From NCBI RefSeq assembly GCF_964204645.1, contig NC_134026.1:18246650-18310649 (forward strand): DNA of 64,000 bases. The letters run 5' to 3'. This DNA comes from Tubulanus polymorphus (taxonomy: Eukaryota > Nemertea > Palaeonemertea > Tubulaniformes > Tubulanidae). A model generated the notes under the pieces. The model searched no databases, was not told the DNA's origin, and was given only the letters and a program-made list of their open reading frames with translations. Below are positions 1 to 64,000 of this stretch, piece by piece; position 1 is the stretch's first letter; each line of letters opens with the position of its first letter. The position numbers and the translations under genes are program-made.

Positions 1-220
1 TACAACTATCGCTCTTCTTCTTAACACATTCCCATCTTATCTTGTTATTACGCTCGTACTGTTTGGTGTACAAGTAGCCATCCATACATAACTTGTGGCC
101 TCCTCTTGACGTTTTAATAATTTCGTGCGGCATGTTTGCTGTAAATATTAACTATGATGATGTTTCCCCAAAAATTGGCCTTTTTATACAGTTTCCTATA
201 GCTGATAAGTAATCAAAAGC

Positions 221-312
221 AATGAATCCACTCACTCACTAATTAAGCGCACCCATTGGTTAATTACTAATGAATCCACTCACCCACTAATTAAGCGCAC
301 CTATTGGTTAAT
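221..312. repeat. Two-copy 48-bp tandem repeat
   Basis: A unit starting AATGAATCCACTCAC and ending ATTGGTTAAT occurs at 221 and again at 269, with a few substitutions. It is a local tandem duplication with no apparent coding role. Confidence 0.85.
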
Positions 313-1070
313 AAAGAGTTCTCATTGGTTTTGTTTTAATGCACTATATTAAGCATTTTCGGGTCTTTTTTATTAATGATTCAATTACAGTGGATTGTCA
401 GAGCAATTCCCTTTTTAATTCAAAACATTCTCAAAACAATTGAGTAAATCAAAAACAGTTTTGGAACCCTGCATCAATATTGGTTTTATTCAACAACTCT
501 CCTATTTCAGTATGTACAAGGCAACTTATGGATTCATAGAGAAATACTCATTTTAGTTTTAAAATGAATAACTGCAACAATGCGTTAATATATTGAATAA
601 TTAAATCCTTTGATCTAAGAAACAATGAGGATTAATAAGATTAAAGGTTTTATTAAATAAAGCAAATTGCCTTGCTATTGTCAGATTGAGTCAGGTGGAA
701 CTTGAATTTAGCTCACATGCTTAGGCAACATAATATTATACTAGAAATTCTGTTAATGTCCATCGATCAAAAATGAATTTTCATAATCAAATCATTTATT
801 TCCAATTATTTCATTAATAATATTAAATTGAACACTTGGAGGGAAAATGTATGTTTTTGGAGGGAAAGTAACTGAAGGGATAATGATTGAGGGATTTTGT
901 GTGGAGGGAAAATGGCCGGAGGAAAAATGACAGTGAATCCAGATTTTATCTCTTTGTGCCTGCTTTCCATTTGATTGAGACGTTGAATAAACCCAGGAAG
1001 AAAGACACTCTAAATATTTGGATGGATATATGAAAGCTGTGGGTACTGGAGTGTGTAATGGGTAGTGTAG

Positions 1071-1109
1071 TGTGATCTGTGTGCATTTGTGGCCAGCACA
1101 CAGATCACA
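1071..1109. other. Perfect 14-bp inverted repeat (hairpin)
   Basis: TGTGATCTGTGTGC at 1071-1084 is followed, after 11 bases, by its exact reverse complement at 1096-1109. The function is unknown. No matching transposon ends were seen around it. Confidence 0.8.
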
Positions 1110-1786
1110 TTGTTCAATGGGGTTTGGTCCAGGACTCGCGGGATTTTCAACAACACGAAGTAAAGTGTAATAAATGATGACTTGAATTGCATGACTACCT
1201 ACCACCCCTCATTATTGTTGGAAAACTAAACGTTCGGCACTGACTAAAAATTAGTAATAACATTTTAGAAATGGCCAGAATTTTAACTTAGGTTCTATCT
1301 CATTTTTATTTTACAATTGCGATTGATATAATTTTTTTTAAACGGCCGTTAAGGCTTCATGTTTCGTCTGCAATTCACTGCAAATAGTTACGCAACTACG
1401 CACATTTCAGTGTTTTTGGCAGCTGTACACTCAATCGGCACCGTTCGTGACTAGCTTCACTGCGGAATTATCATTAATTATCATCGCCATATCACATCAT
1501 CAACTTATATTGTGCCTTAAAACCCTAACAGCCGAAATAATTGAAATGCACACACTATTTCTATCATTGAAAATTGAGAGAGTGGCCATGTTTGTGGTTG
1601 CTGCTTCGCGTAAATCCCGCGCGGTGGCGCAACCGCGCGGAGTGGGGCCGATAATGGGCGGCGAGACGACGCGAAAAGCTACCCGAGCTGAGAGCCGCGA
1701 AAGCGAACGGAAAACAAGCTTTCTTTGTACGGGACAAACTCGTTATCCGCGAAAACCGTGACCGCGTACCGATGGACAGCCACTAG

Positions 1787-3823
1787 GAACCAGCGGAGGG
1801 ACTTTGCGTACAATTCGTAGACCGGACTGTCCTTGTATCTCGAAGTTGTTGTTATGTTATAGAATTTGTAAATAGTGTAAATTTATGTGACAGTTATCCA
1901 AATGTAAATAGAGATATCGTTGGCTCGCATGTAAATTCTCATACGGTAGATACATACCCTGATGTAAATAGTAACAATCATGTACCTGATGTAACTCCTA
2001 ACAATTTCATTTCTGATGTAAATAAGCGAAATATTAACACTTCTGATTTAAATAAGCAAAATGTAACTAGTACAGCAAACGCAGCAAACATAAGTGAAAT
2101 TCCTTGTATCAAATCATCATTAAAGTTTTCTACGCTGAATGTATGTGGCCTTATAGCTAAACTCGATATCCCAGAATTCTGTGAATTTATTAGCAATAAT
2201 GACATCACATGTCTAACTGAAACTCACTTAGATGATTTAGACGGTAATTTAGGTTGTAGCTTGCCCGCCTCCCATATGGCGCACTTTAAAAATAGGAAAA
2301 AATTTTCAAAAAAAGGATCAGGTGGCGTCGGTATCATATATAGGAAGTTCATGAAAAATAAAATAAAACCAATTTCGACTGACTCTCAGTTTGTATCTTG
2401 GTATTTATTAGATAAAGATTTATTTAATCGCGACAAACATGTACTTTTAGGTGTAATTTATATTCCTCCAGAAAATAGTCGTTATTATTCAGAAATAGCT
2501 ATCAGAGAAATTGAAATAGAGTTATTGCAATTGAAAGTTGAGTATGATTTCAATGTGTTAATTTCTGGTGACTTTAATGCTCACACCGCTTGTATGCCAG
2601 ACTTTTTGGAACCTGATAATCAGATAATTCAAGATGATAACTTAGACCCTATTGTTGACTCATTGATTAATTTAGGCGTTCCCACTACTAGAAATAATCA
2701 GGACAAAAGAAAGAATAATACAGGCTATCAACTAATAGATTTGTGTAAGAACCATTCACTAATTATCCTCAATGGCAGATGTGGCAATGATCAGACAGGT
2801 AATTATACTTTTAGGAACACTAGTGTCATCGATTATTTTGTGTGTGATTTAGAACTGTTTGGTTATGTTGAGGACTTTGAAATAATGCCTTTTGACCCAT
2901 TATTATCTGATGGACATAATCCTGTTAATCTGTGCGTGTATACGAATTCTAGGGACACCATTGCTAGCGATAATGAAAGGGGTAATGAACACGCGAACTT
3001 TAAAACTTCAATTAGGTGGGTCAGTACTAGATCAAATCAATTTTTCCTGAATGTAGAATCAAGATTACGAGATAATGATCTAGATAAGTTACTGTTGGAC
3101 GGGTTGCAAGATCTAGGAAATCAATCGCCAGATGACATTAATGGACTTACCGATAGATTTGTATCTTCTTTATTATCAAGTGCTGATGAGTGTAATTTGA
3201 TGTACCATAGAAAAAGTAGGAAAAGTAATAACTGCAAAAAAACGGTCCGCAACAGATGGTTTGGCAGGGACTGTAGAGATGCACAGAAGAAATATAATTA
3301 TATGAAAAAAAGATATAGGGGTTGCCCTACCCCTTCCAATTTTGAATCCCTTAAGAACTCGTCTAAAAACTATAAAAAGGTCATCCGAGAAAATAAGAAG
3401 AAACAAAAGGATGAATTTATTAAGGAATTGAGAGAATGCGAAATTAATAACCCAAAAAAGTATTGGTCGATGCTAAACTCTGCGAGCGGAACAAAAAATA
3501 ATGAGGCTAATATAGATATTGATATTTTTCTTGAACATTTTATGAGATTAAATGATTTGAATAATGTTAACAATGAAACCGATGACGGTGATGAGCCCCC
3601 AGACGTGGGTGACCACCCTGTCTATGACAATTATATTTTGAACAGTGATATAACCAGTGATGAGGTAATTAAGGCTATCTCTTTACTCAAAAACAATAAG
3701 GCCCCTGGCATTGATGGAATCACGAATGAGCTGTTGGGAGTTAGTCAGTATCCGTTTTTAGTTGATATATTACAAAAATTATTCAATTTAGTTCAGGATA
3801 TGTTCCAGAGATGTGGTCTATAG
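1787..3823 (+). CDS. LINE ORF, endonuclease domain and start of RT linker (frameshifted at its end)
   Basis: The frame is open from just after a TAG at 1784-1786 to the stop at 3821-3823. No ATG precedes the endonuclease region (first ATG about 2276), so the true start is lost or uses upstream sequence. The first ~110 codons are low complexity, with repeated Asp-Val-Asn motifs. From about 2120 an endonuclease/exonuclease/phosphatase fold is legible: an LNVCGL block, CLTETHL around 2212, SGDFNAHT around 2570 (catalytic Asp/Asn) and SDGHNPV around 2908 (the usual S-D-H motif). A basic linker follows and then KNNKAPGIDGI at about 3690, the entry to the RT domain. The frame then runs into a stop while the next frame carries on the RT, so a one-base indel lies near 3790-3800. 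This copy is probably not translatable through the junction. Confidence 0.85.
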   Translation, partial: EPAEGLCVQFVDRTVLVSRSCCYVIEFVNSVNLCDSYPNVNRDIVGSHVNSHTVDTYPDVNSNNHVPDVTPNNFISDVNKRNINTSDLNKQNVTSTANAANISEIPCIKSSLKFSTLNVCGLIAKLDIPEFCEFISNNDITCLTETHLDDLDGNLGCSLPASHMAHFKNRKKFSKKGSGGVGIIYRKFMKNKIKPISTDSQFVSWYLLDKDLFNRDKHVLLGVIYIPPENSRYYSEIAIREIEIELLQLKVEYDFNVLISGDFNAHTACMPDFLEPDNQIIQDDNLDPIVDSLINLGVPTTRNNQDKRKNNTGYQLIDLCKNHSLIILNGRCGNDQTGNYTFRNTSVIDYFVCDLELFGYVEDFEIMPFDPLLSDGHNPVNLCVYTNSRDTIASDNERGNEHANFKTSIRWVSTRSNQFFLNVESRLRDNDLDKLLLDGLQDLGNQSPDDINGLTDRFVSSLLSSADECNLMYHRKSRKSNNCKKTVRNRWFGRDCRDAQKKYNYMKKRYRGCPTPSNFESLKNSSKNYKKVIRENKKKQKDEFIKELRECEINNPKKYWSMLNSASGTKNNEANIDIDIFLEHFMRLNDLNNVNNETDDGDEPPDVGDHPVYDNYILNSDITSDEVIKAISLLKNNKAPGIDGITNELLGVSQYPFLVDILQKLFNLVQDMFQRCGL

Positions 3824-5583
3824 GCGTCATCAAACCCATTTTCAAAAAGAATGGCGATCCCTCTAATCCTGATAATTATAGAGGTATTACCTTAGTTAGC
3901 TGTCTCGGTAAATTATTTACAAGTATCCTAAATCAAAGATTGTCAACATTTCTAGATACGAATCACATTATAAGTGAAGCCCAGGCTGGCTTTAGATCGA
4001 AATATTCCACCATTGATCATATTTACACGCTTAAAACAATCGTAGAGCTGTATCTTTGTCAGGGAAGAAGACTTTTTTGCGCCTTTGTTGATTTTAAGAA
4101 AGCTTTCGACTCGATTTGTAGGGTAAAGTTATGGCGAAAATTGATTGCTAACAATGTTAATGGAAACTTTTTCAATGTGGTCAAAAATATGTATAACTCC
4201 ATAAAATCATGTGTTGAATTAAATGGTTGCACGTCACAATACTTTGCAGCTGATAGAGGCTTAAGACAAGGCGAAAATCTCTCACCTATCCTCTTTTCGT
4301 TATTCTTAAACGACATTGAAGAATTTTTCATTGATCGTGGAAAACCGACTTTGTCATTTATAGAAAAACTAAATTTGAATCGTGATCAGGATATTGATAC
4401 TTTACTGAATTTATTCATAATACTATACGCAGATGATACAGTTATTCTTGCTGAGGATGAGAAATCTCTTCAGCTACACTTAGATACCTTATTTGAATAT
4501 TGCGCGGCTAATGGTCTCACTGTTAACTCAGAGAAAACTAAAGTACTAGTATTTGCGCGAAGTAAATCCCGGATAAAAACGATTTCGAAATTTATGTTTG
4601 GTGATCAAGAGTTAGAGGTAGTTGAAGTTTATGTTTATCTCGGAGTAAAATTCAATTGGAATGGTAACTTTGCTAAGGCAAAAAAGTATCTTTACGATAA
4701 AGCTATCAGAGCTATGTTTTCGATCGTTCAAAAAGGCAGACGTTTGAAATTGCCCATAGATGTTATGTTTAAATTATTTGATACGTGTGTTGCTCCAATA
4801 GCCATGTATGGGTGTGAGATCTGGGGATATGAAAATCTTGATTTATTAGAAAATATTCATTGCTTCTTCTGTAAAATCTTAATGAAAGTGACGAAATATT
4901 CTCGCAACTTACAAGTTTTATCAGAGCTAGGACGTTACCCTTTGAATATAGATGTTAGACGCAGGATGATTAACTTTTGGGTGAAAACAGTATCTGGAAA
5001 GCAAACCAAACTTAATTCAATACTCTATAAAATATCTTTCAATTTATTTTTAAGGGATAAATTTAAGAGCCCTTGGTTATCATATATAAAGAAAACGTTT
5101 GATGACTGTGGTTTGTCCTGCATTTGGACGCAGCAATTCATGACTAACAGTAAATCTTTTTCAAAACGAATAAAACAGATACTCCGTGACCAGCACCTTC
5201 AAGAAACTGTATCAGCCATAAATACTAATCCGATATACACTAACTTTAGGCAATATAAAAATGATATTAGGTTAGAGAAGTATATAATAGAACTTGGTGA
5301 TGACTTAGGAACTAGTTTATTTGAATTTAGGGTCGGGTCCTATATTTTACCTGTGAACAAATTTTCAAACCTTCATTTAGACAGAGCCGATAGAATATGC
5401 CCCACTTGTAATACTTTAGGTGACGAATCCCATTTTCTGTTTGACTGTACCTTACTTAACGAACAACGCAAAAACTTTTTGAATTTGAATACCTTTAATA
5501 CCCTTGATATTCTGAAAAACCCAACGGTCAACTTAGCTAAATTCATTAAGACCGGCTTAGATGTATATAGATCCCTCCAATAG
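3811..5583 (+). CDS. LINE reverse transcriptase and C-terminal zinc motif
   Basis: This is the RT continuation, offset by one frame from the endonuclease frame. The RT blocks appear in order: NYRGITLVSCLGKLF at about 3877, SEAQAGFRSKYSTIDH, VDFKKAFDS at about 4087 (first catalytic Asp), GLRQGENLSPILFSLF at about 4258, and the catalytic box YADDTVIL at about 4426. The thumb and C-terminal region follow. Near the end is a Cys/His cluster, CPTCN...ESHFLFDC, at about 5400-5450, like the C-terminal zinc-binding motif of many CR1/L2/I-type elements. Apart from the upstream frameshift the frame is clean over 590 codons, so the insertion looks fairly young. The stop is followed by AT-rich repeats and the hexanucleotide tail. 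Confidence 0.9.
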   Translation: MWSIGVIKPIFKKNGDPSNPDNYRGITLVSCLGKLFTSILNQRLSTFLDTNHIISEAQAGFRSKYSTIDHIYTLKTIVELYLCQGRRLFCAFVDFKKAFDSICRVKLWRKLIANNVNGNFFNVVKNMYNSIKSCVELNGCTSQYFAADRGLRQGENLSPILFSLFLNDIEEFFIDRGKPTLSFIEKLNLNRDQDIDTLLNLFIILYADDTVILAEDEKSLQLHLDTLFEYCAANGLTVNSEKTKVLVFARSKSRIKTISKFMFGDQELEVVEVYVYLGVKFNWNGNFAKAKKYLYDKAIRAMFSIVQKGRRLKLPIDVMFKLFDTCVAPIAMYGCEIWGYENLDLLENIHCFFCKILMKVTKYSRNLQVLSELGRYPLNIDVRRRMINFWVKTVSGKQTKLNSILYKISFNLFLRDKFKSPWLSYIKKTFDDCGLSCIWTQQFMTNSKSFSKRIKQILRDQHLQETVSAINTNPIYTNFRQYKNDIRLEKYIIELGDDLGTSLFEFRVGSYILPVNKFSNLHLDRADRICPTCNTLGDESHFLFDCTLLNEQRKNFLNLNTFNTLDILKNPTVNLAKFIKTGLDVYRSLQ

Positions 5584-5660
5584 TATATATAGTATTGTAA
5601 ATAGTTGATGTATATAATAGTATATATAGTATTGTAAATAGTTGATGTATATATATATTT
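5583..5660 (+). repeat. Short AT-rich tandem duplication in LINE 3' UTR
   Basis: A unit of about 37 bp containing AGTATTGTAAATAGTTGATG is present twice just after the LINE stop codon. Confidence 0.7.
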
Positions 5661-5806
5661 CGTTACGTTTACATTCTCTAGATTTTAATCACTTTAGTGT
5701 TGTTTTGTAAATATTTGTATATACATGTGTAATAGTTTTCCTCCATATACCATGGAAATGGTTGGAGTGTAAATAAATCGTAATCGTAATCGTAATCGGG
5801 CCGATA

Positions 5807-6342
5807 CGTCCAGTATTAGTAAATTAATTCAATCGTTCGAATGGTCAGTTTTGCAAAAATCTGCCACACGCAAAAAGTCCGTTACTTCAATTCAATCACC
5901 GTGAACATCAACGGCCTTGAACCTTCACTAGCGCTACTGTCGCTAAAGGGCTCAGACACACCGGGCGATTTAGTCGACAGAAATCACCTTTCATAAGTTA
6001 ATCATGTGAATCGATGAAGTACCGTGATTGGTCGCCTGACACACAAGCCTAAATTACCGGCGACGAAAATGGCCCACCATGTGCCCCCCCCGCTTTGATT
6101 CTTTTCTTTACCGAGCGAGGATTCTGTGGATTGGTGCGCGTGTTGCACCGATGAATTTCTCGCAATTCATGTACAAATAAATAACGGATTCTATTTTAAA
6201 AATTAAATTCGTTCCTGCTTTTCGAATGGACCCGGCCACCAGGGGTTTATTTTTACAAATTTTCAGCATGATTTTTCCGACCCGGCAACTGCGGAGAAAG
6301 AAGGTATATCACTTTTTTGCCCTATTTTACAATGCAGCATTA
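5807..6342. other. Intergenic, nothing recognised
   Basis: This spacer between the LINE and the 607-bp TIR element has no coding or RNA signature that I can support. Confidence 0.4.
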
Positions 6343-6949
6343 GGCCACACAAAGAAATACCAGTTTCTCATCAGATTTTTTCTTGAAAGTGACGAGGGCG
6401 GCTGAATTTTATTTTTTTTTGCTTTTGCCAAATAAAAAAGTTTAAATAAAAAGCTCAACCTATGAATTATAGAACAGACGCGGGAGGGGAAGTTTTTTTT
6501 ACCAATGTCAAACAAATACCAGTAATGCGAGTAGAACATATGCAAAAAACTTTATTTAGAATTACGTAGCTCACCAAAACCTATAAAATCAAACTACATG
6601 TATATATATCGAGTCATTTAATCGAAACTGAAACAATCCCCTTCGCTATTTTCACGCTTCCGCGAAATGATGTAAAAGGAAACGAACCTGGCGCTGTTTG
6701 TGTCACCATGAATAAATGTGCATTACCAGTACGTCGATGATGAGTATATAAACACTCGCAGAAAAAACCACTGTCGTACACTATATAGCTATGCGGGCGA
6801 ACGGTTTTTAATTTTTGTTAGAAAAAGACGATTAATTCTTTGCCGATGCAGGCTAGCGCATTTGTCTTTTTAATTTTTATTAGGGACTTTTTTATGACAC
6901 GGGTGGCATTTTACTTTCTTGAGAAACTAGGGTATTTCTTTGTGTGGCC
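6343..6949. mobile_element. 607-bp TIR element, PIF/Harbinger-like MITE
   Basis: The ends are inverted copies of GGCCACACAAAGAAATACC followed by a diverged AGTTTCTC block. The left end starts at 6343 and the right end finishes at 6949. Both are flanked by TTA (6340-6342 and 6950-6952), the 3-bp TWA target duplication typical of PIF/Harbinger transposons. There is no transposase ORF, so it is non-autonomous. Superfamily assignment rests on TSD length only. Confidence 0.75.
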
Positions 6950-6952
6950 TTA

Positions 6953-9900
6953 ATTAAATTAATAAAAAGCTTAATGGTGGTTGAATACGCAGAACCCGTA
7001 GATGCGGCTCACCCGACGCACATCCTTGGGTACAGGCCCGATACACCAGTCACTGTGGGGTCAACAGTCAATGTTGTATAGGCCTGCGTAGGTTCTCAAT
7101 TTTTTCGTTTGGAAGTATTGTTAATTTGTTGAGTGACGATAGTAATAAATTATCACAAAGGCCTACCGGGTACCGGTAATGAAAACGTTCGGCCAGTGCC
7201 TTGTCCGACAAGGGGTATCCATGTGGAAAGTGACAGAACAGGTTAAAATTGACCCATTCTTTCTTTATTAATCATGCTCAACTTTTCTATGCTCAACTCG
7301 AGGAACTATTATTGGGCATATAAGATGAAAGATAAGATAAGGCATAAAAGAATGGGACTATTTAAACCGGTTCTGGAGTCGAGCCGGTACGTAACATCTT
7401 GTGGGTCCAAGATAACCATCTGAACCGGTTTTATCAAAGCGTGTTGTGAACGCCCACCCAGATATAAATTTTAGACATAAACGCCGTGTTCATTCGTTTC
7501 TTCCTGAACCGGGATGTCAATTTTCAAGCTGTTAACCTTTTGTGGGACTCGGTGCGCCTTTCATCAGTGCTCGTATATTCCGCCCTGCGGACGAGAAAAT
7601 CCTCATTGAATCACAAAGAGTGGATTAGGTCCCTACCTAGTTAAAGTTTTGAAGTTTGTTTTTCATTCCATCATAACCAATGTAACAAGATTGCCAAACA
7701 AACATGAAGAGCCATGACGTTTACTTAGTGTTGCTAGCATTTGAATTGAAGGTTTAATGTAGGTAGCTAATCATTGAACTATGTAAGACCCGAGGTAAAA
7801 TACAGATTATCAAGAAATTAGAATATTTGAAATAATTTCAATTAGTTAATAAGTTACATGTATTATTGAATGCTTATTTCTTCATTAATTGCTGTCACAT
7901 GAGAAAAGATCATTATTTTTTGTTTGGTGCGTTGCTGCACTGAGATATGGATGACGTACGCACGCCGTTGAGTTCAATTTGATATGTATTTGTCATCGGG
8001 ACAGGATGGAGAATCAATAGTTTCCTGTCCTCGTCACTGTTTATCCAAGTCATTGACAGAGATAACAGTGCCGCGTGTGGTTGTTATATTACTGACATTT
8101 CTGACGCTAGCGTGTTAGGAGACTAAAACACCGCACTGATAAAATATGGATATACTCATGTCAACGTCGTATATCTTACCTCCAATATCGTCCAGAATCT
8201 GAATTCCCGCTCTATGACAAAGACCGGATGAGTTTTGAGTAAGTACATATTGTAAATCCGATGACAAATGGGGCCGATTCCGGTACATTTTATTCTATTA
8301 GACACGGAGAAAAGAACTGCCAAGAAATCAGTGAGTTCATTGAGTGCAATTCTTATCGCATGGTTTTAAGTATGAATATGACGTTTGTCGTGGTCTATAG
8401 GTTCATATGAAATTTGCAGAGAAAGGGGTGCTTAGGACCGACTTTTCTTTATAATTGGGTAGGGGAGTTTTAGTTAAGTCATTCCAACAACAATTGTGAG
8501 GTTTCGTTTACTAAAAACGTGCAACTTACACCGACTGATAGTAATCAATCATGCCAAGATGTTCAGATGTGTACTGATAATAATTGTCGACCATCGAACA
8601 CTGTTAAAATCATTCGTCGAAAAACGTTAAATTTTTGGGGTTTATTTTTTACATAATCCCCAGTAATTTCACAGATTGCTCTAGATTTTTATAAATTCTG
8701 TTGAAAATCAGGGTAAATCCGTTTTGTCTAGAAAATTCTTAAGAAGCCACTACAGAACCTACTTTTACTTGTGCTCTGCATTCACGAAAAGGAATCTTGC
8801 GTACCGTTATACCGGCTTTTTATTTATTACGTGAATACCACGCACCGTTCAAATGTGCCAAATCTTATAAGGGTTATGTTTACTAATTGAGATGAAAATA
8901 GGCTTGCCTTTTTCATTGAAGATACAACCAATTTTCAATGCCAAAATTCTACTTATGGTGTTGTTAAGTACGTATGCTGCTCTAATATAGAATAACGCAC
9001 AGCTGTTATCCAATTTTGTCCAGGTAGGCCAAGTGATTTGAGATCCGTTCTCTGAGATTAGTCTAATTTAAACACCCGGATTTTCAAATGCATGATTATA
9101 CCAGCAAGTCTATAAAATATTTGACAAAACTGATCTATAGTACACCAAAGTCAACCATTTGCATATAGGTATATATAAACTGAAAGAATCCACTATTTTA
9201 TTTTGTTTTGTTGTAAATTCCGGCTTTTTCTTTGCAATTCCATATAGCCTTTTTATTTTAGTATCACTTTAATCATAATTTCCAGCGAGTAGTCCTCAAA
9301 ATAGGCCACAGCACATTGTAGGAGCATAAGACGGTGTAATCTGCATATATATTGAGCCATATAGATTTGTTGCCGAAGCCAGTTCGCCTATCATTTGATA
9401 GAATACTAATCATCTATAAAAATCGAAACCTACCGGCGAACAATTTTCGCCCCATCTTAGCACAATAAAACTGCTGGAATATTCAGATGCCTGACGATTA
9501 GTTAATTACCTGTATTTTACTATTCACATTGGGATAACGCACGTGCAAATAACACCAGTGTTTATTTGTCTTTGCCAAAGGACTTTACGCCATATCGTAT
9601 CAAATACTTGCTTAAAATAGTTAAGCATACAACTCGCGAATTTTAATATATTCTTTAACTTCAGTACGACACGATCAAGGATACTTTGATCTTTCCGAAA
9701 TCCCGCCCGGTTGTGTGATACAGTAGTATATGTTTTCGTAGTACATTAGTTTGCTTTACCAATGCGGCTGAGGTGTCAGTATATAATGGTAGCTTATCAA
9801 AGTGGTGTCATAAGATATATCGACCTGCGTTTAGCAGGAAATATTAAAGTGTTAAATGTCGGTGATTTCTTCCCTAATGATGGTTGTTCAACGCATAAAC

Positions 9901-11989
9901 GAGATCTTTTCTCGTGCAAGGATAAGAATCTCAACTGCGTTACCGCGATAATCTAAAAACTTGTCAAGATAAAATCCTTAGAATTTTGTGGTAGGTGTGG
10001 TTGCATGAAGATCAACCGAACCCCAAGATGGTTGCCTAACAGGCCATCTTATATTCCTAAAAAGTGCATTGTGGTCTCTAACTGTGAACATATTTCATTT
10101 AAAACATTGAAATTGCGCATAAGATATATGATATTATGTTATATCAGTAGATGGATCTAGGACATGAGTCAAGATGGCCATCTTTCAAAAATGTACCTTT
10201 TGGCTTAACTGTGAATTTATTTCATTTTGAACAATGATATCTCATGAATTTTCAAAGTCAACTCATAGGACCGGTCGGCGGAATCGAATAAGATTACTTC
10301 GTCAAGAATGTCATAAAATGCCTCCATTCTTTGACGCCCTCGAAATTGTGACTTTGGCATGTTCCAAGTTTCTTCCAAAAATATTTATCTATGATAAAGC
10401 CGGACCTATATTTCTTAGCTTCCATCCGGTCCCATAGTAATGATGATTCATAGACTTAATATAGTATTTCTTTCATTTTTACCATGATATCGGGGTTCGG
10501 AAATTATCAAATTATAACAATCTATTTACCGGGGAAATAGTTTTTAACCATGGGTCAACATTTGACTTAAAGATGTATAAGTTGGTATGCATATCTTTCT
10601 CCTACGCAAAGAATAACTCCGTAATTTTTTACCCACTATCACATCGGTGGAGTGATGTTTTTTGATTTGCCTTTGTCAAAATCTGTTTTTTAAGCCGAAT
10701 GCGTACAGGGAGCGTCCAAAAAGTACGTAACGATCAAAACAATTTTTGTGTTTAAAAATGCGGACCTTTTTCCTATTTCCAAGAGTTATCTTATCTCGAT
10801 AAATAATTGTCGTCTTTTGTTGGCACCTTTTACTGATAATCCCACATATCCAAGTTAGAACTCATGATGGAATAAAATTTTTTTCCAATAATTTCTTGTT
10901 TCATCGCACAAATACATATATAGAATAAATACACTACTACCTGGTGATTTTTCGAAAGGGTTTTCTGAAATTCATACTTAAATTGTCTTCTTTCTTGAAC
11001 GAAAACGCTGGCCTAGTGGGTCGGAATTTTATCGTGTAAGTCTGAAAACGACTAACTCTCAATCACGAATTCAGGTTATCACATAAGGGAAAAGTGTTGC
11101 TGGACCGTTTAGTTACCCTGGACACTCAGTGGCTGGCGTGATGCTGCTTCTATATGATCGGTCTATAAGATTGATGCAGTAAGTGCGCTGTTAAGGTTTC
11201 CTAGCGGGTGTTTTACGCAAGTCGTTACCATTTTGCTTCGTGCTTCAGTTATCATGATAATTGAATTGACACACTACCGTCGTTACCGTGATCCGGCTAT
11301 TCACTATCGTATAGAAGGAAATCTACATTACCTGCCGCCGAACGTTTTGAAATAACCATTGTGCCTTACCGTTCTATTCAAAAAGTCTGGGTCCTTTATT
11401 GTCTTACTCAACTGTTAAGAATAGCTACATTGGTTTGATGTAAATGTGTTTAATTATGAAAAATATGAATTTTTGATATCATATGTATGATATTATTCCT
11501 GATATCCAGCTCTCACTGCCCAGAGTTGAATATATTGAAGCAGCCCAGCATATTTTTGACTTGATTTATATACTATTTTATCCATCCCCTGATTTTCAAT
11601 TTAGCAGAAATGAGATAGAAGACATAATCAACCATTATTGGTATCTGCTAAGTCATGTAGCCTTCATGTAACTTTGAATGTCCTTAAATTATTATGCATG
11701 TAAATTAGTTTTCCAATTGAATGTGAATTTTTTGTATTTTGTATTCTCTTCTTCTCCTGTAGTCTGTACTTTTTGTACGAAATGAAGACGTATTATTATT
11801 ATATGAATATTGGTTAGTTTTTTATAGACTGTTGGTGAAAATATTATGCAATTCTAACTCTAATTTGTAAAGGAATGGATCTGTTACGTATTTGGGATAC
11901 CACAGTTGGATTCTTTTGAGGAAATTCGTCAATGTTAAAGTGGTGTTAAACGAATATGAATTGAAATATGTCTTTTATTTATATTTCAG
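6953..11989. other. Intergenic upstream of the IL-17-like gene, no gene recognised
   Basis: About 5 kb with only short, compositionally random open frames and no splice-consistent protein family. A sequence near 10712 (GAGCGTCCAAAAAGTACGTA) resembles ends of DNA transposons seen in many animals, but I could not find its partner. Upstream non-coding exons of the IL-17-like gene may lie here. The first coding exon is preceded by an acceptor-like TTTCAG at 11984-11989. Confidence 0.4.
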
Positions 11990-11993
11990 GATC

Positions 11994-14900
11994 ATGAGAA
12001 TCAATTTCTCACCATTTATTACATGGCTGTATATAGCAATTGCTGCTGTTTCAGGTAAGTCTTCCGCCTACAACAACCAAATCTTGTGCATGGTTATCGC
12101 TGTTAGGCAAATGTTTACTCAATATTTCAGAGCATTTTTAAATGTCAAACAACGCATTTCTGATTTACCCTGGCTGTTGACGGCCCGTTTATCATTTTCT
12201 ACTGAGATCTTGGCTATTTATTCAGTGTTCGATGTTATGTTCGCAAAACGCCAACGCCATGCGACAAGGCTACACGAATGGGCACTTGTCATCCAGGTTC
12301 CTAGAGAACAATGTTCAGCCGATCAGTGGGCTATATTTCCTGTTGCATTGTTTGCCTCCACATTTCTCAAAAACCTCTCAGCGATTTAAAGAATCGCGAG
12401 AAGGTTGGTTTAGAAAATATACGTGGGTGACGGCAATACGTTGAACCTATCCTAAATTCACTATTCGCGTATATAGTTGGTATAATCTGACGGATGAGGA
12501 TTACTCCGCGAGATTGATGCTCTGCGAAATTGATGCTCTACGTTGAAATGTCTTATTGAACTGTCTATAATGTCTATAATGTTGACAAGAACGGTAGTTG
12601 TTAGATTGCGACTTTTCGACCGTCGTCCTTGATGATCAGTCGAGTCAATCATTAAGGGTGTATCGATATATTACCATCTTGTAAATTTCTCTCACTTTTA
12701 TAGGTGTTAGTAAATCCGCTGGTCGTAAATCTTGTAGAACGTACAGAAATATAAGAGAACAGACGGACGACGATCTGATACTTTTGATGAGAGAAAAAGG
12801 TGCCCAGTATATACCGCACATAATGGCTATGGGAGAAGAAAGTTCCACTCGACAGTTCACTAATCTAATACCAACTGTTACTCATTACAGAGTCAGTATT
12901 GAAGTATTTTCCTTAAAGATTCTACTAAATCCAAATTAGCCGTCACCACAATTGTGGGATTTCTTATCCGCGTACTTGAAGTACATGGATCTGCAATTCT
13001 TATCTTGAAATATTTCACTTCCTTATACTGATTCAAAACCAAAAAATATAAAATAATCCTTGCTTCATATTATACGTCGTAATATTGCCCAACAGTCTGT
13101 TCTCTTCTAGGTGCCACTTCATAAAGTCCATATATTTGACAGTGTCCTGACTCGTAAGTCAACTAGGCTGCGGACTTATGGACTAGATTCAGCGAAAAAT
13201 AACTCAAATTCTGTGATAAAACAAATATATTTAAACAAAAAAGACAGACAGAAAAGAACTATCAACGCCAAAAGTCTGCGTCACCGTAAATACAGACGGG
13301 ACTTCGTTCATCCAAAAACTGTTGGCATCAATGGCACAGTTTGGATCGGAGCTGATGGTAAGTTAAGTAGTGAAATCGTACTGAAAGTGGGCCAAAACAG
13401 TTTGCGTTGCCATCAGCCATTATCGAATAAACATGGTCAGATATGATTTATAATACTTGTACGTGCTGGATTTGCTATTTGCAGACGCTGTTCAATTATG
13501 CTTGATTATGATTGTAGTGATCGTCCAGTGATTAATCGTCGCAAAAATTTCCAAACACTTGATAAAATAGTTGGCATACTCATCAATAATGTCATGTTTA
13601 TTATCTATAACTACAAATATGTACGAATATCATAATATGTTCATTGAGAAAACGTGATGACCTCGCACGGTAAGTTTTGTTAAATGAGGCAAATATTCCG
13701 ATCCAACTTCTGCCGTGGGTTCCATTATACAAACATGCAGTTTTTTAATGCAACGTGATATATACCGGAAGTGCCCGAAAGAAATTGTTGAAAGTCGTTG
13801 TATAGAAAAATTGCCGAATTTATTGTCATCGAAGCCAACATGGTTTTTATAAAAAATTTGAGAAACAGTTTTAATTAATTATCCATTACTAGCAAAATAC
13901 CCGACTCCTTGACGGGTTCGGTTTGCTGCTATAGACAGAAAACCCGTTATCGCTGTTCTGCAGCTATTTAACAAACTATATTACGATGGAATTGCATCCC
14001 GCTTGTGTGGGCGCTTCTATCGACAGACGACATTGAATCAGCCAATAGGGGTTTTTTCTTTTTGATGATCAACACGTGTCTGCTTAGTAACAACGCCTTG
14101 TTCCTTGTTCAAATGCTTTACACAAAAACAACGACTGGGAAATATCGAGGAGTCTTCTTGAATTAATCAGAATGTTTTCTCGGATATTCAATCTATTTAT
14201 TTTTTTCAGGGTCAAGGACAAAAATAGAGTACTGCCAAAGACGGGGCTCGAAAAATCACGATGGATACATGAATATGTGTAATTGGTGTGCTGCAACGAC
14301 GACACTGCCCAGTAATAGAATACCACGAGTAATCAACGAAGTTATTTGCAATCCAGGATATACTGGATGTTTTGTAGGACCTGATTACACAGGTTAGCGC
14401 ATTTTCAGTTAATACTTATGTCTCACAGTGGAGGAGACTATTTTTTATGTGCCCACCATCCGCCGTGTCGCCTATAGACCTCGTTAGCCCCTTACATTAT
14501 CGGCTATCAAATATGGCCGCCAGGGCAGTTATCTTGAATTTCTAGTTAGCGCGATATGGCCGATAACTCCTGATGGATTTTCATGAATCTTAATGTGAGG
14601 ATTGGGGCAGGTATTTGCCCATTCGAATTGGAGGTCATCGGCTATCATATATGGTCACCCGGCAGGCATCTTGAATTTCTTGTCAGTACGATACAGGGGC
14701 GGATCCAGGGGCATGTTGTGATCATGTCGACCAGTAGAAAGGGCATATATTCTTAATTTAGGGCGGGAAGGCATATCAGCAAGATTTTTGAAATTATACT
14801 AACATTTTAGAGCTTTCTGAGCATCTCTGAGAGGCATTCAGTCAAGAAACATAGGTTATATATTTTGGAAAAATATTCTATTGTGTATCTCAGGTGGTAA

Positions 14901-17592
14901 CAACGGCAAATTTTACAGAGAAAAAATAAAAAGGCGCTTTAAAATTCCGACCGTGTCGGGCGACACGGTCGACACGGTCTAAATCCGCCCTGCGATAAAG
15001 CCTACATCTCTCGGTGGATTTTCATAAATGAAACTCAATGTGAGGATTGGGGCAATTGGATGTCAACCCCTATTGAAAATGGAGGTCATCGGCCATCAAA
15101 CATGACCGTTAGGGCGCCTCTTGAATATCTTGTTAGCAATATACAGCGTGCAGACAGGTCTATTTATCTCGAACTAAATCAATGATTCTCACAAAGTCGA
15201 TGAAAAATTAAGTTAACGCTGCTCTTTATGAAGTATGCAATGTTTGTTACCTGTCTTCAATTTCTTGTCCTTTTGCTGTTCACTGACCCAGGGAAGATAT
15301 ACGTCGCGTTGCCATATTTTAGTCGAATAAAATCTGGTTAGTGTTTGTTGACATTGATTATTAGTGGATATCCGTAAGAGAAAATGAAAATATGAAATTA
15401 TTTTGGGGCATTTGTTGTGATTAAGCCAATTTCAAACGTGGCTACATTTGGTCATTTGGTATTGTAAATATTCGTGAGACCGATTTTGTTCATTTTTGAA
15501 ATCAGTTATGTATCGGGTAAAAGGTTACTAATACTTTCGGCTCCCATTTCTACAAAATGATAGTAGTGGTGATTTCATACGCGTATCCAGTAAGGAAATA
15601 TCAACCCATGGCCTTCGGGACATCGATGAATGACTCTTGGTGACAGACTATTTTGGCGACCATCGTGGAAACTTTGTTTGTGGATCTAAACCATCAATGT
15701 CATGTACTACATACGTCGTAGTGTTGCATCAACTAAATCTAAAATTCATCGTTATCGATACGTTATCAAATATCAAAACCCATGAGAAAACATTCAATCC
15801 TCGTAAGTGCAATCGACTGATTGACGTGTTAATCGTTTATCGAGGTCATGCCACGACGAAGATAGTTTCGAATCTGGTTAGAAAATAAGTCCTCCGACAC
15901 TGAAAATCTAATTTTTACCTTATATAGTAATTGTCTTTTTCAAAGCTTAATCATTTTCTTCTATTTAATGTGATTATTATGCGATGATGAGTCAGTAATA
16001 TGATATCCATGTTGTAGTTCAGAAGAACCACACGCGGACAAACTTGTTCATGTTTGCTCCAACAACAGCTCCTGCATTCAAAAACAATAAATCTATATTC
16101 ATCTTTTGAATGCCAAAATGTTGGACAAATTTCTGAAGTGTTGTTTTGCTTTTTGCAAAATGTTCTTTATCAGCATTTATATGGTATTTTTATTCAATCT
16201 CATGAAGAATATTGATTTCTTTCATTGTACTCTATTGGATAACGAAGATCGCTTGAAGCAAGGATGGTAAATTTACATTGAAACTGATTGAAACCACCCT
16301 TTATCTATGAACAATAATATGATAACCTTACGCCGTACCTAGAATGAGAGTCATTTTATGGACTTTGGTTTTAGCGAAGTCCATTTTGCTAACGCATATG
16401 AAACTTTCTTCCTTTGGTACAAAATACGTAACTTTCAAACGAGGCTTAGTTTCTCTTCGAAACTTTTCAAAACATTCAACGTAGTAATGAAAGCTCTAAC
16501 CTATTGAATTTCGTCGGAATCCGTTGCTAATTTAGTTCGCGTGTCCTAGTTCAAGTTTTCTTGGAAACTACAAATGATTCAACTGCCAGGGTTCGTTGCA
16601 GGCGTCCGTGAAAAGCCTTGAACTTTATGGAAGGGCAGTGAAATTGGGAAAGGAAGAAGTGAATCTTAGAAATTTTTTAATTTACGAAAATAAATTGTCT
16701 AACGAACTTCGTACACAGTGTATGTAATAAATGAAATCATCACACCATTAACGTGGAGAGTGTCTATTTAAGCTTGTGGGAAAACCCACTACCATGTGTA
16801 TTCATGATGAATCATCATGCAGTTGTGTGTGATAACAACAGCGCTTCATGGAGATCTTGTCAATAGGCAGATTTTCATAAAAGCTTCTTGATTCGATCAA
16901 GGGGGGCATTTAAGGTTTTTTGCTTACTTGGAGCACGGATTCTCTGAGATTCCGCGAAATACTTCATGCCGAAGATATGTAAGCGTTTCCAATCATAATC
17001 TGAAAGAAAATAAAATCTATTTCTTTTTATTTTCGTCCTTATTTTCGATCTAATTATCCGTAAAAAGTAAGTTTCCTCCGATCATTTGAATTCAATCCAA
17101 TAGTATTCCCTCTTTTTCATGCTCTGCTTAATCTCTAGAGTACCAATGTTTTATTCTGGTGCTGGATTACATACACTCATGTAAATTTTAGGAAAGTCCA
17201 TATTAAGAATTTCGTTCCTTGTTTAGACCTTAGATTCTGGAACATGTTATGTATGATTTGTTATAGTCTTTTTATAGGTAGGTAAAGGATTACGAGTTTA
17301 GCCCAATTTCCTCAAGAATGACGATGGGAGAGTGTATTGGTAATTTCAACACGAATAACGACAAGCAAACCTCATCTTTTCAGAGCATGGGATTTGTAGA
17401 CAAAAATACATGAATTTGAAAATGGTGCGTAAGCGGACAGTACAAGACAGTAGTTGTAGATTTTCCGATAAATATGGGAAGTCGGTAGTGATGGTGTTGG
17501 ATGACTGGGAGCTTTACCAACAAACAATAAGAACAGGTTGTGAATGCGCATTCGATTCTCGATCGAAATTTGCCTCTTTTATCAAGCCGTAG
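11994..17592 (+). CDS. IL-17-like secreted cystine-knot cytokine, five coding exons
   Basis: Coding exons are 11994-12054, 12704-12891, 13111-13357, 14210-14392 and 17384-17592 (888 nt, 295 aa). All junctions are in phase with GT donors and AG acceptors. Exon 1 encodes a hydrophobic signal peptide (residues 1-20) from an ATG four bases after an acceptor-like AG, so a 5' non-coding exon is likely. Residues 21-165 form a basic pro-region with a furin-type RQKR at 129-132 and an N-glycosylation site at Asn157. Exons 4-5 hold the IL-17 signature: Cys189-x-Trp, then NRIPRVINEVIC ending at Cys212, Cys219, Cys251, and the terminal GCEC at Cys279/Cys281. Matches to the family are the N-R-I-P...E-x-x-C block and the closing G-C-x-C. 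IL-17s act as secreted dimeric ligands of IL-17 receptors. The unusually long N-terminal region and the wide Cys212-Cys219 spacing are odd. The exon 2 donor (GTCAGT) is the weakest junction. Confidence 0.78.
14500..15150. repeat. Tandem ~140-bp units in IL-17-like intron 4, interrupted by a MITE
   Basis: Units beginning ATCGGCTATCA... or ATCGGCCATCA... start at about 14500, 14637 and 15088. They share blocks such as GTGAGGATTGGGGCA and GATGGATTTTCAT or GGTGGATTTTCAT. The second unit is longer by about 300 bp because of the insertion at 14694-14992. Removing that insertion restores a unit close to the others. Confidence 0.75.
14694..14992. mobile_element. 299-bp TIR element, hAT-like ends
   Basis: The left end is CAGGGGCGGATCCAG and the right end is the inverse of CAGGGCGGATTTAG. 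The element is flanked by CGATA on both sides (14689-14693 and 14993-14997). Related tandem units without the insert give an empty-site comparison. Near the right end is a perfect hairpin, GACCGTGTCG/CGACACGGTC, at 14949-14970. The CAGGG ends recall hAT elements, but those normally make 8-bp duplications, so the superfamily is uncertain. Confidence 0.75.
16340..17205 (+). repeat. Dispersed repeat copy 1 (inverted partner at 35117-36141)
   Basis: This stretch in IL-17-like intron 4 matches the reverse complement of 35117-36141 over most of its length. Shared blocks include TTCCTTTGGTACAAAATA, a CCATTTTGCTA block and the TAGAGTACCAAT block at the far end. The two differ by many substitutions and indels, so they are old copies. 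No coding capacity was recognised in either. Confidence 0.8.
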
Positions 17593-17690
17593 CAGTTGAA
17601 TAAACGTTCGATCGATTTACAAACTATGTAAAATACATGAAATACTAGTTAGTAAACCTATGAATTGAAAATTACTTTTTTAAGAAAACA

Positions 17691-17696
17691 AATAAA
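17691..17696 (+). promoter_or_regulatory. Candidate poly(A) signal of the IL-17-like gene
   Basis: AATAAA lies about 100 nt after the stop codon at 17592. Another AATAAA at 17599 is probably too close to the stop, and a further one lies near 17747. Confidence 0.4.
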
Positions 17697-18859
17697 TCTT
17701 TTATTTCCTCTAACGCTTAGCTTTTACTTCCCATTGAACATCGAGAATAAAATGTAGTCTAGTGACACACTTGCATATTTCGAAAGAAAAATTCAAATAC
17801 GCATGTACATGTTCCAGGGCAAAATTGATACCAATCTATTAAACTGGGCCCCCATTATATACGGTTATCAAAGTTTTGGTATCCATCCAGCGGCGTATGT
17901 GAGGCGTTTTATAACGTTTACAGAAGTGCATAATCAGAATAGAAGAATTATCACAATTATTACAGCGTTTAAAGTGATACGAAGATATTTTAGTGTTTTA
18001 CGTGTCATCCCACACATCCGTTGGTGTTAATTGAGACTCAAATTCAACGGCTGTGAGACATCCCGTGGTTATTTGCGCGAAAGCTTCTATACACTAATGA
18101 ACAGAACGCCCTTAATTGGGAGGCAGGCAGGCTTGGAGAGATGTTTCAAGATGGATATACTATACAGCTATGTCTATTTTTCACGAGATCGTAACCGTGA
18201 AATGGGTGCATTCCTGGGAAGGTATATCTGCGTGATTTTTTCGCGCCTATTTTCCAACATTAATTTTAAGGAAATTACGAAAATATTAACTATCTACATG
18301 TATACGTTTACGTAGCTTTATAGTCTTGATATTTCATTATAATTAGTACTAGGATACATCTCGCATGGAATTGGGGTCACTCGATTTTTTTTCTTGCCGA
18401 TTTTTCGCTCTAAGCCGAAATTTTGGCGAGGGAATTCTACCAGCCTTGCGTTAATGGGTTATCCATTAGGTTGATAAAAGCATTTTATTAACCTATCAAC
18501 ATCGTTCTTCTCCGCGCAAATAGTCTTAATTTCTTTTTCTATAGAAGTTCTTTGTCTTTTTGATTGTTGTCTGGTATCTTTTGAAAGCTTTTGAATTTGC
18601 TATTTTCCTTAGTTTTTTTTTCTTCTGGAAACTGGATCAAAAATAAATCGTTGATGATTTTCTTCCGTGGTCACCCCTTGCGGTGAAGATTGCGACAGCT
18701 GCTGCAGCTGTCGTTGGTTTGCACTCTTACTGGCGAATATAATCTCCAGGATAATGAATTATGAACATATCATTAACTGTCTACATGTATACGTTTACGT
18801 AGCTTTATAGTCTTGATATTTGAAATTGTCACACTTTTAATACTTTGCATTTTGTTAGT
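17697..18859. other. Intergenic, with a 50-bp direct repeat
   Basis: I recognise no gene here. A 50-bp sequence containing CTACATGTATACGTTTACGT is present at 18285-18334 and again at 18772-18821 with one or two differences. A near-palindrome, CGACAGCTGC/TGCAGCTGTCG, lies at 18693-18713. Confidence 0.5.
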
Positions 18860-19560
18860 GGATCTCATGATCTATGGCAATCATTTCCATGTTCGTGCTC
18901 ATGGTATTCAAAAGCAAGACAAAGTTTACATTCTTCCTCTTACGTCTGTAAGTTTCGTAAGATATTTTTTATTGGTGTTATTTTCAGAATAATCATTGTA
19001 CATTGAAGATATACTTATTTCCGGGCTTAAATACTTCCGGTTAGGGGCATGCTCACTCCGGTAACGACTGATCATAGGGTTTTATGAATTGATGTGATTG
19101 ATCTGTAATGAATCTCTTTACATTATCTTTCAATTCATGATGGGGAGTATGCTTCCCTCCCCTATCAGGCGTGGGGTTAAATACAGGGTTATCATCAGAA
19201 TCTTTTAAGGCACAAGCCAATACTTTTTTCTGAATGGTAGCCCAACGAAAAATATCCGATAGACCGTTGTATCGTTTGATGGGGTACCTGCAACAGGTAC
19301 GTACTTGATAGTGACGCCCTGTTAGGTGTAGGATATAAGTTTTTGGCGTTGATTTTTTTATTTTTGAAAATATCCATTGTTTCCGTTCATTATAGCTCAA
19401 GGCCCAATACTTTTCATGGATAATTGCACGCTGGTCTTTAGATATTTTTCTGCACATTTAAACCTTTTACAATTACATGCCTCAAGCATCCGATGATTGT
19501 TCTTTGTTTTTTGATGTTGTTCAAATCTGGATAGTCGACGACGCTTGGCTGCTTGAGATA
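18860..19560 (-). pseudogene. Decayed transposase-like fragment (RGKH-type)
   Basis: On the minus strand, 19457-19053 encodes 134 codons with an ISKDQRAIIHEKYWAL block and a later RGGKHTPHHELKDNVKRFI block. I recall this layout from a widespread uncharacterised transposase-like family of arthropods and cnidarians: a Cys-rich start, then a YW block, then R-G-K-H...P or L...VK or VR. Just upstream a CNCKRFKC stretch lies in another frame. Downstream, around 18930-18870, an ECKLCLAFEYHEH stretch looks like the later C-x-x-C region. At least two frame changes and stops separate these parts, so it is a relic. Family assignment is from memory of motif order and is tentative. Confidence 0.45.
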
Positions 19561-19619
19561 CTACCTGAATATCAGGACTATCCTGTTCGGTTCTATATCT
19601 AAGCGGAGGCTGCTATTCT

Positions 19620-19720
19620 ATATCCAAACGTGCAAGCTGGATTTCAGTCAGTTCTGTCTCCAAACGTACAGGCTGGATTTCAATCTGTTCTGTCTCTAAA
19701 CGTGCTGGCTGTATCGGTAT
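19620..19720. repeat. 39-bp minisatellite, about 2.5 copies
   Basis: Units containing GGCTGGATTTCA and TCTGTCTC repeat at about 39-bp spacing. On the minus strand they read as repeated Q-P-A-R-L-E-T-E peptides, within a short open frame (19828-19613) of unknown significance. Confidence 0.65.
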
Positions 19721-19829
19721 TGGATCAAGAATATTGGATTGTCTCAGATTGTTGAATACTTGGGAAAATAAAAGAGCAATCCTGAAAACACGAAGTAAGA
19801 AACCAGATGATTTCTCTGTGACGAACATC

Positions 19830-22800
19830 AGTTACCATTGATTGCTAGGGTTTCTTCCCCACACCATTAGATACACGCCACAGGAACCCCTGGCATATAG
19901 CGCTATATTGGGGCGTGTAACTAGTGGAGCGGAGATGATCAGTTAAATCAGGAGTAAAATATCGGTTAGATAGACTGCAGTACGTGGTGGTGACAAAGTA
20001 TTTCTGTGGCCTTTGGGATTTTTTAATACATCACAATAAAACGTTAACAATAGTAATCAATTAAACAATTATCCTCATGCACCGAATAGACCGATACTCT
20101 TAAAAGATCAAAAGATTGCAATAACTCTTGCCTTTTTGCAGCTTTTGCACGTAACTGGATATCATCAAAAATGTGCTTGGCCAATAAAGATTCAAATCCT
20201 AGGCTTTTAACCATGCTAAATTGCAACAATTAAATCCGTTAAAATCAATTGCCTTTTAAGTCTTACACTAACAAAAAGGGTCCAGTTACACAGTTCTGAG
20301 GATTTGACCCTGGGTTAAAACATTGAAAATGAACTAACTTTAACTCAGAGTTAATTCTAACTCACAACTGTGGAACTGGGTCCTGGAGTATGTTTAAAAT
20401 GTACCTCCTTTCGTGAGTGTAAATTAGCAACAAGCAAGTGAGTGAACACTCGCCAAATGATGTTTGATTATTAGCTGACTTTGGTCAGTGTATTTGGATT
20501 TACTCCCTTTGCCACTGTAAATAAACAATAAAATATTATGAAAATGAAAACTGAAAACTGATGTATATTTTGCAACGGCTTTATCACAGCTGAAAAGCAT
20601 GGCCGAATTAGTCAGAATTTTTATTTTTTTTTTTACTTAACCCCGTTTTGTCAGTGGAGGGCAGTTTTGTACATGTAATTTTTTCTAATTAATGTTTGAC
20701 TAATGTTTATTTGGCCGAAGTTTTTGAAATACTAAAAGGAATACTAAAAATGTATTTACAGGAAAATCCCACGAAATACATACTTCACTACAAAGACTTA
20801 AAGAAGAAAAGAGATTATAATAGTGTTGTGTTGGTGGCTGTCTTTCCTGGGATCTTATATGAAAGCTATCTCCGATTGATGTTGCGATAGAGCTTATATT
20901 TCACGATCCATCCAAACGACATGATAATGATAATAGTAATAATCTATTTTCTTATTTAGCGCTGAACTAAAAATCATAATCTAAGCACTACATTATAAAA
21001 CATATGCAGCATATTTAAAAAATATGCAGCAAATCTATACAAAATACCCTTTTCTTCTTTTTTAAAATGTTCTACATATACGTCCAAGCATTAGCAAAGC
21101 AATCCATGTTACTGCCTTGGTGGCCCGGCAAATCTAACCTTATGACAGAAAACTATGAATTCCTTGAAATATTTTCATGGAGCATCCAACAACAATGAAG
21201 TTGAAAAAGATTTGTAAAAAAAAAGTACGTGAGTAGTTTACGAGTATTTGTATTAGTATAACTCGTACTGTAACTGAAATAAATTTTTAATACTTTTTTC
21301 TCTTTTTTAATGCATCGTTTTTTCTTTTTCTCTTGAAAAACATTTTACTAGAAAAACTATAAGATGTAAGATACACAGCGTTTGCTTGTGAGACTATTCT
21401 CAATCTGGTCGACAAGAAACACCTTCCTCTTATGTTAAAACACTAGGCAGAGCTAAACCATCATTTGCTTTCCTATTCGTGAAACATAATGACACATGAT
21501 ATAAGGATTAACTTGCGCATGATAAACAAATCCTTCACTTTCCTCTCAATTGTGCCATCTTCATCTGTGAACTCAAAGACAGAATTTTTGCATTGATTAC
21601 TTTCTTTAAAGCCTCCTTCAATCTCAAAAGGTCAGAAATGTTCTTCGCATTCGTTGCTCGGATGAAAGCCAGCTTCAACACATCTCGCATGGTTCCAATA
21701 ATATTGAGTATATATGTACGCGACTGATATAACATTCATCCATAGACCCAACAACTCCAATCCCGTAACAGAACACGACTTAGCAGCTTTTGGCAATGTC
21801 TTAAAATGGTACGCTCCTGGCCGTTTTATCTTGCATAAGCACAGAACTCGTCATCTCATGACTTGTATCAGAGTACAAAAACCCTGATCACCCTGATCCC
21901 GAGATGCGCACAAGACCGGTTGCTAAAGTAACAACTCTTTTATAGTGCCGACGTTATGATCGTGTTCTCCTGTCCATATGAACTTTGCATTCTTATGTGT
22001 AAGACGGTCGAACGTTTTGGCAAAAATGCTTGAAGTTTGGGAAGAAACCTAGATAAGGCATTTGATTTGGCATTTGCAACAATGAACTTCCTAACAACTT
22101 TATGATTTGTTGGCGTATATAAAAAGGCGAATCGTCTCTTAAAGAATATCAATTTCGAAATCTGAGCATGTTGAAAAATTACCGGAATACATGGTTATTT
22201 CGGAAATACATGTACTTCATATCAGGTATGAGCGCTACAAGAAAAATAGAATTTGTCTTTATCTTCTTCAATACTGTACATTCTTTCACACGTTCATGTG
22301 TTATCCATCCATTAACTATTATTTCGGTCAGTTCAACAGCAGAGAGCAATAAGGCATCTGCAGTATTTGCTACGGATCGGAGATGAATACACTCGTACGT
22401 AGGTCACTTTCTTACTCCTTATAGTGACATCTTTAGGGCCTCGATACAGTCCTTACTGGTACATGTCCGTTTAATTCAGATATTTGCCGACCACAAACAT
22501 GACATAGGGTCGATCAACAGTGTATCTTATTTTGCATACTGCTTTTCGTATGTTGCTTAATTGAATCTGAAGTGAAATACTTCTGACAATAATAACAATG
22601 ATGGTGATGACGACGGAGGTGCATATTTCGAGAACCTTTGAAAGCATAAAGCTACAGCATGTGAAATGCCATCCAAGAAATCAAAAATCAAAATCTACTG
22701 CGTCTCATATCCTAAAGATTCATGGAATTAAGAGACAATTCTATCCATGAAACTTTTGAACGGATGCATAAAGAAATCCTTGCAGTTATGAATAATATTG

Positions 22801-23508
22801 TAATTTACAAATTTCATTGATGCATTTAGTGTCATATATCTCTTACTAAGCTCCAATGTTTTTTATTCTTATGTTGTCTTATTGTATACACAATGTTTTT
22901 GCATTTATCTTACATGTTGAAATTAAGAATAAACATTGACATAACTGTACAATCGAAATATTCGCTTACAAGTCAGAAAGTGCTAAGTAGCATGTATTCC
23001 TGTAACTATCAACAATATTTTGACATCATACTGCACTAACCAGTCCAAGGTTATACGGTCTTTCTAGGCTGTATGTTATTTGTATCTTCGAATTCAGCCT
23101 TATAGATACTCTCGTAATTCATTTAATTGCAAATGTTGTGTAAAATGAACGCACACAAAATGATAACGATCAATAATTTTAGGTCTGAAACGTCGAAGTT
23201 GTCTCTCGGTCTTCGGAATTGCCCCTGTTACCATAAGCTCTTTCTGTAGCCGAATTTTTAGCCGAATATAGTCTGCGATTAAATGTTTTTTGGCTGTTGG
23301 TCAAGTTCCCATAATCCTTGAATGGTGTTATCGGCACTGATTGGAGTGGATGGGTATGCCGACTCTTTCAATAAAAATTCGTTGTCATCAATTAATTCGC
23401 CTGAATTTCTGCAGTCGAAAAACAATTTCTTAACTACCTTATCATATTTACACTACCCAGTGGTATTTTTTCCTGTTGATATGCGATGATGGATTCTCTC
23501 GGGTTGCT
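19830..23508. other. Intergenic, no gene recognised
   Basis: AT-rich sequence with only short open frames on both strands, for example 20229-20044 minus and 21735-21535 minus. These have no recognisable domain and no consistent splice context. It holds one palindromic element at 20277-20384. Confidence 0.45.
20277..20384. mobile_element. 108-bp palindromic MITE-like element
   Basis: The left end, AGGGTCCAGTTACACAGTT, and the right end (inverse of AGGACCCAGTTCCACAGTT) face each other, followed by matching CTGAG/GTGAG blocks. The inner part is also partly self-complementary (GGGTTAAAA and TTTAACTC blocks), so most of the element can fold into one hairpin. No clear target duplication was seen. 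Confidence 0.65.
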
Positions 23509-23859
23509 ACAGCATCACCATATAGTAGTCTGTATGAGCGTGTGTTTGTGTATGCAACAGTTAAGCACTCCCGCGCACGTGGAGGCCTTGTGTAGTGAAC
23601 GTTCACTTCACTTCAATCTCAATCAACACAATCACGGGATATAAAAATAAAACAATACCTATGGCGATATGTGAAATAATCATATTCTCACCAGCAATGA
23701 ACATTCGCACATATACGGCACCTAGTCCAATGAAACGTTCGCCATTAATGGCTTTCCCACAATTATTTTAGTAGCGCCGGAATTCCCCGTATATCCCAAA
23801 AACAGCCAATCACATTCGCTCGTAGAGACGACGCCCCCAATCGAGGTCATTGCAATTTT
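23509..23859 (+). repeat. Dispersed repeat, copy A (copy B at 41937-42303)
   Basis: A ~350-bp sequence starting CAGCATC and ending GAGGTCATTGCAATTTT is present in the same orientation at 41937-42303, with scattered substitutions and small indels. Shared blocks include GGAGGCCTTGTGTAGTGAAC and ACCTATGGCGATATGTGAAA. No coding capacity or terminal inverted repeat was recognised. It may be a SINE-like or non-autonomous element. Confidence 0.85.
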
Positions 23860-25045
23860 GCAATTTGCATTGCTTTCTTACTGACGGTCTATCAATGCGC
23901 ATAGCACTGTCAGTTTAATTGCAACGCATCCACGGACCTAACTACGCACTGTACGTATATTAGAAACACAAAACTGCTCCCCGTGTAAAAACTTTTACTT
24001 TAGGCAAACTCAGTACCAGATGTGAAGTACCATCTGCGCACCCCTTGACGGAGAAACCCATCCTCATCGGAGCTGCACCGTCGATGTCATACAACTACAC
24101 TTCGGATACCCCAGGACCATACTCCCATCTGGAAAACTTGCGTTTCGAAATGTGCTTCCTTTCTATCTAGTCAACACGCGAGATCATCAACTTAGAGCAC
24201 TTCGACATCAACATCTACCCGAGAAAATAACTACAATAAACTAACGGACTATTTACACGTAGAAAACGACAAAAAAAATGGATAAAATGATCTTCAACCT
24301 TGTAATATTGCTATTTCCAAAATCTCGATGTATTAAATTAGGCAGCCAAGAAAATTCACCCCAATCAGTTGCTTGCCGGTTCAGACTGAATGGAAGATTG
24401 TTTGAATGAACCGGAACCGAATTTCCAATTATCTACATCGATTTAAAAAAAGATTCTGTTAACTCGACCGCCGATCACACAACTATATTTGTACTTCGAT
24501 TTCCGATTTTAAAATCAAACCCCCTGTTTCGCTCCCGGCAGGTGTGTTTGGTCTGTATGAGACACTCAATCAAAAAATCACACGTTATTTACCAGCCAAA
24601 TAAATAACAGGGGAATTCCATATTTTAAGATCAAAAACCTACATAGCCAGAATCCCAAAGAACCGGTGGGTTGGCCTCAAAGTCGTATAGCTACATACTT
24701 AAATAAATAAGAATTTTAAATAGATACAACTACATCCTCAGGCCAAAGTCGTGAACATCACCACGAAAACCGGGCAGCTGGAAAAGATCGTCCAGAACCC
24801 CAACATTATACGGCCAAATGGCAAAGAAAATGGGAAACGTGTGGTCCCTTCTCCAGTAAATAAATTGAGATTAAATGATTGTTAACAAACTGAACCTATG
24901 TACACTTACTAAAACATGTCGACCGTCCCCGGACTCATACCGAAGGCCGGCAAAGCCAACTGCAAGGTCCCTAGTCCCCCGAACATGGAACGAAGGGAAC
25001 TTGAGACGGCTAAATGGAAGGACCGGACGAGTGACAGCGCTTCTC
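23860..25045. other. Intergenic or possible 3' flank of the minus-strand DIRS fragment
   Basis: No gene recognised. The last few hundred bases are richer in GC than the region before and may belong to the DIRS-type fragment that starts just after, but I found no terminal repeat to fix its end. Confidence 0.35.
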
Positions 25046-26303
25046 TTAAACGAGAACCACGGCGCCCAAAGAAGCCAAAGAATCTAACTGCTCCGACACG
25101 TCACGTAAGTAGAAGTACGCAAAGGTAGACGGGGCGGACCGAAAAGCTGCCAACAAACCTGGTCTAAAAACCACAATAGAAAACCGCCCACGAGATCGAA
25201 CCTCGTGAGACACTACTCTCGCGGAATTGGGCACCCCTTCTTGGATGAGCGCCTCCTTGGTGAGCGAGACTATCCAGCGGGCTACCGTGTCCCTGGAAAT
25301 ATCAGACTCAAAGCCCTGACTGGGCACAAGGCTGAGTCCGGCAAGTCGCCAGAAACTCCCCAGAAACTCCCTAGGTCAGCGCCTCAATTCTCCACTCCCT
25401 ACCCACAGACATGGGTTCTGGTTTTTTGCAAGGACCGACAATCCCGGGCGAAGCAGAATAAACTGGTCAAGGGGGCCAAAAACAATATGACCTGGCCGAG
25501 CCGACAAGGCATGAAGCTCCGACCTGCGCGTCGCCATAGCTATACACAGTAAAAACACGGTATTCTTTGTCGGACGTGAAAACGACAGAGAAGCTAAAGG
25601 CTCGTATGGAGCCCAATTCAAAACGACAGTCAAATCCCATGGGGGAAGATCCCAGATCAACTTCGGACGAGAAATGGAAATCCTGCAATCAGCTGTGAAA
25701 TACGAGGATCTGCCATGACTGACGGAAGGCCCACCGAGCGATGGGTATGGGAGATCGCCGACCTATAGCCTTTCACTGTACATACTTGAAAACCTTTTTC
25801 CTTGAAAAGAAAATGGGGAAAATCGGCTAAATCCGCTACAGAGGGAGAGCGAGGGTCCACCTGTCTCCCACGGCCCCAGTTACTGAAGAGCTCCCAATTG
25901 GAGTCGTAAATGAGACCTGTAGAGGGTCGTCTCGAAGCGACGATATACGAGGCAACGTTTGCCGAAAAACCTTCACTCTGTAGACTACGCTGGACAGCGG
26001 CCACGCGTGAAGATTGAGCCAATGTAGATTGGGGTGTTGCTTGAACCGACCCTGCGACAGAAGCGACGGAAACACTGGGAGAACCCTGGGGCTGTCGCAC
26101 AAGAGCTGGAGCTGAATGTGGAACCATGACTGGATTTGCCAGCAGGGAGCCACCAGGACAAATTTGTAGTTGGTTGCTTGTTCCAACCGGAGAGCGCCTA
26201 GCCGATGAGAGGAATCGGGGGGAATGCGTACGCGTGTAGATCCTCCCAGTCTTGAGCTAACGCGTCGACGCCCACGCATGGTCGTCCGGGAAGGGAGGCA
26301 CAA
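25046..26303 (-). pseudogene. DIRS-type retrotransposon fragment: end of RNase H region plus tyrosine recombinase
   Basis: Read from 26303 down. A stretch resembling the region after DIRS RNase H comes first (RLEQATNYKFVLVAPCW, about 26180-26120). Next is the core-binding part of a tyrosine recombinase (LQSEGFSANVASYIVASRR...VKGYRSAISHTH, about 25970-25740). Then the catalytic domain appears in other frames: ATRRSELHALSA (first Arg) near 25540, SRDTVARWIVS near 25295, SHEVRS (H-x-x-R) near 25205 and TFAYFYLRDV (candidate Tyr) near 25115. All expected catalytic motifs are present, but at least two frameshifts separate them. Such enzymes integrate circular cDNA of DIRS/Ngaro elements. The gag and RT parts belonging to this copy are not present on this strand. 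Confidence 0.8.
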
Positions 26304-26490
26304 ACGCTGGGCACCGGGAGTTGTTTCTCAGCGACACCGGTGTAATAATCTGACACTACACAGTTTGCCTGAAGTCTTCAGCCCGATCGGTCGACTTTTG
26401 TCTGGTGAGCATTCCGTTTGTCTTATTTCTAGTGAGGTTGGGGTTTTGAAGGTTTGGAAGTTTTTTTTTATTTTAGATTTTGCGCCAACT

Positions 26491-26757
26491 AGTGAAGTTG
26501 GGCAGTTAAGATTTGTGCCAAATAGTGAGGTTAGGCAGTGAAGATTTTGTGCCAGCTAGTGAGGTTGGGCAGTGAAGATTTTGCGCCAACTAGTGAGGTT
26601 GGGCAGTGATAATTTGCGCCAACTAGTGAGGTTGGGCATTAAAGATTTGTGCCAACTGGTGAGATTGGACAGTAAGATTTTGCGCCAACTAGTGAGGTTG
26701 GGCAGTAAAGATTTGTGCCAACTAGTGAGGTTGGACAGAAAAAAATTTGTTGCAAGC
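26491..26757. repeat. 33-34-bp minisatellite, about eight copies
   Basis: Units of the form AGTGAGGTTGGGCAG...GCCAACT repeat from 26491 to about 26757, with a further partial unit at about 26431. It sits between two oppositely oriented DIRS-type fragments and may be leader sequence of one of them. It reads open in one frame but only as repeated L-R-Q-L-V-R-L peptides, which I take as accidental. Confidence 0.85.
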
Positions 26758-26998
26758 TAAAGGGTTCATGGTTTGTGCTAGCTAAGTATATGGCTAGCGA
26801 GGCCGGTAACATTTTTGGCTAGAATGTGTTACACGTAGTTTGCTTTTAGTATGTCTTATTATTAACGGGCGAATACTGTTCACAAATTCATACATTTTAT
26901 TATTGTTATTATTGAGATCTCTGGGCTGCTACACTTGTATTAAAGTAAGCTTTTATCATTGTTATCTGATCCACTACATGTGATATGCACTAACTCAC

Positions 26999-27355
26999 AA
27001 CTTGGTCAACTGGCAAATTTCTTGCCCTTGGATTCTAAGAGGTCTCTGCAGGTCTTTACCTCGGTTCTTTAACTCTTGTTTGGCTCGGGCGTTTGGGAAT
27101 TTACTCGTCGTTCTCAGGGTGACTTATACCCTAGGGTACATTCATCTTTATTGCTTATTTAATTTTTCTTAGCTATTGTGGTGGGTTTTTGCCCCAGGTT
27201 GAACTTGCACAGTGGAAGTCTACCACCAAGAAGCAGCTGCTCAAACTTACAATTTGGTCAACTGGTAAATTTCTTGCCCTTGGATCTTTAGAGGTCTTTG
27301 CAGGTCTTTACCTCGGTTCTTTAACCTTTGTTTGGCTCGGGCGTTTGGGAATTTC
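26999..27355 (+). repeat. ~105-bp direct repeat, two copies
   Basis: A sequence containing GGTCTTTACCTCGGTTCTTT and GGCTCGGGCGTTTGGGAATTT occurs at about 27002-27105 and again at 27251-27354. It lies at the start of the plus-strand DIRS-type fragment. Confidence 0.8.
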
Positions 27356-29610
27356 CCTTAGCGCAAAACTACTCAGCCACGCGGGCTGGCATCTCGTATT
27401 TCCAGCAACCAGTGGACCCTGTGGTGCACCCAGCTTACTTGGAGTAGTACAAAGATTCGCTGGACCAAACGGTATGGGGAGCCCCTCGGCCCTCCCAGGA
27501 CTGGTCATGGCCTCCTCTCGAATCCGGTATCAAAGATCTAAAATTCTTTTCGTGCACGGAGCCGCATTTTACCGAATTTCGGCCCAGCTATTATGCGACT
27601 CTAGGTTCGTCATTCAAGCCAAACACGGCTATCGATGCGGATATGGTTATGTTGGGCATTTCCACGGCTCAACCTAGCACGTATGCCATGCCTAAACAGG
27701 CAATGGCGGCTATGCAATCATTGAGCGAAAGCATTTGCCAAATTGGTTCCTTTCAAGACATTGCTCGTTCGCGATGCATGGGGAACTGGCCTCAATAAAA
27801 TCCCGGCTTCGTCGGCGCCTGATTTTGATATGGTTTCGGATGGGGTCGCTACGATTGACAGACTCCTACAGCCATCAGCAAAAGCGATTTGTCATCAAGC
27901 GCCGGTGGCAGTCAGGTTACAGGCTAATCTGGCCTTGATAGCTCAGCACTCCTGGTTAAAAGATGCTTAACTCCCAGATGCGATTAAACAAAATTTGTAT
28001 AGGGCCCCGTTGGGGCTGTCAAGTCGTTTGTTTTTGGGCTGGTGTGGGCCGGCAGCTCAACAAGCTCAAAGGCTGGAGGATTCGCAGCAAAAGACGGCCC
28101 CTTAGCGTATTCCTAAGAAAAAGGATGCGGCCAATTCGATCGGGAAATCGGTTTTGGTTACGGTACATGACGGTGCTAACCGGTCGGCCCAGTATCGACA
28201 GGCCGGTTGGTCTTCGAATAGTTCTAATGCCTTTACTTTGAATCAGAAGTCGGGCAAGAAGTTCTCCGTAAGGGTAAAGGTCCAACAAGGTCAAGCCCTT
28301 TCGGAGGCAGACTAATCAAACGCAATGAAGGATCCGTATCTGTGGGAGCATGCCTAAGAGGCTGCCCTTCCCGCTGGTACGATATCTTTGGCGATACCTG
28401 GCCGACACGAACAGGATCGGCCGGGTACCGGATTCAGTTTCGAAAGAAACCTCCCTCGGGGAGGTCCCCTCCGGACATGCGACCCAAGAAAGGTCAGGAG
28501 CAGCACATTACCCCGGCGATACAGGAGCTAATCGAAAAAGGAGCCTTGCGTCGCGTTCGGGGTCATCCCTCTCGGGGTTGGTATTCCAGGATCTTCACCG
28601 TTTCCAAGGACGGTGATAGACCTCTCTCTCCTAAACAAGTTTCTTGACTGCCCAAAATTCAAAATGATGACCCCCAAAGAAGTCATTCAAGGCCTGAAAC
28701 CCGGGAAATCGGCTGCTTCTATCGACCTGAAAGACGCTTATTTTTAAGTGCCGGTGCATCCGAAGTCACAGCGGTGTCTTCGAGTAAAGGGGAAATGCGT
28801 CCACTATCAGTTCACGTCGCTGCCCTTCCGCCTGAGTTCAGCCCCCTTGGGTATTTACCAAGGTCGTAAAGGTGGTCCAGAAAAGGCTACAAAGGAAAGG
28901 TATTCGTCTTTTTGTATACCTAGACCATTGGGTTGGGGGTAGGCAATTCGGAGGAGGAATGTCGAAGAGTGATCGGAGAGACGTTCGATCTCGTTCGGGA
29001 ATTAGGTTTCCTCGTAAACAAGAAGTCCCAGCTGGCCCCATCGAAGAAATTCCTTTATCTCGGAATGTTTTTCGATCTCGTTCGAGTGATATTCCAGCCG
29101 GCGGACGGCCGAAAAGAGAAACTGAAATCGGCAGTTCTCGGCTTGATCAGTGGAACACAGCGTTCCTCTCGTTTTTGGTCGCAGACATATCAACATTGTA
29201 GAGATATTAGCGGTCTGGAAAGCCCTTAAGTGTTTTCGACGTCAGGTTTGCGGTCGCCATGTCCGGATAGTGACAGACAATTCGACGATGAGGGCCTACT
29301 TGCAGAATCATGGCGGCACAAGGTCTCACATCCTCTCCCAGTTGTCCTTTCGGATTCTACTCTGGTCTTTGGCTCGCGGGACGGTTCTGTCCTGCGCACC
29401 TAGCGGGCAAACTCAATGTGGTCACGGACGCCCTATCGCGTCAAGATCGCCCCATTCCGACGGAATGATCACCTAATGGGGATGCCGACCTTGGATCTAT
29501 ATGCCACGCGGTTCTATCCTTTTTCCCCTTTTTTTCTCATCCCTCTCTCCTCCCCAAACTCATCCCCAAACTCATCAACAAAAAAGAGAAAGGGACGGGA
29601 AGACGTCTAG
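27189..29610 (+). pseudogene. DIRS-type retrotransposon fragment: gag-like, reverse transcriptase, RNase H
   Basis: Many frameshifts and stops break a recognisable order. A probable gag-like part comes first (about 27190-28320). The RT entry block follows (KGALRRVRGHPSRGWYSRIFTVSK, about 28530-28610), then FKMMTPKEV...ASIDLKDAYF with a stop straight after (about 28660-28746), VPVHPKSQRCLRV, and LPFRLSSAP. The catalytic box reads YLDHW (about 28915), where the family has YLDDW, so the second metal-binding Asp is lost. RNase H blocks follow (VEILAVWKALKCF and VTDNSTMRAYL, about 29195-29300). Near the end are TDALSRQDRP in another frame and MPTLDLYATRFY (about 29480), typical of the region after RNase H in DIRS/Ngaro elements. 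It is non-functional. Its own recombinase is absent downstream. Confidence 0.85.
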
Positions 29611-29619
29611 ATTTATTTC

Positions 29620-30135
29620 CAAACAAGCTTATAGGCCTAACAGCAAACTTCTCTTCCCTAAACCCACAAAGTCATGAGAGAACGGGTTTTGTGTATGTAA
29701 GCGATAGATATCCAAACACAGTTCTAAACAATCAAGCAGCTGCTTTTTGATGGTAGACTACCACAATGCAATACTGGCGTTATTTCCGGCCAAGCTAGCG
29801 TTGGCTATGTATGATTTTACAGGGAACGTATTGAAGGGAATACCCCAGCTGCTGAGGGTATTCCCTGGTATTTCCTCAACAACCAATCAGAGCGCAGCTT
29901 TCTCACAATGACGTCACAAGAGCTATCACGCAGGCCGCGGCATATCCCGTTGAAGAGCAGTGATTAGCTGAAAGAGCCCACGTGATCTCCACAGAATGAG
30001 GTATTCATTTTCCGGGTGGAACATATATTCGCGAAAAATTTAACGTTTTAAATGGCACTACGGTACGGTACAAAAGACGTGCACGGCATTTTGTTAGCAA
30101 GTTATTTCCGGAAAGGTCTCCAGACCATTATAAAG
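29620..30135. other. Spacer with palindrome and promoter-like motifs
   Basis: It contains an inverted repeat at 29835-29866 (AGGGAATACCC / GGGTATTCCCT around an 8-9 nt loop), then CCAATCAGAGCGC at about 29883, a CRE-type TGACGTCA at 29910-29917 and an E-box CACGTG near 29980. The cluster looks like a promoter or the regulatory end of a transposon. No transcript start can be assigned. Confidence 0.35.
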
Positions 30136-30357
30136 ACTTTGTCGACTATAGTCGACGAAGTCAAAAAAGTGCTAATTTTGGCAAACTACAATGGCTGCCA
30201 GTAGGCCATCTTGATTCTTACAGGGCCAGTTTTTGGGCTGAAAATGTGTCTAGGAGAGATACATGTGTAACCAAATATCAGGACATTACATTGAAGCATA
30301 AGGACTGACGAAAAGTGAATGCAATAGCCCGCTGGGACTTAGGTCCCAAGTGGGCTA
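30136..30357 (+). mobile_element. Dispersed repeat family R1, 3'-end copy
   Basis: The 3' module of the family contains GGCCATCTTGATTCT, CAGGGCCAGTTTTTGGGCTG and GATACATGTGTAAC. It ends in a palindrome at 30325-30357 with arms TAGCCCGCTGGGACTT and the inverse. It starts near a separate 28-bp near-palindrome around GTCGACTATAGTCGAC (30137-30164). The next family copy abuts it directly. Confidence 0.75.
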
Positions 30358-31056
30358 AAAACCAATGACCTAGAAACTCACCAAAATCATAGAACACGAG
30401 CTGAAACTTTTCAATTGATTGTGGTAATAAAATATGCTTAGGTATCAATATAATGTGGAGAAATTTTTTCCTACCTACTAATGAGTACTGATGACACCAA
30501 TATGGCCGCCAATTATGTCATAATTGGCTGATCAAAAATACCTGTCTCGGGAATAAAACATCCCTTTCCAAAGAATACCCATCACAAATTGCAATGAGAA
30601 ATGGCAAACTAGTAGGAAGCTACAACCTCAGAATTCGGGCCAAAATTGACATTTCTGGGCACTAAAATGATCATGGGACGGCAATCTTGAGTCCGACCAA
30701 CCCAATTTTTCTTATGCTGATGGGCCCTTTAAGGATTCAAATATATACAAGTGATCAAAGTAATTAATATAAGCGTCATCAAAATTTCCCTCAAAAAGTT
30801 CAAAAATGTGTAAAAAGTGCTGATTTTGGGGAAAACAATGGCTGCCAGTTGGCCATCTTGATTCTGATAGGGCCAATCTTTGGGCTGACCATGTGTCTAG
30901 GGTAGATACATGTGTAACCCAAATATCAAGACATTACATTGAAGCGTTTTAAAAACTTCCAAAAATAGCTGGATTCCGTCTATGGACGGTTGACGGACAA
31001 AAAGTGAATGCAATAGCCCCCTGGGACTTTCCCCTGGGACTAAAGTCCCAAGTGAA
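30358..31056 (+). mobile_element. Dispersed repeat family R1, long copy
   Basis: This copy starts with AACCAATGACCTAGAAACTC, part of the tandem core unit. It continues through AATTGATTGTGGTAATAAAA and the single-copy middle (AAACATCCCTTTCCAAAGAA) to the 3' module. Its terminal palindrome is scrambled by a small duplication (31015-31056). It aligns end to end with 47631-48329. Confidence 0.8.
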
Positions 31057-32447
31057 CTTATAAAAAGTAAACAGATTTTCTGATTATACTCACAGAACCA
31101 AAACAAATACTAAAATTCTTGCGATATCTAATCACATTAGAAAAATTAAAACCCATACAGAAAACTGTGAAGCTGGCATATAGCAGCAAAAATCGATCTT
31201 TTCACAGGAAAGGGTATCATGTACAATAAGCAGGCAGCAAACTCGCAGTTTTAAAAATGCTTGCCCGAAAGTACTTTTTGGGATTCATAAGGGATTCAGG
31301 TGGGCAAAAAGGTTTTTACACCGGAATACCTTCCTAGGATTCACACCCTTTTTAGGCAGGAATACCTACCTTCTTAGGAATCGCATACCTGGTATATAAA
31401 ACCACTTTCCTTTGTCTTCTCTTGATAATCATTTTCCTTCCTCTTTTCGGCCAGCTAGTGAAAGCATGAAATTCATTGTACACTAGGCTTAATGTATTAA
31501 TGTATATTCTCTTCCCATTGCGACAATTTGGGCGAACTTCTAATACAACATCAATGAATCAAAGAGAAGGCTTTTTTTATATAGACAAGTGTATATATAT
31601 AATGTGTATAACATAGATATACTATTCACACTATCTTGAATCTATTGGATTCTTTACTTTTGTTCATTCATTCATTAATAACCGTTACAGATTAAATAAA
31701 GGATATCTTTTGCAAACTGGAGCCATTTCAACAGTTGATATTCACATTACAGCTCATTATTATGGTATGGGTATCAAATACATGTATAATATGTCCGTGG
31801 CGTAATACAACACACAGGATGATAAAAATCCTGTACTGCATAGGCTGCACATCCCACAACTAAACATATGAAACCTATGATATGGGTTTTGACCTTCTGC
31901 TAAGAATTAATACAGTACCCAACTCGACAATAAAAACTAATGTGAAATAATCTAAAATCAAACCATTGATTAATGATCTTGATGATTTAGGCATTACATT
32001 GTAATCTTAAACTATGCTTATAGATACCTCGATCTGATTCAAGCCAATACTACCCAAATTAAAATTGAGATTGCAAGATGTAGAGGTTAATTTCTGTAAT
32101 CTCAACTTAAAAGGCATATTTGAGGAGACATATAATACATAACATATTGGGTAGGTGTACCAGTACACAAATTGTATGGAAAAGTATTCCCCCTGAAACA
32201 TCAGCATTAGTTCTCAAAACTTGTGCCGAATCAAAAATACATAAGTATTTATCACATTATCTTCACAATTTAGATTAAAAATTGTACAACCAAATTTTTT
32301 TTCATTGTACACTAATGTTACTTCTTGGTTAGACATAAAATGGTTGAAATATTCACATTGGAAAATAAATGAATGCTTTGGTATCATGAAAAACAACTGT
32401 GGTTGTACATGCACTATGTATACAAGTTTCCAATGATTTGATCCTAA
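31057..32447. other. Intergenic downstream of IPO13, no gene recognised
   Basis: AT-rich sequence without a recognisable coding frame. Imperfect GGAATACCT/GGATTCAC repeats occur at 31265-31400. Confidence 0.4.
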
Positions 32448-32893
32448 AGGTAGAGACACATGAGCGTATTTTTTTTGCCCAATCGCGACGATTAAATACG
32501 CAAACAAATTCATCGCCGAATTCATACGCCCGATACGAGCGGGCACAAATAGCGATCAAACCGAAATTCAGTCAGCGACTGGCACTTAGTGGCAGAGTTA
32601 ATAAATCACATGATATCAACAATGCATCCTATTGGTTGATAAAAATGGATCGCTCAGCGGAATTTGTCGAGTACGGACGGACGAGCGAATTTTTGGGCGC
32701 TCCGATCGCCGGCGTAAATAATCGGGCGAAAATATCAAACATGTTCGATAAGGGCGATTCGCCGGGGAATCGAGTTGGCTGACGAAATTTTCGCTGCCGT
32801 GAATGGCCACTTGAGCAATTTTTTCGCGCGATTTATAAATTCGCCACGATCGGCGGTGTGCCCCTACATAAATATGCTCGTGTGCCTCTACCT
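32448..32893. mobile_element. 446-bp TIR element, PIF/Harbinger-like MITE
   Basis: The left end AGGTAGAGACACATGAGCG and the right end (inverse of AGGTAGAGGCACACGAGCA) are flanked by TAA on both sides (32445-32447 and 32894-32896). This is a 3-bp TWA-type target duplication. The interior is GC-richer than its surroundings, with many GCG/CGC words. It has no transposase. Confidence 0.75.
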
Positions 32894-33358
32894 TAACAGA
32901 ATTCACAAAAGATTTTTCAGATATAATACATGTTGAGGAAGCTCCTCATCATAAAACTTGATAGGTACATCACTCACCTCATTCTTTGAAAGGTGAAAAC
33001 TCAAGCAACTTAACATTTCACAAGAAAAATGATATTATTTATGACTGGTGCTATCTAAATAATAGTTGCGTCATAAAATTTTGATCCACGATTCTTTGTA
33101 TAAATAAATAAGGGTGCAGGGGTCTCAAACATTTGAATATACATGTTACTTTATTCCAAGCATGCACGTACAGTAAACTACATTCAAGTTGGATTGATTT
33201 AATAAGAGATTAAAATGACGTCAAATGATACTAGCAATGCTATCAACTACTCTGTATTCAATTACAGGATGTTCATGAGAATATCTACGAAAAATATAAC
33301 CAGGGCGGATCCAGGGGTGGTACGGAGTGACTTTTTTTGGCCGAGTGACCTTGGAATT

Positions 33359-34326
33359 TTCTCCCTCAAAAGAATAAAATTGTGAGCGAAATTGTGAGCA
33401 TATTTATTCCTAATTCCAACCAGGAAAGTCCTCAGAATGCACCTTCAAGAATTGAAGATCCTTGCTTTTGGCACTTCGTGCAGATGTTGGCTTAGGGCCA
33501 ATAATATATGCAACATAGTGACCGATATATTCCACCTTTTCTCTAAAGCTAGATCCGCCCAAGATAACCTGTTGTCAGCCAATTGGCTGTATATTTTCTT
33601 TAATACTGACCAAATTTCGAGCCCATACACGGCAGGTGTGTTGGTGTGAACACATTCCTGCCAAGTCCCTAGTCTCATTATAATTTGTCTAAGAAAATTT
33701 CTTAGACTATATTTACCCATAACTGATCCTGCACAGTCATGCTTTAGATTTTGATTGTTTCACTTCAAAGCATCATTTTAAGTGGTCAGGAAATGCATCT
33801 AGAATGCTTCAAATCTTCAAAATTTTGGTGGGGGGTGGACCTTCTCCCTCAAAAGAATAAAATTGTGAGCGAAATTGTGAGCATATTTATTCCTAATTCC
33901 AACCAGGAAAGTCCTCAGAATGCACCTTCAAGAATTGAAGATCCTTGCTTTTGGCACTTCGTGCAGATGTTGGCTTAGGGCCAATAATATATGCAACATA
34001 GTGACCGATATATTCCACCTTTTCTCTAAAGCTAGATCCGCCCAAGATAACCTGTTGTCAGCCAATTGGCTGTATATTTTCTTTAATACTGACCAAATTT
34101 CGAGCCCATACACGGCAGGTGTGTTGGTGTGAACACATTCCTGCCAAGTCCCTAGTCTCATTATAATTTGTCTAAGAAAATTTCTTAGACTATATTTACC
34201 CATAACTGATCCTGCACAGTCATGCTTTAGATTTTGATTGTTTCACTTCAAAGCATCATTTTAAGTGGTCAGGAAATGCATCTAGAATGCTTCAAATCTT
34301 CAAAATTTTGGTGGGGGGTGGACCTT
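33359..34326. repeat. 483-bp tandem duplication, apparently identical copies
   Basis: 33359-33841 is repeated as 33842-34324, with no difference I can find, starting TTCTCCCTCAAAAGAATAAA. Each copy contains TAGATCCGCCC and a GTCTAAGAAA/TTTCTTAGAC near-palindrome. Just upstream (33304) is a hAT-like end, CAGGGCGGATCCAGGGG. The lack of divergence means either a very recent duplication or an assembly artefact. Confidence 0.9.
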
Positions 34327-35116
34327 TAGATACTCAGATGATAGGTTACAGGGTCTACAAATATCAGAACAAACACTGAAATGGTGAAGGAAGGTAGTTG
34401 GGATAGACCCAACCCTTTTTTGAAACTAAGCCCAATGATGTAAATGATAAAATAAACCGCTATCTTAGTGCCTGCATTGGTACTGGTGATCACTTTATTC
34501 CTGGATCCACTCTAGTAAAATTGTCAAAATATGTCCAACTTGAGAGCAATATCTGTATAGGATAGTATAGTATAATAAATCATTCACATATAGCCTAGGG
34601 CCTGAAAAACATTTCAACAAACATCAGGGTTAAATGGTTATCTACTGTACAAAGATATGTACTTAAAACCATTGAAAATGCATACATAAGTGCAGGGTTT
34701 TGAATATATGAAAAGTATACATGCACACTTTATCAATTCTTCCATCCAAACATACATACATGCTGTATGAAAAATATATACAGTCGAAATCAGCTAATCC
34801 TTCTTTGGGGTTACATCATAACTTTTCCATAAATTAATTTAGTGTTGGGTCCCATTTTCCTTTACAATTTCTATATCTACCATAATCAATTTTTCATTAT
34901 CCATCAATTTACTCAGGAACTAATGTTCCTTGATGGATATTCTAAGCCAAATCCGAAACCAAGTTCACCCCAAAACATGGTATCACGCAATTATTTTGAA
35001 GACAATCAAGCTGTATCAATCAGCATCAGTAGAATATGCAAATACAAACTGACCAGGTCGAGATTTCAAAAGACTATCGTTTGACTTAATCATAAATGAA
35101 ACAAGAAAAAAATATT
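34327..35116. other. Intergenic, no gene recognised
   Basis: AT-rich, only short random open frames. ACAGTCGAAATCAGCTAATCC at 34785 loosely recalls a pogo/Tigger end but has no partner. Confidence 0.4.
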
Positions 35117-36141
35117 GACTTCCCTAAATTTACATGAGTGCATGTTTTAATCCAGCATCAAAATTAAATATTGGTACTCTACAGATTGAGAAGAACAAAT
35201 GTAAAAGAGTGAAAACTCCATTGGATTGAATTCAAATGATGGGAGAAAACTTACTTTTTACAGATATTAGATCAAAAATAAGGACGAAAAATATCAAGAA
35301 AAAAAATTTATTTTCAAATTATGAAAGGAAACCCATACCTTTCTTCGGCAGTATGGTTCGGCAGGCAAGTGATCGGAGATATCGAACGTTTCTAAAGGTT
35401 TTGGCAGAATTTCAGAGAATCTGTGCTCCGACCAAGTAATCAAAAAGCCTAAGATGTCCCCCCTTGATTGAATCAAGAAGTTTTTAGGAAAATCTGTCTA
35501 TTGACACGATCTCCGTGCGGTACATGTTGTAATCACACACAACTACATGATCATGAATATACATGGTAGTGGGTTTTCCCCACTGACTCAAATAGACACT
35601 CCACGTTCATGGGGTGACGATTCATTTATTTCATGCACTGTGTACGAAGTTTGTTAGACAATTCATTTCTGTAAATTGAATAATTTCCAAGATTCACTTC
35701 CCACTTTCCCAATTTCACTGCCCTTCTATAAAATTCACTGCATTTCACGGCCACTGGCAATGAACATTTGCAGTTTCCAAGAAAACTTTAACTAGGCCAC
35801 ACACGAGCCACGCTTTTCATATACATGCACAGATCAATACACTATATAGCAGTGAGTATATGTGACAAGACGTGTGTGAAGCATGAATATACATATCATG
35901 GCATGTGTTCTTCCAAAATGAAATGTAGTTCCAACAACAAATAAATGACTGAATTAATAAATACGCAATGGATTCCGATGAAGTTCAATATCGTTAGAGA
36001 TTTTATTATAGCATTGAATGTTTTGAAAGTCCCGAAGAGAAACTAAGTTTTCTTTGAAGTTATTTTGTACCAAAGGAAGAAATTTTCATATGCAATAGCA
36101 AAATGGACTACGCTAAAGCAAAAATCCATAACAAATGACAA
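35117..36141 (-). repeat. Dispersed repeat copy 2 (inverted relative to 16340-17205)
   Basis: This is the reverse-complement counterpart of the copy in the IL-17-like intron. Shared blocks run from TAGAGTACCAATATT (minus strand, near 35180) to TTCCTTTGGTACAAAATAAC (minus strand, near 36080). Open frames within it are not conserved between the copies. Confidence 0.8.
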
Positions 36142-36671
36142 CTATATGGATGGACCTCTTATCGTGGTATTCAAGATATAAATAGGTCAAAATAGATAAG
36201 TAAGTACTATATGTACATTCCCAGTATCTTAGAGTTCATGCACTCCCGAGTAAGCTTCTTAGGACATTCACTGTTACACGAACCAAAATAATTAAGATTG
36301 GTATAATGGAAAATGTATATGGTATCATGGATGATGAATTATCCAGGCTCAATTTCAGTTTAATCTTATGAACTTCGCCAAATATCAGTCTTGATAATGA
36401 AGTGTCAATTTTGGCAGCTAAGTTTATATATTTATATTCCAGTAACTAGTAAATGAAAAATAGGCCAAACACAGAGTAGCAAAGTAAAGCATTCGGGAGC
36501 CTAAAAATGCAATTCAAATTAATTGAAGATTAACAACTACTGACTACAATTGAAGATTAACCACATGCTGCACCATGAATTGAGGGGAATCCCATCCAAA
36601 GATGATTGTATATTAGTACATCACTGCATCCCAGGTATTATGGATCAACTGAGGTCGACTTTCAATAGATT

Positions 36672-36677
36672 TTTATT
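36672..36677 (-). promoter_or_regulatory. Candidate poly(A) signal of IPO13
   Basis: AATAAA on the minus strand, about 135 nt after the IPO13 stop codon at 36811-36813. Confidence 0.45.
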
Positions 36678-36810
36678 CACATTTCAGAAACAGAATACCG
36701 ATAGTTCAGCTGCTGCATACGTATACATACAGTGCCACGTGTAAAATTGGTAACTGGTGAACTTGAAAGTAAGACTGGATTCGAGTTCATTTATATCACT
36801 GGTTCTTTTG

Positions 36811-39800
36811 TCATAATGAAGCCATAGTCTGCTGTCCATATTCGGTTCCTATCAATCCCCGACATAACATTGTAAATTCCTTAATTATCTCTCGCAATTT
36901 TCGCTTATTTCCTCGATCTCTACAAAACATTATTTTTACATAAATGAAAATATGATTTTCTGATCGAATGTTTGAGTGGTACATACCTGATAAAAGTCTT
37001 ATTAGGACCAGAAAAGACTGGCAGTGGACCCAAAAAATTGTTTTTTAATCCATTCTACACTGTATTGAGGGGTTGCAAAAAAGTCTGCATCGAAAGGGGT
37101 TCAAGAGAGAAAAGGGACTCCATGATTTGAAAGTTTAACAATATCTTTCCATGCCTACCAACTGAAGTTTGGCATGGAAACACATTGTTAAACTTTCAAA
37201 TCATGGAGTCACTTCTCATTATTCAACCCCTTTCATGAAGACTGTTTGCAATCCTTCAATACAGCAGAGAACATGAGACACCCATTACCTCACAACCCCC
37301 CACCAGCCATCTTTTCAAAAAACACTAACCACTTAACTCTCCTGGCCCACCTTATCTTGTAATGTGGTATGCCACAGGGATAGCATTTGATTCCTACATT
37401 ATCTATTGTAAATATTGTATCCGAGATTATCAAGATTCAAAGTAACTGTCACTTGAGATATAACTATACCTTAGCACAGATTTAACAAATCTCTCTTTAT
37501 CATCTTGAGTAAGTCGAGGAGATGGGTATCCATCTTGACTCAATAAATCATTCAGCCATTTGCGGGAATACTCGTTGAAATTTTTATTCAACGCCTGCAT
37601 TGTATCCGACACATGGTCATTACATCCACGATGCTGCTCTGCACCTATTACCTACAAAACCAAGAATGCAATAGATTGCTATTACATCTGAATCAATAAA
37701 CCCACTATAAAACTCCCTAAGCTGATATATCTATATCTATCATCGGTAATAACGCAAATTTGACAATTTATTATATTATACCTGCAACAGTCGATCTAAC
37801 AAAACTTGTCCATGATTCATTATGATTTCTTTTACCACAGGTAGTTTTTCATTGGCATTTAAAAGTTCAGTCTGAAAATAAGCATGAGATCTGAGCTAAA
37901 GGGAACCAACAACAATGTTAACATACAGATACACAACTTGAATATACATGATTAAAAGAGAAGAAACTTTTATTCAACGCCTCCTTGGCGTTAGATTGGT
38001 CACTTTTAATAGGTTTGCAATTAGTTTTATATAGAGCATCATGAATTTAACTAGATTAGTACTGATATTGCAAACATGATTTGCAAAATGTACATAGATA
38101 TGTGAAATACATTATCTATGTACATGTAGTTAACACTATTTACATACACAAATGATCATACATTAGTTCAATTAAGATCGACTTACAATGACAAAAATAT
38201 GTAGAAATCTTACCAGAAAACAACAGCACGATTTAAAGGTATGATGTTCCGGCAAACATAAACCATACAAAGCTGTAAAACACCACAATTACAAAATATG
38301 TACCAATGATTTCAGGACCATTCCCGATAAAAAGATTTGACTTAACAATAGATCCTGATGTTTGATATTCATTATTTACGTGTTCTAAATGAGAGATTTG
38401 AGCAATAGAAAAAGGTCAATATGATACCAAGAAGCGAACTACCAAAAGCTGCTATCAATTATAACGCCCTATTTATCTTTTTATCTTATTGCACTTATAT
38501 TCATTATAAAAATCTAACTCAAACTATGAGACTGGCATATTTATCTAGTCAGATCTTGATACACTGCCAACATCAGGGATTCGTGATTTTGATGGTAGAG
38601 AGAATATGGCAGTTTATCAGGGTATTAGTTACAGGAGTTCCTGAACCTTCATGTCAGAGGTTTATACAGTAGAACTGGCGTAAGTCGGACACGCTGGGAC
38701 CACGGGGAAAATGTCTGACTGAAAAATTCCGATTATGAGTTAGTCGAATTTTGGGGGTTTTCTAAGAAAAATCCGAATTAGCTACAAAATACGACCCTGA
38801 ACCTTAACAACTGAGTGACACGGGGTCAATAATGATGATGATGATGGTTCATTTATTTAGTGCCAATTCCACTGATAAACATTGTTCATAGGCGCTCCTC
38901 GAATTAGTGTCTATGAATCTAAAAATGCTGCTTCGAACAGAAACGTTTTAACACCCGACTTAAACAGAGCAAATAAAATAAATTACCATGCGCTTATAGC
39001 GGGTACACAACTTTGCCCGAGTAAATTACCGAGCGACATTGAAAAGTAACAACCACGTGTATATTGTCTATGGGAATCGCAAATACAAAGTTTTCAGTCC
39101 CCCTTGTAAGGGATTAACGAGTTTATGTCTCTGATCTATGACCAACAACTGGCTGTAAGCTTGAGATTTAACAGGTTTGGTAAATTAATGATGTCAGGTG
39201 CGGATCCAGACTATCGCACATGCAGCACGCGCAGTAGTCGCAATTTTCAAATGCGGCGAAAAATTTTTGTCGAGAAAAGAGTAAATAAAAGGGCACACAA
39301 TTTGTGCGCCATAAAAAATAAATGCCTTTCTGTACTAGGCCTAAAGCAAAATGTGAATGAAAATAAATTGCCCAAAATCAAAAAGGGCAATCTAAGGAAA
39401 TCTAAGGGATTTTCCTTTACTCAAAAGGGCACTATTCTAAAAGAGACATTATTGTTGCTCTATAAATTTAATCGAAAAGGGGCAAATTTCGCCAAAAATC
39501 TAAAAAAAAGGCACAAGCAAATTGAATGTGAAGGCAAATTTAGTGGCATGATACCAATAAATGCCACTCAAACTCAAACTCGCTCGCTGGGCATTTAAGG
39601 GGTCATGAAGAGGTTTTTAAGATATGGCTAAAAGTATTTTCTATCATCAATTATAACCTATTTATTGATTTAGTGGTCAAGAAATTAATTTTCAATTCTT
39701 CAATTAGTGGGAAAACGAGACTTTTGATCGGCCGCGCTGATTCCTTCCCAACCCGGAAGTGTGACGTCATTCCGAGAACCCAAACCAAAACAACATGGTG

Positions 39801-42800
39801 TAGTGTGTATAGAAACGGGTGATACTAACAGCGATTAAAGTGCAAAATAGTGACTCAAATACAGAATCAGATTCCAATCAAACGTCTGAAGTTTAGGAAG
39901 TCAACAGTTGTTATTAATAGACAGTCAAAATTATTCCATTTAATTTGGACCTGATGCCTCAGAACGAAGGAATTTGTGACTATAGTAAAGCATATTTCTA
40001 CGTCGTGGAGCAGAGAGCATTCATCATCATTTAAGTCATTCTCTCTTTGCAAAAACCACGAGGAGGGGATGACTGATATAGACATCGCAGATATTTCTGT
40101 GGGTAGAGATATTTTTATCCAGTACTGGACCATAAAAGCGTCCTGAAACCTAAACTTGTTCGGGAATCCCAGCCTGCGCCATCCCGGCCGTGTAATAGTA
40201 ATGTGTGCTGCATACATACAGTCAGTATGTTGTACACACTACAGCGATGTGGGTCACTGGGGAAAGCCAGTACTATATGCAGTGGAAAGCGCGTATCTCT
40301 TACTAGGTATTTAATTCGCAAAAATAGTATCACTTGGCAGAATAAAAGGCCCTCAGATAATAAAAATATAAGTTTTGTGTATCCAAGTTTATGTGTGCTG
40401 TAATATTTGCGAGAATCCTTCTCTAAAGTGTGAGGCTAGTTTACACATAGGCCAGGTATTTTTGCTCTTATGGGCCATCATCTTAGGGCTAAATCTTTGG
40501 ATTTGGCCACTAAAATTTGTCGTTGCCTTTGTGGGAACAGTTCATAGCTACACACAGCCAAGGCATTTCAAAAGACGGTAAAATTAGCGCAATATTCAAC
40601 GAAAATGAGCATTGTATTATAACGCTTCTGAGTGTGCTGCAGGCGATGTGTTCTCATCAACATCACCGCGCAAACCCATGCGTCCCGCTGCTAGGGCTGT
40701 TGCTACGGGCTTTTCTCGAGTTTGGATAAAGATATTTGAAAAATTTTAGACTATTATAGATGCATACGGTGAATGTTTTATACAAAAAAAAATTAGATTT
40801 AAAAATTTTTTCAAACCTCTTCATGACCCCTTTAATACTGGCCCTTTTCAAAGTTGGTGCCCTTTTTTCGCTGTGCTGTAGTCATTGAATGGCCCTGGAT
40901 CCGTGCCTGGATGCAATGATTTTGAACACTGCACACGGAAAAACTGTTGGCAGATTACTGGACAAATCTCTGTGTATTATTGGTTTTGGCTGACAGATTA
41001 GGGCCATCCCAAATTAATTGTCTGTTTGCCTTAACACCGACTCAAGTTTCAGGGTGAGTCGGTAGGTAGGTAGAAATATTTTTGGCTAAATTCTAGGGAA
41101 AAAAATAAATTGCCCATGGGCAAAGTGTGGTTTACCTTGAAAGCTAGAGGTTGTTTGCAGCAAGGGCATTGTTTATGAAAAATCTTTTTAATTTGTGTTA
41201 TTTAAGTTTATATTGTATTTTATCGTTCTCAAAGAATTATTTTGAGGTCAAATAAGGCCAAAAATATACATTTGTTTACGGTCAACATCCAAAATTTCAT
41301 AGGGTACAGCGTAGGTAGGGTCGGAACTGTTTTATATTTTGAAAAAATATCTTTCACAATATGAAATAAATTGCCCATGGGCAAAGTGTGGTTTACCTTG
41401 AAAGCTAGAGATTGTTTGGAGTAAGGGCATTGCTTGAAAAATCTTTTTAATTCGTGACTATTGTATTTTATCTTTCTTAAAGAATTATTTTGTAGTCAAA
41501 TAAGACCAAAGATAAACATTTGTTTATGGTATACGTCCAAAATTTCGTAGGGTTCAGGTAGGCATTGGAAACTATTTTATATTTTCAAAAAAAATATTTT
41601 CCACAATATGAAAAAATATTCAAATAAAATTCATATGATGTCACATATCAGAGGGTGGCTGAATATTGAGTCTTGGAAACGAAACCTCTTCCAATGTATG
41701 GCCGCGGAAGCTAAAACACCGGGCATAGTATAAGATTGTTTTAAATCCTGGAATTTACCACTACAATATTCAGACCTCAACCTATACCTATAGTTTGCTG
41801 CTTAGTATTTTCAGGTCACAAGAAATTACAATTTATTACAAATTCTATCAAACAGAAAACACAGCGCTCATCTTCTGCTACGACGATTATTCAGCCTGTT
41901 ATCATACCAAACGTGCACGCGCCAAGCAGCGTTTACAGCATCTCCATAAAGTAGTGTGTATAAGCGTGTGTTTGTGTGTGCAACAGTCTAATGTTAGCGC
42001 TCCCATGCACAAGTGGAGGCCTTGTGTAGTGAACGTTCGCTTCACTTCGATCTCTATCAACACAATCACCGGGTATCAAAACGAAACAATACCTATGGCG
42101 ATATGTGAAATGATCATATTCTCACCAGCAATGAGCATTAAAGATTCGCACATATACGGCACCTAGTCAAATGAAAGGTTCACCATTAATGGTTTCCCAT
42201 AATTATTTTAGTAGCGCCAGAATTCCCCGTATATCCCAAAACAGCCAATCACATTCGCTGGTAGAGACAACCCCCCCCCCCCAATCGAGGTCATTGCAAT
42301 TTTATACGCAAGAGCTAAGAATTTTCCCGCCAAAATAAGTTTTTCCTCCCTCGAATTTAAACAAAGTTGACCATGTCATCGACGGAGGTTCGTCATGTCT
42401 TCAATCGCATCGATTATACGTCGTTTAACTGAGAACCAATGAAAAAAATGCTCACATAAAAAAACGTATCACGATTTTACATGAATTGGCTCAATGCCAA
42501 GCTCAAACTGCTGACAAAGGTAAACCAAAAATATTCAAATAAAATTCATATGATGTCACCAATCAGAGGGTGGTTGAATTTTGAGTCTTGGAAACCTATT
42601 CCTATGTAGGGCCGCAGAAGCTGAAATATGGGCATAATCCACAACCAACCCAAAAAAATCTTTGAAAATTTAATGCTTTTTGTACAATTTCCAAGCAAGG
42701 TCAAGGACACGAAACGGTAGCACTGAATCCGCGTCTGGGCGATAAGTGAGGCTGGCAGTGTATCAAATGGCGGTGTATTGAGACATGACTGTCATGCAAT

Positions 42801-43325
42801 TCAGAATCCCATCAAGTGTTTATAGAAAATTCACAAGCCTGGATCGATACAATATGTGAAAATGAGTAACAAACCTGTTTGATATAGACCTAATATGTTA
42901 CATCCCAAATCATTGAAAAAACCAGGACACTTTTTCAGCAACTGAAACAAATAGAATACAAATAAAAGCTGATCATAAATGTATGCTAAAAGTTTCTTAG
43001 TTCAGTGCATTGAAGATTTAAGTCTATCGAAGGATCAATGATTCAGTATGCATCTCAAGAAATACTCAATGGCATATACTTGGGGTCCAAAGACTTTGAG
43101 AATTGGTACCGAAATACTTAACAATCTGACCATTTCAAGACTTGATGCCTCCTTGTCAACCCATGTTATTTAAACTCAGCACAATAATAGAACGGGCTAC
43201 AGCTTTGCAATTGATTGTCGTTACAAAATATGCATACCAGTAGGTGCCAAAAAAAGGAAATACAATGTAATTTCCCTTTTTAGCACTAAGATATTACTGA
43301 CGCGCACGGCAACAGTAAATAGTCC

Positions 43326-43405
<80 letters not shown>

Positions 43406-46400
43406 CGTGTTTCTACAACTGATCGATAAAATACATACACGTCGTAGTAGATACAAAATCAGTACCTAGATACGCATTGAAATGCACAACGCGACGATAA
43501 GTAAAACAGGCGCTAAACACTTTTATGGTTCACCTGATTACCAATCGTGCCGGACAAGCTGAGTGAGACCGTCATCTACCCCACTATACTTTTACATCAT
43601 TTTTGGGCTATTTGGAAAAAATTTTCCAATACCGAAATCAATGGACAATTGATCAATGAGTCTTCAAATTTCCGATGAAAACTTAAATAATGATGAATAA
43701 AGGACCATGGGTCCAGTAGGATTAAAAAAGTACAATTTATCTTTGAGCATAAAAATTGATTTGTTCTGGGAATGTCTAGAATTATCTTTGCAATATACAT
43801 ATAAAGATGCAATAAATGTATGAAGATGCAATCTTGGCAAAGTTAATTGAATGACAGCACCACTGTAGTAAGCGGGCTCAACTATGAATTCAACTATAAA
43901 TTGGTTTTCCCATGACTCACTAGCACAGGGCAGAACAAAGAAAAATTCATCGAAATTTTGTTCATTTTCCATAATGATTCCAATACCAATTTCCCTTCTA
44001 AATACAAAATATCAGCAGTGTATATCCAATGTGTAGAATTTGTGTCACCAGCAGCTAAGAGAAAGTTACTCTCAGGACCATTCTATGAGGGTCAACACAG
44101 TTAATCTTAAAAATATATTTATCGATCTGGAAAAGAAATAAAAACCGGCTTCGACAGAGATGAGAAGAACATGCAGACCTACCGCTCTTAGCATGGACAT
44201 CACTGAATCTAGCACATCTGTGTATTCGCGTAATTGACCAGATTCCAATAAACTTATCGTTTTCGATGTTACAGATAAGAATAATGCCCTCGTAGGTCCA
44301 TTAACAATATTATCCGAAGAATACAAAATGAATAGCTGAAAAACATGAAAACCCCATCTTGTTCAAATACCATTTCATTATTGTTAAAAAAGATCTACAA
44401 TATTATTTTGCCCACAGAGGTGCTCAATTTTTCATTAGCCTTTCTGTTTAGCCTTACTCTAACCATTCATATAGTCATCAAAATGTTTCCTAAAATTGTC
44501 CATACCCTGTACCTGTTTACATAATTCGACTATGGAACCATATGGCTGGGTATTAAACATCGTGCCAACCATTTGGCATGTATCAGCAGCTAATGGGATA
44601 AAATCATCCATCAAAGAACGAACTGCTTGACGAAACATATCACAAAATGCCTGTAAATATATGATAGCATCGATCTGATAGCTTTGTATACGGAAAATCA
44701 TCAAGATCATCAGATAAGGGCTTGCTTCCAACCACAAACACTGTTAGACGAAAAAATCAAAATTCTACTTTGTTCAATTATAACCAATCCAATTTATTCA
44801 AGTTATGGACTTCAATCTCTACTTTGAAACCAGACCCCACAGCATTTACAAAAGCAATTTTTACTATCTCGAAAGAATCAATGACTAAATGTGCCATCAA
44901 TAACCAGGGGCCAGTTGCCCAAAGGTTAGTTAAAGATAACCGGCGGATAAATACCATAGTACCATATGGAGTTTCAATTGTCTCTTTGTCAACTATCATT
45001 CTTACCAACTTTAGAGCAACTGGCGCCTTACTGTTAAATCTAAGCACATTTTAGATATGACACATACCTCCACTACACCAGGGTCAGTGATCCATTTTTC
45101 TGAAATGACCTGCATCAGCGGAAAAAGTTCCTGTAGGATGATCAATACCTGTAACAAGAGAAAATGCTAGCTATCACACAATTTTTCCAGATGTACCGGT
45201 ATAACTTTATATGGTAGATACTACTAAAGGGCTAAGCTAATATCTGCTAATCTTCAACTACCTACACATCTACCTTCACAACTACAAATAATTCGTGATA
45301 ATGATAATCGACAATTATCGAAAAATCGATAATAAGTGATAATCGACAATTTACGGCTGTTGAAAGTTTTCACAGGTTTCTATGCTACAGTCTACATTCA
45401 CAAATACAATCTGGATGTACATGGAACTAGAAGAGAAGTAACTTTCCATGTGGTCAGGTTTGGAGACATTGGATACACATTGCATTTTAGGGATGATAGT
45501 GACTGAAAATTCATTTCTCAAGTTAGAGTCTAATCTAAACAACAGTACTAAGGAGCTCATTATGAACTTGGAGTAATTCTGACATTACTCAAAATCTTCA
45601 TGCAGGTAAATTGACAAACCAACTGAAAGCAAATGGTTCATTGATATCAGATAACATGAAAAACTTGGAAAATAAATTTTGTCTGACCTACATGAGCTTC
45701 CCTCTAGCAACCAAACAACCCACAAGAATTGGTATCAAATGAGCAACAGAAATTGAACAAAACCAAGAGAAATTTTTCTCATCTGAGTTAGACAACTTCT
45801 AACTATGATACAAAATCAGGGTACTCTAGCAGGGTTGTTAAAACAAGCATATAAGAAACAATCAACCTCAGTAGCTCAGTAGAATAAGGTGTGATACTGT
45901 TACATTATCAGTTCACAAGCCGAGCAACAAGCGGGTTCAAATCCTGCAGGCTGCTAACAAACAGTTTGTGGTTCAGACTTTGAAGGCAATCCTGTGGCGA
46001 GGTCAAATGAACATTCCAATAGGGTTGGGAGACTAACATCCGACCGATATAGAGCAAGATAAACAAACACTTACTGGTTGTGGTCCCTGCCTTTGTGCAG
46101 CACGTTTCTGTCCCTCCTCATCATCAGACTCATCATGATTTATATTCAATGATCCAAATAGTCCACTGATCATCTTCATTTTCAACAAAATCCCAGATTT
46201 TGTTGTAGCAGACTGAGACTGGCTGACTAATACTTGTAACTGTTGTATGTGCGGCAACAAAAGAGCATTTAAATACTGCATGATATCTTGTAATGGGCAG
46301 ACGGATAGTATATGTCCTATCGATGACATCAATCGAATTGATTCACGAGACTGAAATATATAAAATAAGCTGTTTAACAGTACCCTTGAATGAAATTTGT

Positions 46401-49400
46401 ACAGTGAATTATTTTCAAAAATTCTTGATACGATATGAATACCTTTAAAGCATTACACGAGAGAGCAGTCTGAAAATTGGAATAAATGAAATTAGTTCAC
46501 AATTCATAAATATTATATTCTCTATCACTACTATTGCATAAATATGTATAAATTTGTCTGTTCCCATCCCTTGGAAAATAGACCTTACAAAACTTCACTA
46601 AGTCTTTGGACTGGACCCAAAAACATCTTTGTTTGACAAAGAATTGCATGTTTTATTAAGTAGTCCCATAGACATTAATATTTCATGCATGGAAAATCAG
46701 ATCATCCATACTTGTCTGGAGGGGGTGGGTATAGGTTGGTAGCAGAGTAAAACCTGCATAAACTAAGTAGCTATACTCAATCACTATTCAAAAAGAATAG
46801 TTTCATCTTAAGGCCTTTTTTTTTAATTAGTTGGAGTACGGATCCGGCGCCGTGGTTTATTTTCTTGGCAGCCGTTGTACAAAACCAGGGGTCCAGGGCC
46901 ACCTGCCCACTTGGGAAGTGGTTTGAAATGCTCAACAATCTAACAATGTGAATATATAACGCCCCTGGTGACCATATACCAATGAAACCCACCACAATCA
47001 TAGAACATGTCAGCAGCTACGATTTTGTAATTGATTGTGATAAAAAAATATGCCTCGTTACCAATTTAATATGGAAATACAAAGTTACTCTAATATTCGA
47101 GGCCCCCTGGTGACCATATGCAAAACCCAATGACCTTGAAACTCACCACAATCATAGTAAATGTCATGAACTACAACTTTGCAATTGATCATGGTAACAA
47201 AATATGCCTAGGTACCAATCTAATAAGGAAATACTAAGCAGCTACAATTTCGTAATTGATTGTGATAAAATATGCCTCGTTACCAATCTAATATGGAAAT
47301 ACTAAGTTACTCTAATATTCAACGCCCCCTGGTGACCATATGCAAAACCCAATGACCTTGAAACTCACCATAATTATAGAACATGCCATGAACTACAACT
47401 TTGCAATTGATCGTGGTAACATAATATGCCTAGGTACCAATCTAATAAGGAAATGCAAAGTTATTCTACTATTCAATGCCCCCTGGTGACCAAATAGAAT
47501 AACTAATGTCCTTAAAACTCACCACAATCATAGACAATGTCATGAGCTACAACTTTGCAATTGATTGTGGTAACAAAATATGCATAGGTACAAATATAAT
47601 ATAGAAATACTTACTTTTTGTATTTTTCAACGCCCCCTGGTGGTCATATACAAAAACCAATGACAGTGAAACTCACCAAAATCATAGAACACATTATGAG
47701 CTACGCTTTCCAATTGATTGTGCTAAGAAAATATGCTTAGGTATCAATATAATGTGGAAAAACATTTTTCCCATCTACAAATGAGTACTGATGACACCAA
47801 GATGGCCGCCAATTGCGCCATAATTGGCTTATCAAAAATACCTCAGTCTCAGGTATAAAACATCCCTTTCCAAAGAATACCCATCACAAATTGCAATGAA
47901 AAATGGCAATCCCGAAGGATGCTACAGGACTCAGAATTCGAATTTTTGGGCACTAAAAAGGTCATGGGACGGCCATCTTGAGTCCGATCGACCCAATTTT
48001 GATGCTGATGGGCTCTTGGTAGATTCAAATATATAGCAAAGATCAAGATAATTGATCAAAGCGTCTTCAAAATTTCCCTCAAAAAGTTCAAAAATGTGTA
48101 AAAAATGCTGATTTTGGCGAACAACAATGGCTGCAAATCGGCCATCGTGATTCTGACAGGGCCAGTTTTTGGGCTGAAGATGTGTCTAGGGTAGATACAT
48201 GTGTAACCCAAATATCGAGACATTACATCGAAGCCTCTTCAAAGTTCCCAAAATAACTCAACTGGATTCCGTCTACGGACGAAAAGTGAACGCAATAGCC
48301 CGCTGGGACTTAAGTCCCAAGTGGGCTTAAAAAAGGCTTAACAAACATTGGTAATAATAAAGGACCATTTAGCCTTTTTCCAGATGTAACTGCTAATTTT
48401 TTAGAAGTGTCTTAAAACCATTTTTCATTCATTATTGGGTGATGTTCATTCATGAATTTTGCGTTTGGTTTTTTAAAGTGAAGATAAGTTTTCTAAATGA
48501 CATCCGTACAATCATGACGAAACGATTCTTATGGGAGGGAAACAAGATGAATAGATAATATGAATAGATATTATCATACCTGACTAGCGGAAAGGATCTG
48601 TTGGACATACGGACCCATGTGTTCACGGCACTCACGAGTTATATCCCTCAAAGCAACTGATGCATTGTGTGCTAAATCGGTGTTGTTCAAACCCTGCAAA
48701 AGCAAGGGTATCACCGATGCTAGTATGTCAGGATGGAAGTTTAACCATTCGGAATAAGCACCTGAAAACAAAGCATATGTGGACATCAACCAATGTCTTA
48801 GCCGGATACCGACACTTGGAATATCTTCTTGTTTACTTTCTTAAAATATGGGAATTTGACCTCAATCTCATGTTGTAATATTGCCCAATCAATTTAATAT
48901 ACATGTTTCTGAGTCTAAGTTAGAAAGAGATGATAATCTTTTCAAAGTGGCACTATTTCCACTGATCCCAAAATATTCGAAATCAAGTATGGTTTACGGT
49001 ATTTCCCCGTTAAGCCTGTATGACGTATACATACGCAACCAAAATCGTACCCATATGACATATATATAAGCTAACTGCGAACAGATTTGCATGTCAAATG
49101 CTGTACACACAGTTGATATTGTCATCGTGTACTGTCTGTTAATGCATTATAGTGTATAAAAGGTCCAAAAGTGTTATCAATGAAAAATTCAATTTTTTGC
49201 AGAATTAAATATGTCCTGATTTAGTTAAATTTTTTACCTGTACACAAATTATAAAAATAATTGTACATATGCGCAGAAGAAATTGAACCCCTACCCCTAC
49301 CTATCAAATACTTGATCAATAAAAGGTCTCATTCAACAAAAAAAGACAATTTGTAACTTTTTCCTTCTCAACGTCCTATGGTAATCACGCCAGTGTAATG

Positions 49401-52400
49401 GAAAACTTTTGACACTACTGTAGCAATCAAGGATCGGTAGTAGTAACTTAGTCTACCGCCTTCAATTTCTTCTACATTTCAATCAAAACTAAACTTTTCT
49501 CTTGAGTAGGTCAATGAAAAACTAATCAATAACCAATTAGAAAATCAATCTAATAAATATTTGGTACGTTGTGTGATAAATATTTAGATTCAGGGAGCCT
49601 AAAAATCCAGAAAATGAACTATTTCTGAAACATATGACAAATATTCGTGACGCCAACTGCCGGTGCTACAGTCCCCCATACATAACGGTACAACTTACCA
49701 ATTAACTGCAGGGCAGTTGAGATTAACTTGAGGTTATTGAAAGGCACAACAGGTAGCGATTTGAAAATTGTGGGCAGATATTCATTTTCTTCATAATCCA
49801 CACATTCAGCAATTGACGACAACAGGAAGAAAGCGCTTTCAGCTTCCTGCCACTGAAGGGCTTCAGTTTTACTGTGTTCTACGAGGTCAGTTATCAATGA
49901 ACACATAAAAGATATCAACGGCTGCCGGAGAATATTATACGCGTACATCTGAAAGTATAGTCACAGAAATTATTTCAGGCAAGTAATAATCTATCTATCA
50001 ATTGTAATTTTACGGCCAATTAGTGTAATACAGAGGAGTTGAGAGTAAAAAAGTTTATTCTAAAGTTTAAAACACCATCAAAATGTGACTAAATTAAACA
50101 AGCTTAACACATTCACTGCCACCATGATAATACAGTGCCGTTAGCAATTTCCACTATGAGTATACTCGTCGTTGGCACTTGAACTTTTACACCGTCAGCC
50201 TTTGTTCAAATTTGACCAAATGACCATGGGAATGAGGCAGAGATTCTTCACATTACCAGCTAATCAGGAACAAAATCATTCTCATGTGCCAAATATCTGA
50301 TGGTCAATAAGAAGAATCGAGCATACTCACAGTGGTGATGGTCACAGAATCAGAAGCACATGTATACTCGTAGCTGACAGTGAATGTGTTAAGTATAATT
50401 TCAAGATGACTACACGATGGATATGAATTAACTTATAGCTAACCATTGTATCTGCAATATCTTGTCTGTAACACCGAAATTGTTCCTTTTCTTCTGTAAA
50501 AAAACAAGGATTTCAAAAGTGATTGGCTCGCTATAGATTCTAAAAAACTTGCAGAATCAAGCTCGATTTTTCTTTTTAGCATGCAATACATGCGTACAAA
50601 TTTACCTGAATTCCATTGTTGTAGTTGAGTGTCAGTGGGATGTTTAACTTTTTGTAGTAAAACACGGACTAATTCGACATAAACTGGAGCCAACCTGTCT
50701 TTATACACTTGGAATTTTTCACTGTCAGCTGCAGACATTATATCATCCTGAATATCAATTAATCAGCATATCATTCATAAAACATATCATCCGCTGTAAA
50801 CATGGTTCGCTTCTATTGTATGTACACAAAATAGTGTTTAAATCTGGCAGGCCAGTGTATACTGGTTTTATATTTATAATGCTCAGTACTAGCGAGCCAG
50901 TTTTGCAGCCTCCCACTGCTTCTGCTATTGTCTATGATACTTGTCCGTAGAATCCAATCAGCGATTCCAACACAAAATACATCTCTCTCTAAAGTTCTCA
51001 CTTGTGTGCAGAAAATGTGTACAAAAACAAGTATGGGCATATATCAACATTTTTGTGTCTTTTGAGCCAAAAAAGGCATCTTAGGAAGTGATATATTCTA
51101 TTGGAATGATAGTAGGAAGTTTAGGGGGTTACATAAAAGGGTTAAATAAAGGATAACGCACCTGTAGAATGTACCAGAATCCAAATGTCATCTCACTGCA
51201 TGTTTCATCACAGGGATATTGTCCAGGCATCGCTGTACACCTCTAAATTTAACAAATCAACAATTACAGAAACGGTTTTTTTTTCTAATAATTCCCTTTA
51301 TTTTTTTCAGTGGAAGATCATGCTAGCAGAACTGGTAGTTTTGAAGTTGAAAGAAATGACATTTAACCAAGGTATAGAGCCAAGCTGAAAACATGATCCA
51401 TCAAATGATTCAATTTAATGATTCCTTATTAATCGGCCATCAGAACTTACTAGAACTAAACTTATTAAACTCATGGCTTGTGCACTGACAGACTCACTAC
51501 CAGTTATACACTCTAATAATAACTTCGATTCACATTCCACTATTGTTATTATCAACCTACATATTCCGCCTTGCATTTCCTACAATGTGATAAATTAGTT
51601 TAATTACAATTTATCAAAACCTCTTATTGCTTTCTCCTCCATGTTGATTGAGTTAGTGATCAAAATACAGGATATCAAGTATTAGTGTTATTCGGTTCAA
51701 GCCTTTCACTGCATCTACACCGGTAATAAGACTACACTGGGTAATTCCAATTCCATGTAAGGTCGTCCTATGACAATGCTAAACAATAATCAAATAACCT
51801 GACTTTTAGTTAAAAACTGTTGCTATTTTCCTAAAAATAACCATTCTCCAGATATGAATGAAAACTGATGAAATCAAAATGACTTCGGACTGCGAAGCAA
51901 CCCTAAGTATATCCATTTCAAATTTTAATGTGAATTTCATTTTTTCTGTGGTGAAAGGCCCTAGGGGATACATGTACAGACTAGATCTTAATTGATCATA
52001 GCGTCTTCATCATTTCCAATGAAAATTGCACATGGGGTAGTGCTAACTTTGCTGAGTGGAGGATATCATGTCATTTTTAGAGTTACTTGTAGTAGGGTCC
52101 CAGTTAATGTAGGTCATGAAAGATTACCTGATATGATGCAATGGATGTATTAATTTAGAATTTGCAAACACTTACAAAATCACTGGATTCAATAGATTTG
52201 GTCAGCAAATCATTCAACTGTAATATTGTAGGCAGCAATAATTTTACGCATGTTGGATATCTGAAATACAATGAAATACAGTACATGAGAATATAAATAT
52301 CGCCATACTACACGTTTGCAGCCAAATATGAGATGTCTCGTAGTTCTGGTTCTGCCACCATTGCCACTACAAGTTAAGTCATTGCTGATCCTCTTATTCA

Positions 52401-55400
52401 AAGCCAAAAACATACAGCAAGGAAAATCCGCCAAATCAGTCAAATGCTGCTTATTTTGGTGTTTTTCTGAATATTGCCAAACTGGTTAAACCAAAGGTGT
52501 TTTTTTCAGAATTGCTAGACAAGAATCAGACTTATTTCATGATACAATTCTGCTGCCACAAAGGATTCATGCAAATGAATCCTGGATTGACAAGATCAAA
52601 TCATGAAGCACCGCTAGATTAAACCACTGCCTTGCTTCATGGTGTAATGTTCATCTGGAACCCTGAGGTTTTTGAAATCAAAATACTTTCTATTGTCTTT
52701 TAACGCAGCATCTACTGAAGCCATGGAACATAAAACATGAAAAGGATAATGAAAGTTGAATGGAAAACTACAGGCACGAATTGTTTCTAATGAATCGAGA
52801 TCAATTTACTTATAATTGATGTCTGGAATTTGTAACTACTATTCCTTATCGCATGCGTTTGGCCTTAAAACTATCATACCTATACGATTCTGGATGAGAA
52901 AACACATTCACTAAACATTCTATAGCAGTATCAAACAACTGTACGTCACCAAGAATTTTAAACACTTCCTCAATCAGTGACATAGCATCAGTCATTGGAA
53001 GACCAAACTGCACCCACGCAGAAAAACAACGAATAGCTTGATTCATGATGTCTGGAGGGGTCGATGATGTCATTATATTCTGTAGGAGTGGCAACACTGG
53101 AATTAGAAATCATTTTATTTGGATAAGTGTCGTGATACGCAAATCTTTTTATCTTTGCATCAGAGTTATTGACACGTTTTCGTCTATCTCTTGTCCACAA
53201 AGTATGTACATCTTTTTTTAAAGGGACCCCTATATTTGATTGCTCACGGCATCCATGGCATTTGTAAAAATTTCTATAAAATGGTGTGGGCCTATACATC
53301 TGGAGAAATTACTGATTCTAAATGAAAACATGAACAAACCTTGTTGAAGCCCTTTCTCTAATTCAACTCGCACAGTTGATCTCCTCATTTTTGTCAGATT
53401 TGCTGTGAAAAACTAAAATAAACCAAATAAGATTCCATCCATGCATTGATAATTGTTTACCAGTTTTTCAATCAGAAACGACACAAATTCATTTTCAAAC
53501 TAAGCACAAACCTCTTCTGGTAAAACTGTTAACAATTCTAACAATATACAACACGCATGACCAGCCTTAAAAAATAAATGATACAAACTCATCAAAGAAC
53601 TCCCTTAAACATGGGATGTTAACTCACAAAAATGAGATCAATTACCTGTAATTGTGGATGCTGTAAGTGCTGAAATGTGGTGACCATTTCAGAGACTGCA
53701 TTTGGCCACAGTTCCGGAGTAGCTTGAATAGTCAACACAGACAGCTGCAACAAAATCAAAACCAAATATCAACTCAAAACATCTACACAAATCTAAAGCA
53801 GATAAATAATTGGGGTCATATGAATATTTCCACACCTTCCTGATATATTTGGTCGGGACTTATACCAGTGCCTTTCATTGGCTAATCAAAGAAATGTCCA
53901 TTTTACTACAATCTGAATATAGGATCAGTTGTCGGGTAGTCAAGGAGAGGTTTATATGAGCAGCAGGTTCCACATCTCTAGCAAAGAGGTGACTGCCACA
54001 AGACAGGGATGACAAACATTTCAATCAAGGGGTGATGAACATAGGTGAAAATGATATAGACCCTCCTTTCCTTTCACGCACATGTAATATATGGGCAACG
54101 CATTGTGGAACTCACAGTTATGCACATTCTTGTCAATACAATACGTGGGCCATTGGCATACTGCAGTATTTTGTCAAAAATCTTATGACGCAGTTCTGGA
54201 ACATGATCGGCAGGGACTTCATGCCTGAAAGTCCAAATAAACAGAAAATCAAATTAAGAATCAAGAAGTCTAACAATCTCAGTTTACAATAAATGTTTAC
54301 TTTAACTAGGGGTCCAGGGACACCGTCTCATATGTAAATGATATGTTCTCAACTTATATCAATTGTTAATTTTAATGAAAAATGGCAAACCATTAGGAAG
54401 CTAAAAGTCTCAGAATTCAAGCCAAAAATGACCTTTTCGGGCACAAACAAAGGTTTCAAAACAGCCAGCTTAGGTCCACTTGACCTAATTGATTGCGTCT
54501 TCAAAATTGTCCTTGAAAACTTCAAAAGTGTGTAAAAAGTGCTGAATTTGGGGAATGATAATGGCAGCCATCATGATTCTGACCGGGCCAGTTTTTGGGC
54601 TGGAGATATGTCTTGAGTAGATATGTGTTTAGACAATTTATCAAGACAATCCATTGAAGTGTCTTCAAAACTTGCCATAAGGACTGGATTCCGTCTACCG
54701 GCAGACAAACCGATGAATGGACAGGCGGATGAAAAGCGAATGCAACAGCCCAATGGGCTTTAAGTTCCAAGTGGGCTAAGATCACTTGGGTCAATCTGTA
54801 TCACATGTACCTACCTACCAGTATCAATCTAAATAGAATAGTGCCTGAGAATTCCACTATGCTTGGACTTCACAGACCTATGCCAGGGCTTGAAAGTGTT
54901 TACGATGCTAGTGGCATTTAAGTGCCAAGCCATCTTAGATCTGTAAATTATAAAACTCACCAAAATCTAGAGATCTTAATCTGTAAGCAATTTGCACCAA
55001 AAAATTGCACTTCTTGGCTCTAGAAAATCAAATAACAAAAACATACTAATTCATTGGGTAAAATATTTGAACTTGAATGTGGTGGATAGATTATAATATC
55101 CCACATTATACAAATTCAAAAGTTTAATTAGGGGTTCAGGGATACAAAGCCTACTTGGGAAAATTTAAGTCTGGTATGATAAAGTATTCCCATCAAAAAT
55201 TTCAATGTAATATGACCAACCATATGGAAGCAACAGGCCTAAGAATTCAGACCTAACTTGACTTTTAAGGTAGAAAAAAGACCGCAAAAGGGCCATAGTC
55301 TATCTTTTTCTCATCAATCCAGGGGATACATATACACACCAAACCGCGACACATTTGATAAAAGCATCTTCAGAATTTTCCATGAAAATTTGTTCAAAAA

Positions 55401-56165
55401 TTCCCGATTTTGGCAAACAACAATGGTCACCTGTCAGCCATCTTATTCTTGACTCTATCGGTACAAATTTTGGGATACAACTGTGTCTAAGGTAGATGTA
55501 TTGCGTCAATTGGTTGATTAGTCTTCCAGATTTCCCAAAAATAACTGGATTCCTTCTAAGGAAATACAGCAGAAATACGAAGTGAACCAGATCCTGTTAG
55601 TTCTAAACATTGTCAATTTCAAAATATCTCGTGAAATCGCTCCAAATTTGCATGAAACCATGAATAAATCAAGGAATGATATTGCACAGCCATTTTCAGC
55701 CTAAGAGGGACATTCTCAGCCTACAATGGTTAATCATATCACAGGACTTTTCAAATAATCTCTATTTTCACTAAATCCGTAGAAATACTTGTCAGCCCAT
55801 GTACCATACAAATCAATTATATTGTTAGATGATATCATTTTTCCAGTCTCAATTGGAATGACATATGCACATTCCACTATTTTCATGTGTACGAGGGCCA
55901 TACCTTGTCTGGAGTGAGGAGCTGCCAGCTAAATGTCCACGCTTCAGGTGAGATCTGTGCATGAGTTAACCAAGTGTTTGCCTCTCGTTGAATATTTACA
56001 TCACAATAAAACTGCTTCAGTGTCTATGAAGAAGACAGATACATCATGATATAAGGTATTTTAAAGGCCACACCCCAAACATGTATCAAAGTGCTTTGCT
56101 AATGTAGTCAGAAAATGTTTCTTCTCTTTTCTTACCTTTTCTACATTTTCTGCTGTAAACTCCAT
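36811..56165 (-). CDS. IPO13: Importin-13, complete coding region in 25 exons
   Basis: Coding exons, 5' to 3': 56165-56136, 56023-55904, 55019-54961, 54224-54116, 53744-53646, 53565-53512, 53412-53340, 53096-52880, 52260-52176, 51579-51451, 51242-51162, 50747-50606, 50493-50444, 49948-49699, 48761-48580, 46469-46443, 46350-46075, 45148-45068, 44650-44513, 44335-44183, 42941-42875, 38272-38214, 37871-37782, 37651-37470, 36919-36811. All junctions are phased and GT-AG. They sum to 953 aa plus stop (human IPO13: 963). Family matches include FTAENVEK at the start, WLTHAQISPEAW, VQFFGAN...KISRFW, GPRIVLTRMC, EEKEQFRCYRQDIADTM, an acidic NHDESDDEEG loop, LNKNFNEYSRKWL and the C-terminal EFTMLCRGLIGTEYG. 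IPO13 is a RanGTP-dependent importin-beta family receptor that imports several cargoes (UBC9, the MAGO-Y14 pair) and exports eIF1A. The ATG exon is open upstream to an acceptor at 56201-56202, so a further 5' exon exists, coding or not. Confidence 0.95.
37060..37264. repeat. 205-bp foldback (long inverted repeat) in last IPO13 intron
   Basis: The arms of roughly 90 bp (from CTGTATTGA at 37060 inward to TTTCCATGCC, and the inverse ending at 37264) pair almost throughout around a ~15-nt loop. The inner ~27 bp, including GACTCCATGATTTGAAAG, are perfect. It could be a MITE or foldback element. Transcribed, it would form a long hairpin RNA. Confidence 0.85.
38668..38810 (+). mobile_element. Pogo/Tigger-like element end
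   Basis: TA followed by CAGTAGAACTGGCGTAAGTC and CGGACACGCTGGGACC resembles the terminal sequence of pogo/Tigger elements. It is in an IPO13 intron. The opposite end was not found. Confidence 0.4.
39195..40909. mobile_element. Outer TIR element with hAT-like ends, host of a nested insertion
   Basis: CAGGTGCGGATCCAG at 39195 faces CTGGATCCGTGCCTG ending at 40909. I found no convincing target duplication. A second element (39598-40831) is nested within, so the outer unit is about 480 bp without it. Open frames in it (e.g. 39125-39598 plus) run across its border and look accidental. Confidence 0.5.
39598..40831. mobile_element. 1,234-bp TIR element, PIF/Harbinger-like, non-autonomous
   Basis: Perfect 19-bp terminal inverted repeats, AGGGGTCATGAAGAGGTTT, are flanked by TTA on both sides (39595-39597 and 40832-40834). 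The interior has only short frames, including 40217-39867 minus (116 codons), with no transposase motif I recognise. It sits in an IPO13 intron, nested in an older TIR element. Confidence 0.85.
41040..41620. repeat. Diverged ~261-bp tandem duplication
   Basis: AAATAAATTGCCCATGGGCA occurs at 41103 and 41364, followed in both by GTGTGGTTTACCTTGAAAGC and by TAAAGAATTATTTTG-like blocks. Two units with moderate divergence. Confidence 0.8.
41613..42626. repeat. ~100-bp direct repeats flanking a dispersed repeat copy
   Basis: A ~100-bp sequence beginning AAAATATTCAAATAAAATTC is found at 41613-41714 and again at about 42527-42626, in the same orientation. The dispersed repeat copy B (41937-42303) lies between. 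Confidence 0.75.
41937..42303 (+). repeat. Dispersed repeat, copy B
   Basis: Counterpart of 23509-23859, with a C-run of about 14 near 42270 replacing a shorter C stretch. It lies in an IPO13 intron. Confidence 0.85.
43326..43403. repeat. (AT)n microsatellite
   Basis: About 78 bp of nearly pure AT dinucleotide repeat with one interruption near its start. Confidence 0.98.
45868..45960 (+). repeat. tRNA-derived sequence (SINE head or tRNA pseudogene)
   Basis: TAGCTCAGTAG at 45872-45882 fits a Pol III A box and GGTTCAAATCC at 45934-45944 a B box. A 5-bp T-arm stem surrounds the latter. The 62-nt spacing and poor acceptor stem argue against a functional tRNA. It lies in an IPO13 intron. Confidence 0.55.
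46950..48329 (+). mobile_element. Dispersed repeat family R1, longest copy with tandem core units
   Basis: Core units starting GCCCC(C)TGGTGACC lie at 46961, 47102, 47324, 47478 and 47632, with regular 154-bp spacing in the last two intervals. Each contains ACTCACCACAATCATAGA, a CAATTGATTGTGG-type block and TATGCCTAGGTACCAAT. The single-copy middle and 3' module follow. The copy ends in the palindrome TAGCCCGCTGGGACTT + inverse (48296-48328). It is inserted in an IPO13 intron, antisense to the gene. Confidence 0.85.
54303..54779 (+). mobile_element. Dispersed repeat family R1, diverged copy
   Basis: Carries the AATGGCAAACCATTAGGAAG block, the GGGCCAGTTTTTGGGCTG block and a degraded terminal palindrome ending GTGGGCTAAG at about 54779. 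It lies in the IPO13 intron between the exons at 54961 and 54224. Confidence 0.75.
55130..55600 (+). mobile_element. Dispersed repeat family R1, strongly diverged copy
   Basis: Matches the middle and 3' module (GTATTCCCATCAAAAATT, CTGGATTCCTTCTAAGG). The terminal palindrome is lost. It lies in the IPO13 intron between the exons at 55904 and 55019. Confidence 0.6.
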
Positions 56166-56344
56166 GATCTTGGTCTTTGGGTTTGATTCACTTTCAGCAA
56201 CTGGAATGATGAAAATCTTAATGAATCATTCATGTAATTAATCAAGAGAAGCTCATATTCTAACAAAAAATCCAAGGAATCAGGAAACTAGGCAGGGTCA
56301 AGGGAAACAACAAGCCAACAAGGTGAAATGTTAGAAAATCCAGA

Positions 56345-57104
56345 AGCAAATGACCTAGAAACTCAACGCTATTATAGAACATATCATGATCTACAACATT
56401 GATTGTGATTACAAAATATGAATTAAATATAAATCATTTCATATATTTCAATATCTAACTCCCCTTGAGGTTAATAGGCCTATAATGGGCTATCCCAATT
56501 CCACATGACGAGCATTTGAAAGATTTCAAATTTCAACGCCCCTGACAGAAACCAATGACCTCAAAACGTTACAATTACAGAAAATGTCACGAAACAGTAC
56601 TATGATAAGCAAACCACAATATGATATGGAAATACTAAATTATTCCGGACTTATTTTCAATACCTGCTGGTGACGATATACAAAAATCCAATGACCTTCA
56701 TGACTCACTAGATTCATAGAACATATCACGAGCTACAATTTTGCAATTGATTGTGCTAACAACATTTGCCTAGGTATCAATACAATATGGAAATTCTGAG
56801 TTATTATGATTTTCAACGCCCCTGGTGACCATACAAAAACCCAAAGTAGGCCAATCTAATTCAATATTAAACTCCCCCTGGTGGTGAGAACAACTAGCAA
56901 ATCTAATTCCATGTGAGGAGATATTTCCTATGACAGTACTAATAATTATCAAATATCAAGACAATATAATTAAGATTTAAGTTAAAACCTGTTCATATTT
57001 TCCTCATAAGACCTTTTTCTATCATTGAATGAGGACTGATGACAAAAAGTAAACAGAAATGGAACGCTTGGACGTAAGTCCCCCAAGTCAAGTGGGCTAA
57101 AAAA
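56345..57104 (+). mobile_element. Dispersed repeat family R1, core units and 3' remnant
   Basis: Diverged core units (AATGACCTAGAAACTCA, CCCCCTGGTG..., TTTTGCAATTGATTGTG) run from 56345 to about 56900. A 3' remnant follows, ending GTCAAGTGGGCTAAAAAA near 57104. It sits just upstream of the IPO13 start exon. Confidence 0.7.
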
Positions 57105-57307
57105 TATAGGTTTAGTGATACTGATCATGGATATAGGCCTAGGCCTAATACTATTATAATTAATTATGACAAGCCTTGTGGAAACAAGAAGTGTGTCCTT
57201 GAGTGACAATTCATTGCATCATCTTTTTTGCCAATAGCCAGCTTCTTGGAAAACGGGCGCATAGGCTACCAGCAAAATGCAGTAGAATTATCTGCCAAAT
57301 AAAAATT

Positions 57308-57531
57308 GGCCAGCTGATTATTCATGAAATTACGGGTACATAACGAAATGTCACACGGAGTGCCAGTGTGACAGATGCCTTCAAATCAACCACTGTTGAA
57401 GACGAAATTACTCAAAATTGGCCAGCTGATTATTCCTGAAATTACGGGTACATAACGAAATGTCACACGGAGAGCCAGTGTGACAGATGCCTTCAAATCA
57501 ACCACTGTTGAAGACGAAATTACTCAAAATC
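57308..57531. repeat. 112-bp tandem duplication, nearly identical
   Basis: Two copies starting GGCCAGCTGATTATTC at 57308 and 57420 differ at only a few positions. Each contains GTCACACGGAG and GCCAGTGTGACAG. Confidence 0.9.
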
Positions 57532-57742
57532 AAGGCATAGGCCTAATCAAACCATTCAATCACACAAAGGTATCACATTTTAATGAGTGAAGTTCAGTTA
57601 AAATGGGTTGGTCGTTGGTTTGGAGTGGTTGGATGTTGTTGCGCCGGGGGTGTTGTTAAGGGGCAGGGGGGCATGTTTGTGATTGATGTGTGGCCTGGGC
57701 TGCATTACTGGTCAATTTTGTTTTTAAGTAGTTAGTTTAAGT

Positions 57743-59833
57743 TAGGGATTTCAGGTCACGTGATCAAAATGTGTCATAATTAGCTTTTTCCACGCTTCAA
57801 ATTTTCAATCGCTCATAAAAAACGTATTCTATATCCGATTGAAGCCAAACTTGCTCAGTATACTCAATTTACCGGTTATTTGTTGTGGTGTAAATTTCAT
57901 GAGTGTATCTTGCCTAGTTACGGAGCAATAAGTCGTAGTTCGGCGCGCGTTGGCTCATTTCTAGGAAACAAGATGGCGGCCATGTTTGTTCATGCATTTT
58001 TCAAACACGTGAAAAACGCATGCAATTTTTTGGGTCAAATCCGCGAGCCGGCTGCTGATTGGCTGGATATTTGACCTCAGAATATTTTAAGAACATGTTT
58101 CAAGTAGAGCATGTCGGTGCGTGCAAGTTTTGGTAGGCCCTGTATCACTCGGAAAAAGTCGTAAACATAATTCGAAGTGCTCATACGCTAAAATTAATAA
58201 TTTTAACAACTTGCACTCTACTACATGATAAAATAAGATACTTTATATATTGTTTTCAATTATTACTTTTAAGATTGATTTAGTAGTCTTTCGCGGATTT
58301 TGACCTAAAGTCGGCAAGGCGCTTCAAATTGTTTACATCCGGGTCACTGCCGGCTCACACCGGCTGCCAGCTGATCAATCAAAACACTTCCTGGTTCATT
58401 TTTACCACTCTAAATGTCAATTTAACAAGTAAAACGTCACTTTCACTCAATAAACTCATACTTTATTACGAAATCGGCAATATATAAGACGAATAATGGT
58501 TAGGCCTACCCAATTTAAAAACTTTGTGTATTTTGCACAAGAATCCAAGTTTTGTCTAAATTTTAGCTCACTTTTTGCTAAAAAGAAATTTTATTTTTCC
58601 TATCTGCTTCACCTTTAGGTAACCATCTCATCTTGAATACTAGGATATCCCTCTGAAAAGCAGTTGTTATTCATTTGTTCATGGTTTTTCAATTCCAATT
58701 GTCGACCCTTTCGCTAAATAACTGTCGCTGCTAGGCCTAAAATACCCACCAACCAGTGGTTAATCAAATAGATTCTAGAGGATTATATTATCAATTTTCT
58801 TTTTCATTCGAATGACTTGCCTAGAAGGAGAGCTTTAATTAGATACCAAACATGACATACTTTTTTAAAATTGACTTTCCGATAAAATATCGACGCAAAA
58901 CAAGATGGCCGCCATTCCTCGAGCCTCAATTTGAGATATCATGATATAGATATTTCATGGGTAAATCTGTTAGGGCCTAGGGATATCTAAAGAAAAACAA
59001 AGGCTTTTCCATTCATTTCAATTTGATTTAATTTCGGAAAACCATGTAGTACGTAGATCTCTTCAACGCTTTATCCTATTCTTCTGCGGCAAGTGAGTAT
59101 CTGAAATATAATGATATTATTAGTATCTTTTATTTCAGAAGGCTTTAAAACATTGAACTTATCCACTAAGATTAGTTATTTCAAATAATAAAGGTCTATA
59201 AGGCCATATCGAATCAACTAAATACATTAAAGATGTAGTTAATTAGATTCAAGATGGCCGCCTTGATACTTACCTTATGGTTACCGTGGTAATCGGTATC
59301 ACCCTGATGCACGATATCTTCGGTATATTATCTCAAAATTGATATTCCATGTCTTAAGTATCATTTATCTTGAGAAATAAACTATAGTATTGCGTGTTAA
59401 TGGTTATAGAAGTGGGTATTAATTAGATAATTAGTATGCAAATTAGCCTAATTTACATATTTGTGCAATTACTTACATGAATCTAAACAAACTTTGTATA
59501 GACAACATACTGACCAAGTTTGGTTTTAAACAGATAAAAATTCTCGGAGTTATATTGGTTTTAATGTTAAATTTAATTCCTTTATCTGGCTAAAAAGCAG
59601 CAAAACCTAGACACTTCCTGTCTGTTACTTTCATTGGAAATGAACTAAAGTGTATTGCGCAATCGAATGACAAAAATACCCCAAATTTCCACCCTTAGAT
59701 TGCTTATAACTTTTGAACCGCTTGACCAATTTCGATTCTGTAAAGTGCTGTATGCTTATGCTATCCCCTTCTTCATTTTAAGCTATTAGAAAGACACATA
59801 GGACACATAGAAATTTTCAACCTGAAATCCCTA
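57743..59833. mobile_element. 2.1-kb TIR element between IPO13 and XPO7
   Basis: TAGGGATTTCAGGT at 57743-57756 and its inverse at 59820-59833 are flanked by TTTAAGT on both sides (57736-57742 and 59834-59840). This gives 14-bp inverted repeats with a perfect 7-bp target duplication. No transposase frame was recognised. Three CAAGATGGCSGCC motifs (about 57970, 58902, 59251) lie inside. The superfamily is not assigned; a 7-bp duplication is unusual. Confidence 0.75.
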
Positions 59834-59840
59834 TTTAAGT

Positions 59841-60293
59841 TAGATGTTAAATACTACTACCGGTAGGAAGAAGCCTACTATTACTAATTCTAAAGACTAA
59901 ATGCGTTTTTCTATTCTAACCTGTCTTGCTATCTAGGCCTATCGTGAACTATAAAGAAATACCCAAATATATTCGTTATCAATATGTAACCTTTTAAAAG
60001 AGATTTTACATTTTCGACCCCTACAGCCTGGGCCTAATGTAAAGTGAGTTAATACTCTCGACACCAGGTGGCGATACCAGACGGGCGTACTCGCATATTC
60101 TCGATGATCGGGTCCGTTGTTGGGACGAAGAGCCGATTCGCAATCGGATTTTTTTTCATTAACCACACACCGGGTAAAGCCGTATCAAAAATAATACAAG
60201 CCCAAGATTACTAACGCTAACATATATGCACACAGCGTTCATCCGTTTACTATGAATTGAATTGAATTGAATGATTGAATGGGAGAAACAAAA
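59841..60293. promoter_or_regulatory. Probable promoter region of XPO7, possibly shared with IPO13
   Basis: The 450 bp between the TIR element and the XPO7 start codon is the only apparently unique sequence directly upstream of XPO7. It includes short ATTGA repeats at 60255-60275. Any IPO13 5' exon should lie on the minus strand here or nearby, but I could not define it. Confidence 0.4.
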
Positions 60294-63200
60294 ATGGCGG
60301 AGGATCAGGTGCGGTATTGGTTGCGTGAAAAAATGTCTGTTTAAGGACCGTAACGCGAGGCTTGGCTTATTTCTGTGAACGCTAGTTAGTGGATGGAATG
60401 AAGTAGAATCGTTTCATCGGATAAGCGTTGAATGCAAGCTCTTCTCCGCTTATATCTAGCGCCGTTGAAATCGTCGTTGGCAGTGAAAAGTAGTCTGTGC
60501 TGACCCCGTTCACAGATGACAGTGAATCTGTTCTGTTGGTTTTGTGATGATTATAGTACCGTTTAGCCTCTGAGAATGAAAAGCTATCGAAAAGACTCTT
60601 AAATTTCATTTCTGTTCCTATTATTTTCAAATGTTGTGAACGGTACTTATTTTTTCCTGACCATTTTTTCCCTCTGTGTTGGCGTCCCTCGAGCCTTGGG
60701 TACACGGCTCAAACTAACAAGAGCGGTGTAGTAAATGACTGAGTGGTTAAAGCTGCTGGTCTCATCCAGGATTCATGGGTCCTACTGGTGGCGACCATTT
60801 CTTTAGACTTTGTCAAAGGTTCTCTTCCCTTCATTTGGTATAAAGAAACATCGAACCCTCATAGGCTACATGTTCTGTTCAGCACTCAGAGTTTTGAGGT
60901 TAAAAACCAGTCCTAGTGCCCTTTCCTAAGTGGTGCCATTGTGAAATTTTGACTGCTCAATACCAGTAGTGCTAAACTTTTAACTGTCTAATACCCACTA
61001 AATTTTGTTTTCTACTCGAGTGATGAGTTGATATTGATATTATTGTGACGACCTGAGTTCAGACCGATGGAAAAAATTACTTAAAAGTCATAAATTTGGG
61101 ATTTATTTTGGCAATCATTCTTTCCTCATTCAACTATGACTGCTGCCAGTGCCCCACGTATCATAACAAAGTATCATGTCATAGAGTACTAATTCTGTTT
61201 ATGCATGTTAGGTCTCTCCGAACCCATGTGTTAATTTTTTATCTATAATCAAATTGCTCCCTTGGTAGGGATTAGTACCCGATAGCATTGAGAGTCTGGC
61301 ACTGCACGAACCCCTGCACAAATAGACCCAGTACTCATACTTGCTCCTTTATGTTCTAATTTTCAAACATTCCCTGGTGCCGGGGGGGGGGGCATTCTCA
61401 GAACACCTGACTATGCACCTTCGGCACGTGCACCAAAAGTTCCGCTTTGGTGAAAATCAAACCGCCCAGACCGATGTTATAGGCCTATTCCTGCACCTAT
61501 TCCTGCAAGTGAATGCACCCTTTTCAGCTGTGGTGACTGTATTTTCATTGACTGGTCAATTTTGTTTTGCAGGAACTCGCACAGTTAGAGGTGCTATGTA
61601 AACAGCTTTATGAAACGGCCGATGCTAATATTCGTTCTGAGGCCGAGAAGGCGTTAGTGCTGTTTACAAATTCACCTGATTGTCTCAATCGATGTCAGTT
61701 ACTTCTCGAGAGAGGCGATGTAAGTATTGCCCTTTCACCTTGCTCTGAAAATCTTTATAGCTCTTTGAGAAGATTTTGTAACAAAAGTATTCAGTAAATT
61801 CTTTAGGGACCAATCATTCACCTAGTACGTACACACACTCTAGTAAAAAAATGTTTCATCCAAAATGTACTAATCAAATATTCATGCTAGAGAGCCTTCT
61901 AATTATGCTCTTTTTTTGCGTACGGATGATGGGTGAGCCAGGTAGTTAAAAGTTATAAATTGTCCTACATGAAACTTCTCTTTTCTTACAGTCTGCATAT
62001 GCCCAACTTCTTGCAGCTACAACGTTGAAAAAACTAGTTTCAAGGCAAAATGTGACGTTGCCCCTTGAGCAAAGAATATACATACGTGAGTAGTAGTATG
62101 AATAGATCATTCAAAATGTACAAGTCCTAACATTCTTAACATTAACCAATTTGATATTGGTAAATAGATTTACATATGCTCCTGCTAAATGAAGTGAGAT
62201 AAATAAGGGAGATAACCAACATCATACTATCAAAAATATATGTTAGAGAGCTTGGCCGAAATTAAGAATTGATTATAAAATTGTCTACATAACCATTGTT
62301 ACAGGTGATTATCTACTTAACTACTTGGGAACTAGACCAAAGTTAGCAAACTTCGTTCAACAGAGTCTAGTGCAGGTAACTGTACCTCAAATAACTTCAC
62401 ATTCGGTGCGCTGAAATTTCATTTCAGCAGATTAAACAATGAATTTGGATTTGAAAAGATTTTCCAATCACAATTTTATAATGGTTGTTTTGCAGTTATT
62501 TGCTCGTATTACAAGGCTTGGTTGGTTCGAACAATCTGTAGTCGATTCGAAAGATGAATATGTTTTTCGAAACGTCACTAGTCACGTTAGTAAATTTCTG
62601 CATGTAAGTATTGTGCAGTCCTACCTACGAGAGCAGGCTACTATATTCTTTTTGTAATGATAAGATATTCAAATTCAACCCTTAGTTTTTTTTTGTCTGT
62701 GTCCCTTAGAATTCATTCCCTTGCTATTGCGAAAATATGATACAGTAGACTCCCAAGGTGAATCCGATCAACTCGGATAACCGTTCAATCAACTCAGATG
62801 TAAAATACGCAACATTCAACTCGGATATCACTCAAATTAGACACGTTTTTACGGTCCCAAAAGATCGACTTGAGCGAAGTCTGCTGTAATACATTTTCTG
62901 GTATTTGTAACTAGAGCTACTTTACCTGTCGCGACTGTCCAGAAATCAGATTGAATTGTTTCCCAGAATCCATCTTCACAATCTTCATCTTCATAATCCA
63001 TTTCCCAATTCAACGTTAATTATTTTCAGAGTCCACAGACAGAACATGTAATGATTGGTGTCCAGTTGCTGTCACAGTTGGTTTGTGAAATCAATCAAAT
63101 CAGTGAGGTAAATACTACCACTATTCTTGACAGAATCTTTTATTTTCAAGAACATTCAGATGACTGACCCTGATCTACTGTATAATGACTAAACAATCTC

Positions 63201-63734
63201 TCATGGTTACGTTTTCCAGTCCTCATCATAAACCTATCGAAAAAAATGAAAGTTTGGCCCAATTAAATGCATTGTCATTCTGTAAGCTGGTTAACTATTT
63301 GTTTTGTCTGATACATTCCAAAACATCAACCACGAAAAAGGATGTTCAAATGTTCAAACTTTTTGCCTTTTGGTTGTTTTTTTTGCCGTCTAGAGACTTT
63401 AGTCCCAGGGGGCTATTGCGCTCACTTTTCGTCTATCCATCCAAATTGACTGTCAAGCATTTCACCAAGTGGGCTTGGTGTCTCCGGACTCCTAGTTAGC
63501 GATCTCAATTATTACCTCAATGATTTGTGCTAGTAATGATTCACTCCGTTTCAGGCTGATGTGAGTCGGTCGTTGACTAAACATCGAAAAATTGCGTCAT
63601 CATTCCGAGATACACAGCTATTTCAGATATTCCAATTAGCATGCAGTTTACTTAAAGATGCCGTCAGAGTTATATCGAGTCAATCGAATATAGCTGCTAA
63701 GCTGAAAAATTTAGACCTTAACGATGAAATTCAG
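60294..63734 (+). CDS. XPO7: Exportin-7, first seven coding exons (gene continues past the window)
   Basis: Coding exons are 60294-60308, 61573-61719, 61992-62085, 62305-62375, 62496-62603, 63030-63107 and 63555-63734 (231 codons, all junctions GT-AG and in phase). Exon 1 encodes only MAEDQ, placed by the match of [19 protein letters not shown] to the N terminus of vertebrate exportin-7/RanBP17. Further matches: [83 protein letters not shown] and LNDEIQ. Vertebrate XPO7 has about 1,090 residues, so roughly the first fifth is here, covering the importin-beta N-terminal region that binds RanGTP. XPO7 is a nuclear export receptor (some cargoes go the other way) recognising folded basic surfaces. 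It lies divergent to IPO13. It could equally be called the XPO7/RANBP17 pro-orthologue. Confidence 0.95.
60382..60705 (-). other. Unassigned open frame in XPO7 intron 1
   Basis: A 107-codon open frame on the minus strand with protein-like composition in its last 75 codons (from an ATG at about 60606 to the stop at 60382). I do not recognise the product. There is a possible acceptor just before that ATG (GGAACAG). It may be an exon relic, part of a repeat, or chance. Confidence 0.2.
60733..60800 (+). repeat. Possible tRNA-Ser/Leu-derived SINE fragment
   Basis: TGACTGAGTGGTTAAAGC at about 60737 is close to the D-arm of class II tRNAs, and a degraded T-arm-like block follows (GATTCATGGGTCC). 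No full tRNA fold is possible. Confidence 0.35.
62743..62886. mobile_element. 144-bp pogo/Tigger-like MITE
   Basis: The left end CAGTAGACTCCC and the right end (inverse of CAGCAGACTTCG) are flanked by TA on both sides (62741-62742, 62887-62888), as in Tc1/mariner-pogo elements. It lies in an XPO7 intron. No coding capacity. Confidence 0.65.
63395..63500 (-). mobile_element. Dispersed repeat family R1, inverted 3'-end fragment
   Basis: On the minus strand this reads GACGAAAAGTGAGCGCAATA followed by GCCCCCTGGGACTAAAGTC, the 3' end of family R1. It lies in an XPO7 intron and is the only copy seen in this orientation. Confidence 0.65.
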
Positions 63735-64000
63735 GTATGATGAAATGATGGGTAGTTTACACACCGTGACATTGTGGTCACCGTGATAACCCGGTAACCT
63801 GGGGAACTTATATTTATCAGGGAAAACCAGGACCATTGGCTACGGCTCCAACAGGTCTGACTTATGGGGCCAATATTTACAATTAAACAAAACAACGTTA
63901 TAGATGTTTTGATTTTTTAACGCAGAAGTAGATGATATAGATCAATATAGATTGATAAAACACAAAACTTCATCTTATACAATATAATATTTTGGTACAA

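Follow-up and report, generated by a model that had tools for sequence, protein, structure and literature searches.

Does the five-exon gene at positions 11994 to 17592 of the window (the whole 64,000-nucleotide stretch of Tubulanus polymorphus DNA that was analysed) encode an interleukin-17 (IL-17) cytokine, as the first-pass annotation had proposed, or a cystine-knot ligand of another family? The analysis yielded the exon structure of the gene, a sister gene in the same genome and a nine-cysteine domain common to both, and the domain of the window gene fitted Trunk/PTTH/Noggin profiles better than IL-17 profiles. Judged from its sequence, we give an even chance to the reading that the gene belongs, though divergent, to the Trunk/PTTH (Noggin-related) secreted cystine-knot ligands. 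The protein appears somewhat nearer to Trunk/PTTH than to IL-17 and may lie between both families. The likely label is thereby questioned, since what looks like an IL-17 may be a growth factor resembling Torso ligands, and such an identity would point to development or neuroendocrine control, not to immunity.

The gene lies on the forward strand, and its five exons were joined into an 888-base reading frame of 295 amino acids plus a stop codon. All four introns are GT-AG, with phases 1, 0, 1 and 1 and with the donors GTAAGT, GTCAGT, GTAAGT and GTTAGC in order. Coding exon 1 (11994..12054) carries the start codon and a hydrophobic stretch that was called signal-peptide-like by eye, and it ends in phase 1. 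Coding exon 2 (12704..12891) encodes an N-terminal segment with C31 and DDLILLMREKGAQYIPHIMAMG, resembling the N-terminus of the Trunk-like gene L023 described below, while exon 3 (13111..13357) encodes a basic pro-region. The first half of the cystine-knot domain, with C174, C189, C192, NRIPR, C212 and C219, is encoded by exon 4 (14210..14392); exon 5 (17384..17592) adds the second half, with C231, C251 and W268-x10-C279-x-C281, and the stop codon. The protein thus has ten cysteines (31, 174, 189, 192, 212, 219, 231, 251, 279 and 281). From the signal peptide to the domain (residues 21-166) the pro-region counts 146 amino acids with a net charge of +17, and its sole R-x-[KR]-R site is the furin-type RQKR at residues 129-132 (13246..13257, forward strand), a putative cleavage site. 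Splicing in phase, the signal-peptide-like start, the long basic pro-region and RQKR had all been described in the first-pass annotation and were confirmed here, as was a C-terminal cysteine pattern of the cystine-knot type that is at least distantly related to IL-17. A signal peptide, a pro-region with a cleavage site and a cysteine-rich C-terminal domain are also the features by which Trunk/PTTH precursors are defined in an excerpt of PMC8398477, and the window gene has this layout, its signal peptide by eye.

Right behind the stop codon, a possible polyadenylation signal AATAAA was read from the sequence (17599..17604, forward strand). On the 5' side, 11980-11993 contains the acceptor-like TATATTTCAG, with AG at 11988-11989, four bases before the start codon; it is a candidate for the end of a 5' UTR intron or for a spliced-leader trans-splicing site. 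Taken together, the gene model looks real, and its product looks like a secreted, knotted signalling protein of an invertebrate.

Other features of the window were recorded as well. A non-LTR retrotransposon occupies 1787-5583 on the forward strand, with an endonuclease frame (1787-3823) and a reverse-transcriptase frame (3766-5583) in different reading frames. The block 24001-30000, probably a mobile element, is rich in G+C (0.47-0.50 vs 0.34-0.41 elsewhere) and in overlapping open frames; it contains a 33/66-base tandem array (26475-26738) and, at 29147-29473, an RNase H-like match below threshold. At 33359-34326 two tandem copies of 483 bases are 100% identical, so that either the sequence was duplicated very recently or the assembly is in error there. 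Scans of the window with Rfam (at gathering scores) and for tRNAs gave no matches.

A genome search with the window domain returned one further gene only, located at C2:20336996-20339046 on the minus strand, 2.1 Mb from the window gene. With this sister gene as query a third copy was not found; when the N-terminal part of the window gene was the query, only the gene itself and a chance match (E 8.7) were returned. The sister keeps introns 2, 3 and 4 with equal phases (0, 1, 1); at a domain identity of 41%, none of the nine domain cysteines is lost. Over 124 aligned codons, the differences between the two genes at codon positions 1, 2 and 3 numbered 59, 45 and 85, a pattern as for coding sequence. 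Because introns, phases and cysteines are shared and the codon differences are of the coding type, the gene model is supported independently of transcripts. The sister carries its own RSRR site; an Arg-Gly repeat run was observed behind it in the pro-region (2506-2755 of locus L013, minus strand). An in-frame ATG (MFSAFIIFLDSVFFG...) is present upstream of its second exon, and a scan of the fetched stretch for exon 1 gave, under looser criteria, one stop-free candidate that was rejected by the hydrophobicity filter.

Cysteines 174, 192 and 231 had been singled out earlier as unusual and as a possible mark of a lineage-specific subtype. Since the sister keeps all three, they do mark a small subfamily. 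Among the reference sequences introduced below, C231 has counterparts in both families, C174 in IL-17s only (3/8 rows) and C192 in neither set. The IL-17 landmarks claimed for the gene fared less evenly: C-x-W and NRIP are present in the window gene, where the sister has C-T-T and NYFP in place of C189-N-W and NRIP.

Membership of the IL-17 family was examined with Pfam IL17 (PF06083), whose curated cut-off is 24 bits. Neither the 295-residue protein nor its 130-residue domain gave a match at E up to 10; a 95-residue trim reached 14.9 bits (E 0.037). The significant match over about residues 185-285 that the first-pass annotation had looked for was thus not obtained. On the same profile silkworm PTTH scored 12.0 bits and L023 scored 11.9 bits whole and 16.4 bits trimmed, while the trimmed sister and the trimmed second Trunk-like gene, L027, had no match. 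The sub-threshold score is non-diagnostic, because PTTH and L023 reach the same level as the window domain, and by itself it does not suffice to distinguish Trunk/PTTH proteins from divergent IL-17s. Four IL-17 genes of the same genome (L001-L004) scored 31.1-58 bits, and a genome-wide IL17 search at E up to 10 found seven places, none within the window. Two further genes of the genome, L033 and L034, are IL-17-like below threshold and end in VGC-x-P, so that of the final C-x-C only the first cysteine is present. Three SEFIR matches were also found in the genome, a presence that carries no information on binding. When the untrimmed window and sister domains were run against Pfam, HTH_43 alone was returned (E 0.19) and was dismissed as chance.

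PTTH entered the analysis when a profile of the four own-genome IL-17 domains was searched against the PDB and its best non-IL-17 match was 5aoq_L, silkworm PTTH (E 0.039). The comparison of Trunk with IL-17 was set up after PTTH had surfaced as this weak match. Used as a query on the genome, PTTH found L023 (E 0.47) and did not return the window gene; two further weak matches, L022 (E 0.08) and L024 (E 3.1), were inspected and judged unconvincing. L023 (C2:17403628-17404479, minus strand) is an intronless single open frame of 289 amino acids from the first Met, with a basic pro-region, and PTTH was the sole PDB match of its domain at E up to 10 (E 0.01). L023 in turn found L027 (C5:859894-860214, minus strand; E 8.8e-6) and L027 found L023 (E 0.001); both are called Trunk-like by similarity. 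Two own-genome noggins, L028 and L029, lie above the Pfam Noggin (PF05806) cut-off of 24.1 bits, and the window protein had no Noggin match, whether whole, as the 130-residue domain or as the 95-residue trim. A PDB search with the whole window protein returned only a designed protein, a chance repeat match, and not PTTH; the two-row window/sister profile returned nothing, PTTH included. Spaetzle was rejected as an identity, as the window gene had no Pfam Spaetzle match and the spaetzle-like L021 of the genome does match; in hhalign L021 stayed below 1% both with Trunk/PTTH/Noggin and with IL-17. L021 (1141-1791) also matches Pfam NGF at the cut-off (27.1 vs 27 bits).

Profiles were built from hand-cut reference rows in small sets: five Trunk/Noggin rows (L023, L027, PTTH and the two noggins) or the first three of these, and six IL-17 rows (L001-L004 and human IL-17A/F), later eight with two divergent genes of the same genome. 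The window domain scored 26.8 bits and the sister 10.0 bits on the five-row Trunk/Noggin profile, 25.1 and 14.7 bits on the three-row profile, and 12.7 bits (equal to the score of PTTH) and 9.1 bits on the six-row IL-17 profile. The best shuffle of the window domain on the five-row profile reached 12.4 bits. Among 2000 shuffles with fixed cysteines, the observed scores of window and sister were reached by 0 and 1 on the five-row profile, by 0 and 0 on the three-row profile and by 1 and 2 on the IL-17 profile; the corresponding counts for 2000 full shuffles were 0 and 0, 0 and 0, and 0 and 4. Both families therefore match beyond chance and, for the window domain, Trunk more so.

The preference of the window domain was kept under changes of the reference sets. 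With one row left out at a time it scored 14.7-28.3 bits on the five Trunk/Noggin sets and 7.0-14.4 bits on the six IL-17 sets, where left-out members reached 25.6-51.1 bits (Trunk/Noggin) and 30.7-81.2 bits (IL-17) on their own family. Profiles of three members gave medians of 18.4 bits (0.8-25.1) for Trunk/Noggin vs 7.6 bits (2.6-10.8) for IL-17, and with own-genome sequences only the scores were 17.3 vs 9.8 bits. The IL-17 profile recovered the two divergent own-genome IL-17-like genes unseen, at 33.0 and 24.6 bits, and after these were added the window domain scored 10.3 bits. When upstream residues were added to all rows, it scored 25.4-25.7 bits on Trunk vs 13.7-15.9 bits on IL-17. Aside from the leave-one-out and three-member runs, its scores ranged over 17.3-26.8 bits for Trunk/PTTH/Noggin vs 9.8-15.9 bits for IL-17. 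The sister showed no such separation, with medians of 9.7 vs 9.3 bits on three-member profiles, level scores with upstream residues (10.8-14.8 bits Trunk vs 11.2-14.4 bits IL-17) and, aside from the three-member runs, ranges of 10.0-14.8 vs 7.7-14.4 bits. Among 949 open frames of at least 40 amino acids, taken from the window and from 7 of 32 loci chosen for holding no known member, exon 5 ranked first on Trunk/Noggin (19.4 bits) and third on IL-17 (5.3 bits), and exon 4 ranked second on Trunk/Noggin (9.0 bits) and first on IL-17 (10.2 bits).

For the pair as a unit the outcome was less decided. A two-gene window/sister profile gave L027 19.4 bits, L023 9.1, PTTH 0.8, the noggins about 0 and the best IL-17 6.0. 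In hhalign with domain rows, the pair matched Trunk/PTTH at 85%, Trunk plus Noggin at 68% and IL-17 at 60% (six rows) or 37% (eight rows), and at 8% when compared with four IL-17s only. With upstream residues these values became 84.9% for Trunk/PTTH, 75.7% for Trunk plus Noggin, and 83.6% (six rows) or 59.1% (eight rows) for IL-17, a tie with no clear winner. The tie arises because C174 has counterparts in IL-17s, and both this cysteine and the tie lowered our confidence in the Trunk reading. The sister alone matched IL-17 at 14.3% vs 3.4-7.1% for Trunk/Noggin. The Trunk/PTTH/Noggin set (with L023 and L027) and the IL-17 set (with L001-L004) matched each other at 63-86%, depending on the sets compared; a common ancestry of the two families is thus possible, and so is a third branch formed by the pair.

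The spacing of conserved residues was then compared. W-x10-C-x-C occurs in all five Trunk/Noggin rows, the window gene and the sister, and in one of six IL-17s (L004). Likewise C-x14-P occurs in all five Trunk/Noggin rows and in both genes, vs 3/8 IL-17 rows; three of the six IL-17s have C-x13-P. The window gene has the complete Trunk/PTTH spacing C-x14-P-x7-C ... W-x10-C-x-C, a pattern that was deduced in this analysis from three Trunk/PTTH and two noggin sequences and that is partly present in some IL-17s. The stretch before the last C-x-C measures 66-67 residues in the pair, 51-78 in Trunk/Noggin and 40-49 in the six IL-17s. An arginine two residues before the conserved proline, by contrast, is shared by the window gene with 6/6 IL-17s vs 0/5 Trunk/Noggin rows, and is absent from the sister. 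C174 and its sister counterpart stand 30 residues before this proline; a cysteine 29-32 residues before it was found in 3/8 IL-17 rows (L001, L002 and L004) and in 0/5 Trunk/Noggin rows, of which the PTTH row is too short to reveal one. Both cysteines also fit the position of the IL-17 upstream cysteine, about 15-18 residues before the CPW cysteine. C192, 12 residues before the proline, had a counterpart in 0/13 reference rows, and C251 aligned with cysteines of L023 and several IL-17s. The loops after the first knot cysteine are 6/18 (window) and 13/24 (sister) vs 4-7/11-13 in Trunk/Noggin. Outside the domain, the N-terminus of the window protein matched that of L023 (score 44.5, Z 5.2, 4/2000 shuffles as good), and it had no match to those of four IL-17s (best 416/2000 shuffles) or of the sister (1611/2000 shuffles). 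Of these features, W-x10-C-x-C, the lengths of the loops and the N-terminal match favour Trunk.

A tree of 13 domains over 83 columns, with long branches flagged, separated the IL-17s at 97/99 with the pair excluded, and separated Trunk plus Noggin weakly at 78/79; the pair was placed between the two groups. Along the tree path the nearest outside row was the Trunk-like L027, for the window gene and the sister alike. In pairwise alignments the window domain scored 55.0 with both IL-17 L002 and PTTH (Z 4.2 and 3.9). The sister aligned with IL-17F (Z 7.4, 0/1000 full shuffles) and IL-17A (Z 5.0, 1/1000) and had no match with PTTH (Z 0.1, 433/1000).

How, then, are these results best explained? 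That the gene has decayed, is not transcribed or was modelled wrongly is very improbable; two donors do differ from GTAAGT (GTCAGT and GTTAGC), but the frame is open across five exons, the cysteines and three introns are conserved against a sister that is 41% identical, and the substitution pattern is of the coding type. The view of the first-pass annotation, a highly divergent IL-17 cytokine signalling via SEFIR-domain receptors, could appeal to C-x-W and NRIP in the window gene, to C174 as in three IL-17s, to the weak Pfam match of the trimmed domain, to the 83.6% hhalign match of the pair with six IL-17s once upstream residues are included, and to the good alignment of the sister with IL-17F. 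The genome does hold IL-17s and SEFIR matches, and intron numbers vary among invertebrate IL-17s, so far as an excerpt of PMC4517768 describes them. We nevertheless consider it unlikely. The Pfam score lies under the cut-off and on a par with PTTH and L023, the window gene is absent from the seven genome-wide candidates, and the profile that gives unseen divergent IL-17-like genes 24.6-33.0 bits gives the window domain 10.3-12.7 bits; moreover, C-x-W and NR-x-P are missing from the sister, and the IL-17 clade excludes the pair. IL-17 membership was not established by these comparisons, with Pfam sub-threshold and Trunk/PTTH/Noggin profiles fitting the window domain better.

The main rival, possible but doubtful in our judgement, is that the pair constitutes a distinct third branch within the wider IL-17/Trunk/Noggin cystine-knot group, without orthology to either family and with a receptor of its own. 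Such a branch would suit the position of the pair between both groups in the tree, the mixture of IL-17-like features (C174, NR-x-P) with Trunk/Noggin-like ones (W-x10-C-x-C, a long last loop), a C192 found in no reference row and the extended loops behind the first knot cysteine, and the mutual match of the Trunk and IL-17 profiles makes an intermediate plausible. It sits less well with domain scores that favour Trunk by 8-16 bits for the window gene, with the N-terminal match to L023 and with L027 as nearest outside row for both genes. Should the pair, against what we think probable, represent a third branch of an ancient cystine-knot group linking IL-17, Trunk/PTTH and Noggin, the mixture of features would record the divergence of immune cytokines and developmental growth factors from a single ancestor, and a true position between the families would help to test the common origin of IL-17 and Trunk.

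If the gene is a Trunk/PTTH-type ligand, the precursor would enter the secretory route, and a cut after RQKR (residue 132) would release the C-terminal knot protein. In PTTH the disulfides are C40-C96, C48-C98 and C17-C54. Aligned with PTTH, C212/C279 and C219/C281 correspond to the knot pairs, C189 (not C192) to C17 and C231 to C54; by this alignment the predicted pairs are C212-C279, C219-C281 and, as the third, C189-C231. Past the cut nine cysteines remain; as this number is odd, one or more would be free or would bridge two chains. A covalent dimer would be expected, which would bind and dimerise a Torso-type receptor tyrosine kinase and drive Ras/ERK signalling. The cleavage step, dimerisation through disulfides and signalling via a Torso-type receptor are proposed here by analogy, on the basis of the Trunk/PTTH/Noggin literature.

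Among known systems, Bombyx mori PTTH (5aoq chain L) resembles the window gene in having, according to PMC8157905, a signal peptide, pro-peptides flanked by cleavage signals and a C-terminal knot domain, and it shares C-x14-P-x7-C and W-x10-C-x-C. It differs in having seven cysteines instead of nine and loops of 7 and 13 vs 6 and 18 after the first knot cysteine, and identity is low. The PTTH gene has five exons and four introns, a likeness to the window gene in number (PMC8157905, excerpt). Like the window gene, L023 has the N-terminal Cys...DEL..LM...YIP, a strongly basic pro-region and identical spacing at its end, but it is intronless and has shorter knot loops; L027 ends in W-x10-CEC and has LNDSYFPNILPEVFC where the window gene has LPSNRIPRVINEVIC. 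A C174-like cysteine is absent from both, unlike in the window gene. The noggins L028 and L029 have C-x14-P-R-x6-C and W-x10-C-x-C and, unlike the window gene, match Pfam Noggin. IL-17s (background from excerpts of PMC4517768, PMC8353272 and PMC5457136) share P-x7-C, a final C-x-C, NR-x-P and a C-terminal domain, with a C174-like cysteine in L001, L002 and L004; they differ by a Pfam score above the cut-off, by C-x13-P in 3/6 and by fewer residues ahead of the last C-x-C (40-49 vs 66). Invertebrate IL-17 introns are variable, with four in one Capitella gene (PMC4517768, excerpt). In the parts of the literature consulted, Trunk and PTTH have Torso as common receptor; reports of Trunk cover annelids, mollusks, brachiopods, nemerteans and further groups, and Torso has been reported in lophotrochozoans (PMC6660194). 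Noggin, noggin-like, Trunk and PTTH are treated there as similar cysteine-knot proteins, some of which activate Torso or block BMP (PMC9071555). The oyster, as described in the same excerpt that defines the Trunk/PTTH layout, has four PTTH/Trunk precursors, two of which include one more peptide, with potential dibasic sites (PMC8398477).
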